From the IMG/VR virus record IMGVR_UViG_3300042934_001067, positions 62,001 through 126,000 of that record: a DNA stretch of 64,000 bases; one strand, given 5' to 3'. Origin of the DNA: a virus. Shown in pieces: positions 1 through 64,000 of the stretch; position 1 is the first letter of the stretch, and each line of letters opens with the position of its first letter. Made by a program: the position numbers and the translations under genes. The notes beneath the pieces were generated by a model. It was not told where the DNA came from. It made no database searches and worked only from the letters and a program-made list of their open reading frames with translations.

Positions 1-1
1 G

Positions 2-40
2 GGAGCGCCCGGCGGTCGGCGGGGGACTGCCGGGCGCTCC
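2..40. terminator. GC-rich intergenic hairpin
   Basis: GGAGCGCCCGGC (2-13) pairs perfectly with GCCGGGCGCTCC (29-40). It lies just downstream of the leftward gene ending at 49, so it may terminate or punctuate the leftward transcript. There is no U-tract, which is common for actinomycete hairpins. Confidence 0.5.
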
Positions 41-48
41 TGCGGGCG

Positions 49-468
49 TCAGGCGGCCGGGATGGTGTGCTCGGCGAGCCGGGCGACGTACTGCCGTCCG
101 GTCTCGCGCATGGTGTTGGCGTGCGGGGTGACGGGAACGTCCGCCTTGCAGCCGGGGCAGGGGACGCGCTCGCCCTCGGTGTACGGGCCGGGGTCGGTGA
201 CGTCGTCGGGGGCGGTGTGCGCCCAGCCGTGCGGGGCGTACCAGCGGGACACGGTGCCGCCGCTCTTGGGGCAGGGTGCGGCGGGCGCGGTGCTGATCAT
301 GTAACCCTCCAGCGCCCACTGCTGCGCGGCGGCCATGATCGCTTCCGCTGCCGTGTAGGGGTCGGTGGTGTGGTCGTGGGCGTTCAGCAGGTTGTCGATG
401 ACAACGGCGCGCAGGCGCTCGCGGGATGCGGCGCGGGCGTCGGCCTCGGTGTCGGTGATCGTGCTCAT
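49..468 (-). CDS. Hypothetical protein with a C-terminal CPGC zinc-binding motif
   Basis: 139 residues of unknown function. The N-terminal half is helical. A later CPGC pair plus an earlier PCPKSGG cysteine suggest a small metal-binding ribbon, a recurring theme in this leftward gene block. The start ATG is preceded by AGGAG at a good distance, with the leader aggagcgcccgac. It is the first of a run of short leftward genes. No family is recognised; assignment as a real gene rests on codon pattern, RBS and conserved gene style. Confidence 0.7.
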   Translation of the reverse strand: MSTITDTEADARAASRERLRAVVIDNLLNAHDHTTDPYTAAEAIMAAAQQWALEGYMISTAPAAPCPKSGGTVSRWYAPHGWAHTAPDDVTDPGPYTEGERVPCPGCKADVPVTPHANTMRETGRQYVARLAEHTIPAA

Positions 469-507
469 GTCGGGCGCTCCTGGGGTCTGTGACGGATCGG
501 TGGGCGG

Positions 508-873
508 TCAGTCGTCGGGCCAGCCGTCCCAGGCGGGGCGGTTGAGCTGGACGGAGAAGGTGTACGCGCTCTCGTTGGCGCTGACCTGGCGGACGATCGG
601 GGCGTATTCCAGGGCGGCGAGGAACTCACAGACGGTGAGGCTGGCGTGCGTGCTGTCGTCGGCGGTGTGGTCCAGGGGCACGAGGGGCTCGCCGGGGTGC
701 CGGGGCCACTGGAAGGCGCCGAGCACCTCGGCGCGCACCCATGTTCCCGGGCGCTTGGGCATGGTCGGCTGGGCGCGGACGCGGATGACGTCGGCGGTGT
801 CGGGGGCCAGGGCGCGCAGCGTGTCGACTTCGGGGGTGCGGCGGGGCTGGTCGGGGTGGGCGTGCGGTCCCAT
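508..873 (-). CDS. Hypothetical protein
   Basis: 121 residues, unrecognised. Soluble, with a Pro-rich basic N-terminus and an acidic, aromatic C-terminus ending WDGWPDD. The start ATG has a GAGGAG ribosome site 10 bases upstream. It is followed within about 40 bases by the next leftward gene, consistent with one transcription unit. No catalytic motif is visible. Confidence 0.65.
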   Translation of the reverse strand: MGPHAHPDQPRRTPEVDTLRALAPDTADVIRVRAQPTMPKRPGTWVRAEVLGAFQWPRHPGEPLVPLDHTADDSTHASLTVCEFLAALEYAPIVRQVSANESAYTFSVQLNRPAWDGWPDD

Positions 874-911
874 GGGCGGCTGCTCCTCGGGTCTTTGGCG
901 GGCGGTGAGGG

Positions 912-954
912 GGTCGGAGCGCCCCGGGGGCCGGGCTGGCCGTGCGGGGCGCTC
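912..954. terminator. Inverted repeat between small leftward genes
   Basis: GGAGCGCCCCG pairs with CGGGGCGCTCC across a GC-rich loop, in the gap between two leftward genes. It may terminate transcription, or may mask the ribosome site within its right arm. Confidence 0.4.
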
Positions 955-964
955 CTGGGGGCGT

Positions 965-1159
965 CTAGCGGCCGAGGGGGGCGCCGTGGTGGAGGCGGGC
1001 GGCGGCCCCGGCGCGGTGGGCGCCGATGGACTCGCCGTAGGTGCCGACTCCCCCGGCGGGGTACAGGCGGCGCTGGACGGGGCCGACGCGGCGGGGGTCG
1101 TATCCGGCGGCGTAGGGGCGGAGGGTGTGTGCGCGGGCGGCCTTGATGGTCTGTCGCAT
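965..1159 (-). CDS. Small basic hypothetical protein
   Basis: 64 residues starting MRQTIKAARAH, rich in Arg, Ala, Gly and Tyr; unrecognised. A longer frame upstream exists, but only this ATG has a proper AGGAG site (leader aggagcacaccgcc). Composition is unlike a classic enzyme; it may be a small nucleic-acid-binding or structural protein. Existence is moderately supported by the RBS and operon position. Confidence 0.5.
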   Translation of the reverse strand: MRQTIKAARAHTLRPYAAGYDPRRVGPVQRRLYPAGGVGTYGESIGAHRAGAAARLHHGAPLGR

Positions 1160-1197
1160 GGCGGTGTGCTCCTGGGGTGTGGTCGGTGGGTGGGTGT

Positions 1198-1545
1198 TCA
1201 GGCGCTGTCGCGCCACTCGTGGACGGTGACGACGTTGACGGGGCGGCCGGTGTAGCCGAGCCAGTTAGCGGCGAGTCGCGCGGCCATGGCTTCGGTGGAG
1301 CGGGTGATCGTGTGGGTGTCGGCGGTGTCGTAGTCGTTGACCGCGTCGAGGGTGGCGCGGCGGGTGCCGCCGGTGATGTGCCACTGGGGCTCGCGGTCGC
1401 GGGCGGGGGCGCGGTCGGCCGGGGTGATGACGTTCATGAGTCCGGTGAGGCGGGTGCCGTCGCGGCGGGTCCAGACGATCTCGACGCGGACGGGCGCGGG
1501 GGTGGTGTCGGTGGCAGGGGCGGGCTGGCCGAACGTGACGGTCAC
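1198..1545 (-). CDS. Hypothetical protein
   Basis: 115 residues, GTG start with GGAG upstream. The sequence reads as a compact alpha/beta domain: a beta-rich N-terminus (VRVEIVWTRRDGT, LMNVITPADR) followed by a helix (EAMAARLAANWLGYTG). It resembles small DUF-type domains seen in actinobacterial phages and plasmids, but no named family can be assigned. Sits in the leftward run of small genes. Confidence 0.65.
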   Translation of the reverse strand: MTVTFGQPAPATDTTPAPVRVEIVWTRRDGTRLTGLMNVITPADRAPARDREPQWHITGGTRRATLDAVNDYDTADTHTITRSTEAMAARLAANWLGYTGRPVNVVTVHEWRDSA

Positions 1546-1592
1546 CGGGGCTCCAGTGGGTCTAGGGCGGGCTGGCGGGCGGTCGGTGGGCA

Positions 1593-1623
1593 GCCGGGGC
1601 CGGTGGGGTCGGCCCCGGCGCTC
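1593..1623. terminator. GC-rich hairpin
   Basis: GCCGGGGCC pairs with GGCCCCGGC around a short loop between two leftward genes. Likely transcript punctuation. Confidence 0.35.
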
Positions 1624-1633
1624 CTGGGGGTGT

Positions 1634-1849
1634 TCAGGCGGGGGTGGCGGTGGGGCGCTGCTCCTCGTGGTGGTGGCACGGGGTGCGGTCGTCGTTGTGG
1701 TGCCAGGTGCCGGACGCGTGGGGGATGTCGGGGCGGCTGTAGGTGACGTCGCGGGCGGCGCGGCAGATGCCCCGGGCTCCGTTGGCGGGGCGGGCGGGGG
1801 TTTCGGGGAAGCTGCGGGGCTCGGGCATGTGGGTGAGGGGCTGGGCCAT
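1634..1849 (-). CDS. Small His/Cys-containing hypothetical protein
   Basis: 71 residues beginning MAQPLTHMPEP. The C-terminal half contains CRAARDV, HNDDRTPCHHHEE and a charged tail, suggesting a metal-binding fold. The start was chosen because AGGAG lies at normal spacing; the frame upstream is Pro/Ser-rich and unlike coding sequence. No family recognised. Confidence 0.55.
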   Translation of the reverse strand: MAQPLTHMPEPRSFPETPARPANGARGICRAARDVTYSRPDIPHASGTWHHNDDRTPCHHHEEQRPTATPA

Positions 1850-1881
1850 GGCGGGCGCTCCTGGAGGCTGTGTGCGGGCGT

Positions 1882-1933
1882 GTGGCGGGTTATGGGGGCC
1901 CGGCCGGGGTGACGGTCCGGCCGGGCCCGTGCG
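1882..1933. terminator. Terminator hairpin
   Basis: GGGCCCGGCCGG pairs with CCGGCCGGGCCC around a nine-base loop, directly downstream of the leftward gene ending at 1941. Probable intrinsic terminator or mRNA-stabilising stem. Confidence 0.6.
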
Positions 1934-1940
1934 GGGCGGT

Positions 1941-3197
1941 CTAGCGGAGGGTGAGTCGCTGGCGGCCGGTCTGCTCGATGGTGACGGGGCCGGTGTATCC
2001 GGCGTGGCGGGCGCAGTCGGCGGCAAGGGCGTCGAGTCCCCAGGCGCGGGCGATGCGGCGGGCGGGGCCGACGTCGGCGGTGGGGTCGTGGGCGATGTGG
2101 TCGGCGAGGGCGCCCCGGGCGGGGGTGGCGTGCTCGATGTGGGTGATCTTGTAGGTGGTGCCGTTGGGGAAGCTCACGACGCCGTTGTGGTGGCCGCGCA
2201 CGGTCTTGGTCCAGTCGACGCGGGCGGTGACGGGGGCGGGGCCCTCGGGGGTGTCGGCGGGGGTGGTGACTTCATGGGAGTCGGCCCACACCAGGGCCGG
2301 GCGGCCGGGGACGCGGATGCCGATGCGCTGGGTGCGGATGCCCTGGCGGGCGTGGGCGGTGGTGGCAGCGCGCAGGGGCCCGGCGGTTTCGACGATGCCG
2401 GTGTACTCCTGGCCGCGCACGGTGGCGGTGACTGCTGCGCCGACGGGGACGGTGATGTCGCGGGGAGCGGGGGTGTCGTCGTCCTGGGGGGCCGTGGCGG
2501 GCTCCTGGGGCCCCTGCTGCGCCTTGTGGGCGGTGAGGGCGGTGCGCAGCTTGGTGAGGGCGGTGCGGGCGCGCTGGGCGGTGGTCTGGGCGGCGTCGAG
2601 TTCACGGGCGGCGGCGGGGTCGCGGTCGGCCTCGTCGGCGTTGGAGTCGGCGAGGGTCTCGGCGTACTCGGTGATCATCTTCAGGACCGTGGGGCTGCTG
2701 GTGGTGATCTTGGCGGAGTGGCCGTGGGCGGTCTTGCGGAGGGTGGCGGCTTCGTAGGCGAGGCGCAGGGCCTTGCAGTCGGGGTCGTTGTCGTCCTGGC
2801 CCTCGACGAGGTTGGTGCCGTCGAACCATGCGCAGAAGTCGGCGGGGAGGGTGACGGACACGGTGGGGGTGGCGGGCACGGTGGGCTCCTCGTGGGCGGG
2901 GGCGGGCTTGCGGGTGATGTAGACCATGGCGCAGCCGTGGTAGTCGTCGGGCAGTGCGGAGTAGTCGGAGCACACGGGGACGTACTCGAAGGTGTAGCGG
3001 TCGCCGAGGGCGCTGGTGATCTTGTTGAGGGCGGCGCGGTCGTCGTCGTCGCTGAAGTGGTTCAGGGTGATCACGGCGGGGGCGTCGAAGGTGATGACGT
3101 CCCATCCGTTGGCGGCGCTGCGGTGCTGCTTGCCGAGGATGCGGCCGACCATGCGGCTTACGTCGCTCTTGCGGAGGGGGGCGGCGGTGGTGGTCAT
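1941..3197 (-). CDS. Large modular hypothetical protein led by a palindromic promoter
   Basis: 418 residues. The N-terminal ~100 residues form a mixed alpha/beta segment (WDVITFDAPAVITLNHF). Next come a region containing CAWFDGTNL, a long Ala/Arg coiled-coil-like stretch around residues 160-225, a Pro/Asp linker, then a beta-rich half with repeated barrel-like strands (DITVPVGAAVTATVRG, YTGIVETAG). No enzymatic motif is recognised. The ATG has GAGGAG upstream. The gene is driven by the first copy of the 16-bp palindromic promoter, 40 bases from -10 to start. Like its neighbours it looks assembled from small repeated modules. Confidence 0.75.
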   Translation of the reverse strand: MTTTAAPLRKSDVSRMVGRILGKQHRSAANGWDVITFDAPAVITLNHFSDDDDRAALNKITSALGDRYTFEYVPVCSDYSALPDDYHGCAMVYITRKPAPAHEEPTVPATPTVSVTLPADFCAWFDGTNLVEGQDDNDPDCKALRLAYEAATLRKTAHGHSAKITTSSPTVLKMITEYAETLADSNADEADRDPAAARELDAAQTTAQRARTALTKLRTALTAHKAQQGPQEPATAPQDDDTPAPRDITVPVGAAVTATVRGQEYTGIVETAGPLRAATTAHARQGIRTQRIGIRVPGRPALVWADSHEVTTPADTPEGPAPVTARVDWTKTVRGHHNGVVSFPNGTTYKITHIEHATPARGALADHIAHDPTADVGPARRIARAWGLDALAADCARHAGYTGPVTIEQTGRQRLTLR

Positions 3198-3236
3198 CGT
3201 GGGCTCCTCGGTGCGTTCTCGGCGGGGCGGAGCCCC

Positions 3237-3266
3237 AGCCTAATGCACATCGATATGCATGGGGGC
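3237..3266 (-). promoter_or_regulatory. Palindromic promoter copy 1
   Basis: On the minus strand the -10 is TAGGCT (3237-3242). One base upstream lies the palindrome (TGCACATCGATATGCA on the plus strand, 3244-3259). The -35 position is a poor match (GCCCCC). The shared leader CCCGCCGAGAACG follows. The palindrome occupies the spacer, so a bound protein should directly control polymerase. Confidence 0.8.
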
Positions 3267-3307
3267 GGGAAGGGCCCAATCAAATCAAGTCAACGGAATC
3301 CGCACCC

Positions 3308-3347
3308 CTAGGGGCGAGCCACAACGGATATCGTGGCTCACCCCTAG
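3308..3347. terminator. Terminator hairpin after the 568-residue gene
   Basis: CTAGGGGCGAGCCAC (3308-3322) pairs with GTGGCTCACCCCTAG (3333-3347), 14 of 15 positions. It follows the stop of the leftward gene ending at 3371. The motif aacggaatccgca flanks it as a direct repeat. Confidence 0.7.
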
Positions 3348-3370
3348 CGGGTGCACAACGGAATCCGCAG

Positions 3371-5077
3371 CTACGCCACCCGGTCACCCGCCGGGCGCAC
3401 CGTGATCATGGTCCCGTCGGTCAACGTCACCCGCAACGCCCCCCGCGCGTGCCGGTGCACCGTCTGCCCGGTGCTCAGAGCCTGGGCCACGAACACCGCC
3501 ACGGCCTCAGCCGCGATCACGTCACCCCCCGCACGCTCCACCCCGGCCGCCGTGGTGACGCTCGCCGACCACACGGCCACCTCGCCCGCCTCACTCATCG
3601 CCCGATCCACCACAGGGCGCAGCGCCTCAACCCGCTCACCCGACCGGTTACACCCCACCAGCGCCCACACGCCCCCCTGAGCAGCCCCCCGGCCCTCCTG
3701 CGGCTCCACGGCCACACGCGGCGCTGCGAGGCGCTCCACGCCCCCCTGAGACGCCTCCACGGACGGCACCCGCCCCCGCCGCGCATCGAACATCCGAAAG
3801 TACTGCTGCGCCCGCCACAACGCCTCAGCCGGACCATTCCCCGACGCCACATCCTCACGGGTGACACCCCCGTACTGCTGCCCCTCCTGGGGCTCCTCGG
3901 CCGCCACAGGCGCGCTCACGGGCTCCTCGGCCGCCTCCAGGTTGCTGGACGCCGACCAGAAGCACACGACCACACGGCCACCCTCCTCGGCCACCCACGC
4001 CACACGCCAATACGCGTTGTCCCACCCCAGCACACGCGCACCCCCCACCACGAGCCGCGCCCCACGCTCCACACGGTTCACCCGCACCGTGGCAGCAGCC
4101 ATCCCGTCCGCGTCGGCCACCTCCCGGGAAAACTCCCTCAGCGTGTCCACGCCCCCACCCTGCCGCTCCTCCTCCAGCACAGCAGCGCAGTACCCGCACA
4201 GGTGACCGCTCTCCGTCTCACGGTGAGGCAAGGAGTCATCCCCCACAGCGTCACAACGGATACACAGGGGCTCCAGATGCGGGGCACGCACGTCAACCGG
4301 AAGAGCATCGCCATGGCGCGCACCGTCCGGCACGAACGTCACCCGCTCCACCCCGTCCGCGTGAACGAACCGATCCGTGATCTTCCCCTTACCAGCCAGG
4401 CACCGCGCACGCACCCCCGGCACCGCCCACACCGCCGGACGCTCCTTCTCCTGCTGCGCCCCCTTGGCCGCGTCAGCAATGGCGCGCCCCATGCGCTTCA
4501 CGTCCCCCTCAGAGACCTGGAACACGTCACGGGCGATTCGCTCCCCCTGCTGCTCCCTGTCCAGCTTGGCCAGGTACGCCCGACCCCGGTCGTTGATCAC
4601 CAGGTACGACAACCACGGGCCCGCATCCGCCGTGTCCGCCATGTCCCGGCGCAGAATGCCGTCCTGAGTACGGTCGTTGTGGTCGACCATGGTCATGCGC
4701 CCCTTGGGATCGGCCGCGCCCTTGCGGAGCAGCTCCACCATGGCGGGCGTCGGCTTGCGGGTGATCTCGACCGCCGGGCGCTCCTCCTGCTGCTGCGCCT
4801 TGCGGGCCGCGCGCTTCTGGGCGTGCGCGGCAACGGCCTCACGCGTCCAGTGCTCGTCGCCCAGGCGGAAGTAAGCGATGCGGTTGCGGACGAACCCGTC
4901 GGCGGCGACGTACCCGGCGCGCTCCCGGTCCCAGCGCCACGCGCTCTTCAGCGCCTCCATACGGTCGAACGCTGCGCCGACCGTGTCAAAGGTCTCGAAC
5001 TGGGGGCCGTCGGCGTCGGGGGTGATGAAGAGCTGTTCACCCTGGGCGTTGTAGGCGCGGAGTTCGGTGCGGTCCAT
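3371..5077 (-). CDS. Large modular hypothetical protein with winged-helix-like and zinc-ribbon segments
   Basis: 568 residues, unknown function. Around residues 105-185 there is a winged-helix-like segment (TPAMVELLRKGAA ... LVINDRGRAYLAKL) similar in layout to segments in the 8.7, 11.5 and 13.8 kb genes. Residues ~270-305 hold CIRCD and CGYCAAV, a likely zinc ribbon. The C-terminal third is beta-rich and ends in a strand-rich 'VTLTDGTMITVRP' segment. The ATG has GAGGAG upstream. It is transcribed from palindromic promoter copy 2 and ends at a strong hairpin, so it is probably monocistronic. Confidence 0.75.
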   Translation of the reverse strand: MDRTELRAYNAQGEQLFITPDADGPQFETFDTVGAAFDRMEALKSAWRWDRERAGYVAADGFVRNRIAYFRLGDEHWTREAVAAHAQKRAARKAQQQEERPAVEITRKPTPAMVELLRKGAADPKGRMTMVDHNDRTQDGILRRDMADTADAGPWLSYLVINDRGRAYLAKLDREQQGERIARDVFQVSEGDVKRMGRAIADAAKGAQQEKERPAVWAVPGVRARCLAGKGKITDRFVHADGVERVTFVPDGARHGDALPVDVRAPHLEPLCIRCDAVGDDSLPHRETESGHLCGYCAAVLEEERQGGGVDTLREFSREVADADGMAAATVRVNRVERGARLVVGGARVLGWDNAYWRVAWVAEEGGRVVVCFWSASSNLEAAEEPVSAPVAAEEPQEGQQYGGVTREDVASGNGPAEALWRAQQYFRMFDARRGRVPSVEASQGGVERLAAPRVAVEPQEGRGAAQGGVWALVGCNRSGERVEALRPVVDRAMSEAGEVAVWSASVTTAAGVERAGGDVIAAEAVAVFVAQALSTGQTVHRHARGALRVTLTDGTMITVRPAGDRVA

Positions 5078-5121
5078 CGTGGCTCCTCGTTGCTGCTGCG
5101 TTCTTGGCGGGTACTCCCGCG

Positions 5122-5151
5122 ACCCTAATGCATATCGATGTGCATTGGAAG
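5122..5151 (-). promoter_or_regulatory. Palindromic promoter copy 2
   Basis: Minus-strand -10 TAGGGT (5122-5127). Palindrome TGCATATCGATGTGCA at 5129-5144 on the plus strand; -35-like CTTCCA (5146-5151), spacer 18. It drives the gene starting at 5077, 45 bases away. Confidence 0.85.
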
Positions 5152-5314
5152 GCGAACGGCCAAGATCTCTCCCCCGGCCCCGCCCACGCCCCGTCGCTGC
5201 GCCCCGTCGGCCACCCCCTCACGCACGCACACGAGGCAGCGTGGGCCCGGCCCGCATTCGCACCCGTCCCCAGGGCAGTGAACCCGCCTTATATCTGTAC
5301 TAACCACTACATAA
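5152..5314. other. Intergenic stretch, no gene seen
   Basis: Lies between the palindromic promoter and the hairpin at 5315. It includes one unusually AT-rich patch (ttatatctgtac) near 5290. No convincing coding frame or RNA gene was seen. Confidence 0.5.
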
Positions 5315-5349
5315 AGGCAGGGGCGGGATCACTGTCCCTGCCCCTGCCT
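5315..5349. terminator. Terminator hairpin
   Basis: AGGCAGGGGC pairs with GCCCCTGCCT, extended by a GGG/CCC pairing with one bulge. It is immediately downstream of the short leftward gene ending at 5372 and closes that gene run. Confidence 0.65.
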
Positions 5350-5371
5350 CCACTGCTCCCTGCCCCTGGGC

Positions 5372-5482
5372 TCAGCCGTCCGTCGGCCCCCAGTGGTGCC
5401 CCGTGTAGACGTGCCCCGGGTACCCCTCCTCCACCCTCCTGATATGCCCCTGGTGCGTCGTCGCTCCGCACTTACAGCTCAT
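5372..5482 (-). CDS. 36-residue zinc-binding-like small protein
   Basis: A short frame translating to MSCKCGATTHQGH..., with CKC plus several His residues and a Gly/His/Trp-rich tail. Its ATG overlaps the stop of the upstream gene (ATGA). A strong site GGAAGGGGG precedes it by a few bases, and a terminator follows. These three features make it a credible small gene despite its size. Function unknown; a mini metal-binding protein is possible. Confidence 0.6.
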   Translation of the reverse strand: MSCKCGATTHQGHIRRVEEGYPGHVYTGHHWGPTDG

Positions 5483-5976
5483 GCCGCCCCCTTCCGTTCC
5501 GTCTCCGTCTCCACCACGCCCACCGACCACGTCAGCAGATACACCCTGAACGCCTCCCCACTGTCCACCGTGCGCGCCTCCAGGTTCGCCCGTGCGGCCC
5601 GCTCAATAGGCTCCAGGGGTTCCGGGAACGTCCAATACCCGTCGAACCTCTCAGCGTCCGGGAAGGGGCTGTAGCGGTTGGGCTTGCTCCACACGTTGGC
5701 GCGGCCCTCAGTGCTGTACGTGAACACCCACTCCTCCCCCTGGGGCGCGGGCGTGCTCTCGTCGGCCAGGATGCTCGTGCGCTCCACCCGGTACAGCGCG
5801 TGGCCGATACGGTTGTCGGTGTCGGCGCGCTCCGCGTCTTCCCGGGAGTCGTGGACAAACCTTGCGAGGGGCGCGTGCCTGCCGTCGTCCGTGAGCGTGA
5901 CCAGTCCCCATGCGGATGAGGGGGTGTCGGCCCACACGTACCGCGTCAGCGTCTCCCCGGTGCTCACCACTCCCAC
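5479..5976 (-). CDS. Hypothetical protein
   Basis: 165 residues from the first GTG; a second in-frame GTG at 5967 forms a GTGA overlap with the preceding gene and may be the true start. Soluble, aromatic-rich (EEWVFTYSTEG, DGYWTFPEPL), with no catalytic motif recognised. It is the second gene in a coupled trio (5964-6734, this gene, 5372-5482) sharing one transcript that ends at the 5315 hairpin. Confidence 0.7.
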   Translation of the reverse strand: MGVVSTGETLTRYVWADTPSSAWGLVTLTDDGRHAPLARFVHDSREDAERADTDNRIGHALYRVERTSILADESTPAPQGEEWVFTYSTEGRANVWSKPNRYSPFPDAERFDGYWTFPEPLEPIERAARANLEARTVDSGEAFRVYLLTWSVGVVETETERKGAA

Positions 5977-6734
5977 GTTCCGAACACGGTCTTCCCGTTG
6001 ACGCTGATCTCCATGGGCACCGTGCGGTCAGCGTCCTTGCGCGCCTCCGGCCCCTCCACGTCCACGCCGCTCGTGTCCACCGACACGCGCAACGCCCCGT
6101 CCTTGCGGTAGGTGTAGACCTGCACCGTGCCGATCTCGACGCACGGGCGGGTGTTCTCGTCGTGGGGGTTCTGCGGGAGGAAACGCGCGTTGAGGCTGGC
6201 GGCCGTGTCGAAGTCGGCCCCTTCGGGGGCGTGGTCGCCGTAGCCGTCCCACGGGGCGGGCAGACACTCGACACCCCCGTTGGTCAGCGTCTCGTCCAGA
6301 CGCTTCCATGCGGCGGCGAACGCGCTTCCCTCGGGCAGCTCTCCCACGTGGGCGCGCAGCACACGCAAGAGGTCATCGGTCCCCATCTCGTCCAGGGGCG
6401 TGGCGTCCACGTCGTGGCGCTCGATGATCGCCTGCAAGTTGATTGCCTTGATCGCTGCGGCGATGTCGAAGTCACCGACCGCGTCCGTGTAGCCGGGGTC
6501 CGTGTGGTGCATCCCGATGAACTCGTTTCCGGAAAGGGCGATCCCCTCGGGAAGGGCGTCGTCGATGGCGGAGCGGTAGTCGGCGGCGATCCGGTCGAAC
6601 GCGCCCGACTCCTCCATACGCTCGTGCCAGTCGCGCGGCGCGCCGTTCACCGCGTCAGCAATGCTGGCCTCAATGGTGACGTTGTCGCGGTCGCCGTGGT
6701 TGTTCCACGAGCCGTATCCGGTGGTGATCTGCAT
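5964..6734 (-). CDS. Hypothetical protein of actinobacterial plasmid/phage type
   Basis: 256 residues starting MQITTGYGSWNNHG. A conserved-looking N-terminal block (TIEASIADAVNGA, FDRIAADYRSAIDDALP, GNEFIG) precedes a helical DIAAAIKAINL region and a beta-rich C-terminus ending GKTVFGTWEW. Proteins with this style occur in actinobacterial mobile elements, but a named domain cannot be given. The start has GAGGAG and the leader CCCGCCGAGGAGACACACC, shared with the gene at 20457. Stop overlaps the next gene (GTGA). Confidence 0.7.
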   Translation of the reverse strand: MQITTGYGSWNNHGDRDNVTIEASIADAVNGAPRDWHERMEESGAFDRIAADYRSAIDDALPEGIALSGNEFIGMHHTDPGYTDAVGDFDIAAAIKAINLQAIIERHDVDATPLDEMGTDDLLRVLRAHVGELPEGSAFAAAWKRLDETLTNGGVECLPAPWDGYGDHAPEGADFDTAASLNARFLPQNPHDENTRPCVEIGTVQVYTYRKDGALRVSVDTSGVDVEGPEARKDADRTVPMEISVNGKTVFGTWEW

Positions 6735-6805
6735 GGTGTGTCTCCTCGGCGGGATGAGATGCGGTGTGGTGGTGTCTGGTCTAGCGGACGGGTCTGACAG
6801 CGGGC

Positions 6806-7594
6806 CTACTGCCACTCGGCGGGGGCAAGCCGCCTCACGACGTTCAGCGGGTGCTCGCTCTTGTACTCGTCGCCGCTGTAGCCGATGGCGAACGGGCCCG
6901 TCGGCTCCACGATGTACACGTGGCCCCCGCTCTGGCGGGCGTAGGCGGCGGCGACGTCCAGGCGGGTGGTGAAGTGGACGTAGCGGCTCTTGGGCCCCTC
7001 GTCGCCCCACGGGTTGGTACGGCGCCCGGCGGTGAGCTGTGCACCCTCACGGAGCCGTCGGCCACCCCCGTGGTACAGCGGGCCCTCGACGGTGAATTCC
7101 CGCTCCACGTACCCGGTGTCCCTGTAGGTCTGCGCGGTGTAGGTGTACGTCGTGGGCGTGTCGGCGGGCTTGGGCGGCTCGATGGCGTCGGCGTCCCGGT
7201 GGGGCTTGTAGCCGCACTGCGGGCACCCGGCCCCCTGGCATTCCTGGCACCTCTTGGCGAGGATCTCTGCCACGTGCCCGGGGTCGGCGCGCTTGCGGTT
7301 CTTCAGGGAGTCCAGGTGGCCCCTGGCGGGCTTGGTGTACCGGCGCACGCTGCGCGACCCCCAGTCGGCGCGGCGCAGCACGGCCACGGTGCCCCTGGGG
7401 GTGTCGTCGTCGCACCACACGCGCACCGTCTTGGCGGTCACGGCGGTCACACGGCCGGTGCGCTCATAGATGCCACGCCCGCCGTAACCGGTCTCCCTGG
7501 TGAGGAATCGCAGGGTGTCACCCTCGGCGACGTCATCGAACGCCACGGCGTCCCACCCCTTCACGCGGGGATCGTCAGGACTGATGAGCGTCAC
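6806..7594 (-). CDS. Fusion protein with C-terminal Arr-like ADP-ribosyltransferase domain
   Basis: 262 residues in three parts. Residues 1-95 are a beta-barrel-like module (DDVAEGDTLRF, GRVTAVTAKTVRVWC). C116, C119, C124 and C127 form a zinc knuckle (CQECQGAGCPQC). Residues ~170-262 match the layout of rifampin ADP-ribosyltransferase (Arr): YHGGG near 174, YVHFTTRLDVAAAYA, and the hallmark YIVEPTGPF at 227-235. Free-standing Arr proteins are ~140 residues, so this is a shortened Arr core fused to a DNA- or protein-binding front. It could modify a host protein rather than an antibiotic. GTGA-coupled to the preceding gene. Confidence 0.7.
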   Translation of the reverse strand: MTLISPDDPRVKGWDAVAFDDVAEGDTLRFLTRETGYGGRGIYERTGRVTAVTAKTVRVWCDDDTPRGTVAVLRRADWGSRSVRRYTKPARGHLDSLKNRKRADPGHVAEILAKRCQECQGAGCPQCGYKPHRDADAIEPPKPADTPTTYTYTAQTYRDTGYVEREFTVEGPLYHGGGRRLREGAQLTAGRRTNPWGDEGPKSRYVHFTTRLDVAAAYARQSGGHVYIVEPTGPFAIGYSGDEYKSEHPLNVVRRLAPAEWQ

Positions 7595-7929
7595 TTGCTC
7601 CCCCTGGGCTTGAAGCGGTCGGCGACGGCCCAGCGCAGTTCGCGCATGGCCTCACGCTTGTTCGGGATCCGGTCGCCGTAGTTGCGTCCGCACGTGACCA
7701 CCCAGCCGGAGAAATCGGCACCCTCGTAGCGGTAGTGGCGCGTTGCCTCGGCGATCACCTCCACCTCGTACGGGAGGTCACGGTGAAGGATCTTGTCGAG
7801 TGCTTCGGCGGGGTCGACGGCGGGGTCGGACACCCACACGGCGGTCACGATCTTCCCTCCGGCGCTCTCGACGTACGCGACGTTGGCGGCGTCGTACGGG
7901 CGGCGGGCGGGCGTGTCGGCGGTGCTCAC
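7591..7929 (-). CDS. Hypothetical protein
   Basis: 112 residues, GTG start in a GTGA overlap with the upstream gene. The alpha/beta pattern (KIVTAVWVSDPAVDPAEALDKIL, YEVEVIAEATRHYRYEG) suggests a small compact domain; no family recognised. Coupled on both sides, so it should be made together with the Arr-like fusion protein. Confidence 0.7.
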   Translation of the reverse strand: MSTADTPARRPYDAANVAYVESAGGKIVTAVWVSDPAVDPAEALDKILHRDLPYEVEVIAEATRHYRYEGADFSGWVVTCGRNYGDRIPNKREAMRELRWAVADRFKPRGSK

Positions 7930-8225
7930 TGCTGCCCCTCGACAGCGTCCGCGACGGCGGCGAACTGGTCGTCGGTGAATCCGGTCAGCTCAGCCTCGGC
8001 GGTCATCTCCTCGCCCCGGCCGAAGTCGGTGATCTTGGGCTCCTCGGTGACGTACTGCGATCCCCGGTCGTGGCGGGTGCATCCGGCGTTGCGCAGTTCC
8101 TCGGCGGCCCACTGGACGGGGGTGCGGTAGTCGTCGGAGTCGTAGGTGATCTCCTCGACCGCCGGGCGCCCGCGCCCCTCGCGGCTGTGGGGCAGGGTGT
8201 AGGTGCGGGTGATCTTGATCCGCAT
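7926..8225 (-). CDS. Hypothetical protein, paralogous to the C-terminus of the 463-residue neighbour
   Basis: 99 residues. The block EEITYDSDDY...PVQWAAEELR resembles EEITADADDI...PVAWAADYIR near residue 375 of the protein encoded at 8673-10064. Both are followed by an acidic tail, so they are likely duplicated modules. The start has AGGAG. Function unknown. Heads the coupled run down to the Arr-like gene. Confidence 0.7.
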   Translation of the reverse strand: MRIKITRTYTLPHSREGRGRPAVEEITYDSDDYRTPVQWAAEELRNAGCTRHDRGSQYVTEEPKITDFGRGEEMTAEAELTGFTDDQFAAVADAVEGQQ

Positions 8226-8234
8226 GGGTGGCTC

Positions 8235-8600
8235 CTAGGCGTTGTCGGCGGGGCGGACGGGGTAGGCGTGCGCGCTGCGGTACAGGAAGTCCACGGCGCC
8301 GTTCAAGTCGCTGATGCCGTCCCAGTCCCGGCCGTGGTGCTCGTCGTCGCGGATGATGCCCCGGGCGTACTCCAGCCTCAGCGCGTCGGCGGTGCGCACC
8401 GTGGTGATCAGTCCGTCTACCAGGGTGGCGGCCGTGTCGGCGGGGGTGCCGTTGGCGGTGAGTGCTGCCAGCAGCGCCGTGCGGGCCGTGTCGGCGGCCA
8501 CCTGGGCGTCATAGCGGCGGGCGTGCGCGCGGCGGCGGTAGTCGACGGTGATGCTCGCGGGGTCGGTGCGCATCGGCGTGACGTCGGCGGGGTCCAGCAT
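8235..8600 (-). CDS. Helical hypothetical protein
   Basis: 121 residues, almost entirely alpha-helical by composition (long Ala/Asp/Thr runs with regular hydrophobics), including TARTALLAALTANG and LVDGLITTVRTADALRLEYARG. No Cys, no membrane segment, no named family. The ATG is preceded by CAGGAGACG. It follows a strong hairpin after the upstream gene, so it may start a separate transcript. Confidence 0.65.
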   Translation of the reverse strand: MLDPADVTPMRTDPASITVDYRRRAHARRYDAQVAADTARTALLAALTANGTPADTAATLVDGLITTVRTADALRLEYARGIIRDDEHHGRDWDGISDLNGAVDFLYRSAHAYPVRPADNA

Positions 8601-8629
8601 GGCGGGGCGTCTCCTGGGGGCGGTCGGCG

Positions 8630-8662
8630 GGGGCGCCGGGCGGTGTGGTGGCCCGGCGCCCC
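8630..8662. terminator. Terminator hairpin
   Basis: GGGGCGCCGGGC (8630-8641) and GCCCGGCGCCCC (8651-8662) form a perfect 12-bp stem with a nine-base loop, just after the leftward gene ending at 8673. Confidence 0.7.
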
Positions 8663-8672
8663 GTGGGGGTGG

Positions 8673-10064
8673 CTAGAACGTCGTGGCGGCGGTGAACACC
8701 TGGGCGCGCTGCTCCTCGGTCCAGTCGCCCGTGAGCCGCACCATGGTGAGCGTCTCCTTGGCGCCGTCGTACGGGTCGGTGTAGGTGCCGGACAGCCACT
8801 CGTGCTCGCGCACGGTGTCACCGATGGGGCTCGCCGACGGCTCGGTAACGTCGGTCTTGCTGCGGATGTAGTCGGCGGCCCAGGCGACGGGGTCACCGTC
8901 GTGCGCCTCGATGTCGTCGGCGTCGGCGGTGATTTCCTCGGTGCTGGGCGTCTCCAGCTCCCGCACGTCCCCGTCCAGCGACAGGCAGTCGCCCGTGCAC
9001 TCGTGGTCATCCTCGCCCGCGTAGGCGCACTCCTCGGCCTCGGTGCTCACCACGCGGCGGGTGATCTCCAGGGTGTAGGCGGGCTCCTCGGCGGCCGGGG
9101 TCGGGGTGGCGGGCTTGCGGGTCTTCCGGGCGGGCTTGGCGGGGGCGCGGCGAACGGTGCCCCATTCCGTGGTGATGGCAGCCGTGTCGAGAATGGTGTC
9201 CGTGGTGCCGTCGGGGGCGGTCCACGTGCCATCGGTGAAGGGGAAACGGAGGCCGTTCAGGAACTCGTCGTAGTTGTTGCCGTGGCGCTCCATCACGCGC
9301 CCCTCGCCGGTGACGGTGAAGCGCACGGTGACCGTGCGGGCGGAGCCCGGTCCCTGTCCGATCGGCTCCATACCCATGAACCCGTACCGGGTCTTGGTAA
9401 GGGTGTAGCGGAAGCTGATGCGGTCGCCAGGGCGGACGTCGTGGACGTCAACGGTGTCGGTGTATCCGGCGGCTTCCTCGCGGGCGGTGTGGGCGGCGTG
9501 CTCGGCGCGGGCGGTGTCGGTGCTGGTGATGGACTGGCGGCACCAGCCGTGCGGGTCGGCGGCGGGCACGGCGGCCAGGGCGCGCATCACGGCGTCAGTG
9601 ATGCGGTCGCCGTTGTCGGCGCGGAAGTCCCGCACGGCGGTCTTCAGGGTGTCCGCGTCGGCGTTCCACGGCAGGGAGGGCAGGGCGGCGGCGATGACGT
9701 CGCGGGCGGCGCGGGCGGCCCGCATGGTCGGCAGGGAGTACAGGGTGACGCGAAGGGTGGACGGCTGCGCGATCACGTGCCACTCGCCGCGCTTGACCGG
9801 CTCCGCAAACAGGAACTTCCCGTTGTCGGCGGCCGGGGCGGGCGCGGGGGTCGGCTCCTCGGCCGGGGCGGTGGTGCCCGCGAGGCGGCGGGCGGTGGCC
9901 TTGCCGTCGGCGCTGAGCGTGTAGCCGTTGCCGTCGAAGGTGGCCAGACCCCGGGCGGCCAGGGCGCGGAGGGTGGTCGTGCGGGCGGTGATCATGTGGG
10001 CGTCGTTGGTCAGCGCCTCGGTGAGGGCGGCTTCCATGGTCTTGCTGATCTTTGCGTTCATCAC
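8673..10064 (-). CDS. Large modular hypothetical protein with N-terminal winged-helix-like region
   Basis: 463 residues. Residues 1-65 look like a winged helix (TTTLRALAARGLATFDGNGYTLSADGKATARRL). After a Pro/Ala linker come a long alpha/beta region, a 'PGDRISFRYTL' barrel-like module near residue 210, and a Lys/Arg/Pro hinge at ~310. Then follow a Cys-containing patch (ECAYAGEDDHECTGDC) and a C-terminal module shared with the 99-residue neighbour. Start is GTG (10064) or ATG (10061), both with AGGAG. Driven by palindromic promoter copy 3. No enzymatic motif seen; DNA binding is a guess from the N-terminus. Confidence 0.75.
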   Translation of the reverse strand: MMNAKISKTMEAALTEALTNDAHMITARTTTLRALAARGLATFDGNGYTLSADGKATARRLAGTTAPAEEPTPAPAPAADNGKFLFAEPVKRGEWHVIAQPSTLRVTLYSLPTMRAARAARDVIAAALPSLPWNADADTLKTAVRDFRADNGDRITDAVMRALAAVPAADPHGWCRQSITSTDTARAEHAAHTAREEAAGYTDTVDVHDVRPGDRISFRYTLTKTRYGFMGMEPIGQGPGSARTVTVRFTVTGEGRVMERHGNNYDEFLNGLRFPFTDGTWTAPDGTTDTILDTAAITTEWGTVRRAPAKPARKTRKPATPTPAAEEPAYTLEITRRVVSTEAEECAYAGEDDHECTGDCLSLDGDVRELETPSTEEITADADDIEAHDGDPVAWAADYIRSKTDVTEPSASPIGDTVREHEWLSGTYTDPYDGAKETLTMVRLTGDWTEEQRAQVFTAATTF

Positions 10065-10101
10065 ATGCTCCTGGCGGTCGTTCTCGGCGGGTACTCAGGC
10101 C

Positions 10102-10131
10102 AAGCTAATGCACATCGATATGCATTGTCTA
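10102..10131 (-). promoter_or_regulatory. Palindromic promoter copy 3
   Basis: Minus-strand -35 TAGACA (10126-10131), 18-base spacer containing the palindrome (plus strand TGCACATCGATATGCA, 10109-10124), -10 TAGCTT (10102-10107). Start codon 38 bases from the -10. One of the best-formed copies. Confidence 0.88.
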
Positions 10132-10151
10132 GCGGGGTTCGGGAATCCGTC

Positions 10152-10188
10152 CCACGGGCGCCCGGCGGGCGGGGCCGGGCGCCCGTGG
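10152..10188. terminator. Terminator hairpin
   Basis: CCACGGGCGCCCGGC (10152-10166) pairs perfectly with GCCGGGCGCCCGTGG (10174-10188), a 15-bp stem, right after the leftward gene ending at 10195. Confidence 0.75.
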
Positions 10189-10194
10189 CGGGGA

Positions 10195-11379
10195 TCAGTC
10201 GGCGGGCATCGTGGTCTTCCACCCCTCGACGATGCGCACGCGGCGGCCGTACTTGCGGCGCAGCATGTCTCGCAGCGACGCGAGACCGGTACCGTAGCCG
10301 ATCGCGGGGGCGCCGTTCACGGCGTATTCGTAGGTCCAGCGCCACGCCGGGCCGGGGCGGGCGACTTCCGGGTACAGCCTGGAGCGCGTGATCAGAACGG
10401 CGGGCGTGCCGTCGGCGGCCGGGCCGGGCGGCGCCGGGCACGTTCCCGTGGAGTGCCGAGTGACCCACTCACCCTCGACGTGGACCCGCTCTCCCTTCTC
10501 GGCCGCCACCAGGACGCCGCAGCGCACACACTCCCCCTCGAACCTGTTCCCCTGGGCCGGGCGCCCCGCCTGCGGCTGCTGGGGCTCCTCGGCGGCCGGG
10601 CGCTCCTGGCACTCACCGGGCTTGTGCTGAACGGTCCAGCGGCCGTCAACACGCTCGCGCTCACCCTCGCCCGCTTCGACCAGGGCGCCGCAGTTGCGGC
10701 ACTCGCCCGCGTAGCGGTTGGCGGGGAGCGGCTTGGGTGCGGGGGCGGGCTTGGGCTCCTCGGCCTTGACCGGACGGGGCTTGCGCACGGGTGGGGCCGG
10801 GGGCTCCTCGCCTTCCAGCCATGCGCCCTTGTAACGGCGGGCGATCGCGCGGCGTGCTTCCTCACGGGCGGCCTGCGCCTCGGGGCCGCCGACGGCGTGA
10901 GCGCGAATCGTGTAGATGGTGTGGAACGCGCCTTTGGCCCAGTAGGCGGGGTGGTCGGACGACTCCGACGTCCAGGACTTGCCGTCCTCGAACGTGATCG
11001 CAGCGCGCACGCACGGAACGTCGACGTACTTGTCGTCCTCGACGCCGCGCCCGGTGAACTCCGTCACCTCCACCGTGGCCACCGTGCGCCATGCTGCCTT
11101 GTAGTCCCACGGCTTGTTGCCGCTCACTCCGCCGTGCGCCTGCGACATGATGCGCATGCCGGGCTTGATGTCCCGGACGGCCACGGTCGCGGCGGAGTCG
11201 GCGAGCGCCTTTTCGTACGCTTCGAACGCGGTGCGCCCCCGGCGGGAAAGGCGGACCTTCTTGCCGGAGCAGCTCCAGCACACGTTGCCGTCACGCTCGT
11301 TGTAGGAGTACCGGCCGGTACCGCCGCAACGGCCGCAGGGCTCTTCATCGAAATGGATCTTGACGATGGTTACGGTCAC
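10195..11379 (-). CDS. Modular zinc protein: DnaJ-type zinc finger plus two tandem zinc ribbons
   Basis: 394 residues, GTG start with GAGGAG upstream. The N-terminus has CGRCGGTG and CWSCSG, the CxxCxGxG pattern of DnaJ-type zinc fingers (~15-40). Next is a barrel-like module opened by RDIKPGMRIMSQA (~70-165). After a Pro/Lys hinge come two similar ribbons: CRNCGALVEAGEGE...GRWTVQHKPGEC and CVRCGVLVAAEKGE...GEWVTRHSTGTC. The C-terminal ~70 residues include a small alpha/beta domain (GLASLRDMLRRKYGRRVRI). Related ribbons occur in the 13.5 kb gene. Likely nucleic-acid or protein binding; no catalytic site seen. Confidence 0.78.
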   Translation of the reverse strand: MTVTIVKIHFDEEPCGRCGGTGRYSYNERDGNVCWSCSGKKVRLSRRGRTAFEAYEKALADSAATVAVRDIKPGMRIMSQAHGGVSGNKPWDYKAAWRTVATVEVTEFTGRGVEDDKYVDVPCVRAAITFEDGKSWTSESSDHPAYWAKGAFHTIYTIRAHAVGGPEAQAAREEARRAIARRYKGAWLEGEEPPAPPVRKPRPVKAEEPKPAPAPKPLPANRYAGECRNCGALVEAGEGERERVDGRWTVQHKPGECQERPAAEEPQQPQAGRPAQGNRFEGECVRCGVLVAAEKGERVHVEGEWVTRHSTGTCPAPPGPAADGTPAVLITRSRLYPEVARPGPAWRWTYEYAVNGAPAIGYGTGLASLRDMLRRKYGRRVRIVEGWKTTMPAD

Positions 11380-11417
11380 CGTGTGCTCCTCGTGCTGTCG
11401 TCCTCGGCGGGACCGCC

Positions 11418-11447
11418 AGACTAATGCATATGGATGTGCATTGAAAG
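11418..11447 (-). promoter_or_regulatory. Palindromic promoter copy 4
   Basis: Minus-strand -35-like CTTTCA (11442-11447), spacer 18 with palindrome (plus strand TGCATATGGATGTGCA, 11425-11440), -10 TAGTCT (11418-11423). Drives the gene starting at 11379. Confidence 0.85.
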
Positions 11448-11472
11448 CCTGTTGGGGAAGATCTTCGACGCA

Positions 11473-11513
11473 CAGCACCCGGGGCGGGCCGACCGCTCCC
11501 GCCCCGGGTGCTG
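11473..11513. terminator. Terminator hairpin
   Basis: CAGCACCCGGGGCGGG pairs with CCCGCCCCGGGTGCTG, a perfect 16-bp stem, immediately after the leftward gene ending at 11520. Confidence 0.8.
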
Positions 11514-11519
11514 GCACCC

Positions 11520-13250
11520 CTACGCCACCAGGGACACGGTTACCGTTTCGCCGTCGTGGCGCAGCACCAGGGACTCATCACTGCGGGTGTAGCGGGCGCC
11601 CGCCCGCACCATGCCTGCCACCATGCCCACCACGTAATCGCGGTCCTCGGTGCTCACGCTGTTGTCCATCCCCCGCACCACCCGCACCGCGAGCCGGTCA
11701 CGGTGCGGCGTGACGTCGTCGGCGAGCGCCATGGCCGCACCCTCGGACGCGTTCAGGGTGCTCACGGGCGCGGGCGCGTCGGCGGGCTGCTGCGGCTCCT
11801 CGGCGGGGGCGGCGGCGCGGTCGGGCTTGCTGTCCTCGACCCAGTAGCCGTGCTCGGTACCGTCCGAACCGCACCCCTCGCACCCCTCGCCCTCACTGTC
11901 GATGATGTGGCGGCCCACCAGGACGTCAACGGCGTCACGCGCGTCCGACTCGTCGTCGTAGGAGTCGAACGCCCCCTCACGCTCAAAGCGGATCTTGTAG
12001 CGGTGGTTCGTGCATCCGTCGCTGTCGCCCTCGTGCTCCTCACACTCCTCGGCGCCACTCTCGTCGGCGGGCGCCGGGCGCCGTGGCACGTAGCGACGCT
12101 CGCACGTCTGGCCGTCGTGCGGGTCGGTGTCGCTCATGACGATCACGCCATCCGGGCCCTTGCGGAAGTCGAGTCCCTTGGCAATGCGCGACTTCAGCAC
12201 ACGGCACACCCATTCGGCGTCCCGGGTGTAGCGGGGCTCAGGCTCCCCGTTGCTGAACACGTCGTACCACTCCGCGTCAACGGCGTACGCGGCGCCGCCC
12301 TCGATGCTCTCGCCGGTGTTCGTGATGCGGTGCGCGCCCGACGGCATGCCCTTGTCGGTGGGGGTCTCCTCGGCGTCGTCGTCGGACAGCGCGGCGCCGC
12401 ACATGCTCAGCTCAGTGCACGCCTGCCCGGACTCGGCGCCGCACCCCTCGCACGGCTGCCTCTCGGCGGCCGGGCTCCCGTTCAGTTCTCCCAGGTAGGA
12501 AATTGTCACCTCGGGCTTCGGCGTGCGGTGCGTACGGCGCCAGTGCGCCGCAGCCTCACGCACGGCCTCCTCGCTGTCCGCTGCGAGGTACCTTTCACCG
12601 GCCGCGTAGCCGTAGTGCGCGGGCCACGTGGCATGCACCCAGTGGCCCGCGCCGCCCTCCTCGGCCCGCTGCAAGGCGCCGTCGATGGCCGCGTGAATGC
12701 GGGTTTGCTCCTGCGCCCAGCCGTTGGGGAAAATGGGGCGCTGCGGGACGAGCCAGATGGGGCACGGCTCGCCCGCGCCGTCGAAACCGGGGTCGGTGAC
12801 GCCCGCACCGTCGATCCGGATGAGACCGCTGTCCCCGACGGTAACGGCGAAACCCTTGCGACGGGCGGCGGCGATGCGGAGCCGGACCGACGCGGCGTTC
12901 TCGTCGCACAGCTTGCGGGCCCAGCCGAAACCGTTGGCACCCGTGTGGCAGGCGTACATAACCGACTCGACGTCGACCGCCGGGGGCTCCTCGGTCGGCT
13001 TCTCGCGGACCAGGGCGACCGCGTCGGCGGTGAGGTAGGTACGGGTGACGGTGCGCACCGGCTTCCCCGTCTCGTAGTCCCGGACGGTGACGACTTCCAC
13101 CCGCTCGGCCATGCTGCGCTTCTTCAGCGCCTCGACGGTGCGGGGGTTGGCGGAGCCGGGGCGGATCTCGTAGCGCCCCTCGTCGTCGGGACCGGCCTCG
13201 ACGGCGGCGCGGATGGTGCGGATCATCGGCTCACTGAGCTTTGCGGCCAT
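11520..13250 (-). CDS. Large modular hypothetical protein with several cysteine clusters
   Basis: 576 residues starting MAAKLSEPMIRT; the upstream in-frame extension lacks an RBS, whereas this ATG has AAGGAG. A winged-helix-like N-terminus (~1-95, with TYLTADAVALVREK) precedes an alpha/beta middle. There are three Cys-rich patches: CEGCGAESGQAC, EECEEHEGDSDGC and CEGCGSDG. The layout repeats modules from the genes at 3.4, 8.7 and 10.2 kb. No enzymatic signature is recognised. Expressed from palindromic promoter copy 5 and closed by a strong hairpin. Confidence 0.75.
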   Translation of the reverse strand: MAAKLSEPMIRTIRAAVEAGPDDEGRYEIRPGSANPRTVEALKKRSMAERVEVVTVRDYETGKPVRTVTRTYLTADAVALVREKPTEEPPAVDVESVMYACHTGANGFGWARKLCDENAASVRLRIAAARRKGFAVTVGDSGLIRIDGAGVTDPGFDGAGEPCPIWLVPQRPIFPNGWAQEQTRIHAAIDGALQRAEEGGAGHWVHATWPAHYGYAAGERYLAADSEEAVREAAAHWRRTHRTPKPEVTISYLGELNGSPAAERQPCEGCGAESGQACTELSMCGAALSDDDAEETPTDKGMPSGAHRITNTGESIEGGAAYAVDAEWYDVFSNGEPEPRYTRDAEWVCRVLKSRIAKGLDFRKGPDGVIVMSDTDPHDGQTCERRYVPRRPAPADESGAEECEEHEGDSDGCTNHRYKIRFEREGAFDSYDDESDARDAVDVLVGRHIIDSEGEGCEGCGSDGTEHGYWVEDSKPDRAAAPAEEPQQPADAPAPVSTLNASEGAAMALADDVTPHRDRLAVRVVRGMDNSVSTEDRDYVVGMVAGMVRAGARYTRSDESLVLRHDGETVTVSLVA

Positions 13251-13293
13251 GGTGTCGCTCCTTGTGGTGGCTGTTCTTGGCGGGAACGGCACC

Positions 13294-13323
13294 AACGTAA
13301 TGCATATCGATGTGCATTGGAAG
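13294..13323 (-). promoter_or_regulatory. Palindromic promoter copy 5
   Basis: Minus-strand -35-like CTTCCA (13318-13323), spacer 18 with palindrome (plus strand TGCATATCGATGTGCA, 13301-13316), -10 TACGTT (13294-13299). Drives the gene starting at 13250. Confidence 0.85.
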
Positions 13324-13353
13324 TGATTCGCTGAAGAATCTTTCCGGGCATGC

Positions 13354-13398
13354 GAACGGGGCAGGAGCGGGCACGTAGCCCTGTCTCCTGCCCCGTTC
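13354..13398. terminator. Terminator hairpin
   Basis: GAACGGGGCAGGAG pairs perfectly with CTCCTGCCCCGTTC. It ends the leftward cluster that includes the genes between 13453 and 14793. Confidence 0.75.
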
Positions 13399-13452
13399 TT
13401 CCCCGCCGTGGCTACCGTCTAGGCGCCCCCTCTCCTGTCGTGGCCGTCGACC

Positions 13453-13506
13453 CTAGTGCGGGCGCGTGGGCCGCTTCGGTCGACGCGGTCGGCGCGGGTG
13501 GCTCAT
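13453..13506 (-). CDS. Possible 17-residue highly basic micropeptide
   Basis: MSHPRRPRRPKRPTRPH: nine Arg/Lys in 17 residues with alternating Pro. It has an unusually strong site (GAGGAGGTGACC) and follows closely after the stop of the preceding gene. Such a peptide could bind RNA or DNA, or be a chance frame. It is listed because the RBS is among the best in the region. Confidence 0.35.
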   Translation of the reverse strand: MSHPRRPRRPKRPTRPH

Positions 13507-13508
13507 GG

Positions 13509-13766
13509 TCACCTCCTCGGCGGGTGGAGGATGACGCCGGGCGCGTGGCCGGGCATCGGTCCGTCGTCGGGGTTGGGCGCCTGCTCGCACTCGGTGCCGT
13601 TGCGTCCCACGGTCCAGGCGTCGCCGTCGGCGGCCAGCTCCATGGCGTCGCCGCAGTGCTGGCACACGCTCCGCTTCGGGTAGCCGTCGGGGTCGGGCTC
13701 CGGCGGCGCCGGGGCGGGGCCCTGCACGGTGGGCAGTGCGGACGGGGGCGGGATGAACGGAATCAT
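13509..13766 (-). CDS. Small zinc-ribbon protein
   Basis: 85 residues: a Pro-rich N-terminus, then CQHCGDAMELAADGD, AWTVGRNGTECEQ. It follows the same CxxCG...G.W....C pattern as the two tandem ribbons of the 394-residue protein, so it is a stand-alone version of that module. ATG with GAGGAG upstream; lies in a leftward run with 13789-14793. Probably a nucleic-acid or protein adaptor. Confidence 0.68.
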   Translation of the reverse strand: MIPFIPPPSALPTVQGPAPAPPEPDPDGYPKRSVCQHCGDAMELAADGDAWTVGRNGTECEQAPNPDDGPMPGHAPGVILHPPRR

Positions 13767-13788
13767 CGGACAGCCTCCTCGCGGGAGT

Positions 13789-14793
13789 TCAGTGCAGGAC
13801 CAGGCTGCGCATTCCGTAGCCGCGCAGGGGATAGCGGTCCTCGAACAGCTCGGACGTGTGGTCGCATCCGGGGCAGGAGTCGCGGCCGGTGCCGTAGTCA
13901 TGGGCGCACCGCGTGCCGTACAGGGCGCGCGCCATGGCCTTGACGGCGACGTCTGCGCGGTGCCCGGTCCAGACGGCGGGGTCGGGGGGCGTGATCCATC
14001 CGGCGTCCGGGGCGGGCGTGACGGTGACGCGGTAACGGCCGTTGTCGTCGAGGTCGAGGCGGACGTCACGGCTGAAGTGGTGGAAGATCCACGCGACCGG
14101 CGGCCGGTACTCATCCCGGGGGCCGTCGGCCTCGATCACGGCCAGGCGGAACGGGGCTCCGGGGGTCTGGTCGCACAGGTCGGCCCAGACGGCGTCAGCG
14201 TGCCCCAGAGCGTTCACCGCGTCGTGGTCGAGGGGGAACGGCGTGCCAGGGGTGGTGTGTTCAGGCTCGGGCGCCCAGGACGGCCGGAACTCCGGCGCGA
14301 AGTAGATGCGGGCGCCGTCCTGCTCGGCGTAGCCGCCCAGCTTGCTGAACACCTGGAACGGGATGTTGACCCAGGTCGAACCCGTGTGGTTGGCGTCGTG
14401 GAACTGCTTGGGCGAGGTGTGCGGAAGGCGAACCCGCTCGATGTACGGGCGCCCCATGAGGGTGACGCCTGCGATCCAGCCGGACGCCTTACCCTGGGCT
14501 CGTCCGGCCAGGCTGAGGATGATTTTCAGGTACTCATCCGGGATGATCAGCCGCTCACGCTCGCGGAGCGCCTCGGCGGCGGCGCGGCCGTCCTCGGTCA
14601 GGAAGTAGTGTCCGCGCTCCTCGTCGGCCGTGGCCAGGCCCTGAGCGACCAGCCGCGCGCCGTCGGGGGCGTGCACGTTGCCGCTCTTGACCTCAAGGGC
14701 GGCCAGAAGGGCCGAGTCCTCCAGGGCGTCAGCGTCCGTGAACGGCGGCTCCATCTCGGCGTCGGTCGGCGCCTGAGCGTCGGTGGTGTCCAT
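13789..14793 (-). CDS. Modular hypothetical protein with winged-helix-like N-terminus and C-terminal zinc motif
   Basis: 334 residues. Residues ~20-85 resemble a winged helix (LLAALEVKSGNVH, ARLVAQGLATADEERGHYFLTEDGRAAAEAL). The middle is alpha/beta. The C-terminus has CAHDYGTGRDSCPGCDH, a probable zinc site. Same winged-helix layout as in the 8.7 and 11.5 kb genes. ATG preceded by CGAGGGG. Heads the short run of three leftward genes down to 13453. Function unknown. Confidence 0.72.
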   Translation of the reverse strand: MDTTDAQAPTDAEMEPPFTDADALEDSALLAALEVKSGNVHAPDGARLVAQGLATADEERGHYFLTEDGRAAAEALRERERLIIPDEYLKIILSLAGRAQGKASGWIAGVTLMGRPYIERVRLPHTSPKQFHDANHTGSTWVNIPFQVFSKLGGYAEQDGARIYFAPEFRPSWAPEPEHTTPGTPFPLDHDAVNALGHADAVWADLCDQTPGAPFRLAVIEADGPRDEYRPPVAWIFHHFSRDVRLDLDDNGRYRVTVTPAPDAGWITPPDPAVWTGHRADVAVKAMARALYGTRCAHDYGTGRDSCPGCDHTSELFEDRYPLRGYGMRSLVLH

Positions 14794-14825
14794 GCGGCGG
14801 GTCCCCTCGTGGTGGTGGGTCGGGT

Positions 14826-14897
14826 GGTGGAGAGCGCCCCGGGCCGGAGTCGAACCGGACCCGAACCGCCACGCCCCTCGCGGGGGCGGGCCGGGGC
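14826..14897 (-). other. tRNA-like intergenic element 1
   Basis: On the minus strand, GCCCCGG and CCGGGGC could form an acceptor-like stem. Between them are a hairpin CGCCCC/GGGGCG and a T-arm-like CCGG-TTCGACT-CCGG. The element ends GCTCTCCACCA. No anticodon arm fits, so it is not a standard tRNA. A sister element with identical stem and the same end lies 850 bases away. Alternative reading: an elaborate terminator. Confidence 0.45.
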
Positions 14898-14904
14898 TGT
14901 GGTG

Positions 14905-15651
14905 CTACTCGGCGAGCAGCTCGGCGCGGACGTACGCCCAGTTGATCGCGTCGAAGCCTTCGGAGGCGTCGCGGCCGTCGGCGGCCTCGCTCAAACTGTC
15001 CCGAATCAGGGCGATGGTGTGGCGGTCGTCGGCCGAACGGTGGGCGCGGGGGCCGAAGACCACCGGGCGGAGGTGGTCGCGCAACTCGTCCTCACCGGCG
15101 CGCGCAGCGTTGCGGGCGTCCTCAATGAACGTTCCGTCGTTGGTGATCCACACGGCAACCGAGTGCGTGGCGAAGTTCTGGCCGTCGTACGGGCCGCCCT
15201 CGACGCGGCGCGGCGTAGCGGCCTGGTGGCGGTTGGCCAGGCGGAAGGCGGCGCGACGGACCTCAATGGGGAGGGACTCGTCGTTGATCTTGGCCCTGTT
15301 GGCCTCGACCTTTTCAGGGGTGGAGAGAATCGGCCGCTCGACGCACAGCAGGTCACCGCACCGGAGCAGGTCCGTGGAGCCGTCGGCGTAGAACACCTCG
15401 GCCGTGCCGGGGTCGGCGTCCTTGGCCCACTCAACGCGGATGATGTCCTTGAACTTGTCCAGGTGGCCGTGAGCGTCCTGGCCCCGTCCGCTCTCGGGCT
15501 TGCGGGCAGTACCGGCCGCAGTGCGGGTGATCATGTGGGGGATCCTGTCGGCGTCCACGCCCTTGAGGCCGTCGATACGCAGGTGTCCGGGGGCGGTGTT
15601 GCCGCTGGCGGCAACGGCCTCGGCGGGGGTCAGGTAGTCGAAGATGCTCAC
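14905..15651 (-). CDS. Hypothetical protein
   Basis: 248 residues, GTG start (VSIFDYLTPAEAV) with GAGGAGAACACCC upstream. The N-terminal half is alpha/beta with CGDLLCVERPIL near residue 100. The C-terminal half is helical (RRAAFRLANRHQAATPRR) with a WAYVRAELLAE end. It contains YDGQNFATHSVAVWI, which reads like a barrel strand pair. No recognised family. It is flanked on both sides by the tRNA-like elements. Confidence 0.7.
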   Translation of the reverse strand: MSIFDYLTPAEAVAASGNTAPGHLRIDGLKGVDADRIPHMITRTAAGTARKPESGRGQDAHGHLDKFKDIIRVEWAKDADPGTAEVFYADGSTDLLRCGDLLCVERPILSTPEKVEANRAKINDESLPIEVRRAAFRLANRHQAATPRRVEGGPYDGQNFATHSVAVWITNDGTFIEDARNAARAGEDELRDHLRPVVFGPRAHRSADDRHTIALIRDSLSEAADGRDASEGFDAINWAYVRAELLAE

Positions 15652-15676
15652 GGGTGTTCTCCTCGGTAGGCGGGAT

Positions 15677-15747
15677 GGTGGGGAGCGCCCCGGTCGGGCA
15701 TCGAACCCGGCTCGGGCCGCCCCGCCCGTGTGGGCGGGGCCGGGGCC
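15677..15747 (-). other. tRNA-like intergenic element 2
   Basis: Minus strand: stem GCCCCGG/CCGGGGC, inner hairpin CCCCGCCC/GGGCGGGG, T-arm-like GGG-TTCGATG-CCC, end GCTCCCCACCA. Same plan and same outer stem as the element near 14.85 kb, but different inner bases, so the stems seem to covary. Lies between two leftward genes, just before a GAGGAG ribosome site. Confidence 0.45.
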
Positions 15748-15752
15748 GTCTG

Positions 15753-16379
15753 TCAGTCGTCGTGGTCGGCCATGGCGTACTCGTCGAAGCGGTCGGCGCC
15801 GAACAGCGTGCGCAGGCCCTCGGCCATCTTCACGTTTTCGCTGTAGGTCTCGCGGGGCATCCAGTTGGCGGGGTCCGTGGCGAAGTCGCTCGCCCAGTCC
15901 TCGAAGTTGTCGGCGTAGTAGGCGGTCGCCGACTGGCGGACCAGCATGCCCACGGTCTCGACCAGCTCCGGCGCGTCGCCCTCCTCGCCGCCGTGCTTGA
16001 CGGTCTGGGTGTAGGTGCGGCCGTCGTAGGCAAGCGTGACGCGGTACTCGCGGTGCACCCAGCCCTCGGCGTCGGCGCCCATGGCGATCAGCTCGGAGGT
16101 AAGGGTGACACCGTCGCGGCGCAGCAGCAGGGACAGGGGGAGGTCGGAAACCTTGCCGCCGATCTGACCGTCGGCCGGGTACTGCTCGCGGGTCCACTCG
16201 TCGCAGGCGGCCTCGAACGCCTCCTGGGTGCGCTCGATGGCGGGTCCCTGGGTCCTGCCGTCGTCGCTGATGTGCCAGACGTTGACGACCGCGCCGGTGT
16301 TGGTGCTGATGTACTCGCCGCCGTCCCAGGTGAAGGTGAGGCCGGTGCGGTACTGCGGGGTGTAGATGAAGGCGGGCAT
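15753..16379 (-). CDS. Hypothetical protein
   Basis: 208 residues. The N-terminus is beta-rich with aromatics (FIYTPQYRTGLTFTWDGG). The C-terminal third is acidic and helical (NFEDWASDFATDPANWMPRE, EGLRTLFGADRFDEYA). No cysteine ribbon. ATG with CGAGGAG upstream; transcribed from palindromic promoter copy 6. The net acidic, aromatic character is compatible with a DNA-mimic type protein, but that is only a possibility. Confidence 0.72.
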   Translation of the reverse strand: MPAFIYTPQYRTGLTFTWDGGEYISTNTGAVVNVWHISDDGRTQGPAIERTQEAFEAACDEWTREQYPADGQIGGKVSDLPLSLLLRRDGVTLTSELIAMGADAEGWVHREYRVTLAYDGRTYTQTVKHGGEEGDAPELVETVGMLVRQSATAYYADNFEDWASDFATDPANWMPRETYSENVKMAEGLRTLFGADRFDEYAMADHDD

Positions 16380-16421
16380 GCTGGTCTCCTCGGTCGTTCT
16401 TCCCTGGCGGGCTCAAGAAGG

Positions 16422-16451
16422 AATCTAATGCATATCGATGTGCATTGTCTA
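16422..16451 (-). promoter_or_regulatory. Palindromic promoter copy 6
   Basis: Minus-strand -35 TAGACA (16446-16451), spacer 18 with palindrome (plus strand TGCATATCGATGTGCA, 16429-16444), -10 TAGATT (16422-16427). Drives the gene starting at 16379. Confidence 0.88.
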
Positions 16452-16477
16452 GCCGGTTCCGGGATCCCTTCCCGGAC

Positions 16478-16506
16478 GGGCGCGCCCCAGCCGTCGGGGC
16501 GCGCCC
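16478..16506. terminator. Terminator hairpin
   Basis: GGGCGCGCCCC pairs perfectly with GGGGCGCGCCC around a seven-base loop, after the leftward gene ending at 16515. Confidence 0.75.
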
Positions 16507-16514
16507 AGGGTGGC

Positions 16515-17861
16515 CTACTGGGGCCGGTCGTGCTTGCGGAACTTGTAGGCGGAGGTGACGGAAATCCTCTGGCCGCACTCGGGGCAGGTGCCGCGCTTGC
16601 TGTACAGGCGGCGCTCGCCCTCCGTCATGTGCTTGTACGCGTCCGTGCGCGAGCCGGGGCACTCCGTCTCCGGCGCCTGCCGCTCGGTCCATTCCGTGGG
16701 CGCGTCGGGGTAGCACTTCGTGCACATGATTGCCTCGGTGCCCGCCGTGGCGTCCCTGATCACCCGCTGGTACGCCTCGCGCCATTCCATGCCGGAGACC
16801 TCGGGAAGCCAGCGCAGTGGCGTACTGGGGCCGATGCTCGGGCAGTTACGGCCGGTGTGAACGTGCCCGCCGTCGGACAGGCACAGGTGCATACGCGACC
16901 AGCCGCCCCGGCGGCGGAACTCGCCGTCGAGGATGGCGAGGGGGCCGTCCATGACGATGCGCAGTTCCATGCGCAGGGAGTCGAGGAGACGGACGGCCGC
17001 GCGGAGCTGCTTCGTGTAGGCCCCGGGCGCCGTGAGCCCCTCGCGCACACGGGTCATCTTGTCGGGGAGGTAGCCACTGGCCAGGTGCTCGCGGGCGGTG
17101 CGCTCGGCCTTGTCGAACGACGTTGGCCAAACCTGACGATAGCCTCGGCCGTACCGCTCTCTCGTCTTGCGCCAGAGGAGCGCGCGATACACGCCGTCGG
17201 TGGCCTTCTCTGTCTCGGCGGCGAGCCGGGACAGTTCGTCGGCAAGGACGGCGTTGTACCGGTCGACCTCGACCGCCGTGAGGTTCGTGAGCTGCTCGGG
17301 CCGGACAGCAAGCGTTTCGGCGAGGGTGGGCACGACGGCCGGGGCGGGCTGCCCGGGCGGCAGGATGCGGAAGCTGTGACCGTCCTCGGAGGTGAGGATC
17401 TCACCATTGGTCATGGCCTCCATGCTGGCCTTCATGATGTCGTAGTGGCCGCCGAGCCCGTGCCTTCCCAGGATGGACGACGCGAAGTACTCCGCCTGAT
17501 GGCCCGTCGTGGCCTCGTCGACGGTGGCCCCGTGGCCGACGGTGACCCAGTCGAGACCCTGGGGCGGGCGGACCTGAGCACGGTAGTCGGTGGCCGGGGC
17601 CTCGACACCCAGGCGGCTCCTGCGCTCCTCGGGGACGAGGGCCATCAGGGTCGTCTTCTTCGTGCGGCGCTCGTACTCCTCGCCCGTCCTGGTGTTCACC
17701 TCGTAGATCTTGAGGAACTTTGGCGACGCGTTTTCAATCTTCACGATCTGGTAGACGCGGCCGTAGTTGTACATGAGCTGATCGCCGGGCTTCAGGTCCT
17801 TGGCCGGGACGGCCGGGACCCGGCCGACGGCCTGGAGGTGGATCGTCTGGGACTCCTGCAT
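16515..17861 (-). CDS. Large modular hypothetical protein with C-terminal zinc ribbons
   Basis: 448 residues. An N-terminal barrel-like module (KDLKPGDQLMYNYGRVYQIVKIEN) is followed by an alpha/beta middle and a long helical segment (~225-330). The C-terminus has a Cys/His stretch (HVHTGRNCPSIG, IMCTKCYPDAP, GTCPECGQRI). The HTGRNCPS...CxxC layout resembles small zinc-binding tails in actinobacterial mobile-element proteins. ATG with GAGGAGAG upstream. Expressed from palindromic promoter copy 7, terminated by the 16478 hairpin. No catalytic residues identified. Confidence 0.75.
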   Translation of the reverse strand: MQESQTIHLQAVGRVPAVPAKDLKPGDQLMYNYGRVYQIVKIENASPKFLKIYEVNTRTGEEYERRTKKTTLMALVPEERRSRLGVEAPATDYRAQVRPPQGLDWVTVGHGATVDEATTGHQAEYFASSILGRHGLGGHYDIMKASMEAMTNGEILTSEDGHSFRILPPGQPAPAVVPTLAETLAVRPEQLTNLTAVEVDRYNAVLADELSRLAAETEKATDGVYRALLWRKTRERYGRGYRQVWPTSFDKAERTAREHLASGYLPDKMTRVREGLTAPGAYTKQLRAAVRLLDSLRMELRIVMDGPLAILDGEFRRRGGWSRMHLCLSDGGHVHTGRNCPSIGPSTPLRWLPEVSGMEWREAYQRVIRDATAGTEAIMCTKCYPDAPTEWTERQAPETECPGSRTDAYKHMTEGERRLYSKRGTCPECGQRISVTSAYKFRKHDRPQ

Positions 17862-17896
17862 GGTCGTTCTCTCCTCCGTGGCGGGATGACGCGATC

Positions 17897-17926
17897 AACC
17901 TAATGCACATGGATATGCATTGTCTA
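17897..17926 (-). promoter_or_regulatory. Palindromic promoter copy 7
   Basis: Minus-strand -35 TAGACA (17921-17926), spacer 18 with palindrome (plus strand TGCACATGGATATGCA, 17904-17919), -10 TAGGTT (17897-17902). Drives the gene starting at 17861. Confidence 0.88.
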
Positions 17927-17979
17927 GCCGGTGAGTGAAGGCGACGGCGCCGCCCCGGGGAAGGGACGGCGCCGGGCGG

Positions 17980-18228
17980 TCAACCGTCGCGCCGTCTCCA
18001 GGTGGTGACAGCCTCGGCGGCGGGGCCGGTGTGGTGGTGACGGGTGGTGCGGGCGGCGATGGCGGCCAGAGCGCCCCGGCCGGTCCCCTGCACGAGGGGC
18101 AGCGGGTCGGCGGCCCACACGGCCCCCGTGGCCCGCTCGCGGTGGTATCCGGCGTTCTGGTGCGGCTCCCGGTCGCACACCGTGCCGGGCCGGTCGGGAT
18201 GCTCGGCACCGCAGGTCTCGCCGCTCAC
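17980..18228 (-). CDS. Small Cys/His zinc-binding protein
   Basis: 82 residues, GTG start overlapping the upstream stop. Its N-terminus reads CGAEHPDRPGTVCDREPHQ then GYHRE, a Cys/His spacing typical of small actinomycete zinc proteins. The tail is basic with HHH. Last of the coupled group running from 20259 to 17980. Unknown function. Confidence 0.65.
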   Translation of the reverse strand: MSGETCGAEHPDRPGTVCDREPHQNAGYHRERATGAVWAADPLPLVQGTGRGALAAIAARTTRHHHTGPAAEAVTTWRRRDG

Positions 18229-18608
18229 ACGATCACCTTCGGCGCGAGGGCCTCGAACGCGCGGAGGGCGGCGAGCGCCTCGGGGTACCGCTCGAACTCC
18301 GGCCCGTACGCCTTGACGACCATCCGGCGTGCCCACTCCAGACGGGCGACGACGTCGCTACCGGCAAGGCTGTCCTCGTCGTACTCCTCGCCCTGCTGGA
18401 TGTAGTCAGCGACCCTGGTGATCAGCTCGACGCCGTGGTAGGTCAGCTCGTCGGCGACGGCCTTGCGGACGGCGCGGACGGACAGCTCCGCCCCCAGCTC
18501 CTCGTTCGAGTGGTACAGCGCCAGCGTCAGCGCGCGCAGGTCCATCCGGTGCTCGACGCGCACGGGGACCATCATGGCTCCGTCTTGCCGACGTCGGTAG
18601 ATGGTCAC
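18225..18608 (-). CDS. Helical hypothetical protein
   Basis: 127 residues, GTG start in a GTGA overlap. Mostly helical (MDLRALTLALYHSNEELGAELSVRAVRKAVADEL; EWARRMVVKAYG; ALAALRAFEAL). A short basic N-terminus (YRRRQDG) precedes the helices. No recognised domain. Coupled to genes on both sides. Confidence 0.7.
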   Translation of the reverse strand: MTIYRRRQDGAMMVPVRVEHRMDLRALTLALYHSNEELGAELSVRAVRKAVADELTYHGVELITRVADYIQQGEEYDEDSLAGSDVVARLEWARRMVVKAYGPEFERYPEALAALRAFEALAPKVIV

Positions 18609-19165
18609 CGGGCACTCTCCTCGGGAGTCGGCGCGGGCCGGTCGACCTGCTCGAACGGGTCGTCGGGGAACGGGTGCAGCGGCTGCTGTACGGGGTCAAA
18701 GCCGTGCCTTGAAGCGTGGTCTGCACGCATGACGAATACGCTCGTGGTCGAGTCCTCTCCCGGGTGCCCAAAGACGTAGTCATAGCAGGTGGAGCCCTTG
18801 CCGTGGTGGCGCTCGCGCAGGGGGGCGCAGGCGTACGAGGAGGCCCACTCGACGGCGGCGGCCCGGGTCGGCTCGACGCGCATCACGCCGTCATCCATGT
18901 CGCACACCAGCCACGGCACCCTGCCACCAGGGGCGCAGTACAGTTCACGGACCGTGCGGAGGTCCCCGTATTCCCGCGCCTTTTGCACACCGGTGGTGTC
19001 CTTGACGACCCAGAACGACGGCCGCGCGGCGCTGCCCCTCTGGAGGGTCGGCGAGTACGCCGGGGTGACCTCGTACCGGCCGTCGGTGGTGATGTAGCCG
19101 TATCCGTCGCGGGCACGCTTCAGTGTGCGGGGCTTGATCGGCTCGGGCAGCTTGCGCGTGCTCAT
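18605..19165 (-). CDS. Hypothetical protein
   Basis: 186 residues from an ATG with AGGAG upstream and an ATGA overlap with the preceding gene. Beta-rich middle with WVVKDTTGVQKAREYGDLRTV and WLVCDMDDGVMRVEP. The C-terminal tail is Pro/Asp-rich. No family recognised. Part of the four-gene coupled unit below the divergent promoter region at 20.3 kb. Confidence 0.7.
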   Translation of the reverse strand: MSTRKLPEPIKPRTLKRARDGYGYITTDGRYEVTPAYSPTLQRGSAARPSFWVVKDTTGVQKAREYGDLRTVRELYCAPGGRVPWLVCDMDDGVMRVEPTRAAAVEWASSYACAPLRERHHGKGSTCYDYVFGHPGEDSTTSVFVMRADHASRHGFDPVQQPLHPFPDDPFEQVDRPAPTPEESAR

Positions 19166-20259
19166 GCGTGGCTCCTGGCGAGGTCCGCGACGGACGCGGT
19201 GGCGTGGTCGACGGCGGGACGGTGAAGGAGAAGGTACCGGTTGTCGAAACCGGTCTGCGTGCGCACGGGGCGGCCGTCGACCGTGGTGGAGTGGACGTGC
19301 ATGCTGGTGCGCTGGGGGTCGAGGGCGCCCGGCTGCTGATGCCAGATCTCGTCCACGGTGGCGACGTTGCTGTACGGGGTGCCCCAGGCGGCGATGACCG
19401 TGTCGCCGACGAGGAGTTCGGCGGCCGACCGCAGTTCGGCGGCGCGGGGCTCGGTGGCGTAGAGCAGGCCCTGACGGCCGGAGTCCTCGACCTCGATGCG
19501 GTCGCCCGCGCGGCTGGCCCACGTGAGATGGCGGCCGGTGTGCGCGGACGCGGTGAGGACGGTCAGGCGCAGAGTGCGGCCGTCGGCGTGCCGGGTGACA
19601 GAGTCGACCTGGAGCCGTCCGCCGCCGGGCATGAGGATGACGTCCCTCCCGGCGAGCCGGTCGGCGGTGCGGGCGGGGACCGGGCGGCCGTCGGCGTACA
19701 GGTGCGGCATGTGTCCAGCGGGCAGGTAGACGTGCCAGCCGACGGAGCTGGCGTACGTCGTCGGCCTGACGATGGTCTCGATGCTGCGCGTGCTGAAGGT
19801 GCGGACCTCGGTGTGGCCGCTGGCGGTCGTCACGGCCTGCTGCCAGCTGTCGCCGGTGAACGTGTAGGCGCTGGCGCCGACGCCGAGCCGGTCGGCCGTG
19901 TAGGGCTGGCGGATGACGCGGTCGCCGACGGCCGGGGTCTCGGGGATCACGCAGCGCGGGATGACCGGCACCTGGTGCAGGGCGGCCCTGTCGGCGCGGA
20001 CGGCGTAGACGTAGACCGGCCGACCGGCATGGAACGGGAGACTCAGGGCGTGGCCGCCGTGGAGGTGGCGCACCGGCACGGTCATCAGCTCGGCGCCGTG
20101 CTCACGCCGGGGCGTCGGCAGGCCGGTGACAATGTGGCGGTCCCAGGAGCCGGAGGCCAGGACGTGGCCGGGCACCAGGTCTTCGACGAGCGGCGATTCC
20201 GTTTCCGCGTTCACGGAATGCAGCGCGTCCATGAGCTGGGAGAAATTCACGGGGTCCAT
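19162..20259 (-). CDS. Beta-rich modular hypothetical protein
   Basis: 365 residues beginning MDPVNFSQLMDALHS, chosen over an upstream frame because AGGAG is well placed. The protein consists of repeated beta-barrel-like units: EDLVPGHVLASG, PAVGDRVIRQP, ARTADRLAGRDVIL, SRAGDRIEVEDSG and AELLVGDTVIAAWG. Several fit the pattern 'xxGDxIxx' seen singly in neighbouring proteins, suggesting a tandem array of one small fold. No catalytic motif. First gene leftward of the divergent control region. Confidence 0.72.
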   Translation of the reverse strand: MDPVNFSQLMDALHSVNAETESPLVEDLVPGHVLASGSWDRHIVTGLPTPRREHGAELMTVPVRHLHGGHALSLPFHAGRPVYVYAVRADRAALHQVPVIPRCVIPETPAVGDRVIRQPYTADRLGVGASAYTFTGDSWQQAVTTASGHTEVRTFSTRSIETIVRPTTYASSVGWHVYLPAGHMPHLYADGRPVPARTADRLAGRDVILMPGGGRLQVDSVTRHADGRTLRLTVLTASAHTGRHLTWASRAGDRIEVEDSGRQGLLYATEPRAAELRSAAELLVGDTVIAAWGTPYSNVATVDEIWHQQPGALDPQRTSMHVHSTTVDGRPVRTQTGFDNRYLLLHRPAVDHATASVADLARSHA

Positions 20260-20456
20260 AAACGGGACTCCTGACGGTGAGGATGTGGCGGGATCCTTAC
20301 GCGGCGGGCTGCTCACGCTACGCATCTCCGATTGGCGGCCGGAGGACGAGATGAAAACAACTCGCTGACAAGAGCGACTTTTCCATACGGGTTGCGTTAG
20401 CGCAACCCCTGTGCGAGAGTCTTCCCTGTCACCACCACCCGCCGAGGAGACACACC
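20260..20456. promoter_or_regulatory. Divergent control region with a perfect inverted repeat
   Basis: Separates the leftward block from the rightward cluster. A perfect palindrome with core TTGCGTTAGCGCAA spans 20389-20408 (eight-base arms GGGTTGCG/CGCAACCC around TTAG). Upstream, ctgaca near 20364 followed by catacg could be a rightward -35/-10 pair. The rightward leader ends CCCGCCGAGGAGACACACC. The palindrome is a likely operator. It differs from the TGCA-type palindrome elsewhere. Confidence 0.6.
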
Positions 20457-21503
20457 ATGGGAAACTCTGGCCGAGGCCAGCGTCAGCCGTACCGAGTACT
20501 CGCGACCAGGCCGCCCAAGGGCAGCCAGCCGGAGCGGGTCTTCTCCTCCTCTTCGACGAGCCTGGCGAACATCGACCACGAGGCCCGGGAGTACGCCCGC
20601 AACGGCGCCACCTGCGAGATTCTCTACGTCCGCGACGACGGCACGTTCCACCGCCTGTTCGTCTACACGCCGGACAACGTCGCCGCCTTCGACGAGGACG
20701 CGGAGCGCGCCTCGGTCTACAAGCCGGAAGACATCATCCGCTGGTACCGCAAGCACCACGGCGCCCCCGAGCTGCTGGAGGGCATCACCGCCCGCAACCT
20801 CCGCACGAAGAAGCGCCCCGCGCCGACGGGCACGCCGACGGACAACGTGGTCCCCATCCAGTACCCGCAGGACGACGACGGCGGCGACGACGCGCCCCCG
20901 CTGGACGACTTCCGCCGACCGCCCTCCATCCAGGAGACGACGATGTCCGAGCAGGACCAGGCGCAGCCGACGCCGACCGCCAGCCCCGGGACGATCGAGC
21001 TGCACTTCGACGTCACGGGCTTCCCCGTCGTCGAGGCCAAGGACTTCAAGCCCGTGATCGCTGAAGTCATGGAGGTCAGCCTGTACCGCCGCAAGGACGG
21101 CACCCGCTACGTGGGGCGGATCCAGTTGCGGGGGCGGGCAGCGAAGAAGGACCACACCCCCGCCAACTCGCTCGGCAACCTCTGGTTCAACCCGGGCTCG
21201 CGGTACGCGGACGACAACACCCCGCGCTGGCTCCTCGACTTCGCCACCGAGCAGTGCGCCCCTTACCTCGCCCCGGCGGCGGAGGAACCGCCGACGGAGG
21301 CCCCGGCCGCCGTGGCGAAGCGACCGGCCACCCTCGCGGACATCAGGCGCGCTCTGAGCTACCTGCTCACCGGCCAGGAGGACTCCAGCGAGGGCCCGTT
21401 CGCCGTCCATGCGGCCGACGGCTTCCACGACGAGCCGTACGTGATCCTCCCCGCCAGGTCGATGGGCAAGATCCTCAACGAGATCGCCAAGGAGCGGTGG
21501 TGA
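20457..21503 (+). CDS. Hypothetical protein, first gene of the rightward cluster
   Basis: 348 residues. The N-terminal ~110 residues form an alpha/beta domain (CEILYVRDDGTFHRLFVY, KPEDIIRWYRKHHG). A Pro/Asp linker separates it from a second beta-rich domain starting near MSEQDQAQP (~167), which contains FPVVEAKDFKPVIAEV and YVGRIQLRGRAAKK. An internal start at that Met is possible. ATG with GAGGAG in the same leader used across the element. Function unknown; the next gene overlaps its stop. Confidence 0.72.
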   Translation: MGNSGRGQRQPYRVLATRPPKGSQPERVFSSSSTSLANIDHEAREYARNGATCEILYVRDDGTFHRLFVYTPDNVAAFDEDAERASVYKPEDIIRWYRKHHGAPELLEGITARNLRTKKRPAPTGTPTDNVVPIQYPQDDDGGDDAPPLDDFRRPPSIQETTMSEQDQAQPTPTASPGTIELHFDVTGFPVVEAKDFKPVIAEVMEVSLYRRKDGTRYVGRIQLRGRAAKKDHTPANSLGNLWFNPGSRYADDNTPRWLLDFATEQCAPYLAPAAEEPPTEAPAAVAKRPATLADIRRALSYLLTGQEDSSEGPFAVHAADGFHDEPYVILPARSMGKILNEIAKERW

Positions 21504-22135
21504 CGATGTCCGGCTACCGACCCCAGAACCGGGGTAACAAGAAGGAACTCCGCCTCGGCCCCGGCGTGACCCGACGGCTGAAGGCGGCTGGGGTCAACAT
21601 CTCCCCGAATGCCGCGAAGCACACCCGGTATGGCACCTTCGTCTCCGCCCGGGGCGAGTACATCTCGGTCTACGTCGACCTTGGCGCCACTGACACGGTC
21701 AGGGAGGTCGCCCAGGACATTGCTCGCATCGTGACGTCCTGGGGCCTCAGCCCCGAGGTCAGCGAGAAAACGCACGAGGACGGCATCCTGACGGCGCACG
21801 TGCGCTTCCGCCACCCCGCCCCGCCCCCGCCCGCCGAGCGCCGCAGGACGGCCCCGGCCGAGCCGGACCCGGAGTGGACCCGGCTCCAGGCCGACGCCGT
21901 TCAGGCCAACCTCATGATCGCGGGCTACTGGCGCAGCGAGGGCGTGACCGTGGAGCAGACGGCCCCCACGACCGTGACCGTCCTCGTGGCCGACGACGCC
22001 GCCGACGAGGTCCTGACGGGCGTCATCGAGGCGCTGCGCCGCAAGAAGTACACGGTCGCCGCCGACGGCCGCACGGTGACCGTCCGCAAGCCCAAGAAGG
22101 CCAAGAAGCCCCGCCCGCCCCAGATCGGATGGTAG
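21500..22135 (+). CDS. Hypothetical protein with two beta-alpha modules
   Basis: About 211 residues from a GTG overlapping the previous stop (GTGA); an ATG at 21506 is the alternative. The sequence contains two similar halves: a basic N-terminal half (VTRRLKAAGVNISPNAAKHTRYG, ISVYVDLGATDTVREVAQDIARIV) and a second half (QANLMIAGYWRSEGVTVEQ, TVTVLVADDAADEVLTGVIEAL). Each ends in a helix after a beta strand, so a duplicated small fold is likely. Lys-rich tail. No named family. Confidence 0.72.
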   Translation: MTMSGYRPQNRGNKKELRLGPGVTRRLKAAGVNISPNAAKHTRYGTFVSARGEYISVYVDLGATDTVREVAQDIARIVTSWGLSPEVSEKTHEDGILTAHVRFRHPAPPPPAERRRTAPAEPDPEWTRLQADAVQANLMIAGYWRSEGVTVEQTAPTTVTVLVADDAADEVLTGVIEALRRKKYTVAADGRTVTVRKPKKAKKPRPPQIGW

Positions 22136-22137
22136 CC

Positions 22138-22596
22138 ATGCCGAAGACGACCATGACCAACAGTTGGCCGTGTCCGGGCTGCCGCGATCGCGTCACCCTC
22201 ACCCGCACCCAGCGGCTGCGCGCCCATGACGACCCCCGCACCGGCCAGCCGTGCCCTGGCAAGGGTCTCTGCATTGCCGAGCCTGAGTACCCGCAGCTCA
22301 TCAAGCTCTGGGGCTGGGAGACCGGCCAGGAGCTGATGAAGCAGCAGTCGCCGGGCTGGGTGACGCCGATGGAGTCCGGTCCGCACCCGCTCGGCGCCCT
22401 GCAGCAGATCGCCATGAAGGCGTACCCCAACGCGGAGAGCTTCGGATACGGCGCCGGTAAGGGCATCACGTTCCGCGTCAGCCGCTGGTGGTACTTCGCC
22501 GCGTCGGACGGCCACGTCGGCGAGAAGTACCCGTTCCGCCCGGATGCCGCCGATGCTCTCCACGAGTACGTGAAGACCAAGGAGGCGACGTCGTGA
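22138..22596 (+). CDS. Small zinc-ribbon-containing hypothetical protein
   Basis: 152 residues (an overlapping ATG at 22129 is possible). N-terminal CPGCRDRVTLTRTQRLRAHDD...CPG is a CxxC...C ribbon similar to those in the leftward block. The rest is alpha/beta with GKGITFRVSRWWYFAASDG. The shared ribbon links this rightward cluster to the leftward proteins. Coupled to the next gene by a GTGA overlap. Confidence 0.7.
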   Translation: MPKTTMTNSWPCPGCRDRVTLTRTQRLRAHDDPRTGQPCPGKGLCIAEPEYPQLIKLWGWETGQELMKQQSPGWVTPMESGPHPLGALQQIAMKAYPNAESFGYGAGKGITFRVSRWWYFAASDGHVGEKYPFRPDAADALHEYVKTKEATS

Positions 22597-22976
22597 GCAA
22601 GTTCACCGACGACGCCCGGAAGGCGCTGGGTGTCAGCAACGAGATCCACATCGCCCAGCGGTACGACTGCGTCACCGTCGGCTACACAACGGCCCACGCT
22701 CACGCCATCTCCTACAGCGACCGGCACGCCACGACGTACCGCTACGTGGACGGCAAGCGGCGACAGAAGGAGTTCCGCGCGCGCTCGGCGCCGACGGCTG
22801 TTGAGGAGCGCCGCCAGTGCGTCGAGCAGGCCAAGGTGTGGGCCAGCGAGCAGTTCGAGATCGCCGAGTGGGTGCCGACCGGTTTCCCGAACTCGTGGAT
22901 GCCCAAGGACGCCAAGGACCGCATGACGGCCGACCTGAAGGCATGGCGCAAGGCTCAGAAGGAGACGACGTCGTGA
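22593..22976 (+). CDS. Hypothetical protein
   Basis: 127 residues, GTG start overlapping the previous stop, with AAGGAGGCG upstream. Contains IHIAQRYDCVTVGYTTAHAH and a Lys/Arg-rich middle; acidic-basic C-terminal helices with DAKDRMTADLKAWRKAQKE. No recognised motif. Part of the five-gene coupled cluster. Confidence 0.68.
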   Translation: MSKFTDDARKALGVSNEIHIAQRYDCVTVGYTTAHAHAISYSDRHATTYRYVDGKRRQKEFRARSAPTAVEERRQCVEQAKVWASEQFEIAEWVPTGFPNSWMPKDAKDRMTADLKAWRKAQKETTS

Positions 22977-23461
22977 CGGAGACGTGGACGGTCTACCTGG
23001 AGGCCGGTGCCGAGGTCACCGACGACGAGGTGAAGCGCATCGGTGACCTGCTGGAGGAGGAGGCGCCCGGGGCCGTAATGGCCCCGGCGCCGGTCCTCGG
23101 CTGCCGGTTCGTCCTCGACGACGAGCCGCTGCCGTCGCGGGCCCTGGTGGCCGCGCAGAGCCTGTTCGTAACGGCGGTCCGCAAGGCACTGCGGACCCGG
23201 CGGGTGGCCGAGGAGTGGGACGACGTCACGATCACCCGGGCCGAGCTGGCCTTGGGCGCCGACCCGGGCTGGGTGCCCCGGGGACTGATCACGCACCGGG
23301 GGCTGGCCGCCCGGTGCGGGTTCAGCGAGACGTACGTCCGGCGCCTGATGCACTACAAGGGGGCTCCGGAGCCGGTCGCCGTCGAGGGCGGCGACCGGGC
23401 GGCCATCTACGACACGGAGTCGGCGGTGCGGCACCTGGAGCGGATCAGAGCGAAGGCGTAG
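22973..23461 (+). CDS. Putative helix-turn-helix DNA-binding protein
   Basis: 162 residues, GTG start in a GTGA overlap. The N-terminal 90 residues form an acidic alpha/beta segment. The C-terminal ~55 residues read as a helix-turn-helix with wing: HRGLAARCGFSETYVRRLMH then a strand-like stretch and ESAVRHLERIRAKA. This resembles excisionase/MerR-type single HTH units. It may regulate the divergent region or assist recombination. Its 3' end overlaps the convergent ATPase gene by 17 bases. Confidence 0.7.
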   Translation: MTETWTVYLEAGAEVTDDEVKRIGDLLEEEAPGAVMAPAPVLGCRFVLDDEPLPSRALVAAQSLFVTAVRKALRTRRVAEEWDDVTITRAELALGADPGWVPRGLITHRGLAARCGFSETYVRRLMHYKGAPEPVAVEGGDRAAIYDTESAVRHLERIRAKA

Positions 23462-24008
23462 CCGACGCGGCCCAGGAGGCCACGCGGGGGCGGCAGTAGT
23501 CTCCCTGCGTGGCCTCCTGGCCGTCCAGGGGCCAGCTGCACCAGATGACCTTGCCGTTGAAGAACGGGCCGTGGTCGACCCCGGCGGCCGTGGCCATGTG
23601 GGCGACCAGGAGCAGGCCCCGGCCGCGTTCGCTGTCCTCGGGCAGGTTCATGAGCATCTCGGGGGCTCTGAACCGGTCGGGGAGTTCGGGGATGTGGTCG
23701 CGGTCGCGGTCGTGGACGCCGATCCGCAGCCAGCGGCACCGGGCGCCGACGATGGCGCTGGTGACGTGGAAACGAGGACGCTCGCGGACGTCGCATGCGT
23801 GCCGGACGACGTTGGTCGACAGCTCCGATAAGCACAACAGGGCGGCCTCGGTGATTTCCTCGTCGAGGCCGCCCTGTTTCGCCCGGTGGCTGAAGTCGTC
23901 CCTGACGACGGCGATACTGTGCTCATCGGTGTCGTAGACGTGGCGGTAGACCAGGCTGCGGAGCGATCCCAGTGGCGGTCTGGGCGCCTGGTGGTGCGGG
24001 GAGTGCAT
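23445..24008 (-). CDS. RsbW/SpoIIAB-type ATP-binding anti-sigma-like protein
   Basis: 187 residues with a GHKL ATPase fold: N-box ELSTNVVRHA (residues ~65-74), a G1-like HDRDRD/PELPDRF stretch, and a G2-like ERGRGLLLVAHMA. Proteins of this family in Streptomyces bind ATP and act as anti-sigma factors or serine kinases; many small ones accompany DUF397/XRE regulators, as here. The extreme N- and C-termini are unlike the family and may be variable. Divergent from the XRE gene at 24230. Confidence 0.8.
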   Translation of the reverse strand: MHSPHHQAPRPPLGSLRSLVYRHVYDTDEHSIAVVRDDFSHRAKQGGLDEEITEAALLCLSELSTNVVRHACDVRERPRFHVTSAIVGARCRWLRIGVHDRDRDHIPELPDRFRAPEMLMNLPEDSERGRGLLLVAHMATAAGVDHGPFFNGKVIWCSWPLDGQEATQGDYCRPRVASWAASATPSL

Positions 24009-24229
24009 GACGGTAACTCCCAGGCAGGAGTGGCGGATGAGTCCGGCTCACACCGTTGCGGTACCCAGCGTAAGCAGGTTGGTACCTACCGTTCCGGAAG
24101 ATCTCGCAACTTGCAAGTCCTCATGATGAGAATGTGCACGAACGTGTGGCTGGCCTGATCACCCTTCCGGGGTGCAGACTGACTCCAGCCCAGGACACCA
24201 ACACCCGGGCCGACAAGGGGAGGAGAGAC
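24009..24229. other. Divergent intergenic region
   Basis: Contains the shared upstream region of the ATPase and the XRE regulator. A GGTACC-centred motif lies near 24090 and the AT-rich patch cttgcaagtcctcatgatgag near 24115; promoters probably lie here, but no hexamer pair is convincing. No gene seen. Confidence 0.4.
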
Positions 24230-25096
24230 GTGGCGTACAGTGCGCGGCCGACGATCCGCACCCGGATCCTGGGCAAGATGCTCAAGACCGCTCGTGAAGG
24301 AGCGGGACTGACTGCTGCCGAGGTGGAGGAGAAGCTAGGCATCTCCAAGCCGACTCTCTATCGCTACGAGTCTGGCCACACCACCCCGAAGAAGGTGCTG
24401 ATCTGGCCTCTCTGCGATCTCTACGGGATCGACAAGGAGGAGCGGATCCGACGTCTGGAGGAATGGGCCGAGCGTGCGAAGAACCGCACTCCGCTCGGCG
24501 AGGCCAGCAACGTCGGCCCCACCTACACCGACTACGCGGACGCGGAGAGCCTGTCGACTGCTCTGCGTACGTGGGAGCCGTACGTGATTCCAGGGCTGCT
24601 CCAGACCACGAGGACGTCCGAGGAGGCCATCAGCCGGGGCCTGCTTGCGCAGCCTGGTCAGCCCCTCGTCGGCTCCGACGTGGTTGCGGGGCATCTGGCT
24701 TTGCGCGAGACCCGCAAGAAGCTCTTGGAGGCCGAGGTGCGCCCGCAGGTGTGGGCCATCATCGGAGAGGCGGCCATCATGACGCCGCCCGCCAAAGGCG
24801 ACACCGACGCTCACCGTGAGCAGATTCAGCACCTGCTCAACGTGGGTGAGACGAAGGCCAGCATCCAGATCCTCCCCTTCAGCTCCGGTATGCACGCCGG
24901 GCTGTCGGGTTCCTTCACCATCCTGACCGTCGTAGACGTTGAGATGGCGCACCGAGAGGGCTACGGCGACGGCATTTTCGTGGAAGATGAAGAGCAAGTC
25001 GCCATCTACCGCGCCCGCTACGAACGGCTTCAGAGCGAAGCTCTGACCGTGCCGGAGTCGCGCCGGTACCTGCATGACTTCCTCGGCCGCCTGTGA
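24230..25096 (+). CDS. XRE-family regulator with DUF5753 (Scr1-like)
   Basis: 288 residues, GTG start after AGGGGAGGAG. N-terminal XRE helix-turn-helix (LGKMLKTAREGAGLTAAEVEEKLG, SKPTLYRYESGHTTP, ~15-60), followed by the DUF5753 ligand-like region with YVIPGLLQTTR (~115-125) and the typical C-terminal FVEDEEQVAIYRARYERLQSEAL. This architecture is ubiquitous in Streptomyces, usually paired with a DUF397 protein, as here. It probably controls its own small unit; a host-derived cargo module. Confidence 0.9.
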   Translation: MAYSARPTIRTRILGKMLKTAREGAGLTAAEVEEKLGISKPTLYRYESGHTTPKKVLIWPLCDLYGIDKEERIRRLEEWAERAKNRTPLGEASNVGPTYTDYADAESLSTALRTWEPYVIPGLLQTTRTSEEAISRGLLAQPGQPLVGSDVVAGHLALRETRKKLLEAEVRPQVWAIIGEAAIMTPPAKGDTDAHREQIQHLLNVGETKASIQILPFSSGMHAGLSGSFTILTVVDVEMAHREGYGDGIFVEDEEQVAIYRARYERLQSEALTVPESRRYLHDFLGRL

Positions 25097-25121
25097 GCCG
25101 AGGAGAACCGAAAGGAACACC

Positions 25122-25319
25122 ATGGAGTACACCGACTTCCACAAGTCAAGTGCAAGCGGCTCGGGCGAGAACTGCGTCTATCAGGGTGTCGCCCGCGACG
25201 CCGACGGCGCCGTTGCCAAGGTCGGCTTCTACGACAGCAAGCAGGAGGAGGGCCAGCGCGTCATCGTCGGCGTCGCCCCGGCCGCCTGGACCGCGTTCGT
25301 GGACAGCGTCCGCGCCTGA
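25122..25319 (+). CDS. DUF397 small protein
   Basis: 65 residues: DFHKSSASGSGENCVYQGV, VGFYDSK and the C-terminal AAWTAFVDSVRA are the signature of DUF397. These small proteins are antitoxin- or co-regulator-like partners of XRE/DUF5753 proteins. AAAGGA site before the ATG; 25 bases after the regulator's stop, so co-transcribed. Followed by a strong terminator. Confidence 0.9.
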   Translation: MEYTDFHKSSASGSGENCVYQGVARDADGAVAKVGFYDSKQEEGQRVIVGVAPAAWTAFVDSVRA

Positions 25320-25341
25320 CACACCCGCTCAGCACGCAGGA

Positions 25342-25372
25342 AGGCCCCCGGCAGACGAAGTGCCGGGGGCCT
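25342..25372. terminator. Terminator hairpin
   Basis: AGGCCCCCGGCA pairs perfectly with TGCCGGGGGCCT around GACGAAG; ends the XRE-DUF397 unit and probably also the convergent gene. Confidence 0.85.
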
Positions 25373-25403
25373 CTCCCGTATCAGAATCGACCAGTGGCGG
25401 CCG

Positions 25404-25874
25404 TTACTCAACCCCGCCCGTCCGGGGACCTTGCGGGATCTTCGCCCGCTCCCAGACCAGGCAGTTGCTGCTGTCGAAGAACTCGCCCGCGTGCAGCTCG
25501 ACATACGCGTCACCCCGGGACGTGTTCTGGGCGATGACGGACCGCAGCTCGCCGCTGGCGTCCTCGGCACGCGTCCAGGTGCAGGGGCGGGAGTTGCCTG
25601 TCGAGTGGTAGATCCCCGGCCGGACGTCGGCGTGATCGGTCGTGCCGACGAGGAACGTTCCGTCGCCGGGGATCGTCGTCTCCGTCGGTGTGCCGACGTT
25701 CGTGGCGCTCGGCGACGGCGCCGGGGGGATCGACTTCGACGCTATGGAGAAACCGGCGAATATCCCGACGACAAGCAGAGTGAAACCCAATACGTAGGCG
25801 CGGGGCGGCATTCTCCTGGGGTGCCCTGCACGGGAGTCCGAGTCGCCGTTGACCTCGGTGGATTCCCCACTCAT
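25404..25874 (-). CDS. Membrane-anchored extracytoplasmic protein
   Basis: 156 residues. Basic cytoplasmic N-terminus, one membrane segment at ~27-45 (YVLGFTLLVVGIFAGFSIA), a Pro/Ser/Thr linker, then an extracytoplasmic domain with DGTFLVGTTDHADVRPGIYHS and two Cys in CTWT and NCLVWE, possibly a disulfide. This 'GTFxVGxD..PGxY' pattern is common in Streptomyces secreted proteins of unknown function. Monocistronic. Confidence 0.82.
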   Translation of the reverse strand: MSGESTEVNGDSDSRAGHPRRMPPRAYVLGFTLLVVGIFAGFSIASKSIPPAPSPSATNVGTPTETTIPGDGTFLVGTTDHADVRPGIYHSTGNSRPCTWTRAEDASGELRSVIAQNTSRGDAYVELHAGEFFDSSNCLVWERAKIPQGPRTGGVE

Positions 25875-26304
25875 GAACCAGCCTTTTCCCTGTCAGCGCG
25901 TGCGCGGATATCGCCTTCATTCACTCGATGGAGAATGCGTCCGGTGGCGGGTGTCCGAACGACTGCAGAACGCATCGAGGTCGGGTGGTTGAATATGCAG
26001 GCAAATGGAACCTACCCCATCTCTGGGGTGACCGCAACGCTCCGACTGCGGTCTCGCGATCTTGCTCCCGTTCACCACTTCAACATCTTCATGTCGACAT
26101 AGTTCTGTCAGAACGATTCTCCGCTCGGGACGGTTGAGCACCTCCTTCCGGTTCCCGGACCACCGTATCGAACACTCATTCGAACACGCGAGTGGAACGG
26201 TGGCGTGTCGTCGCCTTGGTCAACGAACAGACCTCGAACAAGGTCACGCCGGGTGGCGTGACCGTTCCGTGAAAGAGGCGTGAGGGAGACGAGGAGTCGC
26301 TACG
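25875..26304. other. Intergenic region with an inverted repeat, no gene seen
   Basis: GGTCACGCC (26242-26250) and GGCGTGACC (26255-26263) form a tight hairpin, nested within a wider GGAACGGT/ACCGTTCC pair (26194-26268). Could be an operator or attenuator ahead of the gene at 26305. Short frames here do not look coding. Confidence 0.45.
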
Positions 26305-26541
26305 GTGACACCAGCTACGGCCCTCCCCGGTCTCGACGGAGAGGGCCGTACGCTCTTCCTCATGGCCGCCACCATGCCCCACCGCTGCGACGAGACCTGC
26401 GTGTGCCCGATCCATGGCACCCCGATGTGGTACTCGCCCGCCTCCGACGACCACGCCTGTCAGGACGCTAACTGCGTCTACGCGGGCGGCGTGCGGGCGC
26501 TGTACGGCGTCTGGATGGACGTCTTCCGCCCCTTCCTGTGA
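26305..26541 (+). CDS. Small cysteine-rich protein
   Basis: 78 residues, GTG start with GAGGAG at good spacing. The C-terminal half holds CDETCVCPIHGTPMWYSPASDD, then CQDANCVYAGG: five Cys and several His, a likely zinc-binding or disulfide-rich mini domain. The first ~30 residues are less certain, and an internal ATG exists at MAATMPHRC. No family recognised. Confidence 0.6.
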   Translation: MTPATALPGLDGEGRTLFLMAATMPHRCDETCVCPIHGTPMWYSPASDDHACQDANCVYAGGVRALYGVWMDVFRPFL

Positions 26542-26550
26542 CCCCCGGCC

Positions 26551-26587
26551 GCAGAGTTAGTTACCTCCTGGGCGTAACGAACTCTGC
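26551..26587. terminator. Convergent terminator hairpin
   Basis: GCAGAGTTAGTTA pairs with TAACGAACTCTGC with one mismatch. Lies between a rightward and a leftward gene that end towards each other. Confidence 0.65.
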
Positions 26588-26601
26588 AGACCAGCGTGGG
26601 A

Positions 26602-27753
26602 TCACGCTTCTTCGTCGGGCAGGAGGCGGCGCCACGTTCCATCGACGAGCGCCTGCTTCAGGGTGGGGATCAGGACTCCTGTCACCGGCCCGCGCTTCCT
26701 CAATTCGTCCCGCCGGATCTCTGTCGTCCCCGGCACGCAGAAGGGCTCGAACGCCGACATGAGGGCCTGGAGCTGCTCCGGGTGCCGCCGTGCGAGTTCT
26801 TCCCGGGAGTCACCCCGGGCCTCGTGCCAGGGGCGCTCGATCTCCTCACGTCGGGCGGAGACCGCCCGGGCCAGCTGCCGGGCGTGCATCATGCACTCCC
26901 GGTGCCGCTGGGCCAGTCCTCGGACGAACCTGCGCCGGTTGATGATCTGGCGGGCCTCTTCGGTACGCATGTCCTGCAGGCTGGAGACGTCCAGTCTGGG
27001 CAGGCTCACACTGAACGCCGGGGTTACGCCTGCCAGTTCGCAGTGCCTGTCCCGCAGGTGCTCCAGGGCGCCGTACCAGCGGCCCAGCAGCAGGGGATGC
27101 CTCAGCTCGGAGCACCGCTCCTCCTGCTGCGTCACATCCCTGGCCGCATGGTGCGTCAGGGCTGGCGTCGGCATGTCCAGGAAGGCCTGGACACCAGGCG
27201 TGACGGGCGCGTGGATCATTCCCCTGCGGACCGCGTCCTCAATCGATTCGAACCTGTCGGCGTAGCGGGCGTCGGCAAAGGGCATCTTGGCGGGCAGGCC
27301 CCGGCGTGCGATCTCGGCGGCGGCCAGCTCGTCGCGCTCCTCCTTGTAGTGCCGGGACAGGAGCGCGAGGCAAGCCAGTCTGGCGTCCTTCATGTGGGCG
27401 GGCAGCATGTCCCAGCCCTGCTTGCCGTCCCTCTCCCTCATCAGCCGGTGGACATGCCCCAGCCGCTGGGAGACGAGGCCGGAGTGCTTCACGGTGCTCT
27501 CCAGCCGCCGGTCGCGGGTGTAGTCCATCCGCTCCACGCTGGACTTCAGCTCTCCCGACGCCGCGTACAAGGCATCCGCCCACTGCTCCAGCCAGTCGTC
27601 GCTGCACAGAGCCTCGGTCACGGTGGGGTGCACCAGGCCGGTGGCCTCCGCCACGGCGGTGGAGGTGAGGACGGAGAAGTCGACTTCCCACCACCGCTCC
27701 AGCTCCTCGTACGGCATGGTGCGGATGACGGACATGGGCAGGTACGAAGGCAT
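26602..27753 (-). CDS. Helical hypothetical protein
   Basis: 383 residues from an ATG preceded by CGAAGGGAC; the open frame extends further upstream but with atypical composition. Strongly alpha-helical, rich in Arg, Glu and His, with segments such as EELERWWEVDFSVLTS, LLSRHYKEERDELAAAEIARR and RQIINRRRFVRGLAQRHREC. No Walker, nuclease or HTH motif recognised. Coding character is good but the role is unknown. Confidence 0.7.
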   Translation of the reverse strand: MPSYLPMSVIRTMPYEELERWWEVDFSVLTSTAVAEATGLVHPTVTEALCSDDWLEQWADALYAASGELKSSVERMDYTRDRRLESTVKHSGLVSQRLGHVHRLMRERDGKQGWDMLPAHMKDARLACLALLSRHYKEERDELAAAEIARRGLPAKMPFADARYADRFESIEDAVRRGMIHAPVTPGVQAFLDMPTPALTHHAARDVTQQEERCSELRHPLLLGRWYGALEHLRDRHCELAGVTPAFSVSLPRLDVSSLQDMRTEEARQIINRRRFVRGLAQRHRECMMHARQLARAVSARREEIERPWHEARGDSREELARRHPEQLQALMSAFEPFCVPGTTEIRRDELRKRGPVTGVLIPTLKQALVDGTWRRLLPDEEA

Positions 27754-27904
27754 CGCAAGGTGTCCCTTCGGGCAATGGCGGGCGCCGCACGGGAAGTTGG
27801 CCTGGCGAGGGCCACCCCTGGGCGTAGTCGGCAGTCTAGAACGCCCGAGGGCACAGCGAGGGCCGTTCCGCCCACGGACCCGCGACACTTGCGGTAACCG
27901 GCAG

Positions 27905-28333
27905 TTACCGATGCTTACGACGCTCGACTCCAGAGCTGCGCCTCGCGGGACCGCGCGGTTGGGGCCTGCGGCGGCCATGACGGCACCTGTCCCCGTTTCG
28001 GATCTTGCCGAGAGTGGGTTTACACGTCCGCCCGCACTCGATGCAGACGACGGGCCACCCCTTGCTCAGCGCGCCGGGATAGTCCTCCAGGGGCACATAC
28101 CCGGCCCTGCGGATCTCGGCCTCGGCCTCCTCGGCAGTGGGGGCGGCAGGCAGACAAGCGCACCCCTGACGCAGCAGGCTGAACGAACGCACCTGCACGC
28201 GCCGCTCCCGCCCACACTTCGGGCACTTCAGCAACCAGGGGGTGCTCGTGTCCCCTGGATAGGGCTCGGCAGGTATCAGTCCCAGTGCGTTGGCACGCCG
28301 TCGTGCCTCGTTGTGATCGACTCGCTCAGCCAT
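27905..28333 (-). CDS. Zinc-ribbon repeat protein
   Basis: 142 residues, ATG with GAGGGGGAGGTC upstream. Two repeats of the same unit are visible: ANALGLIPAEPYPGDTSTPW + LKCPKCGRERRV...CAC, and AGYVPLEDYPGALSKGWP + VCIECGRTCKP...CRHG. This resembles the 'probable zinc-ribbon' repeats found in homing-endonuclease-like and Vsr-like proteins, where they bind DNA. Here no nuclease domain is present. Basic C-terminal tail. Divergent from the operon starting at 28425. Confidence 0.75.
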   Translation of the reverse strand: MAERVDHNEARRRANALGLIPAEPYPGDTSTPWLLKCPKCGRERRVQVRSFSLLRQGCACLPAAPTAEEAEAEIRRAGYVPLEDYPGALSKGWPVVCIECGRTCKPTLGKIRNGDRCRHGRRRPQPRGPARRSSGVERRKHR

Positions 28334-28424
28334 GACCTCCCCCTCGTCGGCACGCAGCATCCTAGGCCCCAGCGCTGGTCGATAACTGGCATTATTGACC
28401 CGAACTCCCGGGGGGTATGTAAAA

Positions 28425-28739
28425 ATGTCGTCCGTGACCGCCAACACAGAGAAGCTCTGCGAGAGCTGCCGACGCGAACCCGCCACCGCTGTCAACCAGT
28501 GGACCGGCCACCTCGTCGGAGAGAGATGCGCGCGCATCAGCAGCCGCATCCAGACGGACACCATCACCGTGCAGAACATCGAGAGTGTGCTGCGCAACGC
28601 TGTCACCGAGGACGGCGAGGACTACACCGGCTACCAGAGCACAGCCATCGAACTCATCGCCGAACTGCTCGTCTACCAGACCAAGCGCATCGCCGACCTG
28701 GAGGCCGTCGTGGCCAAGCTGACCAAGGAGAACTCATGA
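28425..28739 (+). CDS. Small zinc-containing hypothetical protein
   Basis: 104 residues. CESCRREPATAVNQW...GERCARI is a CxxC...C metal site, followed by a coiled-coil-like C-terminus (ELIAELLVYQTKRIADLEAVVAKL). First gene of an eight-gene coupled rightward operon. A possible promoter (TTGACC at 28395, TATGTA at 28416) sits so close that the leader would be very short; the site gggggg precedes the ATG. Confidence 0.72.
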   Translation: MSSVTANTEKLCESCRREPATAVNQWTGHLVGERCARISSRIQTDTITVQNIESVLRNAVTEDGEDYTGYQSTAIELIAELLVYQTKRIADLEAVVAKLTKENS

Positions 28740-29080
28740 CCACCACCCTGACCCTGCCGTCCGTACGCAACCTCGCCCCGTACGGCTACAACGAGACCTG
28801 CGACATGGCGGACGAGACGTACCTGCGGGAGATCGAGGACGCCATCTGCGCGGGCCGAGTCCTCGACACCGTCGCCAGCTCGAAGGACCGCAGGGAGACG
28901 CCCCGGCAGGAGGTGTCGGTGACCTGCTTCCGGGACCCCCGCGCGGGCGAGATCCGGTATGCGGTCGAGATCTGGAATGGCGGCCGGAACGGCAGGTACG
29001 ACTACGCCGACAGGAAGACGGCCGGTGAGGAAGCGGAGCAGTGGGTCCGGTCGATCAGCATCCAGCCCACCGGCCGGTGA
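28736..29080 (+). CDS. Hypothetical protein
   Basis: 114 residues, ATGA overlap with the previous gene. Contains YGYNETCDMADETYLREIEDAICAG and a beta-rich core EVSVTCFRDPRAGEIRYAVEIW, then DYADRKTAGEEAEQWVRSI. Compact alpha/beta domain, unnamed. Coupled on both sides. Confidence 0.7.
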   Translation: MTTTLTLPSVRNLAPYGYNETCDMADETYLREIEDAICAGRVLDTVASSKDRRETPRQEVSVTCFRDPRAGEIRYAVEIWNGGRNGRYDYADRKTAGEEAEQWVRSISIQPTGR

Positions 29081-29379
29081 CGGACGTGACCACCGAGAGC
29101 AAGACCCGACTCCGGAAGATCGACACGATCAACAAGCAGTTCGCCGTGGTGACGTACGAGGCCACCCGCGACGGAGTCGTCCTCGGCACCGTCACGAAGT
29201 ACGACGAGCCCGCCCACACGACGGTGAGGTCCTGGAAGTCGGGGAGGCCCCAGCAGGTGCTGCGCGAGTACCGCGAGATCTACTGGGCGTGCGACCCAGA
29301 CCCCTACAGGGAGGGGTACCGCCTCCGCTCGGACTGCGTGAAGGCCCTGGAGCGCATCGCCGGGGTGGTGGGCTCGTGA
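29077..29379 (+). CDS. Hypothetical protein, paralogue of the gene at 29567
   Basis: 100 residues, GTG start (GTGA overlap). N-terminus TKTRLRKIDTINKQFAVVTYE and a middle 'TVTKYDEPAHTTVRSWKSG' match the layout of the downstream TKARLRKVEPRNKSGCQATYA/VDKYVHQEV protein; both end in a short helix with a DAV/DCVKAL motif. Tandem duplicates separated by one 64-residue gene. Function unknown. Confidence 0.72.
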   Translation: MTDVTTESKTRLRKIDTINKQFAVVTYEATRDGVVLGTVTKYDEPAHTTVRSWKSGRPQQVLREYREIYWACDPDPYREGYRLRSDCVKALERIAGVVGS

Positions 29380-29570
29380 GCACCCTGACCTTCCGGTGGC
29401 CGATGCCGCGCGACACCGTCGTCACCCAGGAGGCCGCCGACGGCCTGGTCGGCAAGAACTTCCATACAGGTGGCATCGCAGGCGTTGCACGCGGCACTGT
29501 CACCGCCGCCACGGTGGTCGACGAAGGCAAGGCCGTCGAACTGGCCGTAGACCTGGGCGCGACCTCGTGA
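29376..29570 (+). CDS. Small hypothetical protein
   Basis: 64 residues, GTG start overlapping the previous stop. Reads as a mini beta-barrel: TFRWPMPRDTVVTQEAADGL, GVARGTVTAATVVDEGKAVELAVDL. Resembles small SH3-like inserts in phage proteins. Sandwiched between two paralogues. No named family. Confidence 0.65.
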   Translation: MSTLTFRWPMPRDTVVTQEAADGLVGKNFHTGGIAGVARGTVTAATVVDEGKAVELAVDLGATS

Positions 29571-29851
29571 GTACCAAGGCCCGGCTCCGCAAGGTCGAGC
29601 CCCGGAACAAGTCGGGCTGCCAGGCCACCTACGCCGTTCTGATCGACAACAAGATCGAGGGGTACGTCGACAAGTACGTGCACCAGGAGGTCACGCGCGG
29701 GGGTGGCCAGCGCAGCGGGCGCACCACCCGGACGGCCATGTACACCACCTGGGGCTATCGGCGGCCCGGCACGCTGGAGGTACCCCCGGGCTGCAGCCGC
29801 CGCAGCGACGCCGTCGATCGGCTCGTCGCCTCTTTGGAGAGGTCCTCGTGA
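29567..29851 (+). CDS. Hypothetical protein, paralogue of the gene at 29077
   Basis: 94 residues, GTG start in a GTGA overlap. Shares the TKxRLRKxxxxNK opening, a YVDKY-like strand and a C-terminal DAVDRL helix with its upstream paralogue, and adds TRTAMYTTWGYRR. Likely same fold and partner. Confidence 0.7.
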   Translation: MSTKARLRKVEPRNKSGCQATYAVLIDNKIEGYVDKYVHQEVTRGGGQRSGRTTRTAMYTTWGYRRPGTLEVPPGCSRRSDAVDRLVASLERSS

Positions 29852-30255
29852 CCACCGACGCGCCACCGTTCGAGGTGCTGCCGAAGCAGACGTACGTGCC
29901 GTGCAAGACGGACTACCTCTGGGGGGAGACGGTCCACAAGCCCTTCGTCGTGTGGGTCGTGGACGGCGACCGGGTCAAGGTCTGGGATCCGACCGGCGGT
30001 CAGCGTATGGGCGGCTTCCGGTGGATCGCGCGCCGCAACCTGCACGAGAGCGGCACCACCGCACGGGGCAAGGAGCGACGGACCGGCTTCCGCCTGCGCT
30101 GCGGGCCGCCGACGTCGAAGGACCAGGAGCTGTGCGGCTCCTGCTTCCGCTGGGTCGACCCCGAGGGGATGGCCGTGTCGGCCTGGACGCTCGGGCACAG
30201 CACCTGCAAGCCGTGCAAGGCCGAGATCGACGAGAGGTACGGGACACTGTCGTGA
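29848..30255 (+). CDS. Zinc-binding hypothetical protein
   Basis: 135 residues, GTG start in a GTGA overlap. CGPPTSKDQELCGSC...STCKPCKAEIDERYG provides four or more Cys for a zinc ribbon; the N-terminal half is beta-rich (PFVVWVVDGDRVKVWDPTG). Directly precedes the RNase H gene and may be a nucleic-acid adaptor for it. Confidence 0.72.
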   Translation: MTTDAPPFEVLPKQTYVPCKTDYLWGETVHKPFVVWVVDGDRVKVWDPTGGQRMGGFRWIARRNLHESGTTARGKERRTGFRLRCGPPTSKDQELCGSCFRWVDPEGMAVSAWTLGHSTCKPCKAEIDERYGTLS

Positions 30256-30851
30256 CCGGACAGATCAAGGAATACGGCCTGGTCGAGGGACACCAGCAGG
30301 ACGAGCGCCTGGTCGTCGCCACTGACGCTTCCGTCAACGACACTCACGTGGCGATCGCCTATGTCAGCAGCCAGGGCCACTACGGCATGCGCGCTCACCC
30401 TTACTCCCTGCACCTTATGAGCGGCAAGCACCGCTCGACCGTCAACGAGTTGCGAGCGGTCATGGACGCTCTGGAGAACCTCGTAGATGAGACCGACCGC
30501 AAGCCGATCCGCGTGCTGACCGACAGCGAAGACGCCCTGAGCTACCTGACCAGGTGGAAGGAGGGCGAGGAGGACATGCCGCCTGGATACTCGCTGCGCT
30601 CACGGTCCCAGGGAGGAGTTGCCACCCTGGTCGCTCTGCAGCGCAAGGTGCGCCGCCTCCAGGAACTCAGCTTCCGCCTCGTCCTCGGTCACACCGGCCA
30701 TCCGCTCAACGAGACCGCCGACTCGCTCGCCAAGCTCGGCCTGCGGTACAGCACGGGCAAGGTCAAGGGGGACGTCGTCCGACGGCATGCTCCGCAGTGG
30801 GCCGCCCTCGCGGTCGGCGACTTCAGCCGCTACACAGCGGAGACCATGTGA
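30252..30851 (+). CDS. RNase HI-like protein
   Basis: 199 residues. The RNase H carboxylate set is present: D25 in ATDAS, E66 in NELRAV, D91 in TDSEDAL, and D157 in NETADSLA after GHTGHPLN. It would cut RNA in RNA-DNA hybrids, for example removing primers or R-loops. Family enzymes are ~150 residues; the extra C-terminal ~40 residues (TGKVKGDVVRRHAPQWAALA) are unassigned. GTG start, GTGA-coupled upstream, and overlapping the recombinase start downstream. Could also be a degenerate RNase H used only for binding, but the catalytic residues look intact. Confidence 0.85.
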   Translation: MTGQIKEYGLVEGHQQDERLVVATDASVNDTHVAIAYVSSQGHYGMRAHPYSLHLMSGKHRSTVNELRAVMDALENLVDETDRKPIRVLTDSEDALSYLTRWKEGEEDMPPGYSLRSRSQGGVATLVALQRKVRRLQELSFRLVLGHTGHPLNETADSLAKLGLRYSTGKVKGDVVRRHAPQWAALAVGDFSRYTAETM

Positions 30852-31834
30852 ACCCTCAGCCCGTCAGCACAGTGACCACCGACCTTGTCGTTGCTCCGTC
30901 TGCCCTGCCTCTCCTGCATGCGGACGCTGCCCGCGTCCGAGCCACTTGCGAGGAGATCAGGCGGCAGTGGCTGGTGGAACTCAAGAACGCCCACACTCAG
31001 CGGGCCTACGGAAGGTGCGCCGGGAACTGGTTCGACTGGTGCTTCGACAACATGGTCAGCCCGCTGGCCGCCCGCCGCTACCACTCCGCACGGTGGTCGG
31101 CCGACCTGCAGGAGGTCCTCGGTGCCTCGGCGGTGAACCAGGCCCTCTCGGCCATGAACTCCTGGTACGAGTTCGGCCTGGACGAGTACCCGCAGGCGTT
31201 CGAGATCGAGCACACGCCGTGGCGCAGGAAGCACCGGGTCGACGTCTCCGACGAGTCGCAGACGCTCGGCCTGGACAAGGAGGAGGCCCAGCGCCTGCGG
31301 GCGATGAGCTGGGAGTACGGGGCGGTCGACGCGGCCGTGGTCGAGGTGCTGCTGGGCATGGGCCTGCGGTCGGCCGAGCTGGAAGCGGCGAACGTGGCCA
31401 GCTACGGCGGCGCGCGCGGCCACCGGACTCTGAAGATCGTCCGCAAGCGCACGAAGAAGCAGACCCTCGTCGTGCCGCCGGACGCGGCCCGCGCGCTGGA
31501 CGAGCACCTCGCGCGGCGGCCCGGCCGCCGCGACGACGACGCCCTGGTGCTGTGCGCCGATGGCAAGCGGCTGACCAACCGGCGCATCGCTGGCATCGTC
31601 CAGCGCTGCTGCAGGGCCGCCCGCATCGACAAGGCGCTCTCCCCGCACGGCCTGCGCCACACCTGCGCCACGCTGATGCTCGACGCGAAGGTGCCCCTGC
31701 GGAAGGTGCAGCGGTTCCTCGGTCACGCCGACCCTCGGACGACGAACCGCTATGACCTGGCCCGGCACGACCTGGACGGCTCACCGGTGTATGACCTCGC
31801 CGAGTTCCTCAGTGGAAAAGCATTGAACGCCTGA
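30848..31834 (+). CDS. Tyrosine recombinase/integrase
   Basis: 328 residues, GTG start overlapping the RNase H stop. The N-terminal SAM-like core-binding domain spans ~30-125. The catalytic domain has R174 (GMGLRSAEL), Lys near 203, H267-x-x-R270 (SPHGLRHT), H293 (FLGHADPRTT) and nucleophile Y302. Complete active site, so likely functional. It could integrate the element, resolve dimers or act on the inverted repeat near 35.9 kb. No attachment site is obvious next to it. Confidence 0.9.
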   Translation: MNPQPVSTVTTDLVVAPSALPLLHADAARVRATCEEIRRQWLVELKNAHTQRAYGRCAGNWFDWCFDNMVSPLAARRYHSARWSADLQEVLGASAVNQALSAMNSWYEFGLDEYPQAFEIEHTPWRRKHRVDVSDESQTLGLDKEEAQRLRAMSWEYGAVDAAVVEVLLGMGLRSAELEAANVASYGGARGHRTLKIVRKRTKKQTLVVPPDAARALDEHLARRPGRRDDDALVLCADGKRLTNRRIAGIVQRCCRAARIDKALSPHGLRHTCATLMLDAKVPLRKVQRFLGHADPRTTNRYDLARHDLDGSPVYDLAEFLSGKALNA

Positions 31835-31880
31835 AGCGGTAGAATGCTGATCTACCCACCACCGAGGAGACCGCCCGCCC

Positions 31881-32378
31881 ATGGCCAGCAGTGCAGCCCG
31901 TCGCGCCCGCCGTAACGCCGAGAAGGCAGCCCGGGAGAAGGAGCAGGCCCCGGCCGTCCCCAAGCCGCAGGCGCCTGCTCCGAAGCCCGTACAGCCCGTC
32001 CTGGCGGCCGTCCCCGAGCCGGAGCCTGAGCCGGAGGCCCAGGAGCTGAACTTCATGGTGCCGCCGGGCGACCTGCTCCTCCCGGAGGGCGTGTACCCGG
32101 CGGACAAGCAGAAGCCGCTCGTCGTCGACTACGCGCTCGACGCGCACTGGCAGCAGTTCAGGGGCCGCAACCCGGACCTGCGGATCTTCCAGAAGACGAT
32201 GCGGGCGATGATGCGGGTGCTGATGCGTGAGGAGCACGCGGCCGTGGAGGCGGCCCGCGCGGAGGTCCGGCGCACGGGAGTCCCGGTCCGGCCGCAGGTG
32301 CCGCCGCTGCTGAAGGCCATCCGCGAGGAGCTGCGGCAGATGAAGGCCGAGGAGTCCGGCGCGATCTTCGACGACTGA
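31881..32378 (+). CDS. Hypothetical protein with basic N-terminus
   Basis: 165 residues, ATG with CGAGGAG upstream. Basic N-terminus (ARRARRNAEKAAREKEQ), a long Pro/Ala/Glu linker to ~50, then a helical C-terminal domain (FQKTMRAMMRVLMREEHAAVEAARAEV). No family recognised. A TAGAAT sequence 23 bases upstream may be a -10. Followed by a very strong terminator. Confidence 0.7.
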   Translation: MASSAARRARRNAEKAAREKEQAPAVPKPQAPAPKPVQPVLAAVPEPEPEPEAQELNFMVPPGDLLLPEGVYPADKQKPLVVDYALDAHWQQFRGRNPDLRIFQKTMRAMMRVLMREEHAAVEAARAEVRRTGVPVRPQVPPLLKAIREELRQMKAEESGAIFDD

Positions 32379-32388
32379 CTGTACCCGG

Positions 32389-32436
32389 CAGCGAGGCCCC
32401 CTCTCCGTCCCGTGTCTGGGAGAGGGGGCCTCGCTG
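32389..32436. terminator. Strong terminator hairpin
   Basis: CAGCGAGGCCCCCTCTC (32389-32405) pairs perfectly with GAGAGGGGGCCTCGCTG (32420-32436), a 17-bp stem. Confidence 0.9.
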
Positions 32437-32590
32437 TTACTCGATGATCGGCCTCAGCGCGCATGGCGGCAGAGTCTGCGGCACCGCACGCGCTGTGAGG
32501 GCCAGGCCGTCTCCGGCCGTGAAGCCGGAGTGGGACCAGTGTGCACGATCCGGGGCCGTGCGGGTGACAGTTTCTCAGTTCTGCCCGTGG

Positions 32591-32788
32591 CTACGGGCGT
32601 TCGGGCGACAGCTGCTGCAGCAGATGGACCGCGAGGTCGACGGCGTCGCCGTCGAACGTCGCCAGGGCCTTGGGCCGGTGCACGGCGAGGTGGTTGTGCA
32701 GGCGCTGCAGGGACGCCACGGCGTCGTCGTGGAGGGCGGCGGCCGGGTCCTGGGTCGGGGGCGCCGGGAAGGCGCCTGGGGCGGTCAC
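32591..32788 (-). CDS. Small hypothetical protein
   Basis: 65 residues, GTG start in a GTGA overlap with the preceding gene. Helical C-terminal half (SLQRLHNHLAVHRPKALATF, DLAVHLLQQL). No domain recognised. Probably co-translated with its 82-residue neighbour. Confidence 0.55.
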   Translation of the reverse strand: MTAPGAFPAPPTQDPAAALHDDAVASLQRLHNHLAVHRPKALATFDGDAVDLAVHLLQQLSPERP

Positions 32789-33033
32789 CAGCCGCTCACG
32801 AACGGGTCGGCGGCCACCGGCTCCAGCTTGTCCAGGTTGCGGTTCTCCCACGCGAGACGGGCCGTCATCGACGTCGCCACCGACTGCGAGGCGTGCGGGC
32901 CCTGGTGGCCCTCGACGACCTCGCAGGAGTGGATGGCGAACTCGCCGGACACCTGGTCGCGGCAGGCCCGCTCCGGGAAGACGGGGGTGCGGATCTCGGT
33001 GCGGGCGGGGGACTTCTTCGTACGCGGCGGCAT
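32785..33033 (-). CDS. Small hypothetical protein
   Basis: 82 residues, ATG with GAGAGGAG upstream. Basic N-terminus, two Cys (ERACRDQV, HSCEVVEGHQGPH) that could form a metal or disulfide site, helical end. Unrecognised. First of a two-gene leftward unit. Confidence 0.6.
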   Translation of the reverse strand: MPPRTKKSPARTEIRTPVFPERACRDQVSGEFAIHSCEVVEGHQGPHASQSVATSMTARLAWENRNLDKLEPVAADPFVSGW

Positions 33034-33258
33034 GGCGGACTCCTCTCCACCCACTGGGGCCACGCGAACCCCTGTGGACAGCGTCGCGGCAATTGGTCAT
33101 ATGCCATGTTCGCCAGGGGTCTTTTCTCGATCTGAGAATGTGTCATACCTTCGACGTGCGGACACACAGAGTGATCAAGTGAGTACGCGTCGGTCACACG
33201 CGTGCCCGCACCTGCCCCGCCACGGGACAGGTCCACCTCCACACCAGAGGAGCAGGAC

Positions 33259-33522
33259 ATGCCACAGAAGGACCCCGCCAGCACCGACCTGTACGCCCGC
33301 GACCTCCTCGGCCCGTACGACTACATGTGCAACACCGACGGCAGCAACACCGACATGGAAAGCTGCCTCGGCATCGCCGAGCTGGCAGGCGGCGGCTACT
33401 CCATCACCGGCAATAAGCCCGAGGACACCGGCCGCGAGCTGCGCGGCAGCGTCGGCGAGCTGCGCGACCTCTACAGGGTCCTCCGCAACAAGCCGGAGAT
33501 CGCCGGGAACCCCACCCTCTGA
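33259..33522 (+). CDS. Small peptide-like protein, candidate substrate of the neighbouring JmjC oxygenase
   Basis: 87 residues, ATG with AGAGGAG. No family recognised. The mid-region YDYMCNTDGSNTDMESCLG is rich in Asn, Asp and Thr, the residue types often hydroxylated by 2-oxoglutarate oxygenases; the remainder has a Gly-rich stretch and a helical C-terminus. A hairpin separates it from the downstream JmjC gene, an arrangement that gives more substrate than enzyme in peptide-modification operons. That link is inference. Confidence 0.6.
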   Translation: MPQKDPASTDLYARDLLGPYDYMCNTDGSNTDMESCLGIAELAGGGYSITGNKPEDTGRELRGSVGELRDLYRVLRNKPEIAGNPTL

Positions 33523-33543
33523 TCTCCACGCACCCCCGCTCCA

Positions 33544-33578
33544 CGGCGCCCAGGACCGGTCCATGATCCTGGGCGCCG
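33544..33578. terminator. Attenuator-like hairpin between peptide and oxygenase genes
   Basis: CGGCGCCCAGGA (33544-33555) pairs perfectly with TCCTGGGCGCCG (33567-33578). Probably limits read-through into the JmjC gene, which starts 34 bases later. Confidence 0.75.
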
Positions 33579-33611
33579 CTCCGCCCACGCTACCCGAACA
33601 GGAGCGCCACC

Positions 33612-34532
33612 ATGCCGTTGAAGGACCTGGTCCCAGACGCCGCCGAACTCCTCGGCTCCTGGCCCACCGAACCCCGCATCTACCATCACGGCGCCCACGC
33701 CTTCGACGGCCTCCTCACCATGGCCGAGACGGACGCCCTCATCGACCACGACTGCCTGCCCAACCGCAACGTGCGCCTCATCCGCGACGGCGAGACGGTC
33801 GACGACCGTGAGTACAGCGCCACCCCGGACATGCCCAACCCCGGCGCCGTCCGCCGCTACCTCAACGAGGGCTGCTCGCTGTCCATCAGGCGCCTGCAGA
33901 CCATCAAGCCCTCGCTGAGCATCCTGCGCCGGGAGGTCGCCGCCGAGACCGGCTACGAGACCCACTTCAACGCCTACCTCACCCCGCCGAAGCAACACGG
34001 TCTGCGGTACCACTTCGATCCCTACGTCACCCTCGTCATCCAGATCCACGGCTCCAAGGTCTGGCCCCTCCACAGGCCGTTCGTCGAGCATCCCGTGGAG
34101 GAGTACGAGAACTTCCGCCGCCGGGGCTTCACCGAGCAGGAGCGGGAGTACCTCGCCAATCAGGAGCCGGAGAAGGAGTACACCCTGCGGCCGGGGGACG
34201 TGTTTTGGCTGCCCCGGGGCTGGGTGCACTCTCCGCACAACCGTCGCAGCACCGAGCCCAGCCTGCACCTGACATTCGCCCTCAAGCAGCGCACCCTGCA
34301 CTGGGCCGCCGAGGAAATCGCGGGTGTCATCAACCGGCACCTCCTGGACGACCCCGAGGCCCGAGACGGCATCCCGCCCGCCCGCCTCCTGGACGACACC
34401 GAAGCAGTCGTCGAAGACGTTCGTCAGATCCTGGTCGGCGCCCTGATGAGCATGGACGCCAAGGAGATGGCCGCCACGGTGCGCCGTGCCGCGCTGGCCG
34501 AAGCGCCCTCCCCGGCGCCCAGCCTGCGCTAG
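33612..34532 (+). CDS. JmjC/cupin-type 2-oxoglutarate Fe(II) oxygenase
   Basis: 306 residues. The iron facial triad is clear: H134-x-D136 (LRYHFDPYVT) and H206 (LPRGWVHSPHN); K149 in HGSKVWPLH fits the 2-oxoglutarate-binding position. PGDVFWLPRG before the second His is the classic JmjC/cupin-4 signature. Bacterial relatives hydroxylate ribosomal proteins or peptides. The C-terminal ~80 residues (helical) resemble the dimerisation/winged-helix tail of that group. RBS ACAGGAG. Pairing with the small upstream gene suggests peptide hydroxylation. Confidence 0.88.
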   Translation: MPLKDLVPDAAELLGSWPTEPRIYHHGAHAFDGLLTMAETDALIDHDCLPNRNVRLIRDGETVDDREYSATPDMPNPGAVRRYLNEGCSLSIRRLQTIKPSLSILRREVAAETGYETHFNAYLTPPKQHGLRYHFDPYVTLVIQIHGSKVWPLHRPFVEHPVEEYENFRRRGFTEQEREYLANQEPEKEYTLRPGDVFWLPRGWVHSPHNRRSTEPSLHLTFALKQRTLHWAAEEIAGVINRHLLDDPEARDGIPPARLLDDTEAVVEDVRQILVGALMSMDAKEMAATVRRAALAEAPSPAPSLR

Positions 34533-34543
34533 GGTCTGAGTCC

Positions 34544-34933
34544 GTGACCGTCACCACCGCCCCCGTTCACTGGCACGCCTTCGCCTACACCGGCAAGTGC
34601 TACACCGACGGCGAGGTCGCCAAGGGCCTCGCGCCGCCTTCCTTCCCGCCTGTCGAGCTGGCCCGCTGGCTCGACAGGCGTCCCGGCCTGTACGTCTTCA
34701 CCGAGGAGCAGGTCGACGAGGCCGTCGCCTGGCTGGACAAGGAGCTGAACGAGCACGTGCCGGTGGACGCAGCCTCGTTCCCCGTCTCGGTGCGGTTGGA
34801 GTACTCACGCGCCCGGCTGCAGGAGCGGGTCAACCGGGATGTCTGGTACGGGTACTGGACCGCGAGCATGCAGTTCGTCACCCGGGCACTCGTCGTCTGC
34901 ACCAGCCGGGACTCCGCGAAGGGCTGCGTGTAG
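34544..34933 (+). CDS. Hypothetical protein
   Basis: 129 residues, GTG start 12 bases after the oxygenase stop, so likely in the same operon. Contains GLYVFTEEQVDEAVAWLDKEL and YWTASMQFVTRALVVC; alpha/beta with two Cys near the C-terminus. No family recognised; possibly a partner of the peptide-oxygenase pair. Confidence 0.62.
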   Translation: MTVTTAPVHWHAFAYTGKCYTDGEVAKGLAPPSFPPVELARWLDRRPGLYVFTEEQVDEAVAWLDKELNEHVPVDAASFPVSVRLEYSRARLQERVNRDVWYGYWTASMQFVTRALVVCTSRDSAKGCV

Positions 34934-35083
34934 CCCGTCCCAGACGGCCCCGTCTGTGCGCTCCCCCCGTGGCGCATGGGCGGGGCTTCCTGCTGTGTAC
35001 GGCCGCGCACGGCGGGTACACGCCCTGCAGGCCCCGCCGACGCAGCGCACGCCCCCCCCCAGCGCTTCCGGCGGGGCCGTGGG

Positions 35084-35431
35084 CTACCGGCGGGGGACCT
35101 CGGCGCGCAGCAGCAGTTCGTGGCCGAGCCAGGGCACGTCCTTGACGCGCGCGTGCTTGGTGATGCTGGGGACGACGTCGTAGTCGATGTCGTCCTCGTG
35201 GGTGAGGTGGCCGTCGAAGAAGGTGCACCACTGTTCGTAGTACGACAGGATCTTCTCGCGGCGCAGCCAGGAGTCCTCGATGACACCGATGAGTGCGACG
35301 TTCACTCCGGAGGAGACGCGCCATTCGATGGGCGGCAGGCCTGCTTTGGCGGCCCGGGTCAGCAGGCGGCCGAGGGCGAGGTAGGCCTGGCGCTGGCGGT
35401 CGTTCTCGTACTGGCGGAGGTAGTCGGTCAC
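35084..35431 (-). CDS. Hypothetical protein
   Basis: 115 residues, GTG start in a GTGA overlap with the upstream gene. Helix (RQAYLALGRLLTRAAKAGLPP) followed by beta-rich IEWRVSSGVNVALIGVIEDS, and an acidic end with HLTHEDDIDYDVV. Resembles small actinobacterial proteins of unknown function. Coupled with the 74-residue gene. Confidence 0.66.
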   Translation of the reverse strand: MTDYLRQYENDRQRQAYLALGRLLTRAAKAGLPPIEWRVSSGVNVALIGVIEDSWLRREKILSYYEQWCTFFDGHLTHEDDIDYDVVPSITKHARVKDVPWLGHELLLRAEVPRR

Positions 35432-35652
35432 GGTTGGTCGTTGCTCTGGGTGCCGCCCCGGACTTCGCCGACGTCGTCGATGCGCGGGGCGCCGTCGAGG
35501 GTGTGGGCGATGTGCACGGTGGCGCCGGTGATGTCGATGCCCTTGGCGGCGAGCTGAGCGGTCATGTTCTGCTTCCAGTCGTCGAGGGTCTGTGCTTTGG
35601 TGACGGCCTCGTCGATCTGGGACTGGATGTTGTCGTCGTTGAGGTCGCTCAT
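35428..35652 (-). CDS. Small hypothetical protein
   Basis: 74 residues, ATG with GAGGAG and the CCCGCC leader. Acidic N-terminus (SDLNDDNIQSQIDEAVTKA), then IDITGATVHIAHTLDGAPRIDDVG. No motif recognised. Co-translated with the next gene leftward. Confidence 0.64.
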   Translation of the reverse strand: MSDLNDDNIQSQIDEAVTKAQTLDDWKQNMTAQLAAKGIDITGATVHIAHTLDGAPRIDDVGEVRGGTQSNDQP

Positions 35653-35984
35653 GACGGCTCCTCTGCGGGCGGGATGCGGTGGGTTCACAGCCTACCGGCG
35701 CGCGGGCGCCGTGGTGTTGGCCTTCGTGGTGGCGGCCGTGGCAGGATCGGGGTATCCGCCAGCGGCCCGCCAGCCGCAGTCCCGACTCGAACCGCCCCAG
35801 GGCACCCGCGTTTCCGTTTCCGCAGGTCAACCTTACAAAACCTCGCGCAGGCCCACATCCGGCCGGTGGCTGAGGTAGAAACGCGAAGTGCGGGGCGGTG
35901 CCGCGCGCGACTTCTCCGAGTGGTGGGTGGCCTGCGAGGTTTTGTAAGGTTGACCTCCGTCGTGGACCCGGCAGGATAAGGGGC
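35653..35984. other. Intergenic region with a paired inverted repeat
   Basis: No gene seen. It carries two 23-base perfect inverted arms (35824-35846 and 35934-35956) containing AACCTTACAAAACC, each followed by AGGCC or CAGGCC on the inner side, about 87 bases apart, 29 bases before a recombinase-like gene. A candidate recombination or binding site. Confidence 0.75.
35824..35956. repeat. 23-bp perfect inverted repeat, extended imperfectly to ~28 bp
   Basis: Left arm 35824-35846, right arm 35934-35956 in opposite orientation. Homology continues inward as AGGCC, with a two-base insertion (GC) in the left arm. AT-rich core in a 70% G+C setting. Flanks a ~87-bp segment and sits before the degenerate tyrosine recombinase gene. 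Confidence 0.9.
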
Positions 35985-36848
35985 GTGGAACCCCTGATGC
36001 TGCTCGACCACTGGCTGGCCAACGCCCCTCTGAAGCCCTCGTCCCAAGCCGAGTACCGGCGCGAGGTCGGCTACTGGCTCACCTGGTGCGACGCCCAGCG
36101 CAACCCCCGCGTGCACCCATACCACGTCGGCCCGGCCCACGTCGCCCGCTGGTGCGACGAGCAGTTCCTGCGCCCACACCTCGGCGACATCCCCTTCACC
36201 GGGCCCGAGGCCCTCGCCGTCCTCGTCGCCGAACGCCCCGACGTCGCCAAGAGCCACGACCGGCGCATCACCGCCCTCTTCCTCTACTACGAAGCCGCCA
36301 AGGACCAGGGCCTGGTCCTCACTCCCCCGCACCTGCACGACCTGCGCTCCGGCGTCGACCGCGACAAGGGCGCACCCCGGCGCCTCGACCCCCGAGAGCG
36401 CGCCGCCTTCCTCAGGGCCGTCGGCGCCTGGGGTCCTGACCGCAGCCAGCACCACCAGCGCGACCAGCTCCTGGCCTACCTCCTGCTCGCAGGACTGCGT
36501 CCCGCCCAGGCCGTCCGCCTCGACAGACGCCTCATGAACGAACAGCCCGACGGCAGCTGGCACTGCCGCGTCCCCGACGAACACGACGGCCCCGGCCGCC
36601 CGGTCGAACTCGACCCCCTCGTCGGCGACGCCATCCGCGAGTACCTCCCCCACCGCCCCACCCCCAGGCCCGGCGAATGGGCCCTCCTCCTCTCCCGCAC
36701 CGGCCGCCCCCTCTACAGCCGCTTCCCCAACGAACTCGTCCGCGCCATCGCCGACACCAGCCCACGCCTCGCCCAGCGCCACCCGCCCGTCACCGCCGAC
36801 GCCGTCGCCCACACCGGCCTCTGGGACGAACCCGGAGAAAAGTCCTGA
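35985..36848 (+). CDS. Degenerate tyrosine-recombinase-like protein
   Basis: 287 residues, GTG start after AGGATAAGGGG. The N-terminal SAM-like core-binding domain (~1-90: WLANAPLKPSSQAEYRREVGYWLTWCDA) and the box I Arg (LLLAGLRPAQAVRLD) are present. The usual HxxR and GH...Y motifs are not: the C-terminus ends QRHPPVTADAVAHTG. It may bind DNA without cleaving it, or be a decaying integrase. Beside the 23-bp inverted repeat, so binding to it is plausible. Confidence 0.7.
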   Translation: MEPLMLLDHWLANAPLKPSSQAEYRREVGYWLTWCDAQRNPRVHPYHVGPAHVARWCDEQFLRPHLGDIPFTGPEALAVLVAERPDVAKSHDRRITALFLYYEAAKDQGLVLTPPHLHDLRSGVDRDKGAPRRLDPRERAAFLRAVGAWGPDRSQHHQRDQLLAYLLLAGLRPAQAVRLDRRLMNEQPDGSWHCRVPDEHDGPGRPVELDPLVGDAIREYLPHRPTPRPGEWALLLSRTGRPLYSRFPNELVRAIADTSPRLAQRHPPVTADAVAHTGLWDEPGEKS

Positions 36849-36861
36849 CACACTGAGCACC

Positions 36862-36978
36862 GTGACCCGCCACACACCGCTGCACCCCTACGCCCGCGCC
36901 GCCCTGCTCCTCGTCGGAGGCTTCTGGGGCACCGTCCTGCTCCTGGCCGCCACCGTGGCGATCCTCTGCTGGACATGA
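36862..36978 (+). CDS. Small single-pass membrane protein
   Basis: 38 residues, GTG start. Basic N-terminus (TRHTPLHPYARA) and one hydrophobic helix (ALLLVGGFWGTVLLLAA..., ~14-36), then a Cys-Trp-Thr end. It sits 13 bases after the recombinase-like gene and is followed at once by a terminator. Small membrane peptides of this type often act as regulators or toxins. Confidence 0.55.
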   Translation: MTRHTPLHPYARAALLLVGGFWGTVLLLAATVAILCWT

Positions 36979-36980
36979 CG

Positions 36981-37009
36981 AAGGGCCCCGCTCAACCTAC
37001 GGGGCCCTT
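36981..37009. terminator. Terminator hairpin
   Basis: AAGGGCCCCG pairs perfectly with CGGGGCCCTT around CTCAACCTA; ends the recombinase-like/small membrane protein unit. Confidence 0.85.
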
Positions 37010-37010
37010 C

Positions 37011-37312
37011 ACCTCCGCAAGTGCGGAGCAATCTTGCTGACCACATGGCTTGCGCCGTTGCGATCCACCTCCGCCGGAGCGGAGCCACACCCCGCCAGTG
37101 CGGGGACTACTCGGAATACCAAGCCGAGCCACCCCCGCGTCGGCGGGGAAGAGTCTCAGAGCGCGTCATCACCGTGCTCTTCAACCGGTACACCCCCGCA
37201 GATGCGGGGAGCAACGCACCTCTGCCCTTAACGAGGGCCATCCCCGCAGGTGCGGAGAGCAGTTGTGCACGCCCCTGAGGCCGGGGCCATCCCCGCTGTC
37301 GCGGGGAGCACG
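37011..37312. CRISPR. Degenerate orphan CRISPR array, type I-E-like repeats
   Basis: Seven stem units of the form CCCCGC-N4-GCGGGG lie at 37013, 37069, 37090, 37133, 37194, 37242 and 37291 (stem starts); the last is ATCCCCGCTGTCGCGGGGAG followed by CAC. Stems match actinobacterial type I-E repeats. Spacing is irregular (21 to 61 bases; one gap is the expected ~61) and several units carry CTCCGC variants, so the array is decaying. No cas gene is in the window. Spacer contents look random. Confidence 0.7.
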
Positions 37313-37393
37313 TCTACGAAGTTAGCAGAATCTCGCGCCGCCAGAAGGCGTTCCGCGAGATGATGGAAACTCACATCCCGCCAGGAGGAACCG

Positions 37394-37735
37394 ATGAGCG
37401 AGACCCAGACCGCCGCCGACGTCCGCACCGCCACGGTGCGAGCTGATGATGAAGGTCGGTGGTGGCTGACCGTCGAGGGCACCAGCATCGACGACGAGTA
37501 CGCGATGGTCGTCGAGGACAACACCGGCCCGGACTACCTCCCCGGCGCCGGACTGGGACACCGGCTGATCGAGCGCGGATTCATGCCCGACCGCTCCGCC
37601 GTCGACCGGCACGACGGCACGGCTGCGGGGAAGCTGGCCGCGACGGCGGAGTCCGGCTGGACTCGGACCGGGCCGGACACCTGGACGATCCCCTGCAGCC
37701 CGATCCCCGGCTTCCCTGGCGGCAAGTCGGCCTGA
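37394..37735 (+). CDS. Hypothetical protein
   Basis: 113 residues, ATG with CAGGAGGAACC upstream. Beta-rich (RTATVRADDEGRWWLTVEG, DDEYAMVVED) with LGHRLIERGFMPDRSAV and a Gly-rich end. No family recognised. Lies alone between the CRISPR remnant and a strong terminator. Confidence 0.7.
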   Translation: MSETQTAADVRTATVRADDEGRWWLTVEGTSIDDEYAMVVEDNTGPDYLPGAGLGHRLIERGFMPDRSAVDRHDGTAAGKLAATAESGWTRTGPDTWTIPCSPIPGFPGGKSA

Positions 37736-37748
37736 TTCCGCAAGGTTT

Positions 37749-37793
37749 CCCAGAACGGCCACTTTCCCGTCCGAGGAAAGTGGCCGTTCTGGG
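37749..37793. terminator. Convergent terminator hairpin
   Basis: CCCAGAACGGCCACTTTCC and GGAAAGTGGCCGTTCTGGG form a perfect 19-bp stem with a seven-base loop; serves genes on both sides. Confidence 0.92.
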
Positions 37794-37797
37794 CAGG

Positions 37798-38811
37798 TCA
37801 GGCGACGGGGAGCGGCCGTCCGCTGCCCGGCGTCGGGTCAGGGACCTCCTCGTGCTCGTCGCCGCCCCGGCCGGGGTGGCAGATCGGGCACCACGGCTGG
37901 TACGCGTTGTGGAAGCGTCCGAGCAGTGTCAACAGAAGGATTGCGGACCAGGTCAACGCATAGAACGCCGTGTCCCACAGGCCGTCAACGAAGCTCTGTC
38001 CGGTCCACTGCCCGACCATAGCCGCCAGCGGCACCCAGCCGCAGCGGTGGAAGACGCTGAAGCGCCACTTGCGTGCGGCAGCGTGTTCAGGCGCATCGGT
38101 AGGGAACTGGGTGACGCACTGCTCGCACAGGGACAGCGTGTGCTGGTGATCGATGTACAGCAGGGTGAGCAAGGTGATGGTGCCAAGTCCTTGCAGGGCG
38201 GCCCACACAGCCGTGTCCGGGGTGAGGTGGAGGGCGACGTTGACGATGACGGCGGCGATGATGAGCCAGAAGCCGCGATGGCGAAGGTTCTGTCCCGGTC
38301 CGGCCAGGTAGTTGCGGAAGGGCGTGTAGGGCTGGAGACCGGGCTGGTTGGCGTTGCGGAAGCGCGTAACCGAGAGGGTCAGCGTGATGAGCAGGGCTGC
38401 GCTGAAAAGTGGCAGGCTCGTCTGGAGATCGAAGGAGGTTTCCCTGCTTTCTTCGTCGTAAGGAATGACTCCTGTCGCCATGAGAATGCCCATCATGACG
38501 AGGATCGCCCCGCTGGTGACCAGCGAAAAGGCTCCGCACCAGCGGCTGAAGTGGAGCAAGGCTCGGTAGTGCGGGCGCTTCAGGCGGTCTTCGGGGTGAT
38601 GTCGGCAGCTGGGGCAGTGGTCGGCGTGCCTGGTGTGGTAGTAGGCGATGACACCGAGTAGGACGGCGAGAGCGACTGCGGCGTACCCGCCGAAGTTGAG
38701 GGCGGCGTTGCGGCCACGGATGTCAGTGAGGGCTACTCCGGCGGCGCTGGCGATGGGAAGGGCCTTCAGCGCGTGATGCGCAAAGCGTCCGTGTGTGAGG
38801 TCGAGGATCAC
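37798..38811 (-). CDS. Multi-pass membrane protein with CxxC loops
   Basis: 337 residues with about seven hydrophobic helices (for example YAAVALAVLLGVIAYY, GAILVMMGILMA, WLIIAAVIVNVAL, LTWSAILLLTLLG). Three CxxC pairs (CPSC, CEQC, CPIC) near helix ends suggest metal or redox coordination. Its ATG overlaps the stop of the upstream XRE gene, so the two are made together. Function unknown; a membrane effector controlled by the XRE protein is a possibility. Confidence 0.82.
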   Translation of the reverse strand: MILDLTHGRFAHHALKALPIASAAGVALTDIRGRNAALNFGGYAAVALAVLLGVIAYYHTRHADHCPSCRHHPEDRLKRPHYRALLHFSRWCGAFSLVTSGAILVMMGILMATGVIPYDEESRETSFDLQTSLPLFSAALLITLTLSVTRFRNANQPGLQPYTPFRNYLAGPGQNLRHRGFWLIIAAVIVNVALHLTPDTAVWAALQGLGTITLLTLLYIDHQHTLSLCEQCVTQFPTDAPEHAAARKWRFSVFHRCGWVPLAAMVGQWTGQSFVDGLWDTAFYALTWSAILLLTLLGRFHNAYQPWCPICHPGRGGDEHEEVPDPTPGSGRPLPVA

Positions 38812-39086
38812 TGGGTGTCTTCTCCTGGCTTTTCGAACCGGACGACGAGACGGACCCCGAGGGCCTTCGCGATACGCACGAGCAGGGGCAGGGTGGGGAG
38901 TTTGGCGGCGCTCTCCACGACTGAGATGCGGGGTTGCTTGGTGCCGACGCGGTCGGCAAGTTCCCCCTGTGACAGCCCCTGCTCAGTGCGCAGTTCGTAG
39001 ACGGCCTGAGCGATGGTGTAGGCCAGCTCTCGCTCGGGGTCTTCGTCGGTGGCGGGTGGTGGTGTGGTCTTTCGCAGTGCTCTCAT
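38808..39086 (-). CDS. XRE-family DNA-binding protein
   Basis: 92 residues. HTH: LRTEQGLSQGELADRVGTKQ, PRISVVESAAKLPTLPLLVRIAKALG. HigA/antitoxin-like size. The start codon lies inside a long palindrome, so the message is nearly or fully leaderless and autoregulated. Coupled by an ATGA overlap to the membrane protein, forming a two-gene unit. Confidence 0.88.
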   Translation of the reverse strand: MRALRKTTPPPATDEDPERELAYTIAQAVYELRTEQGLSQGELADRVGTKQPRISVVESAAKLPTLPLLVRIAKALGVRLVVRFEKPGEDTQ

Positions 39087-39120
39087 AACGACAACGGTAT
39101 GTTATACCGAAGTCGTTATG
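39084..39120. promoter_or_regulatory. Near-perfect 37-bp palindromic operator over the XRE start codon
   Basis: Outer arms CATAACGAC/GTCGTTATG (39084-39092 and 39112-39120) and inner arms CGGTAT/ATACCG surround a short centre. It overlaps the XRE start codon and lies 21 bases before the rightward gene's ATG. Very likely the XRE protein's own operator, also controlling the divergent gene. Confidence 0.85.
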
Positions 39121-39141
39121 AAGCAAGCCGGAGGAGGAGCT

Positions 39142-39567
39142 ATGCGCACGCGGCCTCGGGGAGGGGTCTACAGGTCCGCCAAGGGGTGGGAGCGGCATGC
39201 GGAGTTGGTGCAGTCACGCCGCTTGTGTGTGAGCGGGAAGATCACGTTCATCGCGAGGTCCGACGCGGAGGAGTTCGTCGCCTCGGACCGGGGTGAGCAC
39301 GACGCGCAGCGGATCTACGACTGCTCTCTGTGCGGCTGGATGCACACGACGTCGGGCGGGGGCAGCCAGAGGTACTTCGACCCCCGGGCGAAGCGAGTGA
39401 ACAAGAGCCGCTTGTACGCCTCGAAGCAGCTGCCTCGCCTCGGTCAGTGCCGGGTGGTCGCACAGAGCGTGAAGCAGGGGTGGATCGAGTTCGAGGACGG
39501 CAACGGCCGGATTCGACGGTGGTCCACGGTGGGCTGGAGACGGCTGATGCGGCCGTATGAGCCCTAG
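39142..39567 (+). CDS. Basic zinc-containing hypothetical protein
   Basis: 141 residues, ATG with GGAGGAGG upstream. Contains RIYDCSLCGWMHTTS (CxxC...H) and a basic N-terminus (RTRPRGGVYRSAKGWERHAE). The 'YDCSLCGWMHTT' motif is typical of small actinobacterial/phage proteins that resemble zinc-finger remnants. C-terminal strand-rich region (GWIEFEDGNGRIRRWSTVGW). Divergent from the XRE gene, under the same palindrome. Confidence 0.72.
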   Translation: MRTRPRGGVYRSAKGWERHAELVQSRRLCVSGKITFIARSDAEEFVASDRGEHDAQRIYDCSLCGWMHTTSGGGSQRYFDPRAKRVNKSRLYASKQLPRLGQCRVVAQSVKQGWIEFEDGNGRIRRWSTVGWRRLMRPYEP

Positions 39568-39620
39568 ATGCTTCAATGTCCTCGCGCGGGCCGGGGAGGC
39601 CTGGCAGAAGGGCGGGGACG

Positions 39621-39971
39621 ATGCGCAGGGCGGGGCTGGCCGTGGTGGCCGCCGTGGTGGTGCTGGTGTCGGGGTGCGGGGGCTCCGACGACGGCGGCGG
39701 GGAGAGCAGCTCGGTGCCGTACGGGGCGCGGACGTGTTCGGACTGGTCCGGTCGGATGGACGACACGGAGCGGTGGGACGCGGCCGAGGAGCTGCTGGTG
39801 AACGCGAAGGGCACGGACGGCGCCGAGGGGGACCGGGCGCCGTCGGCGAGCACGCTGAAGCAGTTCTCGTCCGACCTGGACACGCTGTGCGGGCGGAGGG
39901 CGGGGGACGAGATGCTGGCGCCGCTCGCGGACGAGCTGTACACGCTGAACCGGGCGTACTACAGCATCTGA
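39621..39971 (+). CDS. Lipoprotein
   Basis: 116 residues. Signal peptide RRAGLAVVAAVVVLV with lipobox VSGC, followed by GGSDDGGGESSS linker and an extracytoplasmic domain with three Cys (ARTCSDWSG, LCGRRAGD). A longer N-terminus is possible, but this ATG gives the standard lipoprotein signal. Function unknown. Confidence 0.8.
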   Translation: MRRAGLAVVAAVVVLVSGCGGSDDGGGESSSVPYGARTCSDWSGRMDDTERWDAAEELLVNAKGTDGAEGDRAPSASTLKQFSSDLDTLCGRRAGDEMLAPLADELYTLNRAYYSI

Positions 39972-39980
39972 GACTGCAGA

Positions 39981-40017
39981 AGGGCCCCGGTGAGCCGTCA
40001 CGCTCGGCCGGGGCCCT
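39981..40017. terminator. Convergent terminator hairpin
   Basis: AGGGCCCCGG pairs with CCGGGGCCCT; lies between the rightward lipoprotein gene and the leftward DUF2637 gene. Confidence 0.8.
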
Positions 40018-40039
40018 GCTGTGTTGAGCCTATCGGGCG

Positions 40040-40999
40040 TCAGGGGGCGACGGGGGCCTTCTTCAGGCGGGAGATGTAGCTGGGGTCGACGCCGAGGAGG
40101 GCGGCGAGGAAGACGTTGGTGACCTTGATGTCGCGGGCGTCGGCTTCCTGCTCGACGAGGGTGACGTAGTCGCGGGCCTGGTCGGAGGGGCGGCCCTCGG
40201 CGGGGGCAGGCGGCAGGGCGGCGAGGAGGTCCATCATCTCGTCCGAGGGGACCTTGTCGCGGGTGGACTGGCGGGTGAGGACGACGTCGAAGGCGGCCTG
40301 CTTCTGGGCGTCCTGCTGCCGGGCGGCGTCCTCGGGCTCGTCGGCCGGGGTGTCGAGGAGGACGCGCTGCCAGGCGAGGGGGACGTCCTTGCCCTTGTCC
40401 TGTCGCTTGGCGGCCTCGTGGCGGATGACGGTCTCCTGGGGGACCTCCCACAGCTTGGTGCGGCGCCAGACCTTGAAGGTGCTGAGGGGGGCGAGGAGCC
40501 ACCAGGTCAGGCGGATGGCCGGGAGGGGTGCGGGGCGCAGGCCGTCGGCGATCTGCTGGTCGCGCTTGGCGGCCTTGGCGTCGCGGAGGCGGCCTCGGAG
40601 CATCATTTCGTGGCCGAGGATCCAGACGGCCGGGGGCAGGGCGTGGAAGGCGACCGCCAGGGGGTCGGGCCAGGCGGCGCGGAGCTGGAGGGCGAAGGTG
40701 GCCAGGGAGAAGACGGCGACGATGGTGCGGATGATGCGGGCGGATCGGCCTGCCTTGACCTCGCGGACGGCCTTGCGGGAGTAGAGGAGGATGGCGAGGT
40801 CGGCCAGTGCGGCGACGACGATGGCCTGGTCCTCGGGGAAGCCGACGCGCAGGGCCTGGGTGTAGAGGGTCTGGTAGCCGACGTAGAAGCCGCCGAGGGC
40901 GAGGAGGTAGATGCCACCGTCGGTGAGGGTCTTGTCCCAGTCGGTGGCGGCGATTCTGGCCTTGGTCGTGTCGGTCCAGGTACGCTTGTCAGCAGTCAT
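40040..40999 (-). CDS. DUF2637/SpdB-like membrane protein
   Basis: 319 residues. Four hydrophobic helices in the first ~140 residues (GGIYLLALGGFYVGYQTLY, AIVVAALADLAILLY, RTIVAVFSLATFALQL, ALPPAVWILGHEMM) followed by a cytoplasmic half with a terminal helix-turn-helix-like end (FLAALLGVDPSYISRLKKA). This DUF2637 plan is typical of Streptomyces conjugative plasmid and mobile-element spread proteins. It supports a plasmid or phage-plasmid identity. Leader CCCGCCGAGGAAGACC. Confidence 0.82.
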   Translation of the reverse strand: MTADKRTWTDTTKARIAATDWDKTLTDGGIYLLALGGFYVGYQTLYTQALRVGFPEDQAIVVAALADLAILLYSRKAVREVKAGRSARIIRTIVAVFSLATFALQLRAAWPDPLAVAFHALPPAVWILGHEMMLRGRLRDAKAAKRDQQIADGLRPAPLPAIRLTWWLLAPLSTFKVWRRTKLWEVPQETVIRHEAAKRQDKGKDVPLAWQRVLLDTPADEPEDAARQQDAQKQAAFDVVLTRQSTRDKVPSDEMMDLLAALPPAPAEGRPSDQARDYVTLVEQEADARDIKVTNVFLAALLGVDPSYISRLKKAPVAP

Positions 41000-41102
41000 C
41001 GAATCTCGGTCTTCCTCGGCGGGATGATTGTGCGGAGATGGCGTTCAGCGTCCCTGGCTGGGATCCGGGCAAGGAGTTCCAGTCGGGGGCGCTTTTGTGT
41101 GC

Positions 41103-41561
41103 TCAGGCGCCCATGACCTCGCTGCAGGCGAGGGCGTGGAGGGCGGGGTACTGCTCCTCGCGCTGCTCCATCAGCTTGTTGATGGTCCAGGAGGTGGCGT
41201 GGAGGGAGGCGAGGATGGCCTGGAGGTTCTCGGGCGAGAGGTACTCGGGGAGTTCCTGGGGGACGACGCCGCCGATGCTGCGCTTGCGCTTGCCCCTGGC
41301 TGCGACGGTGATGCCGCGCCGGTCCTTGAGGTACATGTAGAGGCTGGAGCGGTAGGTCATCGGCCTGCCCTGGGCGTGGAGGATGTCTCCGGTGGCCTGC
41401 CTTTCGGCGAGGGCGAGTTCGCTGCCGTCCAGGGTGAGTTCCGTGATCTGCTCGCCGAGGGCCTTGAGGGCGTTGTTGATCTCAGCGAGCTGCCCCAGTG
41501 CACCCATGGCGGGAGTGTTCTCCGGGACGGGTGACTGCAGGGCGGCGGTGTTCTCGGACAT
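41103..41561 (-). CDS. Hypothetical protein under palindromic promoter copy 8
   Basis: 152 residues. Helical (MGALGQLAEINNALKALGEQITELTL), then a basic middle (DRRGITVAARGKRKRSIGG) and a helical end. The basic part with YRSSLYMYLKDRRGI may bind DNA. ATG with GAGGAG. Unlike the long proteins of the other palindrome-controlled genes it is small, so it is a candidate regulator of the regulon, though no clear HTH is seen. Confidence 0.72.
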   Translation of the reverse strand: MSENTAALQSPVPENTPAMGALGQLAEINNALKALGEQITELTLDGSELALAERQATGDILHAQGRPMTYRSSLYMYLKDRRGITVAARGKRKRSIGGVVPQELPEYLSPENLQAILASLHATSWTINKLMEQREEQYPALHALACSEVMGA

Positions 41562-41595
41562 GAGATCTCCTCGGCGGCGGTAACGGGAGACCCCC

Positions 41596-41625
41596 ACCCT
41601 AATGCACATGGGTATGCATTGCAAG
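41596..41625 (-). promoter_or_regulatory. Palindromic promoter copy 8
   Basis: Minus-strand -35-like CTTGCA (41620-41625), spacer 18 with palindrome (plus strand TGCACATGGGTATGCA, 41603-41618), -10 TAGGGT (41596-41601). Only copy outside the left block, joining both leftward regions into one regulon. Confidence 0.82.
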
Positions 41626-41635
41626 GGATCAGGTA

Positions 41636-41656
41636 GGGCGCGCCAGTGGCGCGCCC
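41636..41656. terminator. Terminator hairpin
   Basis: GGGCGCGCC pairs perfectly with GGCGCGCCC around AGT, between the 254-residue gene and palindromic promoter copy 8. Confidence 0.75.
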
Positions 41657-41676
41657 TGTCCTGGGTCGTGGTGCTG

Positions 41677-42441
41677 TTACTGCTGGTCGGCGGCGCGGCA
41701 GAGTGCTTCGATGTTGGCGACGGTCTGGATGGGGGTCTGGTTGCCGTTGGTCGCTTCGGCGGTCACCTTGTCCTTGAAGGCACGCAGGCGTTCGTTCTCG
41801 GTGCGCAGTTCGGCGGTGGCCTGCCTGTCCTTGTGGACGGCCGAAATGAGCTGCGCGAGGGCGAGGCTGGTTGCCGAGGGGGTGCCGTCGACTGCCATGA
41901 TCTGCGGGCGGGCGTCCGTCTCGGCGGCCGGGGCGGCGGGCTGGGCCGGGACCGGTGCGGCCGGGGTCTCCTGCTTCGGGGGCGTCTTCGGGGCGGCCGT
42001 CTTCTTGGCCGGGGTGGGCTTCTTGACTGCCCGCTTCTGGATGCTGCGGGTGTGGGTCCCCTCGACTCCGTGCGCCCTCCGGCGGTGCGAGCCCAGGCCC
42101 TGCGGGTGGGGCGTGGTGAAGGGGGGCTCCTTCTTCTCCTTGACGCAGTCCGGGCAGGTCAGAAGGTGCTCGTTGGCTTCTGCCTTCGCCGTCTCGCTCT
42201 TGCTCTCCGGGTCGTACTTCACCTGGGCGAGGAAGCCGTGCTTCGCGATGTTGGTGCGCAGCTGGGGTGCGGTGGGGTACGGGTTGCGGGGGATGCTGAA
42301 GGTCTGGTTCCTCTTGCCGCCCTTCACGCTGATCTTGATGCTGTTGGTGTTGCGGACCACCTCTAGTCCGGCGTCGGTGGCGGCCTTCATGACGTTCTCG
42401 ACGTAGGCCGGGGTCTCCCGGGTCTTGGTCTCGGTGGCCAT
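41677..42441 (-). CDS. Zinc-containing hypothetical protein with coiled coil
   Basis: 254 residues, ATG with AGGAG. N-terminal ~75 residues form a basic alpha/beta unit (VMKAATDAGLEVVRNTNSIK, GGKRNQTFSIPRNPYPTAPQ). A single Cys2-His2-like unit follows (LLTCPDCVKE...GLGSHRRRAHG, ~92-130). Then a Lys/Ala/Pro linker and a coiled-coil C-terminus (ATAELRTENERLRAFKDKV). Probably DNA-binding. Downstream of the giant effector genes. Confidence 0.74.
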   Translation of the reverse strand: MATETKTRETPAYVENVMKAATDAGLEVVRNTNSIKISVKGGKRNQTFSIPRNPYPTAPQLRTNIAKHGFLAQVKYDPESKSETAKAEANEHLLTCPDCVKEKKEPPFTTPHPQGLGSHRRRAHGVEGTHTRSIQKRAVKKPTPAKKTAAPKTPPKQETPAAPVPAQPAAPAAETDARPQIMAVDGTPSATSLALAQLISAVHKDRQATAELRTENERLRAFKDKVTAEATNGNQTPIQTVANIEALCRAADQQ

Positions 42442-42473
42442 CTGGTGTTCTCCTGACTGCTGGTGCGTGGCGG

Positions 42474-44417
42474 TTACAGCGTGGCGGGTGTGCTGGGGCG
42501 GCCGAAGAGTCTGGCCGGGTGGCGGGTGCCGCCGATGAAGGTGACGACTTCCTCGGCGTCCCAGTGGTGCTCGTCCAGGCGCGGCATGAAGCGGTGGTGC
42601 TGGCCGACGTAGGCGAGGGTGAGGTGCGGAGTCCAGCCGTGTTCGGAGGGCAGGCGGTAGCCGTGGCCTTCGAGGTAGGCGGCGAGGCTGGAGTGCATCT
42701 GGGCGCCGCTGGGGATGTCGGCCGCCGCCCACAGGACGTGCTCGCCCTTGAAGGCGTTGTTGAAGGTGCCGATGCCGCCGATGCGGACGTGGACGGGCTT
42801 GTGGCGGGCGGCCCAGGCGCCGACGACCTGCGGGAGCAGCTGGAGCTGCTCGCGGGTGTAGTCGGTGGTGTTGCCGAGGTAGGCGAGGGTGACGTGGAGC
42901 TGGTCGGCGGGCTGGCCGTCCTCGCGGGCCAGCTGTTCAGCGACCTCGCGCGGCGGCACGAGCGCCACCATCACGCCCTCGTCGTGGAGGACGGCTGCCG
43001 CCTGCCGCTGCAGGAACTGCTGCTCGGCCGCCGTGGCCTGGACAGCGGCGGTGTGGTGGGTCGGCTCGGTCCACCCGTCGTCCGGCCCGTGGACGGCGGG
43101 GTGCTCGATGTGGGGTCCGTTGTAGCCCCACTCGTTGATGTCGTTGCCGTCGGTGTGGACGTGCTTGGCTGGGACGGTGGCCTTCAGTACGGGCCAGTCC
43201 TTGGAGGGGTCGTCCGAGTGCATGCCGTGTTCTAGGGCGTACTGGGAGGAGGTGGAGACCCAGTCGCCGGTGCGGATGCTGGTGGTGCCGTGGGGGACGG
43301 ACCGGTAGATCGTGACCGGCGCCTCGGGATTGCCCTTGGCGCGGTGGACGGCCTTCAGCGACTCCTCGTGCGGCTCTCCGATCTCGCCCCAGTCGGGGTT
43401 GTCCAGCCCTTCCTGGTTGAACGCTCCGCCGTCGCCGTTGGGGCGGGTGGGGTCGTGCAGTGGAGCGTGTTCGGGTCCAGGCGCGCGGTGCTGCATCCGG
43501 TAGTCGTCGTCCATGGACGCAGTCTCCTGCAGGCCAGTCTCGCGGAAGTAGTCTGTCAGGCTGGAGAGTCGGTTGATGGCCTTGTCGTAGTCGTGGAGGC
43601 CGACGTAGCCGATGTGGAGGGTGCCGTCGTCCAGGTCGCGGTGGATGACGCGATGGCCGCGCGAGGCCTTGGTGGAGTTCCAGCCCTTGAGCTTCAGGGT
43701 CAAGGCGTGAGTCTGCAGCCCCTCGTCGCCACGTTGCAGGGCATTGATGGTGCTGGCCACGCGCTTGCGGCTGTCGCCGTCGAGCTTGAGCAGCTCCTTC
43801 TTCGCGGACGGGTGGAAGGAGACCTGGCGCGGGCCTACAGGCCCAGCTCCTCCTTGATCGGCTCCCACGGCAGGTGCTGCTCCTGCGGGGTCTTCGCCCG
43901 CTCCTGCAGCTCCGTCTCCAGCTCCGGGCTGACGGCGTGGCCGTCCTCGTCCTGCGGTTCGGGTGCTGTCGGCTCCATTTCGCTCCTTCCGGAAGTGCGC
44001 CGTGGCGGTGTGCGAGGGCTTCCAGCCCTCGTGGTCGTCCAGGCCCTGTTCGTCGCTCAGGTAGTCGGGCGACCACCGAACTGGCACGTGTGAGAGGCCA
44101 GCCTTGGCGGCGGCCCAGTAGCGGTGCGTGCCGTCGTTGATGTAGGGGGTCCCGTCCTGCTTCCTCCACAGGTGGATGGGGTGCTCGATGCCGCGCTGGC
44201 GGACGTCGTGCACGAGCGCGTGCAGGTGCTCGGGCTCGTAGCGGTCGTTCGCCATGTCGTCCGCGCTCCACTGCGCGACGTGCCCCATGGTGATCGGATT
44301 GCCGTGCTGGTCGCTGCCGTACTCGGAGTGCATGCGCGCTATGTCGTCCACGTGCATCATCTCGTCCGGCTGATGGGCTGCCGTACGGAAGAACGCGGTG
44401 GCGCTGTGCTCGGTCAT
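42474..44417 (-). CDS. Composite ORF: ParB-like nuclease, RelE-like, ADP-ribosyltransferase and 2H phosphoesterase domains
   Basis: 647 codons in one frame. Residues 1-20 carry SATAFFRTAA. ParB-like nuclease ~55-120 with NDGTHR at 94-99. Residues ~150-190 are a low-complexity stretch where an antitoxin-like gene is read in another frame. RelE-like toxin ~197-285 (VSFHPSAKKELLKL, RGHRVIHRDL). ART-like domain ~366-440 (IYRSVP, WVSTSSQYA, NEWGY). 2H phosphoesterase ~480-640 with HVT (508) and HLT (598). Internal starts with good RBS exist at 43868 (GTG, toxin) and 43514 (ATG, ART-2H), so it may encode several products. ATGA overlap with the GNAT gene. Confidence 0.8.
   Translation of the reverse strand: MTEHSATAFFRTAAHQPDEMMHVDDIARMHSEYGSDQHGNPITMGHVAQWSADDMANDRYEPEHLHALVHDVRQRGIEHPIHLWRKQDGTPYINDGTHRYWAAAKAGLSHVPVRWSPDYLSDEQGLDDHEGWKPSHTATAHFRKERNGADSTRTAGRGRPRRQPGAGDGAAGAGEDPAGAAPAVGADQGGAGPVGPRQVSFHPSAKKELLKLDGDSRKRVASTINALQRGDEGLQTHALTLKLKGWNSTKASRGHRVIHRDLDDGTLHIGYVGLHDYDKAINRLSSLTDYFRETGLQETASMDDDYRMQHRAPGPEHAPLHDPTRPNGDGGAFNQEGLDNPDWGEIGEPHEESLKAVHRAKGNPEAPVTIYRSVPHGTTSIRTGDWVSTSSQYALEHGMHSDDPSKDWPVLKATVPAKHVHTDGNDINEWGYNGPHIEHPAVHGPDDGWTEPTHHTAAVQATAAEQQFLQRQAAAVLHDEGVMVALVPPREVAEQLAREDGQPADQLHVTLAYLGNTTDYTREQLQLLPQVVGAWAARHKPVHVRIGGIGTFNNAFKGEHVLWAAADIPSGAQMHSSLAAYLEGHGYRLPSEHGWTPHLTLAYVGQHHRFMPRLDEHHWDAEEVVTFIGGTRHPARLFGRPSTPATL
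43835..43978 (-). CDS. Antitoxin-like small protein in an alternative frame
   Basis: 47 residues, MEPTAPEPQDEDG... ending HLPWEPIKEELGL, the type of C-terminus seen in RelB/VapB-like antitoxins. ATG with GGAAGGAG at ideal spacing. It overlaps the composite ORF out of frame, immediately before the RelE-like segment. A GTG start for the toxin at 43868, with its own AGGAG, lies within it. Coding sense is far better in this frame than in the composite frame, so a nested toxin-antitoxin pair is likely. Confidence 0.68.
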   Translation of the reverse strand: MEPTAPEPQDEDGHAVSPELETELQERAKTPQEQHLPWEPIKEELGL

Positions 44418-46639
44418 GCGGCCTTCTCCTGGTCCGTGGCGGCGGCCACGCCCGCGTGGGCGTGCTTCCAGTCAATCAGCTGCTGCAACGGCTGGTCAGG
44501 GGCCTTGTCGAGGGCTTTCCAGACTGCGTTGCTGGGGTCGTAGAGGCCCGTTCCTTCGGGGCCGAATGCGCTGTGGCGGTCAGCGTGGAGGTAATCGTAC
44601 AACGCTGCACCTTCCCTTTCGCGCACTCCGTCAGGAAGTTCCCGGACGGCCCCGATCAGTTTCTGCAGCGCCTCGAACACGTCCCAGGTGGACTCGGGGA
44701 GTTTTTCGGGGCTGAAGTCGTCTGGCACTTCAACAGGTTTCACGGCCCATTCGTCGCGGGTGATGTCGTACGCGGCGTAGGGCTTTATGTCCCGTATGTC
44801 ATAGCTAGATGGGTTTACATACCAAGTATTCTCCCAGGGGCCGGTCTCCTTGCCGTCTGGGCCGGGGAGCATGCGGGCGTCGTCGTTGAGGCCGTGGCGC
44901 AGTTCGTCGGTGAGCTTCTCGTCCACGGCAGCCGGGGGCTCGCCGACGAAGGTGTCCACATGGTGGTTGAGGGCGTCGTGGTCGATGCCGATGAGGATGT
45001 CGAGGTCGCCGTTGCCGTAGAAGTGGCTGGCCTCGCTGCCTGCGAGGTAGACGCGGGCCCAGGACTGCCAGGAGTCACCGTACTTGGGCGCCCAGAAGCT
45101 GTTGAGCAGGCTGAGCAGGTGCTGGCGGACGATCGGGTGCATGCGCTCGTTCTCGTCGAACAGGCGCGGGTCCAGGCCCTTCTCCCCCGGCGCGAAGAAG
45201 TGGTCGCGGGGCAGCCAGTCGTGCTCGTGCTGGTAGGGCTCGTGGTTGTCGGGGACGGGGGTGGTGAAGGCCGTCCGCTCGCCGATCCCCTTCAGCCACG
45301 CCTGCGCGTCGTCGGAGAGCCGGTCGGAGTGCTGGAGGTCTGGGCGCTGCTCGCGCGCTCGTCGCAGCAGCTCGGTTGCGATACCTCGGCGCTGGTGTTC
45401 GTCCCTCACGTTCATGTTGCCGATGACGCCGTCGTCGCCCCAGTTGACGTACCCGGCCATGCTGCCCTCGGGGGTGCGCATGGTGACGGCCTTGGGTTCG
45501 GTGACCGTGTGGTAGGTGTGGCCGGTTTTGGAGGTGAAGTCGCCGTCAGCCCATTCCGGCCTCCCGGCCGAGGCGGTCTTTCCGTGGCCGCCGTCGGGAA
45601 GGCGGCCGTCGCAGGTGGCATCGTCGGGGCTGTTGGCGGGGACGGTGAGGCTGCCGTCGCAGTGGTAGCACTCGAAGCCGGTGTCGTGCTCGCCGGTGCC
45701 GCCACAGCAGGGGCAGGGCTTCGTGGCTGTGGCCATGCGGGGGTGGCCGGTGAGGTGGTATTCGGTGCGGGCGCTGTCGAGGTCGGCCTTGGGGATGGTC
45801 GGCTTGTCGACGGCGGTGAGTCCGATGTGACTGGGGTGGATGTCGGCGGGGACGTGTTCGCCTGCGGCGAGGGCGGGGTGGTCTTGGGGGACCTTTACGC
45901 CGGGACCGGGCAGGCCGTAGGCGCTGCGGCTGACGCGGAGGGGGACGTGGTCCATACCGAGGGCGCGGGCGGCGCGCAGGCGGTGGTTGCCCTCGCCCAG
46001 GTAGGCCTCGCCGCTGGCGGGGTGGTAGTGGAGCATGAGGGGTTCCATCTCGCCGCTGGCGGCAAGGTGGTGGCCGACTGCCTTGGCGTGCTCGGGGTCG
46101 GTTTCCTGGCTGGCATAGCGCTCGACTTCGTGGCGGGGGACCATTTCGACGTTGGTCCAGTTGCCGACGCGGGCGCGGATGTGGTGGCCGTGGGGGTTGA
46201 GGAGGCGGGAGGGGACGTCGTCGCCGTCCTGGACGGCCGCCGTGGCGGTGGCTGTGGCCATGGTGCGCCCCCGAGTGACCTTCTTGCCGTCGGTGTAGCC
46301 CGCCCACCACGCCTTGCCTGCGTCGGTGCGGTCGCCGTGGTCGATGGGGGTGGCGGGGTGGCGGCGCTGCATCTCGTCCATGAGGGCGGAGCCGACGCCC
46401 TTGCGCTGGTGGGCCTCTTCGGTGCCGAGGTGCTCGATGAGGATCTTGTCGGCTTTGCGGCGGGGGACGTGGTAGGTGAGGGTGCCCATGCGGTCGCCGG
46501 AGCTGGGCTCGACGGCGTGCAGGTGGATCTTGGTGGGGCGTTTGGTGCCACCGGTGTCGACCTCTTCGTGTTCGAAGTCGATCCCCTGGGGGTCGGCCGC
46601 CGCCTGGCGGAAGAAGCTGGTCGCGCTGATGTCCGTCAC
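44414..46639 (-). CDS. Giant multidomain enzyme: GNAT - ParB-like - zinc - GNAT - nucleotidyltransferase
   Basis: 741 residues. N-terminal SATSFFRQAA mirrors the next gene. GNAT 1 ~40-115 (QRKGVGSALMDEM, then DRTDAGKAWW). ParB-like nuclease ~165-240 (GEGNHR at 215-220). DnaJ-type zinc finger at 309-327 (CPCCGGTG, CYHCDG). GNAT 2 ~365-455 (QRRGIATELLRRA, then SDRLSDDAQAWLKG). Nucleotidyltransferase-like core ~520-620 (AGSEAS, YGNGDLDI). The C-terminal tail is helical. Such fusions occur next to head genes of actinophages, where they may be packaged and injected. Downstream of terminase, ATGA-coupled to the composite ORF. Confidence 0.82.
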   Translation of the reverse strand: MTDISATSFFRQAAADPQGIDFEHEEVDTGGTKRPTKIHLHAVEPSSGDRMGTLTYHVPRRKADKILIEHLGTEEAHQRKGVGSALMDEMQRRHPATPIDHGDRTDAGKAWWAGYTDGKKVTRGRTMATATATAAVQDGDDVPSRLLNPHGHHIRARVGNWTNVEMVPRHEVERYASQETDPEHAKAVGHHLAASGEMEPLMLHYHPASGEAYLGEGNHRLRAARALGMDHVPLRVSRSAYGLPGPGVKVPQDHPALAAGEHVPADIHPSHIGLTAVDKPTIPKADLDSARTEYHLTGHPRMATATKPCPCCGGTGEHDTGFECYHCDGSLTVPANSPDDATCDGRLPDGGHGKTASAGRPEWADGDFTSKTGHTYHTVTEPKAVTMRTPEGSMAGYVNWGDDGVIGNMNVRDEHQRRGIATELLRRAREQRPDLQHSDRLSDDAQAWLKGIGERTAFTTPVPDNHEPYQHEHDWLPRDHFFAPGEKGLDPRLFDENERMHPIVRQHLLSLLNSFWAPKYGDSWQSWARVYLAGSEASHFYGNGDLDILIGIDHDALNHHVDTFVGEPPAAVDEKLTDELRHGLNDDARMLPGPDGKETGPWENTWYVNPSSYDIRDIKPYAAYDITRDEWAVKPVEVPDDFSPEKLPESTWDVFEALQKLIGAVRELPDGVREREGAALYDYLHADRHSAFGPEGTGLYDPSNAVWKALDKAPDQPLQQLIDWKHAHAGVAAATDQEKAA

Positions 46640-46901
46640 CTGGCACCTCCAGTCCTTGGTGCTGAAGGTGGGGGTGCAGACACAGATGAGCGGACCTCCC
46701 GGTGGTACCTGGCCGGGAGGCCCGCTGGGTCATCGTGGGACGTTTTAAGTGGGGTGATCCCGCCAAGAACGACCCTCACGCCTGAGCCGACCTTGCGGTC
46801 TGTCGCTGCAGGTACGCCGCTGGCTGCATGCAGCAGCCCTATCCACGAGACAGGGCCATCGTGCCACGCGTTTTTGGGTTCGGCAAGAACGCCTTTCCTG
46901 G
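46640..46901. other. Gap between terminase and GNAT fusion
   Basis: Holds the terminator described at 46690 and then mostly unstructured sequence, with the AT-rich stretch ttttaagt near 46744 that could serve a promoter for the downstream GNAT gene. No convincing gene. Confidence 0.5.
46690..46725. terminator. Terminator hairpin after terminase
   Basis: GCGGACCTCCCGG pairs with CCGGGAGGCCCGC with one mismatch; separates terminase transcription from the giant enzyme genes. Confidence 0.65.
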
Positions 46902-49100
46902 TCAGCGGCGATATCCGGTCCTTGTGCGGCCGAGTCCCTGTTCCCATCCGGGGCGGCCGGTGCGGGTGCGGGTGAACTGGCGCAGGGCGTCGAGGCGGCC
47001 CTGGAGGTCGTGGTCTGCGGAGGTCATTTCGGGGCTGTGGGGGCTGGATCCGTGCAGGCCGCCCTGCATGGCGCCCTGGGCGCTGGCGGCGTTGAGCTGT
47101 TCCTTGTAGCCGCTGATCCAGTCGCCGATGAGGGAGTAGGTTGTGATCATGATCGCGTCGGCGATGTCTTTGGTCTGGACCGGTCCGACGGTGGGGTGGT
47201 CGACGCGGTTGACGTTCGGTGGTTTCTGGAGGAACTTCAGCTCCAGCTCGCCGTCCTCGTAGGCAGGGGCGTGGACGAGGCCGAGGTTGATGGCGGCCTT
47301 GAAGGTCTCGGCGTACTTCCAGTTGATCGCGTTGGTTGCGGTGCGCTCGAAGATGGTGACGCGTTTGGCCATGCGGGCCCGGGCGACGCGCTTGGTGAGG
47401 GACTGGATGCTGGAGACCGAGTTGTACTGGTCGAAGGTGAATTCCTCGGGCTGGTAGACGCTGATGATCTCGTCCCAGATCCAGTTCTCGACTTCCTCGT
47501 AGTCGATGGTGTGATTGTCGAACGCGGCCGGGTCAAAGTGGTGGATCTTGTCGAAGACGGCGTGGGGGCGGCCGTCGTCGTCGGTCTCGGTGTGGCCGAC
47601 GGCGATGCCGAAGCGGCAGTTCACGGAGCTGGGGTCGGCGTGGCCCTTGTAGACGTAGGCGAGGATGCCGCGCTCGGTGGGGACGATGAGGGGGCTGCCG
47701 TAGCGCTCGGGGCGGGCGTACCAGGGGGAGAAGACGGCTTCGACCTTGGCGGGATCGAGGTAGGCGTCGAGGACGGTGGCCCACTGGGCGCGGCGTTCGA
47801 CCTTGAAGGTGTCAGGGTCGGCCTTCTCCAGTTTGCGCATTTCTTCGTCGTAGGTCTGGATGGCGCCCTTGAGGACGCGGAAGCCGGGAAGGGGGGTGTT
47901 CTCGTACTCGGCGTTGTCTCCCTGGAAGCCTTCAGGGAAGAGGGGCAGTTCGTGGGCGATCTGCCAGTCGAGGTAGATGTCCCAGCTGGGGAGCTGGATC
48001 ATCATGACGGCGGGGTAGGTGGGGGTGCCGTCGTCCTCGTACTGGGTGGCGCGCAGCCAGTTCTCGTAGAACTTGCCGCTCATCTCCCAGGGGGAGCTGG
48101 GTTCGACGATGAAGCCGTCGCGGCCGAACTGGTCGAGGGAGGGTGTGGAGGCGTCGTAGACCTCGCCTGCGGAGCGGTTGGCGCCCGCGTTGACGACGTG
48201 GGCCATCTCGTCGAAGCCGATGATGAAGGAGGCGGGGCCTCGTCCGGCCATGACGGTGGACTCCTTCGGGAGGATCTCGAAGGTGGCCATGTCCATGGCG
48301 GTCTTGATGCCCTTCTTGCGCATCTCCTCCATGCGGACGAAGTCGTGGGGGGCGTAGACGGAGAGCTTCTCGCCGAGCGAGCTGGCGATGTAGGGGGCGA
48401 AGCAGGGGGCGCCGGTGACGACGTTGACGAAGTCGCGCCAGAGGTTCTGCTTGGCCTGGTCGCGCTTGCCCGCGAAGATCAGGGCGGCGAGCTTCTTGTC
48501 ACGGTCGACGCCGTAATGCTCCTGGGGGTCGCCCTTGGCCATGTAGCACCACAGGACGTACGCCATGGCCAGGGCGCTGATGTGGCCCTTCCCAGCGCGG
48601 CGGCCCATGACCAGGAGGATCTCTTTGAACCAGCGGTAGCCGAGCGCCTTGCAGGCGCGCATGCGGCCGAGGATGTCCGGGGTGCCGGACAGGGGCATCT
48701 TGGGGGCGTCCTCGTTGCCTTCGAGCAGGACCTGCTGGGCCAGCTCGTCGAGGGCGTCGGTCATGATGTCGTCGACCTCGGCCGCCAGGGCCGCTTCTGG
48801 GTCTTCGGTCTCGGCGAGGGCGGCGGCGCGGGCGGCACGCTGCTCGTTGGCGCTCTTGGCGGTGCGGTATGCCTCGTCCCACTCGGCGACGACACGGTAG
48901 TCGTACTCGGTGAACAGGTCCTCGCGGAGAAAAAAGCATTTCAGAAGGGTTGCCTGCCGGGGGTACAGGTTGGGCCTGCTCAGGTACCTCGGTGAGACGA
49001 CGAAGGTGATCGGGTCGGGGACGTCGAGCCCCAGGTACAGGTGGTGAATCGCCAGGGGGTCGAATCCTGCCAGCGGCGATGTGTCTTCCGGCGTGCTCAT
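46902..49100 (-). CDS. terL: Phage terminase large subunit
   Basis: 732 residues. The ATPase domain has a Walker A-like GRRAGKG (166-172) and a Walker B-like FIIGFDEMA (292-300), followed by a nuclease-like half with VGHTETDDDG, FDKIHHFD and a C-terminal TKDIADAIMITTY acidic-helix motif. This is the motor-nuclease that packages phage DNA into capsids. ATG with GAGGAGGGC. Portal and capsid genes, normally nearby, are absent within the window; effector fusions follow instead. Confidence 0.88.
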   Translation of the reverse strand: MSTPEDTSPLAGFDPLAIHHLYLGLDVPDPITFVVSPRYLSRPNLYPRQATLLKCFFLREDLFTEYDYRVVAEWDEAYRTAKSANEQRAARAAALAETEDPEAALAAEVDDIMTDALDELAQQVLLEGNEDAPKMPLSGTPDILGRMRACKALGYRWFKEILLVMGRRAGKGHISALAMAYVLWCYMAKGDPQEHYGVDRDKKLAALIFAGKRDQAKQNLWRDFVNVVTGAPCFAPYIASSLGEKLSVYAPHDFVRMEEMRKKGIKTAMDMATFEILPKESTVMAGRGPASFIIGFDEMAHVVNAGANRSAGEVYDASTPSLDQFGRDGFIVEPSSPWEMSGKFYENWLRATQYEDDGTPTYPAVMMIQLPSWDIYLDWQIAHELPLFPEGFQGDNAEYENTPLPGFRVLKGAIQTYDEEMRKLEKADPDTFKVERRAQWATVLDAYLDPAKVEAVFSPWYARPERYGSPLIVPTERGILAYVYKGHADPSSVNCRFGIAVGHTETDDDGRPHAVFDKIHHFDPAAFDNHTIDYEEVENWIWDEIISVYQPEEFTFDQYNSVSSIQSLTKRVARARMAKRVTIFERTATNAINWKYAETFKAAINLGLVHAPAYEDGELELKFLQKPPNVNRVDHPTVGPVQTKDIADAIMITTYSLIGDWISGYKEQLNAASAQGAMQGGLHGSSPHSPEMTSADHDLQGRLDALRQFTRTRTGRPGWEQGLGRTRTGYRR

Positions 49101-49159
49101 GAAGGCGCCCTCCTCGCCTCTTGAGGCGGGGAGGGCGCGTGGGGACAGCGGTCCGACCG

Positions 49160-49441
49160 CTACTCCCCCTTCAGGTTTTCGATGCTTTTCTGGTGTCTAG
49201 GGCAGTCCTTGAGGTGCTCCAGGAGGACGGCGGTCCGCACGGCCGGGTAGGCGGTGCGGTACTCGCCGCCGCAGCACAGGGTCTTGCCGACCGTGCGGAC
49301 GCCGACGAAGTCGCTGGTGCCGGGGACTACGGCCTCCAGGCTCAGGCGGACCTTGTCGTTGCGCTCGCCGCAGGAGCTGCAGGCCTGCGGGATGACGGTG
49401 ACGGTGATGCTGTCGTCGTCCCAGTCGAGGAGCCGGTTCAT
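49160..49441 (-). CDS. Zinc-binding hypothetical protein
   Basis: 93 residues, ATG with ACAGGAG. CSSCGERNDKV and LCCGGEYRTAYP, CPRHQKS supply Cys/His ligands for one zinc site. Coupled to the preceding 44-residue gene (ATGA). Probably a small adaptor in the terminase-linked cluster. Confidence 0.72.
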   Translation of the reverse strand: MNRLLDWDDDSITVTVIPQACSSCGERNDKVRLSLEAVVPGTSDFVGVRTVGKTLCCGGEYRTAYPAVRTAVLLEHLKDCPRHQKSIENLKGE

Positions 49442-49572
49442 CGGCCGCTCCTGTCGGGGTCGAGTTGCTCGTACCAGCGCCAGAGCTGGGCGGTGGAGTA
49501 CTCCCGGTGCCAGTCGGGATTTTCGAAGCCGATGGTGAGCTGGCGGACGAGGAAGGCGCGCAGGAAGCTCAT
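49438..49572 (-). CDS. 44-residue hypothetical protein
   Basis: MSFLRAFLVRQLTIGFENPD..., ending DPDRSGR. Start overlaps the previous gene's stop by one base (TGATG) and its stop overlaps the next ATG (ATGA), so it is locked in a coupled chain. Helical with several Trp/Tyr. Function unknown. Confidence 0.6.
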   Translation of the reverse strand: MSFLRAFLVRQLTIGFENPDWHREYSTAQLWRWYEQLDPDRSGR

Positions 49573-50048
49573 CAGTGCGGGTGTCCTCCGCGCGTGGCCT
49601 CCCCGGATGCGATGACGCCCTGGGTGCCGATGTCCGCGACGTCGTGGGTCACCTCGAAGACCTTCTGGTCGTGGTCGAAGGCCTTCTTCTCCACGCGTCC
49701 GGCGATTTCGATCTTCGGGCTGAGCTTGCCTTCGATGATCCTGCCGGTGGCCGTGTCCATGACCGGCTTCCAGCTGACGGTGATGGCGAGTCCGAGCTGG
49801 TTGTGGACGCGCTCCTTCGCCTCGCGCTCGAAGACGTCGATGTCGAAGGCCTTGGCGCTGTACCGGTACAGCATGTCCTCGAAGATGGCCTCCAGCTGGA
49901 GGATCTCCGAGTCAAGGATGTCGCCCTGGGCGGTCTCCTGGCGCTTGTGGACTCCGCCGTACTCGCGGTCGAGGAAGTCGGGGCCCGGCGCGGCCGGGGA
50001 CTGTACGCCCGGCGGCAGGATCAGGCCGGAGGGGTGTTCGGTGGTCAT
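49572..50048 (-). CDS. Hypothetical protein
   Basis: 158 residues, ATG with AAGAGGAG and a CCGCCAAGAGGAG leader. An acidic helical region (LDSEILQLEAIFEDMLYRYSAKAFDIDVFEREAKERV) precedes a beta-rich part (ITVSWKPVMDTATGRIIEGKLSPKIEIAG). Resembles small phage proteins near terminase; not assigned. Confidence 0.7.
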   Translation of the reverse strand: MTTEHPSGLILPPGVQSPAAPGPDFLDREYGGVHKRQETAQGDILDSEILQLEAIFEDMLYRYSAKAFDIDVFEREAKERVHNQLGLAITVSWKPVMDTATGRIIEGKLSPKIEIAGRVEKKAFDHDQKVFEVTHDVADIGTQGVIASGEATRGGHPH

Positions 50049-50080
50049 GAGGCTCCTCTTGGCGGCAGGAGTGGGCGGGA

Positions 50081-50716
50081 TCAGGGGCGGGCGGAGGGGT
50101 GGTCGTCGTAGCCGCGCGGGCGCATGCGGACGGCGCCGGGCGCGAGCCGGTCGTCGTGGACGATCGGGTAGCCGAACAGCGCGTCGATCGGGGAGGCCAG
50201 GCGCTCCTCGGCGCCGTGCAGCTTCAGCTGGCTCTTGAGGAGGTCCACGGAGTCGGGGTGGACCGCGATCTCTTCGACCGGGTGCACGGTGGTGACGGTG
50301 ATGTCCGGCTCGGTTGCGGGCGGAGTGATGCCGGTGAGGGTGCGCCGGGTGGAGCAGGGCGAGTAGCTCCTGCAGGTGACGCACACGTTGATCTCGTTGG
50401 CACGGTGGAGGTGGAGGACCTCGCGGATGCGGGCCTGGGTCGCCTTGGTCTCCATCTCGACCTGCATGAGGTAGGTGGCGAGGTCGAGGGCCTCTTCGAG
50501 GGCGTCCCGGACGGCGTTGCGGCCGTTGAAGGTCTGCAGCGGGCGGCCGTAGCGCTGGACGCCGAGGTCGCGGCGTTCCTTGATCAGGTCGATCAGGGCG
50601 TCCTGGACGTTCTGCTGGCCCTCGGTGGGCAGGGGCTGGTCGCCGGGGCGCTGGCGGCGCTGCTTCTGCTGGTGGCGGTACTCGCCCAGGCTGCGCGGGG
50701 CAGGTGTGTCGGTCAT
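50081..50716 (-). CDS. MazG-like nucleotide pyrophosphohydrolase-related protein
   Basis: 211 residues. N-terminal ~40-115 carries GVQRYGRPLQTFNGRNAVRD then EEALDLATYLMQVE, the E..EALDLxxYLxQ pattern of phage-encoded MazG-like/phosphoribosyl-ATP pyrophosphohydrolase folds. These hydrolyse nucleotides or signalling nucleotides. The C-terminal half has CVTCRSYSPC and is unassigned. The catalytic set is only partly verifiable by eye. Confidence 0.65.
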   Translation of the reverse strand: MTDTPAPRSLGEYRHQQKQRRQRPGDQPLPTEGQQNVQDALIDLIKERRDLGVQRYGRPLQTFNGRNAVRDALEEALDLATYLMQVEMETKATQARIREVLHLHRANEINVCVTCRSYSPCSTRRTLTGITPPATEPDITVTTVHPVEEIAVHPDSVDLLKSQLKLHGAEERLASPIDALFGYPIVHDDRLAPGAVRMRPRGYDDHPSARP

Positions 50717-50727
50717 GGCGGGCCCCT

Positions 50728-51720
50728 TCAGGCGGCGGCGACGAGGGCGTGGCAGGAGGAGCAGCGTTCGGCTTCGTCTACGACGAGGGCTCCGGCGATG
50801 GACTGGAGCTTGGTGCGGACGGCGCGCTTGGTGGAGTCGTGGGCGAGCTTGGGGTTGTTGGCGGCGTTGCCGATCGCGAGGGCGAGGTCGAGCATGGTCG
50901 GCTCGTCGGTGCGGGAGAGGTCGACGGTGATGTCGGCGAGCGGCCGGACGGGCAGGCCGTGCTCGGCGGCGACGCGGTGCAGGCGGGTGATGCGGTCACC
51001 GCCGATGGAGGTGTTGGCCAGTCGGACCAGGTGCTGGGCGTCGGCGTGAAGGCGGGCGGCGGCGCGCAGGGCTTCGGCCGCGAGGCGTTCGGCGATCTTG
51101 TCGACGGAGATGCCGCGTGCGTCGATCTTCAGGGTGGGGTCGGGGATCTCGATGACCGTGGTGGTGTCCTCGTGGAAGAGGATGGGGCTGACGGTCGGCG
51201 CCAGGTTCTGCTTGCGGTTCTGGCCGAAGCGCAGGCCGCCCCGGATGCCGTCTTCGACGTCGTGGCCGAGGATGTCCAGGCGGAGGTCGTCGGCGGTGAC
51301 CCAGCACTCGGGGACGGTGGCGCTGGCGGGGAAGATCCGCTGGGCGATTCGGACGAACTCGTCGGCTTCGACGCGGGGCTTGGTGGGCTTGCGGACGTCG
51401 GTGATGCCGAGGTCGTTGTAGGTGATGGTGATCTCACCCTCGGCGTGGTCCATGCGGGCGTTCATCACGAAGTGCTGCTCGGCCGGGGTGATCCGGCGGA
51501 AGTACGCGGTGGGGATCTGGTAGAAGGCGCACAGCCGGGCGCTGGCCTGCTCGTCCAGGGTGATCTCGTGGTCGCCGAGGATCAGGACGGGCTCCTGCTG
51601 CGGGGCGCGGGCGTAGTCGGCGCTCGGGACGCAGGCGTCGGAGGTCCATTCGCGGTCGTGGTGCTTCCAGGCGACGGCGACGTCGGCGAGGGTGGTCCTG
51701 GGGAGTTCGCGCAGGTGCAT
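50728..51720 (-). CDS. Phage/plasmid DUF932-like protein
   Basis: 330 residues. Segments such as LDEQASARLCAFYQIPTAYFRRITPAEQHFVMNARM, ITITYNDLG and the long helical C-terminus recall DUF932-like phage proteins, which occur near replication genes. A C-terminal CSSCHALV is a possible zinc or anchoring element. ATG with the CCGCCAGAGGAG leader. Identity is tentative. Confidence 0.5.
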   Translation of the reverse strand: MHLRELPRTTLADVAVAWKHHDREWTSDACVPSADYARAPQQEPVLILGDHEITLDEQASARLCAFYQIPTAYFRRITPAEQHFVMNARMDHAEGEITITYNDLGITDVRKPTKPRVEADEFVRIAQRIFPASATVPECWVTADDLRLDILGHDVEDGIRGGLRFGQNRKQNLAPTVSPILFHEDTTTVIEIPDPTLKIDARGISVDKIAERLAAEALRAAARLHADAQHLVRLANTSIGGDRITRLHRVAAEHGLPVRPLADITVDLSRTDEPTMLDLALAIGNAANNPKLAHDSTKRAVRTKLQSIAGALVVDEAERCSSCHALVAAA

Positions 51721-51783
51721 GGCGGTGGTGTTCTCCTCTGGCGGTAAGGAGTGGTGGTGGTCCGGCTGGCGGTCCGGAGGAAT

Positions 51784-52431
51784 TTAAATGTTGTTCTGCT
51801 GTGCGTTCTTCGAGAGGGCGGCGAGAACGGGGCTGGCGTCGAGGGCTGCGGCGAAGTCTTTCCGTCGGTCGACGGGGATGAATCCGATGGCGATCCGCAT
51901 GTATTCCATGAGGGCGTCGCGCCAGACGTTGGCGTCCACTCCCCCGTTGACGGTGGTGTCGATTTTATGCTTGAGGTCGATGGCCTTCATCAGGGTCGCG
52001 GCGTCGACCTTGATGGTGCCCTTCTGGATGCCGTCGAAGCCCTGCAGTACAACCATATCCAGGGCGGAGAGGTGGTCGGCGACACGGCCGCCGTATTTTT
52101 CGATCTCGTCGCCGAGTTGTTCGGCCCGGCGGTCGAGGATGGCGGTCTGGGCGCGGACTTCGAGGGGCAGGTGGCGGTCGGTGTGGCCGCGCAGTGCCTT
52201 CTCGGAGGGGTGGCCCATGGGGCCTTCCTCCATGTCGGCGAGCCATTCGAGGATGGTCGGCCGGGTGTAGCCCTCGATGATCCAGGCGTCGATCTTGGCG
52301 CGGTGGGGGGACTGGCAGACGCGGCAGCGGGCGCCGGTCTTGGCGGGGACCGTGCGGTCTCCGATCTTGACCAGGACCATGCTGGCGGGGCCTGCGTCCG
52401 GGTCGGCGAGGGCGGGGAGGTTGTCGCTCAC
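51784..52431 (-). CDS. DNA-binding hypothetical protein, possible small terminase
   Basis: 215 residues, GTG start in an ATGA/GTGA-type overlap. CRVCQSPHRAKIDAWIIEGYT, ILEWLADMEEGP and SEKALRGHTDRHLP make a zinc/HTH-like N-terminal unit often seen in small terminase-like or Hin-type phage proteins. The C-terminal half is a long helical segment (DHLSALDMVVLQGFDGIQKGTIKVDAATLMKAIDLKHKI), as in oligomerising small terminases. Suggestive only. Confidence 0.45.
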   Translation of the reverse strand: MSDNLPALADPDAGPASMVLVKIGDRTVPAKTGARCRVCQSPHRAKIDAWIIEGYTRPTILEWLADMEEGPMGHPSEKALRGHTDRHLPLEVRAQTAILDRRAEQLGDEIEKYGGRVADHLSALDMVVLQGFDGIQKGTIKVDAATLMKAIDLKHKIDTTVNGGVDANVWRDALMEYMRIAIGFIPVDRRKDFAAALDASPVLAALSKNAQQNNI

Positions 52432-52721
52432 TCGTCGGCCTTCAGGGGGATGCGGTGCTGGGGCCGGGCGGCGCCCTCGGTGGCGTTGAGGTGCGGGTAC
52501 CGGCGGTTGATGCTGCGGTGGAAGCTGCCCTTGCGGACGGCGCCGTCGGGGGTGCCGCCGGGGACGAAGACCTCGCGCTTGAGCCGGTTCTGCAGCTTGT
52601 ACTGCGTGAGGATCAGCGACTTGGCCTCGGGGTCGGGCTGGTCCAGGAAGCTCTGGCGCAGGAGTGCGTCGGCCTGGGCCTCCAGCTCGGGGTCGACGCC
52701 GTGGCGTACGCGGTTGCTCAT
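52428..52721 (-). CDS. Small hypothetical protein
   Basis: 97 residues, ATG overlapping the sigma-like gene's stop. Acidic N-terminal helix (DPELEAQADALLRQSFLDQPD), then basic part (YKLQNRLKREVFV) and HRIPLKADE end. No named family. Coupled to both neighbours. Confidence 0.68.
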   Translation of the reverse strand: MSNRVRHGVDPELEAQADALLRQSFLDQPDPEAKSLILTQYKLQNRLKREVFVPGGTPDGAVRKGSFHRSINRRYPHLNATEGAARPQHRIPLKADE

Positions 52722-53104
52722 GCGGCCACCGCCTCGTCCTCGCGGTCGCCGATGCCGGGGATCACACCGGTCTCGATGAGCTGGTTGAGGCGGACCAGGC
52801 CCTGGGTGGCGTAGGAGGCGACGGGGTTGTCCTCGGAGACGCCCATGATGCGGGCGACTTCCCGTTCGGGCTTGTTCTCGATGAGGAACAGCTGAATGGC
52901 TTCGCGCTGGCGCGGGGAAAGGAGGTGCTTTCCGTTGGCGCCGCGTCCGTTCACTGCGGTTTCGTAGAGGCGGACGATGTCGTGGATGCAGTACTCGGAC
53001 CGGTCCGGGCCAGTTATGGTGTCCTTGCCCTCGATTTCGTAGAGGGCGTTCCATGCCTGGAGGTTCCGGAACAGTTCCCGGAGCAGGCGTACGGGAATTG
53101 TCAC
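52718..53104 (-). CDS. Sigma-70 region 4-like protein
   Basis: 128 residues. C-terminal HTH: LSPRQREAIQLFLIENKPEREVARIMGVSEDNPVASY, then TQGLVRLNQLIE, close to sigma region 4 (hydrophobic-turn-helix before VASY...GLVRL). Region 2 is not evident, so it is either a truncated phage sigma or a regulator that binds promoters like one. It could act on the palindromic or late promoters. Start is GTG directly after a CCCGCC leader. Confidence 0.7.
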   Translation of the reverse strand: MTIPVRLLRELFRNLQAWNALYEIEGKDTITGPDRSEYCIHDIVRLYETAVNGRGANGKHLLSPRQREAIQLFLIENKPEREVARIMGVSEDNPVASYATQGLVRLNQLIETGVIPGIGDREDEAVAA

Positions 53105-53249
53105 AGGCGGGTTCCTTTGCTGACGCGTGGCGGTCGCGCCTTACCTGGTGCTCATGTGGCGGCAGTGCACCTGGAATTTCTGTCAGCATAGGTGTGGTCC
53201 CGCCTGCAACTCCAACTTTTCGTCGCAGGAACTTCGGTGCGGGACAGGA

Positions 53250-53954
53250 TCAGGCGGTCAGCGAGTCCTTCAGGCGCTGCCCCAGCAGCTCCATGCCGGA
53301 CACCAGGTGGTCGGCGGCGCGGGAGACCTCGGCGAGGTAGATGGCCCAGTAGCGGTCCTGTGCGGAGTACTGGCGGCCTCGCTGGGTGCGTTCCTCGACC
53401 GTCATGCGGCCGGTGGGGGTGACGAATCCGGTGGCCATGGCCTCCTCCCAGCGCCCCTTGGCCAGCATGGAGGGCAGGCGGTGCGCCAGGTCGGCCTGGC
53501 GGCGCCACTCCAGCAGCCCCATGGTGATGCGGAGCAGGAAGTCGTCCTTCTCACGGCCGGTCAGCTTGGAGTAGTCCTCGGCGTAGGCGCCGGACGGCAG
53601 TCGCTTCCACAGCGGCCAGCCGAAGGCGTCGGTCGCGATCTCGCCGGTTTTCAGGTTGACGATCGGCTCGCGGGCGATGGCCCAGATGTCGTTGAGGATG
53701 AGGAAGATGCCGGGGAACTCGCGGTGGATGACGCCGTTGGCCTCGGCGACGATCCCGGCGATCTCGGCTTCGTCGCCTGGGCGCCACTCGCGGCGCATCC
53801 GGGAGAAGTTCGGGGTGTTGACGCGGGCCCGGTCCGGGGCGATGTCGGGGGCGAGTAGCTGGTCGGCCTCGCGGGAGACCTCGTCGATGACACGCTTGGC
53901 CTGCTCAGCCAGTCTGGTGTCGTCGATGAGGCCGCTGTCGTTGATGTCGCTCAT
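53250..53954 (-). CDS. Hypothetical protein
   Basis: 234 residues. Acidic N-terminus, then FPGIFLILNDIWAIAREPIVNLKTGEI and FGWPLWKRLPSGAYAEDY, followed by a helical C-terminal half rich in Arg and Ala. Possibly nucleic-acid binding; no named family. ATG overlaps the stop of the preceding small gene (ATGA). Confidence 0.72.
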   Translation of the reverse strand: MSDINDSGLIDDTRLAEQAKRVIDEVSREADQLLAPDIAPDRARVNTPNFSRMRREWRPGDEAEIAGIVAEANGVIHREFPGIFLILNDIWAIAREPIVNLKTGEIATDAFGWPLWKRLPSGAYAEDYSKLTGREKDDFLLRITMGLLEWRRQADLAHRLPSMLAKGRWEEAMATGFVTPTGRMTVEERTQRGRQYSAQDRYWAIYLAEVSRAADHLVSGMELLGQRLKDSLTA

Positions 53955-54091
53955 GCCTGTTCCTCGTCCGGCGGTGGGCAGTTCTCGTCGCAGTGGGGGT
54001 CCGGCTCGCCGTCCTCGGTCTCGGGATGGCGGCGGCGGCCGGAGAAGCAGTCCCAGCAGCAGTCCATGCCGTGGGCGTGCCGAGGGGTCAC
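53951..54091 (-). CDS. Small cysteine-rich protein
   Basis: 46 residues, GTG start overlapping the RuvC-like gene's stop (GTGA). MDCCWDCFSGRRRHP followed by acidic PHCDENCPPPDEEQA: five Cys and two His, likely one zinc or disulfide-rich fold. Coupled at both ends, so it is translated with its neighbours. Unknown function. Confidence 0.65.
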   Translation of the reverse strand: MTPRHAHGMDCCWDCFSGRRRHPETEDGEPDPHCDENCPPPDEEQA

Positions 54092-54846
54092 GCTGCGGCG
54101 GACAGCGGCATGACGGCGGCCTGGGCCTGTCGCTCCTTTTCGTCGAGGAGCCAGGCGAGGGCGAGCATGCAGGCGTCGCGGATGTGCTCGTTCCAGGGCA
54201 TGTTCTTGCCCTGGTCCTTGGGCGGGGTCAGGTAGGCCTCGACCATCTCCTTGACGTGGGCCTTCTTGACCGGGTTCTGCTTGGTTCCGGCGCGGCCGAT
54301 GAGGAGCTTCTTGGCGTGGCGGTTGTCGACCATGACGGCCCGGCCGCCGGTGGCCCGGTGGACCTCGCGTCCGGCGAGCAGGATGGACTCGACGCGCTGG
54401 CCGTGGACTGGCGGGCGCTCGTAGAGAACAGCGTCGGCCGAGGAGGCGTAGCCCCGGCGATGCTGCAGGACGCTGCCGTAGACGTACTCGGCGCGGGCGT
54501 AGTTGCCGTCGGTGGAGGGGATGTCCAGGACCTCGGCGGGCGGCCGGATCATCGCGGTGGACAGCAGGTGCAGGCCCAGCTCGTTGGACTTGAGCAGGAC
54601 GACGCCGGTGTTGGCCAGGGACTGGTCGAATGCCTGGACGGTGGCGTGGGCGAACTGGTCGAGCGTCGGCGGCTGGAACGGCTTGTGGCGGATCGCGGTG
54701 TCCAGGCCGGGGATGGAGGGCTGGGCGGTCTTCATGAGGGCTCCGTTGGCGGTCGGAGGGGCGGGGTCGACGAGGCGGTCGCCGACGTAGATGTCCCGAT
54801 TGGCGGTGTCGAGACCGACGTGTTCGAGCAGGCTGCGGATGGTCAT
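54088..54846 (-). CDS. RuvC-like Holliday junction resolvase
   Basis: 252 residues from the first ATG; a better RBS (CGCCAACGGAG) precedes an in-frame ATG at 54735, so the real protein may be 215 residues. RuvC/RNase H-fold acidic residues: D74 in AFDQSLANTG, E143 in LYERPPVHG, and H221/D224 in NEHIRDACMLALAW. These cut four-way junctions. A second resolvase of another fold lies at 56656, suggesting two junction-processing steps. A tiny frame links it to the upstream gene. Confidence 0.8.
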   Translation of the reverse strand: MTIRSLLEHVGLDTANRDIYVGDRLVDPAPPTANGALMKTAQPSIPGLDTAIRHKPFQPPTLDQFAHATVQAFDQSLANTGVVLLKSNELGLHLLSTAMIRPPAEVLDIPSTDGNYARAEYVYGSVLQHRRGYASSADAVLYERPPVHGQRVESILLAGREVHRATGGRAVMVDNRHAKKLLIGRAGTKQNPVKKAHVKEMVEAYLTPPKDQGKNMPWNEHIRDACMLALAWLLDEKERQAQAAVMPLSAAA

Positions 54847-54863
54847 CTGTCGCGCTTGCTCAT
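54843..54863 (-). other. Six-codon linking ORF
   Basis: Reads MSKRDR then TGA. Its ATG overlaps the previous stop and its stop overlaps the next ATG (ATGA at each end). Too small to be functional itself; may pass ribosomes along by reinitiation. Confidence 0.4.
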
Positions 54864-55354
54864 GCGCTGGGGTCCTCCAGGACGGGCTGGGGGCGGCCGA
54901 CGAGGAAGACGCGGACGCCGTCGCAGTGGTAGGTGCGGGTGTCGTGGGTGAGGTCGTGCGGCATGTGCGGGCGGGGCATCGAACAGGTCATGTCGCCGTC
55001 GAGGGTCTCGGGGGTCGGCATGGCCTCGACCTCGGCCTCGTAGGCACGGCAGATGCCGTAGTTCCTGCCGCGCTGGCGGATGATCCACCAGCCCTTGGTG
55101 ACGCTGAGGCTGATCGTGCCTGCGGTGAGCAGGTCTTCCAGCTCGGGCAGGAGCATGGGGTAGAGGGTGCCGGTCCTCTCGTCGCGCCAGATGACGCGGC
55201 AGGAGGAGACGCTGCGCTTGACGTCGTGGATGCGGAGGGTGGCGGCGAAGGGGTTGTTGGGGCGCCACTCTTCGGCGTCGTCCTGGTAGCGGACGAATCC
55301 GAGGAGGTTTCCGGCGGAGCTGAAGGGGGCTGATGCGGGGGTGATGGCAGTCAC
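54860..55354 (-). CDS. Hypothetical protein
   Basis: 164 residues, GTG start in a GTGA overlap with the Cas4-like gene. Beta-rich (RIHDVKRSVSSCRVIWRDE, GTISLSVTKGWWIIRQRG) with GICRAYEAEVEAMP and a C-terminal HDTRTYHCDGVRVFL. Three Cys could bind metal. No family recognised; a partner of the exonuclease-like protein is plausible. Confidence 0.7.
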   Translation of the reverse strand: MTAITPASAPFSSAGNLLGFVRYQDDAEEWRPNNPFAATLRIHDVKRSVSSCRVIWRDERTGTLYPMLLPELEDLLTAGTISLSVTKGWWIIRQRGRNYGICRAYEAEVEAMPTPETLDGDMTCSMPRPHMPHDLTHDTRTYHCDGVRVFLVGRPQPVLEDPSA

Positions 55355-56199
55355 GCGGCGAAACCGATCTTGACGGAGCAGGTGCTGGCGGGGCACTTGC
55401 GGGCTGCTGCCTTGGCGGTGCAGCAGGCGACGGGTGGCGGAGTTCCCATCTCGACGTACTGTCTGACGGCGCGGTACTTCGCTTCCAGGCGGGCGATGTA
55501 GAGGTCGTCGCGCGGGATGGTGAACTCGACCATCTTCCATCCGTCGCTCATGGCGAGGAAGAGAATCAGGGCCTTCGTTTTCCCGGTGAGGGCCATGTAC
55601 TCCTGGGCCTGGCCGTAGTAGTAGGGCCACTTGAGCCTGAAGGCGTCCAGGTCGTTGCTTTCGATCCCGCGCAAGGCGGCGGGAGCGGAGGTCTTGAGGT
55701 CGAAGATCGCGGCGCCGGGCTCGCACCAGCCGGGGATGTCGAGGAGGCCGTCCATGTGACCGCGCCGTCCGAGGAGGTCGTCACGTACGCCCCACTCGTC
55801 GCACTTCCCCTTGCCCTTGCCGTGGGGCTTGCCACAGCAGACGCAGGTGCCCTTCGGCGGAACGAGGAGACCCATCTTGATCATGACGGTCTGGACGACC
55901 TCGTGCATGATCGTGCCGACCAGGACGGACATCCGGGGGCCGTAGTCCCACTCCGGCTCGATCCACTTCTCTGGGTGGGCGAGGTAGTAGTACAGCTTCC
56001 GCTCGTCCATCGTGGGATGGGTCGAGGGGTGGAACCAGCCGTCGGGCTCACGCTTGGCGGCGTAGGACTCCAGGCGGACCACGAAGTTCTTGGGGAACGC
56101 GCACTGCTGGACGGCGTTTTCAATCAGCGGTACGAGGACCAGCTTCTGGCTGTCGGCGACGACTCGCCGGAAGCTGGGGGTGAAGACGGGGGCGGCCAC
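55351..56199 (-). CDS. Cas4/RecB-like PD-(D/E)XK exonuclease
   Basis: 282 residues, GTG start after AAGGGAGCC. Motifs: H99 (GTIMHEVVQ), D150 (GHMDGLLDI), D167-L-K169 (IFDLKTSAP), QAQEYM near 197. Cys pairs CVCCGK mid-protein and CC...C...C at the C-terminus fit an iron-sulfur or zinc site typical of Cas4/AddB-like enzymes. Phage Cas4-like nucleases process DNA ends for recombination; fits beside RecA and two resolvases. Overlaps the preceding membrane protein gene by 80 bases. Confidence 0.82.
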   Translation of the reverse strand: MAAPVFTPSFRRVVADSQKLVLVPLIENAVQQCAFPKNFVVRLESYAAKREPDGWFHPSTHPTMDERKLYYYLAHPEKWIEPEWDYGPRMSVLVGTIMHEVVQTVMIKMGLLVPPKGTCVCCGKPHGKGKGKCDEWGVRDDLLGRRGHMDGLLDIPGWCEPGAAIFDLKTSAPAALRGIESNDLDAFRLKWPYYYGQAQEYMALTGKTKALILFLAMSDGWKMVEFTIPRDDLYIARLEAKYRAVRQYVEMGTPPPVACCTAKAAARKCPASTCSVKIGFAA

Positions 56200-56623
56200 C
56201 GGGGGCTCCCTTCTCTTGCTGCAGGTCGTCCGCCTTCTCGGGGTAGAGGGCGGCGACGCGGCTGGCCCGGACGAGGAACGAGGCGGCGGCGACATGGTGG
56301 CCGCCGTGGGCGTCGGGCAGGACGAGCTTGGCCATCTCCAGGGCCAGGTCCTCGACGGTCTTCTCCTTCGCCTCGGCCTTGTCGCTGCTCGCCCACGACA
56401 CCCAGTTCCAGGTGTAGAGGGCGAGCTTGATGACGGCGACGGCGAGGAAGCCCCACTGGAAGGTGGCGAGCGAGTAGACGATCCAGACGGCCTGGGTGAA
56501 CATCGCCCAGAGCCAGCCGACAGCCTTCTTCTTGCCGACGGCGCGCAGGGCGACGAGGCCGACGAGGTCGATGCCGCCGAGGATGTAGTTCCAGGCGTCG
56601 TCGAGGTTCACGTGCAGGTTCAC
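56120..56623 (-). CDS. PnuC-like small membrane protein
   Basis: 167 residues, GTG start (VNLHVNLDDAWNYI). Three hydrophobic helices between ~20 and 85: LGGIDLVGLVALRAVG, GWLWAMFTQAVWIVYSLATFQW, FLAVAVIKLALYTWNWVSW. This resembles half of a PnuC-type transporter, which carries nicotinamide riboside. The C-terminal half is cytoplasmic and its last ~27 residues overlap the next gene. Short for a full PnuC (~220), so substrate and activity are uncertain. Confidence 0.6.
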   Translation of the reverse strand: MNLHVNLDDAWNYILGGIDLVGLVALRAVGKKKAVGWLWAMFTQAVWIVYSLATFQWGFLAVAVIKLALYTWNWVSWASSDKAEAKEKTVEDLALEMAKLVLPDAHGGHHVAAASFLVRASRVAALYPEKADDLQQEKGAPGGRPRLHPQLPASRRRQPEAGPRTAD

Positions 56624-56655
56624 AGGGGGCTCATTTCGCTGATGGGGTTGATGGG

Positions 56656-57114
56656 TTATGCGGCCTCGTGGAGCAGGCGTTGTGCGAGCTGCGCGATGAC
56701 GGGGATGCAGCGCGGGTTGGCATCGACGAGGGCTTCGAGGATGGGCTTGGCCTTGTGCCAGCGTTCGGCGTCCTCGCGCATCTCGGCGAAGTCGAGGAGG
56801 TCGCAGACGGCGAGGTCGGCGTGGACTTCGAGAGAGGCGTTGTTGTAGAAGCGCAGGGCCAGCATGGGGCGTTCGCCGCTGGCCTGCTCTCCTGCCTTCT
56901 CCCACATGGCGCGGGTGACGCTGATGGACTTGGCCAGGGTGGACTTGCCGTCGACAGCGAAGGCGAAAGTGCAGGCCGTGTGGTCGTGCTTGGCGTCCAT
57001 CTGATCGCGCCACTGGTTCCCGCTCCCCCGGGTACGACGCATGCCGAGTACCTCGGCCAGCCGCTCCTCATGGGTGTCACCCATGCGCTTGTTGAGGCCC
57101 TTGTCGGTGGTCAC
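56656..57114 (-). CDS. Hjc-like PD-(D/E)XK junction resolvase
   Basis: 152 residues. EERLAEVLGMRRTRGSGN resembles the Hjc N-terminus, followed by D-containing QMDAKHD and VDGKST (a D/ExK motif), then KSISVTRAMWEKAGEQA, the helix typical of archaeal-type Holliday junction resolvases. Catalytic E in the N-terminal helix fits. Distinct from the RuvC-like protein. Overlaps the stop of the upstream membrane protein gene. Confidence 0.72.
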   Translation of the reverse strand: MTTDKGLNKRMGDTHEERLAEVLGMRRTRGSGNQWRDQMDAKHDHTACTFAFAVDGKSTLAKSISVTRAMWEKAGEQASGERPMLALRFYNNASLEVHADLAVCDLLDFAEMREDAERWHKAKPILEALVDANPRCIPVIAQLAQRLLHEAA

Positions 57115-57548
57115 TTGCCCGGGTACTCCTCTGCGCAGAGGAGCTTGGCGGGCTGGTGCCAGTACCAGATCTCCGCGCCGTCCTCAATCGGCCGATCGTG
57201 GCAGGCGCAGTGCTCGACGGGGACGTCCTCGCCGTGCATGTAGACCAGGCGGGTCGGCGGGAAGGTGGGGTCGATCGGCAGGGGTTCCCTCGGCTGAGGG
57301 TCTTGGGGGAGGAAGTGGGACACGATGCGCCAGACGATGCCTCCGGCCACAACGCCGAGTCCCAGGGCGGTCGCGATGAGCAGGGTTCCGAGGCGGAATC
57401 CCTCCGTGTCGGCGGCGGCGCCGATGTCGAACTCGTCGTGCAGCTCGTACCAGGCGGTGGCGAGGACGAACAGGATGACCCCTGCACTGGCGTAGAAGAA
57501 GGTCTCGGTGCCGGTGGCGGCCCAGGCACGCTTCAGGGTCTTCTTCAT
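57111..57548 (-). CDS. Membrane protein with C-terminal Cys/His domain
   Basis: 145 residues. Basic start, two hydrophobic helices (ETFFYASAGVILFVLATAWY, TLLIATALGLGVVAGGIVW), then a cytoplasmic part with VEHCACHDRPIEDGAEIWYW and LCAEE. CxCH plus C suggests metal binding. Coupled to RecA upstream and Hjc downstream; might anchor the recombination machinery at the membrane. Confidence 0.72.
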   Translation of the reverse strand: MKKTLKRAWAATGTETFFYASAGVILFVLATAWYELHDEFDIGAAADTEGFRLGTLLIATALGLGVVAGGIVWRIVSHFLPQDPQPREPLPIDPTFPPTRLVYMHGEDVPVEHCACHDRPIEDGAEIWYWHQPAKLLCAEEYPGK

Positions 57549-58672
57549 GCTGCGGCCTCCGTGATCTCACCGGTGGTGGTGTTGACGCCGTCGGGGGCGT
57601 CGTCGTAGGTGACCTCGTGGTCGTCCTTGATGTCGCTGGAGATGGCCTCCAGGGCCTTGAGGCGGACCTGCTCGACCAGCTCGGGCCGCTCGGCGATGGC
57701 GGCCTCGACGCCGGGGCGTCCGCCCTTGACGGTGGTGCCGTCGGGCATCTCGTAGGAGACGGTGGACAGGCGCTTGATGGCGCCGGTGGCGATGCCGAGG
57801 GTGATGGCCTCGTCGGCGCGGTCGATGCCGACGGGGCCGTACTTGCTGCTGGCCTTGTTGAAGAACCAGTAGTCGGCGACGCGGCCCTGGGGGGCGAGCT
57901 TGTTCCGCTCGACCTTGGCGCGAATCTGGCGGCCGACCTCCAGCTCGGCGGGGGCCTTGGAGACGGCGTCCGAAATGGAGACCTTCTTCGTGGGCTCGCC
58001 GGTGCGGCTCATCTTGATCTTGGTGGTGGTGTTGTACTTCAGGGCCGACGGCCCGGCGGACTTCTGGCCGCCGCGCGGGTTGCCGATGTCGGCCCGGTAC
58101 TGGTTCACGAAGATCACGGCGGCGTTCTGCTCGCGGCACAGGCCCGCGACACGCTTGACCATGCGGGAGATGACCTGCGAGTTCTTGCCCATGGCGGAGT
58201 CCTCGGCGCGCTTCTCGAAGGCGGCCTTGGACTCCATGCCGCCGACGGAGTCGACGGTGACGAGGCAGATCAGACCGTCGCGCAGCAGCATGCTGATCTG
58301 GTCGGAGACGTCCTCGGAGTGGTCCGGGTAGACGTGGATGAAGCGGTCCTCGTCGAGGTCGAGGCCGAGGAGGGCGGCCCACTCGAAGTCGAAGGACTGC
58401 TCCATGTCGATGACCGCGACGCCCCGGTCGGGGAACTTCTTCTGGGCGTCGACCATGGCGAGGATCGTCTGGGTGGTCTTGCCCATGCCCTCGGGGCCGA
58501 CGATCTCGTGGGTGCGCTTGAGGGCGAAGCCGCCGCCGAGGGCGTAGTCGAGGGTGAGGGATCCGCTGGAGATGAAGTCGGGGCGGGTCATGGTGTCGCG
58601 TCGGGTGACGCGGTCGCCGTAGACCTTGGTGAGGTCGGCGCGCAGCTTGGCGAGGCGGGACTTGGGCGGCAT
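57545..58672 (-). CDS. recA: RecA-family recombinase
   Basis: 375 residues. Walker A GPEGMGKTT (59-67), Walker B-like AVIDMEQ (~86-92), VTVDSVGGMESK, and the loop region NQYRADIGNPRGG (NQ.R..IG) are those of RecA. It forms DNA-bound filaments for strand exchange; phage copies drive recombination-dependent replication. Divergent from host RecA by length and C-terminal tail. ATG with a CCGCCAGGGAG leader. Heads the coupled group with Hjc, membrane proteins and the exonuclease. Confidence 0.9.
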   Translation of the reverse strand: MPPKSRLAKLRADLTKVYGDRVTRRDTMTRPDFISSGSLTLDYALGGGFALKRTHEIVGPEGMGKTTQTILAMVDAQKKFPDRGVAVIDMEQSFDFEWAALLGLDLDEDRFIHVYPDHSEDVSDQISMLLRDGLICLVTVDSVGGMESKAAFEKRAEDSAMGKNSQVISRMVKRVAGLCREQNAAVIFVNQYRADIGNPRGGQKSAGPSALKYNTTTKIKMSRTGEPTKKVSISDAVSKAPAELEVGRQIRAKVERNKLAPQGRVADYWFFNKASSKYGPVGIDRADEAITLGIATGAIKRLSTVSYEMPDGTTVKGGRPGVEAAIAERPELVEQVRLKALEAISSDIKDDHEVTYDDAPDGVNTTTGEITEAAA

Positions 58673-58699
58673 GCAGGATCTCCCTGGCGGTAGAGCGGA

Positions 58700-58918
58700 T
58701 CAGGCTTGCGGCGTGTTGGCGATGGCCTGTGTGAAGGCTTCACCGAGGCTCCTGCGGGCCGTTCGGAGGTGGCCGATATGTGCTCCCGCCTCGTCGAGCT
58801 TGTCGAGGAAGGCCATCGCCTTGCGGTAGCCGTCGACCAGCTGTGCGTCAGCGGCCTGGTGAAGTAGGGCCAGGTCGGCCGTAGCGGTCTCGGGGGTCGG
58901 CTTTTCGATGGAGGACAC
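58700..58918 (-). CDS. Small hypothetical protein
   Basis: 72 residues, GTG start with AAGGAG in the CCCGCCAAGGAG leader. Entirely helical (ATADLALLHQAADAQLVDGYRKAMAFLDKLDE). Might be a regulator or subunit; no family recognised. Confidence 0.66.
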   Translation of the reverse strand: MSSIEKPTPETATADLALLHQAADAQLVDGYRKAMAFLDKLDEAGAHIGHLRTARRSLGEAFTQAIANTPQA

Positions 58919-58991
58919 GTGGCTCCTTGGCGGGAGGAGTGGTCAGCTGTGGCGGTCAGCTGTTGGCCAATGGCGGTTGGCTGAATGCAGC

Positions 58992-59606
58992 TTACGCCGC
59001 GCGACTGACAGGGGCGCCGTCGAGGACGGTGCGGGCCTGCCCGGCGTCCCACTCCAGGGCCATCTCGATGAGGGCGAGGCGCTTGAGCATGTACTTCTCG
59101 CTGTTGTAGTCGCCGGGCGGGGCGGTGCGGGGGTCGCCGTAGACGCGGCCCTCCTCCAGGCGCATGACGGTCTTGCTGGTGGACTTGATGGCGTAGGCGA
59201 AGACGTTGCGGGTCATCTTCAGGGCGAGGCGGCTGGTCTGGATGGCCTTGCCGAGGCGGGTCCAGGCGGCCTGGCTGTACTCGGAGCGGTCCGGGGTGAA
59301 CCCTTCGGTGGAGGGGCTCCAGGTGGGGGCCGACATGACCTTGATGGACTGGTCGACGGTCTCCCGGGCAGTGCCCTCGTCCCAGTCGAGGACGTAGTCG
59401 AGCTGCAGGAGTTCGAGGCGGCCGAGGGCTTCGGCGACGTCGGGCGGGATGAAGCCGGACTCCAGGGCGGCGTACTCGCGGACGGAGAGGCCGACCTGGA
59501 GAGCGACCTTGGCCTGAGAGAGGCCGAGCTGGGTGCGGCGCTCGTGGGCCTTGACGCCGAGGAAGCCCCAGTAGGGGTGGCGGATGGAGGGGATGAAGCT
59601 GGCCAT
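58992..59606 (-). CDS. Dual XRE-like helix-turn-helix protein
   Basis: 204 residues with two related HTH units: ~19-60 (RTQLGLSQAKVALQVGLSVREYAALESG) and ~125-160 (LGKAIQTSRLALKMTRNVFAYAIKSTSKTVMRLEEG). Each is followed by an acidic helix ending in a WD-containing segment (LDWDEGTARETVD, EWDAGQARTVLDG), indicating internal duplication. Such tandem-HTH proteins could bind a palindrome as a pseudo-dimer. It is a candidate for the regulator of the palindromic promoters. ATG with AAGGAG. Confidence 0.78.
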   Translation of the reverse strand: MASFIPSIRHPYWGFLGVKAHERRTQLGLSQAKVALQVGLSVREYAALESGFIPPDVAEALGRLELLQLDYVLDWDEGTARETVDQSIKVMSAPTWSPSTEGFTPDRSEYSQAAWTRLGKAIQTSRLALKMTRNVFAYAIKSTSKTVMRLEEGRVYGDPRTAPPGDYNSEKYMLKRLALIEMALEWDAGQARTVLDGAPVSRAA

Positions 59607-59622
59607 GACGGCTCCTTCGGGA

Positions 59623-60090
59623 CTACTCGCCGCTGGGGGCGTGGGGCAGGGAGGCGGCGTTGGCGACGGTGTCGAGAGCCTCGATGATGGCCTCGGCGTC
59701 CTGGTCGACGAAGATCTTCTCCGCGAGGCTGCGCTTGCGGTCGGGGTCCTCGGGGAGCGGCTCCAAGACCCGGCTCATCCAGGTACCGCAGCGGGTGCAG
59801 AATCCGGCGCCGTTGCGGTACTTGCGGCGCTCGAAGGGGCCGTGGGGCTTGCCGGTGCCGTCGCAGGCTGTGAAGGTCTGGTACTGCTTCCAGCACTTCT
59901 CCTCGGCCTCGGCGAGGGACTTGCCCTCGCCGCGCAGGAAGGTGCCGCCGGGGAACGCTTCGAAGAAGGCGGTCTGGTAGGCGCCGCCCGGCCCGCCGAC
60001 CACGACGCCGCGTTCGCCGCCCTGGATGAAGACGTCGTCGGGCCAGTCGTGCTGGGCTTCGGTGCGGGTGTTCTTGATCAGTCGGGCCAT
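59623..60090 (-). CDS. Hypothetical zinc-binding protein
   Basis: 155 residues. YQTFTACDGTGKPHGPFERR, then FCTRCGTWMSR, gives a Cys/His metal site; the N-terminal part is beta-rich (DDVFIQGGERGVVVGGPGG). ATG with CTGGAGG. C-terminal acidic helices. No family recognised. Confidence 0.72.
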   Translation of the reverse strand: MARLIKNTRTEAQHDWPDDVFIQGGERGVVVGGPGGAYQTAFFEAFPGGTFLRGEGKSLAEAEEKCWKQYQTFTACDGTGKPHGPFERRKYRNGAGFCTRCGTWMSRVLEPLPEDPDRKRSLAEKIFVDQDAEAIIEALDTVANAASLPHAPSGE

Positions 60091-60112
60091 GGCGGCGCCT
60101 CCAGAGGGTGAG

Positions 60113-60691
60113 TCAGTTCTTGATCTTGGTCTTGCCGAGCGGGACGGCGTCCTTGAACTGCGGCAGGTCCATCGGCTCGGAGTAGAGGAAGTACGACTGG
60201 TTCGCGCCGACGCTCCACTCGACGTAGGCGCCGCTCTCGGCGTCCTCGCCGTAGTACGAGGTGCAGTTGGACTGGCTGGAGTAGGTGCCGTCCATGGAGG
60301 GGCCCTGGACGACCATGTCGCCGTCGTACTGGCCGAGGTCACCGCGCGTCTTGGTCTCCGGCGGGAGGAGGCTGACGCAGTAGGTGACGGGCAGCCCCTT
60401 GAGGACGTAGTAGCCGTACTGGCCGTTGGCGTTCTGGATGTAGACGTAGGACAGCTTGTTGGCCTGCTTGCCCCAGGTCTTGATCCAGAAGTTCTTCGTC
60501 TCGCGGGTCGGCGAGTAGTCGAGCTTCGCGGCGGGCTGCTTGGCGACCAGCTCGTCGTAGTTGCTGTTGCGGGCCTTGTTCTCCTTCGACCGCGAGGAGG
60601 GCTTGGACTCCTCCTCGCAGGCGGTGAGGCCGACGGCGAGGAAGACGACCGCGAGGGCGGCGAGGATGCGGTGGGTCAGGCGGCTGCGCAC
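60113..60691 (-). CDS. Lipoprotein
   Basis: 192 residues, GTG start. Signal peptide RILAALAVVFLAVGL with lipobox LTAC, then a charged linker (EEESKPSSRSKENKARN) and a beta-rich extracytoplasmic domain with two Cys (PVTYCVSLLPP, QSNCTSYY). Phage lipoproteins of this kind often block superinfection, which is a hypothesis here. Overlaps the upstream gene by 16 bases. Confidence 0.78.
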   Translation of the reverse strand: MRSRLTHRILAALAVVFLAVGLTACEEESKPSSRSKENKARNSNYDELVAKQPAAKLDYSPTRETKNFWIKTWGKQANKLSYVYIQNANGQYGYYVLKGLPVTYCVSLLPPETKTRGDLGQYDGDMVVQGPSMDGTYSSQSNCTSYYGEDAESGAYVEWSVGANQSYFLYSEPMDLPQFKDAVPLGKTKIKN

Positions 60692-61113
60692 TGGGTCTCC
60701 TGGATGTTCAGGTCGAGGGTGTAGGGGAGGTCGGTGTCCTGGAAGGCCTGCCGGTGGTTCTGGGAGGCCTTGGAGTTGTAGGAGGTGATGGAGTCCGCCC
60801 GGGCGTTGCGCTGGGCGGTGATGACCTGCTGGAGCTTCTCCGCGCGGTCCTGGGAGGGCTTGGTGGCCAGCTCGGTCTCGGCGTTCTTGATGGCGGCCTC
60901 GGCGGTCTGGACGGAGGCGCAGAGGTCGAAGAACTCCTCGTAGCTGCCGATACGGAAGTCGCCGTTGGCGACGGTCTTCTCCCGGACGTCGGCCGCGCCG
61001 CGCAGGTCGGCGGTGGCCCACCTGATGCCGAAGGTCACGGTGGTGATGGCGGCGATGCCGAAGGACACCCAGGCGATGATCTTGATCAGAAGGCGACGGT
61101 CGGATCTGTCCAC
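60676..61113 (-). CDS. Membrane-anchored coiled-coil protein
   Basis: 145 residues. Basic start, one membrane helix at ~10-30 (IKIIAWVSFGIAAITTVTFG), then a long helical, coiled-coil-like region with VQTAEAAIKNAETELATKPSQDRAEKLQQV and two Cys. Topology suggests anchoring outside the membrane. Sits between dnaE and the lipoprotein gene. Confidence 0.76.
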   Translation of the reverse strand: MDRSDRRLLIKIIAWVSFGIAAITTVTFGIRWATADLRGAADVREKTVANGDFRIGSYEEFFDLCASVQTAEAAIKNAETELATKPSQDRAEKLQQVITAQRNARADSITSYNSKASQNHRQAFQDTDLPYTLDLNIQETQCAAA

Positions 61114-61123
61114 GGTGGGCTCC

Positions 61124-64000
61124 TCAGAGGGGCTGGTAGGTGACGAGGCTCAGGCCCCGGTCGTTCTTGCGGAGTTCGGCCAGGCAGAGAGCACCCTTGG
61201 TGAAGCGGCGCTGCTCGACGGCCCAGGCGTCGCGGAACACGGCGACGCGGAGGGTGGAGATCTCAGTCTCCAGGCTCAGGAAGCCCATCTCACCGTTCTT
61301 GTGCGGCCGGGCTCCGGCGACGATCGCGGCGACGTAGTAGGTGCCGTTCGGGCCGGTGGCCAGCCGCTCGGCCTGCGCGCGGAGGGTGGCGCGGTCCTGC
61401 TCGCCGAGGTCGTCGAACGGGGTGCTGGAGAGGTAGGTGCCGAGCATCTCGTGCTCGATGGTCCGTACGTCGACCGGCGTGTACGGCTCGATGGTGTGGA
61501 TCTCCATCGGCGGCGGCGCGGTGTACTGGCGGCAGGCCTTGGTGCAGCGCTTCGGCAGCGGCTTCCGCTTGAGCAGCTTGCCGGTGCGCGGGTTGATCGG
61601 TGCGGGCTCGCTGGCCCAGTCGAAGGTGCACCACACGCTCTGGATCTGGGTGGCGCCGGGGGCCGTCTCGACGGTCTTGTGGACGCACTGGGCGTCGTCG
61701 CCGGTCTTGGCGGCGAGCAGCTTGGCTTCCAGGCCGCGCCGGTTGGTGACGAGGGTGTCGAAGGCGCCGACGCGGGCGAGGAGGGCGACGACTCCGGCGT
61801 TGGCCTTGGGGCCCTTGCGCTCGGTGAAGTCGTCCCAGGTTGTATACGGCTGGCCCGCTTGTAGGTCGGCGACGGCGGCCGACCCCACGCCCTTTACCGA
61901 ATCGAGACCGTAGCGGACCGCGTAGGTGTCGGGGTCGGGGCGGAAGCCCGCGCCGGAGCGGTTGATGTCCGGCGGGAGGACGTCCACGTCGAGGCGGCGG
62001 GCCTCCTTGACGAACTCGGGGACGCGGTCCTTGTCGACGGTGGACATGGCGGCGACGAGGAACTCGCGCGGGTAGTTGACCTTGAGGAACGCGGTCCAGT
62101 AGGCGAGGAAGGCGTACGCGTAGGCGTGGGACTTGTTGAAGCCGTACTTGGAGAACTCGGCCATCTGGTTCCACAGCCGCTCGGCGGCCTCGTGGGGCAT
62201 GTCGACGCGGTCCAGGAACTCGCGCCCGGCGTCGGCGATGGCGGAGACCTTCTTCTTGCCGAGGATCCGGCGGACGCCGTCGGCTTCGGACTCGTCGTAC
62301 CCGGCCAGGAGTCGGGTGACGGCCATGACCTGCTCCTGGTAGATCATGGCGCCCCAGGTGGGCTCCAGGACGCGGCGCAGGCGTTCGTCGGGGAAGGAGA
62401 CGTCCTGCTCGCCCGCGCGGCGGCGGAGGTAGAGGTCGGTCAGGCCGGAGTTGGCCGGGCCGGGGCGGACGATGGTGACCATGTCGGCCAGCTCGGCGAC
62501 GTTGCCTGGGCGCATGCGTTCGCACAGGCGGGTGCCGGAGTGGGTTTCGACCTGGAAGACACCGAGGGTGTGGGCGGCGCGCAGTTCGTCCCAGACCAGC
62601 GGGTCCTCGAACTCGGCCTCGAAGGCCTCCAGGTCGATCTCGTAGCGGCGCTGGTCACGCACCAGGTCGAGGGTCTGCTGGATGGTGTCCAGCGTCCTCA
62701 GGGTCAGGATGTCGAACTTCACCAGGCCGATCGCCTCGACGTCGCCCATGGCCCACTGGGTCACCATCTGCTCTTCGCCGTCGATGGTGCGCATCGGCAG
62801 CCAGTCGGTGAGCGGGGCGCCGGTGGAGATGACGACCCCGGCGGCGTGGCGGCCGTAGGACTTCAGGCGGCCGACCAGGCGCTCGGCCATGGCGAACAGC
62901 TCGGGGTAGCGGTCGGCGAACGGCTGGAGCTGGTCGGCGTGCTGGGCCCAGAGGTCCTCCCAGGACATGCCGAGTCCGGCGGTGCCCGCTTCGGCCTCGT
63001 CGATGAGGGTGGAGACCTGGCGGAGGTCGGCCGCCGCGCCTTCGGGGAGCTGGGAGGCGAGCGCACGGACCAGCTCGTTGATGACGGCCTTGTTCTTCAG
63101 CCGCAGCTCGGAGCCGATGGAGACGACCTGCTTCTCGCCCCAGCGCTCGCGGAGGTAGCCGAGGATCTCGGCCTTCCTGCTGGCGGGGAAGTCGACGTCG
63201 AAGTCGGGCAGGCCTGCGCGGCCCCGGGTCAGGAACCGCTCGAAGAGCAGGTCGTGCCGGACCGGGTCGAGGCTGGTGATGCGGGCGAGGTAGGCGACCA
63301 GGGAGCCGCCGCCGCTCCCCCGGCCGGGGCCGACGAGGATGCCGTTGTCCTTGGCCCAGCCGACGTAGTCCGCGACCATGAGGTAGTAGCCGCAGAAGCC
63401 CTTCTCGACCAGCAGGTCCATCTCCCGCATGTAGCGGTCGCGGTAGATGCGCTGCGAGCCGGAGGCGCCGACCTGGGCGCTGGCGGGCAGCCGGTCCCAG
63501 TTGGAGATGCACAGGGCGTTCAGCCGTCGCTCGTCCTCGGCGGGGTCGCCGGTGAAGGAGGGCGTGGTCGTGTCGCCTTCGATGCGGGCGTTGCAGCGGT
63601 CCGCCAGCGCCGTGGTGTTGGCGATGGCCTCCTCTACGACGCGGTCGCCGAGGTAGGCGAGTCCGGCGCGGACCTCGGCCTCGCCCATGACGTAGAGGTT
63701 CAGGTCCTCGGAGAAGAGGTCGCCTTCGTCCTGAACGTCCTTGTTGGTCTGGCAGGCGATCCAGACGTCGTGGGCGTGGGCGTCGTCGGCGGTCGGGAAG
63801 TGAGAGTCGACGGTGGCCAGCAGCGGCAGGCCGAACTCGGTGGCCAGGGAGACGAGGGCCTGGTTGAGGTTGACCTGGTCCGGCATGTCGTTGGGCTGCA
63901 GTTCGACGTACAGGCGGCCCGGGTAGAGGTCCATGAGCCGGGTCAGACGCTGGCGGGCCAGCTCCATGTCGCCCGCCTTGACGGCGACGGCGACGGGGCC
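61124..64000 (-). CDS. dnaE: DNA polymerase III alpha subunit (5' part missing)
   Basis: 958 residues inside the window; the reading frame runs off the right edge without a start, so the N-terminal PHP part is missing. Active-site motifs: PDFDVDF near 63195 (two of three catalytic Asp) and GPGRGSGGGSL with ARITSLDP. Downstream come helix-hairpin-helix (VRYGLDSVKGVGSAAVADLQ), OB-like and C-terminal regions. A DnaE-type phage replicase or an error-prone DnaE2-like protein are both possible. It would replicate the element. Stop TGA precedes the membrane protein gene by ten bases. Confidence 0.92.
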   Translation of the reverse strand, partial: GPVAVAVKAGDMELARQRLTRLMDLYPGRLYVELQPNDMPDQVNLNQALVSLATEFGLPLLATVDSHFPTADDAHAHDVWIACQTNKDVQDEGDLFSEDLNLYVMGEAEVRAGLAYLGDRVVEEAIANTTALADRCNARIEGDTTTPSFTGDPAEDERRLNALCISNWDRLPASAQVGASGSQRIYRDRYMREMDLLVEKGFCGYYLMVADYVGWAKDNGILVGPGRGSGGGSLVAYLARITSLDPVRHDLLFERFLTRGRAGLPDFDVDFPASRKAEILGYLRERWGEKQVVSIGSELRLKNKAVINELVRALASQLPEGAAADLRQVSTLIDEAEAGTAGLGMSWEDLWAQHADQLQPFADRYPELFAMAERLVGRLKSYGRHAAGVVISTGAPLTDWLPMRTIDGEEQMVTQWAMGDVEAIGLVKFDILTLRTLDTIQQTLDLVRDQRRYEIDLEAFEAEFEDPLVWDELRAAHTLGVFQVETHSGTRLCERMRPGNVAELADMVTIVRPGPANSGLTDLYLRRRAGEQDVSFPDERLRRVLEPTWGAMIYQEQVMAVTRLLAGYDESEADGVRRILGKKKVSAIADAGREFLDRVDMPHEAAERLWNQMAEFSKYGFNKSHAYAYAFLAYWTAFLKVNYPREFLVAAMSTVDKDRVPEFVKEARRLDVDVLPPDINRSGAGFRPDPDTYAVRYGLDSVKGVGSAAVADLQAGQPYTTWDDFTERKGPKANAGVVALLARVGAFDTLVTNRRGLEAKLLAAKTGDDAQCVHKTVETAPGATQIQSVWCTFDWASEPAPINPRTGKLLKRKPLPKRCTKACRQYTAPPPMEIHTIEPYTPVDVRTIEHEMLGTYLSSTPFDDLGEQDRATLRAQAERLATGPNGTYYVAAIVAGARPHKNGEMGFLSLETEISTLRVAVFRDAWAVEQRRFTKGALCLAELRKNDRGLSLVTYQPL

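What the first reader, a model, noticed from the sequence alone, without database searches (positions are those of the whole stretch)
6806..7594. Arr-like ADP-ribosyltransferase fused to a zinc/barrel front end
YHGGG and YIVEPTGPF fit the rifampin ADP-ribosyltransferase (Arr) core, but the domain is truncated and joined to a module shared with neighbouring element proteins. This suggests recruitment of Arr for modification of a host protein, perhaps RNA polymerase, or an anti-host effector.
Basis: partly seen in the sequence, partly recalled or inferred. Interest (0 to 1): 0.68.

Follow-up and report, generated by a model that had tools for sequence, protein, structure and literature searches.

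The report
Rewired Arr-like enzyme in a phage
A large Streptomyces virus carries a relative of the enzyme that inactivates the antibiotic rifampin, but the drug-binding parts and two of three active-site residues are gone while close relatives sit in probable virus-particle proteins, so it more likely acts on the infected cell than on the drug.

Summary
The ORF is real: minus strand, 7594..6806, 262 aa, GTG start overlapping the upstream stop. Its C-terminal ~115 residues are a true homologue of rifampin ADP-ribosyltransferase Arr (Pfam Arr-ms over its curated cut-off; profile-profile E 7e-20). The window lies in a 156-kb, contractile-tailed, integrase-bearing phage record; a sister contig lies in Streptomyces sp. 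MH60.

It is not an ordinary Arr. Of the Arr triad H19-Y49-D84 it has H-H-G. HGT is HGG. Rifampin site 1 is deleted and site 2 absent. Relatives form one supported clade with stepwise states (H-Y-D, H-H-D, H-H-G) and an invariant new acid (E243) on the later strand, where most ARTs carry theirs. dN/dS is about 0.4.

Members are small genes in some phages (including Frankenweenie gp344) and, in others, domains of 840-1900-aa polyvalent-type proteins, some beside terminase, portal or tail genes. A host-directed effector is the best reading; target and catalysis are untested.

The front end (small barrel, plus a CxxC knuckle found only here) is not shared with the window's neighbours; other Streptomyces phages carry it fused to a homologue of the gene next door. 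Foldseek was inconclusive for the Arr part; the AlphaFold model there is confident (pLDDT 93-96).

The parts
6806..7594 (-). 262-aa gene: barrel + CxxC knuckle + Arr-like domain; GTG start overlaps the stop of the upstream gene (GTGA)
   Evidence: ORF; Pfam; AlphaFold model
6809..7162 (-). Arr-like ADP-ribosyltransferase module, residues 145-262, with the clade-specific N-terminal beta-hairpin (149-170) before strand 1
   Evidence: predicted pLDDT 93-96 over most of it
7367..7555 (-). small beta-barrel front end, about residues 14-76
   Evidence: only weak, non-significant SH3/KOW-like fold matches
7214..7249 (-). CxxCxGxGCPxC cysteine knuckle, residues 116-127 (C116, C119, C124, C127)
   Evidence: absent from L010, L009, L017 and L012 relatives
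7070..7072 (-). H175, equivalent of Arr H19 (NAD-binding His)
   Evidence: invariant in all phage relatives aligned
6974..6976 (-). H207, at the position of Arr Y49
6881..6883 (-). G238, at the position of the Arr catalytic D84
6866..6868 (-). E243, clade-invariant acid (E or D) where Arr has Ser99; candidate replacement catalytic acid
   Evidence: 12 of 12 clade members acidic, 0 of 7 arr; role inferred
6995..7018 (-). TNPWGDEG, residues 193-200, clade-specific insertion (W196 and D198 invariant; absent from arr)
7591..7929 (-). upstream overlapping 112-aa gene; its homologue is fused to the same barrel in Streptomyces phage TurkishDelight gp119 and plasmid pS1D4-14.2
5479..10064 (-). probable operon holding the gene (10064-8673, 8600-8235, 8225-7926, 7929-7591, 7594-6806, then downstream genes to 5479)
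   Evidence: gene spacing and overlaps, bounded by two copies of the 21-mer below; inferred
10106..10126 (.). near-palindromic 21-mer TAATGCAYATSGATRTGCATT, 42 nt upstream of the first gene of this operon
   Evidence: 8 sites in the window, 0 expected
5126..5146 (.). next copy of the 21-mer, marking the start of the following operon

Best explanation
The gene encodes a divergent, retooled member of the Arr branch of ADP-ribosyltransferases, used by a large temperate contractile-tailed Streptomyces phage as an effector inside the infected cell. Shown: homology to Arr; loss of both rifampin-binding elements and of two of the three triad residues; purifying selection; a clade in which the same domain is either a small phage gene or part of a very large multidomain protein. 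Inferred: NAD is still bound through H175; catalysis, if kept, uses H207 and the clade-invariant acid E243 on the later strand (the place where most ARTs carry their glutamate) instead of D84; the substrate is a host macromolecule rather than rifampin; the barrel and cysteine knuckle help to dock on that partner or on nucleic acid. Deployment resembles the T4 pattern, with one version entering with the virion (as Alt does) and one made in the cell (as ModA and ModB are).
For: Arr homology both ways. Triad and drug-site losses against published conservation of HGT, Y and D84 in all tested Arr proteins (PMC8492726). Clade of 13 rows with support 100/99, holding states H-Y-D, H-H-D and H-H-G with an invariant acid at E243. 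dN/dS 0.40-0.44 against four relatives. Relatives inside ORFs of 838-1901 aa: L011, with a terminase-like ORF upstream (one 75-aa ORF between); L021, which also holds ART-PolyVal and lies directly before the portal gene; L020, directly after a minor tail protein. Several Arr-like domains per phage (5 in G004, 4 in G005, 4 in G013). No macrodomain in seven of eight records searched and no partner gene shared by all loci, so no sign of a toxin-antitoxin pair.
Against: No activity, expression or target is shown. With Y49 and D84 replaced the protein may not transfer ADP-ribose at all. The model coordinates could not be superposed on 2HW2, so the placing of E243 is inferred from sequence. Foldseek with the full-length model listed no ART among its 50 best hits in either library. 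Virion packaging of the relatives rests on architecture and position only.
Confidence: 0.5

Rival explanations
1. Pseudo-enzyme: the Arr fold is kept as a binding module (for RNA polymerase, NAD or an ADP-ribosylated partner) without transferase activity.
For: Y49 to H, D84 to G, HGT to HGG. M. smegmatis Arr has catalysis-independent effects and co-precipitates with RNAP beta even as H18A or D83A mutants (PMC3138739).
Against: H175, the acid at 243 and the clade-specific TNPWGDEG and K245 are kept across phages, which fits an active site better than a bare scaffold.
Confidence: 0.25
2. Small-molecule enzyme: it inactivates a rifamycin or another antibiotic for the lysogen, as proposed for phage-borne Arr in PMC9503650.
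For: Arr homology; the published interpretation for phage Arr; rifamycin-class compounds come from actinomycetes (general knowledge).
Against: Both rifampin-binding sites are missing and the catalytic Asp is Gly; near relatives lie inside very large multidomain phage proteins.
Confidence: 0.12
3. RNA or nucleotide enzyme: the H-H-(non-acid) configuration has converged on that of Tpt1/KptA (H-H-V), acting on phosphate ends or on NAD-derived signals of host defence.
For: Triad H-H-G against H-H-V in Tpt1 (PMC7827354); the record also encodes a 2H phosphoesterase-like domain beside TerL.
Against: No Tpt1 domain hit; the acid at 243 has no role in that scheme; members of the same clade keep H-Y-D.
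Confidence: 0.08
4. Toxin or superinfection-exclusion gene of the prophage acting on competing phages.
For: Temperate phage record with an integrase; ARTs are common in such systems (general knowledge).
Against: No conserved partner gene, no PADLOC hit for the gene or six genes near it.
Confidence: 0.05

Closest known systems
Arr, rifampin ADP-ribosyltransferase (PF12120; Arr-ms 2HW2, ARR-2 9IBA)
   Same: Homologous domain: strand-1 HG, strand (V-Y/H-F-T), helix, VEPTG strand, Y-K/R-S strand in the same order; 35% identity in the profile-profile alignment
   Different: H-H-G instead of H-Y-D; HGG instead of HGT; rifampin site 1 deleted and site 2 absent; TNPWGDEG insertion; extra N-terminal hairpin; new invariant acid at 243; fused barrel and knuckle
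Phage-borne rifampin-ART family noted in PMC9503650 (Microbacterium and Gordonia phages, PBC5)
   Same: Arr-family ARTs in actinobacterial phages
   Different: There read as antibiotic-modifying; here a clade lacking the drug-site features, with members inside large multidomain proteins. Whether those published phages hold the same clade was not established: tblastn in the phage collection found only Frankenweenie for this clade
ARTs of polyvalent phage proteins (Tox-ART-HYD2, ART-PolyVal; PMC5512222)
   Same: Multi-domain proteins of large phages, with effector domains thought to enter with the DNA; L021 carries both ART-PolyVal and an Arr-like domain
   Different: Different ART family (H-Y-D with the D on strand 5); the word rifampin does not occur in that paper; the window gene is a small stand-alone gene
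T4 Alt / ModA / ModB
   Same: Logic of virion-borne plus cell-made ARTs acting on the host
   Different: R-S-E class, a different branch of the ART superfamily from Arr; target includes RNAP there, unknown here
Streptomyces phage Frankenweenie gp344 (WGV36015.1)
   Same: Stand-alone member of the same H-H-G subclade, 66% identical over residues 161-262
   Different: No front end; annotated as hypothetical

Membership tests
Arr, rifampin ADP-ribosyltransferase | Pfam Arr-ms domain above its curated cut-off | tested here: met
   29.6 bits against 25, E 8.1e-7, but only profile positions 1-66 of 99
Arr, rifampin ADP-ribosyltransferase | NCBIfam rifampin_ARR equivalog cut-off (130 bits) | tested here: not met
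   25.3 bits
Arr, rifampin ADP-ribosyltransferase | NAD-binding HGT motif | tested here: not met
   HGG: His and Gly kept, Thr lost
Arr, rifampin ADP-ribosyltransferase | Y49 (100% in tested Arr, PMC8492726) | tested here: not met
   H207
Arr, rifampin ADP-ribosyltransferase | catalytic D84 (100% in tested Arr, PMC8492726) | tested here: not met
   G238
Arr, rifampin ADP-ribosyltransferase | RIF-binding sites 1 (87-95) and 2 (126-133) | tested here: not met
   site 1 loop gapped out and protein ends before site 2 in the alignment
Arr, rifampin ADP-ribosyltransferase | modifies rifampin | not testable with these tools
   needs in vitro assay
ADP-ribosyltransferase superfamily (Arr branch) | sequence homology to an ART of known structure | tested here: met
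   ARR-2 1.1e-10 and 2HW2 2.7e-7 with the family profile; hhalign E 6.8e-20
ADP-ribosyltransferase superfamily (Arr branch) | ART fold | tested here: inconclusive
   Confident model with the expected strand order, but no ART among the 50 Foldseek hits shown; the isolated domain was not searched
Polyvalent phage proteins | large multi-domain protein with effector domains, encoded with late genes | tested here: not met
   The window gene is 262 aa in an operon of small genes away from the late genes; but relatives in L011, L021, L022 and L037 fit this description
Toxin-antitoxin pair | conserved adjacent partner | tested here: not met
   No gene adjacent to the Arr gene is shared across window, L009, L010, L017, L018 and Frankenweenie
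Tpt1/KptA | RNA lobe with Arg-His-Arg-Arg tetrad | tested here: not met
   No Tpt1 domain hit in Pfam or NCBIfam

The most novel reading that the evidence does not exclude
A phage-specific clade of the Arr branch in which the catalytic acid has moved from the fourth strand (D84) to a later strand (E/D243), with a change of Tyr to His along the way, turning an antibiotic-modifying enzyme fold into a macromolecule-directed effector that some phages carry in the virion and others make in the cell.
Probability: 0.3. Interest if true: 0.72.

Novelty: new variant of a known kind. Interest (0 to 1): 0.5.

Why it matters
Arr is known almost only as a drug-resistance enzyme, though a role outside rifampin was found in mycobacteria. 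A phage clade that drops the drug sites, changes the triad stepwise (H-Y-D, H-H-D, H-H-G kept in living relatives) and appears inside very large multidomain phage proteins would give Arr a host-directed role and a natural series for testing how ARTs change chemistry and substrate. It is also a warning: annotation by Arr similarity would call these genes rifampin resistance when the features needed for it are absent.

Tried and rejected
Foldseek with the full-length model, PDB and viral libraries: no hit at E <= 0.001 and no ART among the 50 shown; the barrel and long multi-domain alignments dominate. The front-end model alone gave only weak small-barrel matches (best E 0.03; L21e, L2, MazF and the like). 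A 16-row alignment that mixed front-end and Arr fragments misaligned and was dropped. Front end shared with neighbours: rejected. Rifampin resistance: rejected on features. Macrodomain partner: none in this record; only Frankenweenie has one. PADLOC: no hits. PF18760 search of the own record found nothing, but its controls did not ring either, so it says nothing. Papers on the Arr structure (PMC2290778) and the ART classification (PMC6126934) are not held, so the Arr residue roles come from PMC3138739, PMC8492726 and PMC7827354. One tree leaves open whether H-H-G arose once or twice.

Full report
What the window is. The window is bases 62001-126000 of a 156,276-base virus record. The record encodes a portal, major head protein, tail sheath and terminase large subunit, a DNA polymerase III alpha subunit and a tyrosine integrase: a large temperate phage with a contractile tail. 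A sister contig of 156,949 bases is part of the assembly of Streptomyces sp. MH60, so the host is most likely a Streptomyces (inference).

The observation. The ORF at 7594..6806 on the minus strand has 262 codons, starts with GTG, and overlaps the stop of the upstream gene by four bases (sequence). Codon-position G+C is like that of its neighbours. Residues 173-236 match Pfam Arr-ms at E 8.1e-7, above the curated cut-off, while the NCBI equivalog model for rifampin ARTs gives 25 bits against a cut-off of 130. So it is an Arr relative but not an Arr equivalog.

Homology is firm. A profile of twelve relatives finds ARR-2 and Arr-ms as the only significant chains in the PDB. Profile-profile comparison with Streptomyces Arr proteins gives E 6.8e-20. 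A profile of five close phage relatives finds the ordinary 139-aa arr genes in Streptomyces genomes: 33 of 394 genomes matched, of which one (the MH60 assembly) matched through the phage contig itself.

It is not a rifampin enzyme by its parts. Published work reports that all tested Arr proteins keep HGT, Tyr (Y49 of Arr-ms) and D84, and names two rifampin sites, 87-95 and 126-133 (PMC8492726); H18, Y48 and D83 of M. smegmatis Arr are each needed for resistance (PMC3138739). In the window protein HGT is HGG, Tyr is H207, Asp is G238, the first rifampin site falls in a gap and the chain ends before the second.

A clade with steps. Scans of viral contigs, a bacterial genome collection and named phages gave about a dozen close relatives. 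On a maximum-likelihood tree thirteen rows form one clade (support 100/99). Within it some members are H-Y-D (L018, L019, L020, L023), one is H-H-D (L021), and eight are H-H-G (window, L009, L010, L017, Frankenweenie gp344, L011, L022, L037). Inside the clade Gly at D84 was seen only where Tyr is already His. All twelve clade rows tabulated share an acid at position 243, where the canonical Arr rows have Ser, and W196, D198, Y218 and K245. In most ARTs the catalytic Glu sits on the fifth strand, whereas Arr uses an Asp on the fourth (PMC7827354). The hypothesis is that the clade gained an acid on the later strand and could then lose D84. Whether H-H-G arose once or twice is open. dN/dS of 0.40-0.44 against four relatives says the module is kept by selection.

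Where relatives sit. In L009, L017, L018 and Frankenweenie the module is a small gene of its own, and in the window and L010 it is joined to the barrel. In L011, L019, L020, L021, L022, L023 and L037 it lies inside open frames of 838 to 1901 codons that hold other domains. In L021 the same protein matches ART-PolyVal and is followed directly by the portal gene; in L011 a terminase-like ORF lies upstream with one small ORF between; in L020 a minor tail protein gene lies directly before. Several of these records carry more than one Arr-like domain. This is the architecture called polyvalent, thought to enter the cell with phage DNA (PMC5512222); the ARTs described there belong to another family, and the word rifampin does not occur in that paper. 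Packaging is therefore inferred. The present record has a second, H-Y-D-type Arr-like domain, fused to a different N-terminal region, in its late gene cluster next to the tail sheath (L001).

The front end. AlphaFold predicts a small barrel in residues 27-74, a poorly predicted linker with a helix, and a confident Arr module; a second job on the front end alone agrees. A cysteine knuckle (C116, C119, C124, C127) lies between them. No homologous barrel was found elsewhere in this record. In phage TurkishDelight, in the 98.8-kb plasmid pS1D4-14.2 and in L048 and L049 the barrel is fused to a homologue of the window's next gene upstream, the 112-aa ORF at 7929..7591. In L010 the order is as in the window, without the knuckle, but the reading frame is broken by one extra G in a G run, which may be an assembly error. 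So the barrel and the 112-aa protein probably work together, and the Arr module was joined to that pair.

How it probably works. The phage makes the protein from an operon of small genes; the same 21-base near-palindrome precedes this and other leftward operons. H175 would hold NAD; H207 and E243 would serve in place of Y49 and D84; barrel and knuckle would bring the enzyme to its target. The first clause rests on gene position, the rest on inference. The alternative that it only binds, without catalysis, is kept at 0.25, encouraged by the catalysis-independent role of Arr in M. smegmatis and its association with RNAP (PMC3138739).

Verdict. A new variant of a known kind: an Arr-branch ART with a changed active site and without drug-binding parts. 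The 2022 survey of viral NAD systems lists phage Arr proteins and reads them as antibiotic-modifying, while allowing for a role against compounds of antiviral immunity (PMC9503650). The combination of a changed triad, lost drug sites and presence in polyvalent-type proteins was not found in the papers searched here, which are open-access only.

Noticed in passing
window 3241, 5126, 10106, 11422, 13298, 16426, 17901, 41600: Near-palindromic 21-mer TAATGCAYATSGATRTGCATT in one polarity, about 40-50 nt before the first start codon of leftward operons where measured; 8 sites, 0 expected in shuffles; one more at record 58497, and in the MH60 sister contig (L009 1248, 3448, 4763, 8084, 9698). Looks like a phage operator or promoter.
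   Followed up: partly
L001 1465-2169 (record 15427-16134, minus strand): Second Arr-like domain of the same phage, H-Y-D type, fused to a different N-terminal region and lying in the late gene cluster by the tail sheath; the MH60 contig has a near-identical copy (L064).
   Followed up: partly
window 44414-46639 and 42474-44417, minus strand: Two large proteins directly after the terminase gene, one with two GNAT-type matches and one with ParB-like and 2H phosphoesterase-like matches: polyvalent-type effectors of this phage.
   Followed up: partly
window 7591-7929, minus strand: 112-aa protein of no known family, fused to the barrel in TurkishDelight gp119 and plasmid pS1D4-14.2, overlapping the Arr gene here and in L010.
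   Followed up: partly
L010 5986-6613: The fused homologue is split between two reading frames by one extra G in a G run (CCCCCAGGGGG against CCCCCAGGGG): assembly error or real frameshift.
   Followed up: no
window 20000-41600: Region with many rightward genes, an integrase (30554-31834) and an anti-sigma-like ATPase (23445-24008): probable lysogeny or integrative module inside the phage.
   Followed up: no
L026 (one 1853-aa open frame), L022 and its neighbours: Phage proteins with several Arr-like domains in one chain, beside ParB-like and other domains.
   Followed up: no
window 10195-11517 (minus strand) and 44417-46729 (minus strand): Further CxxCxGxG cysteine knuckles; the first gives a sub-threshold Anti-TRAP match (23.7 bits against 32).
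   Followed up: no
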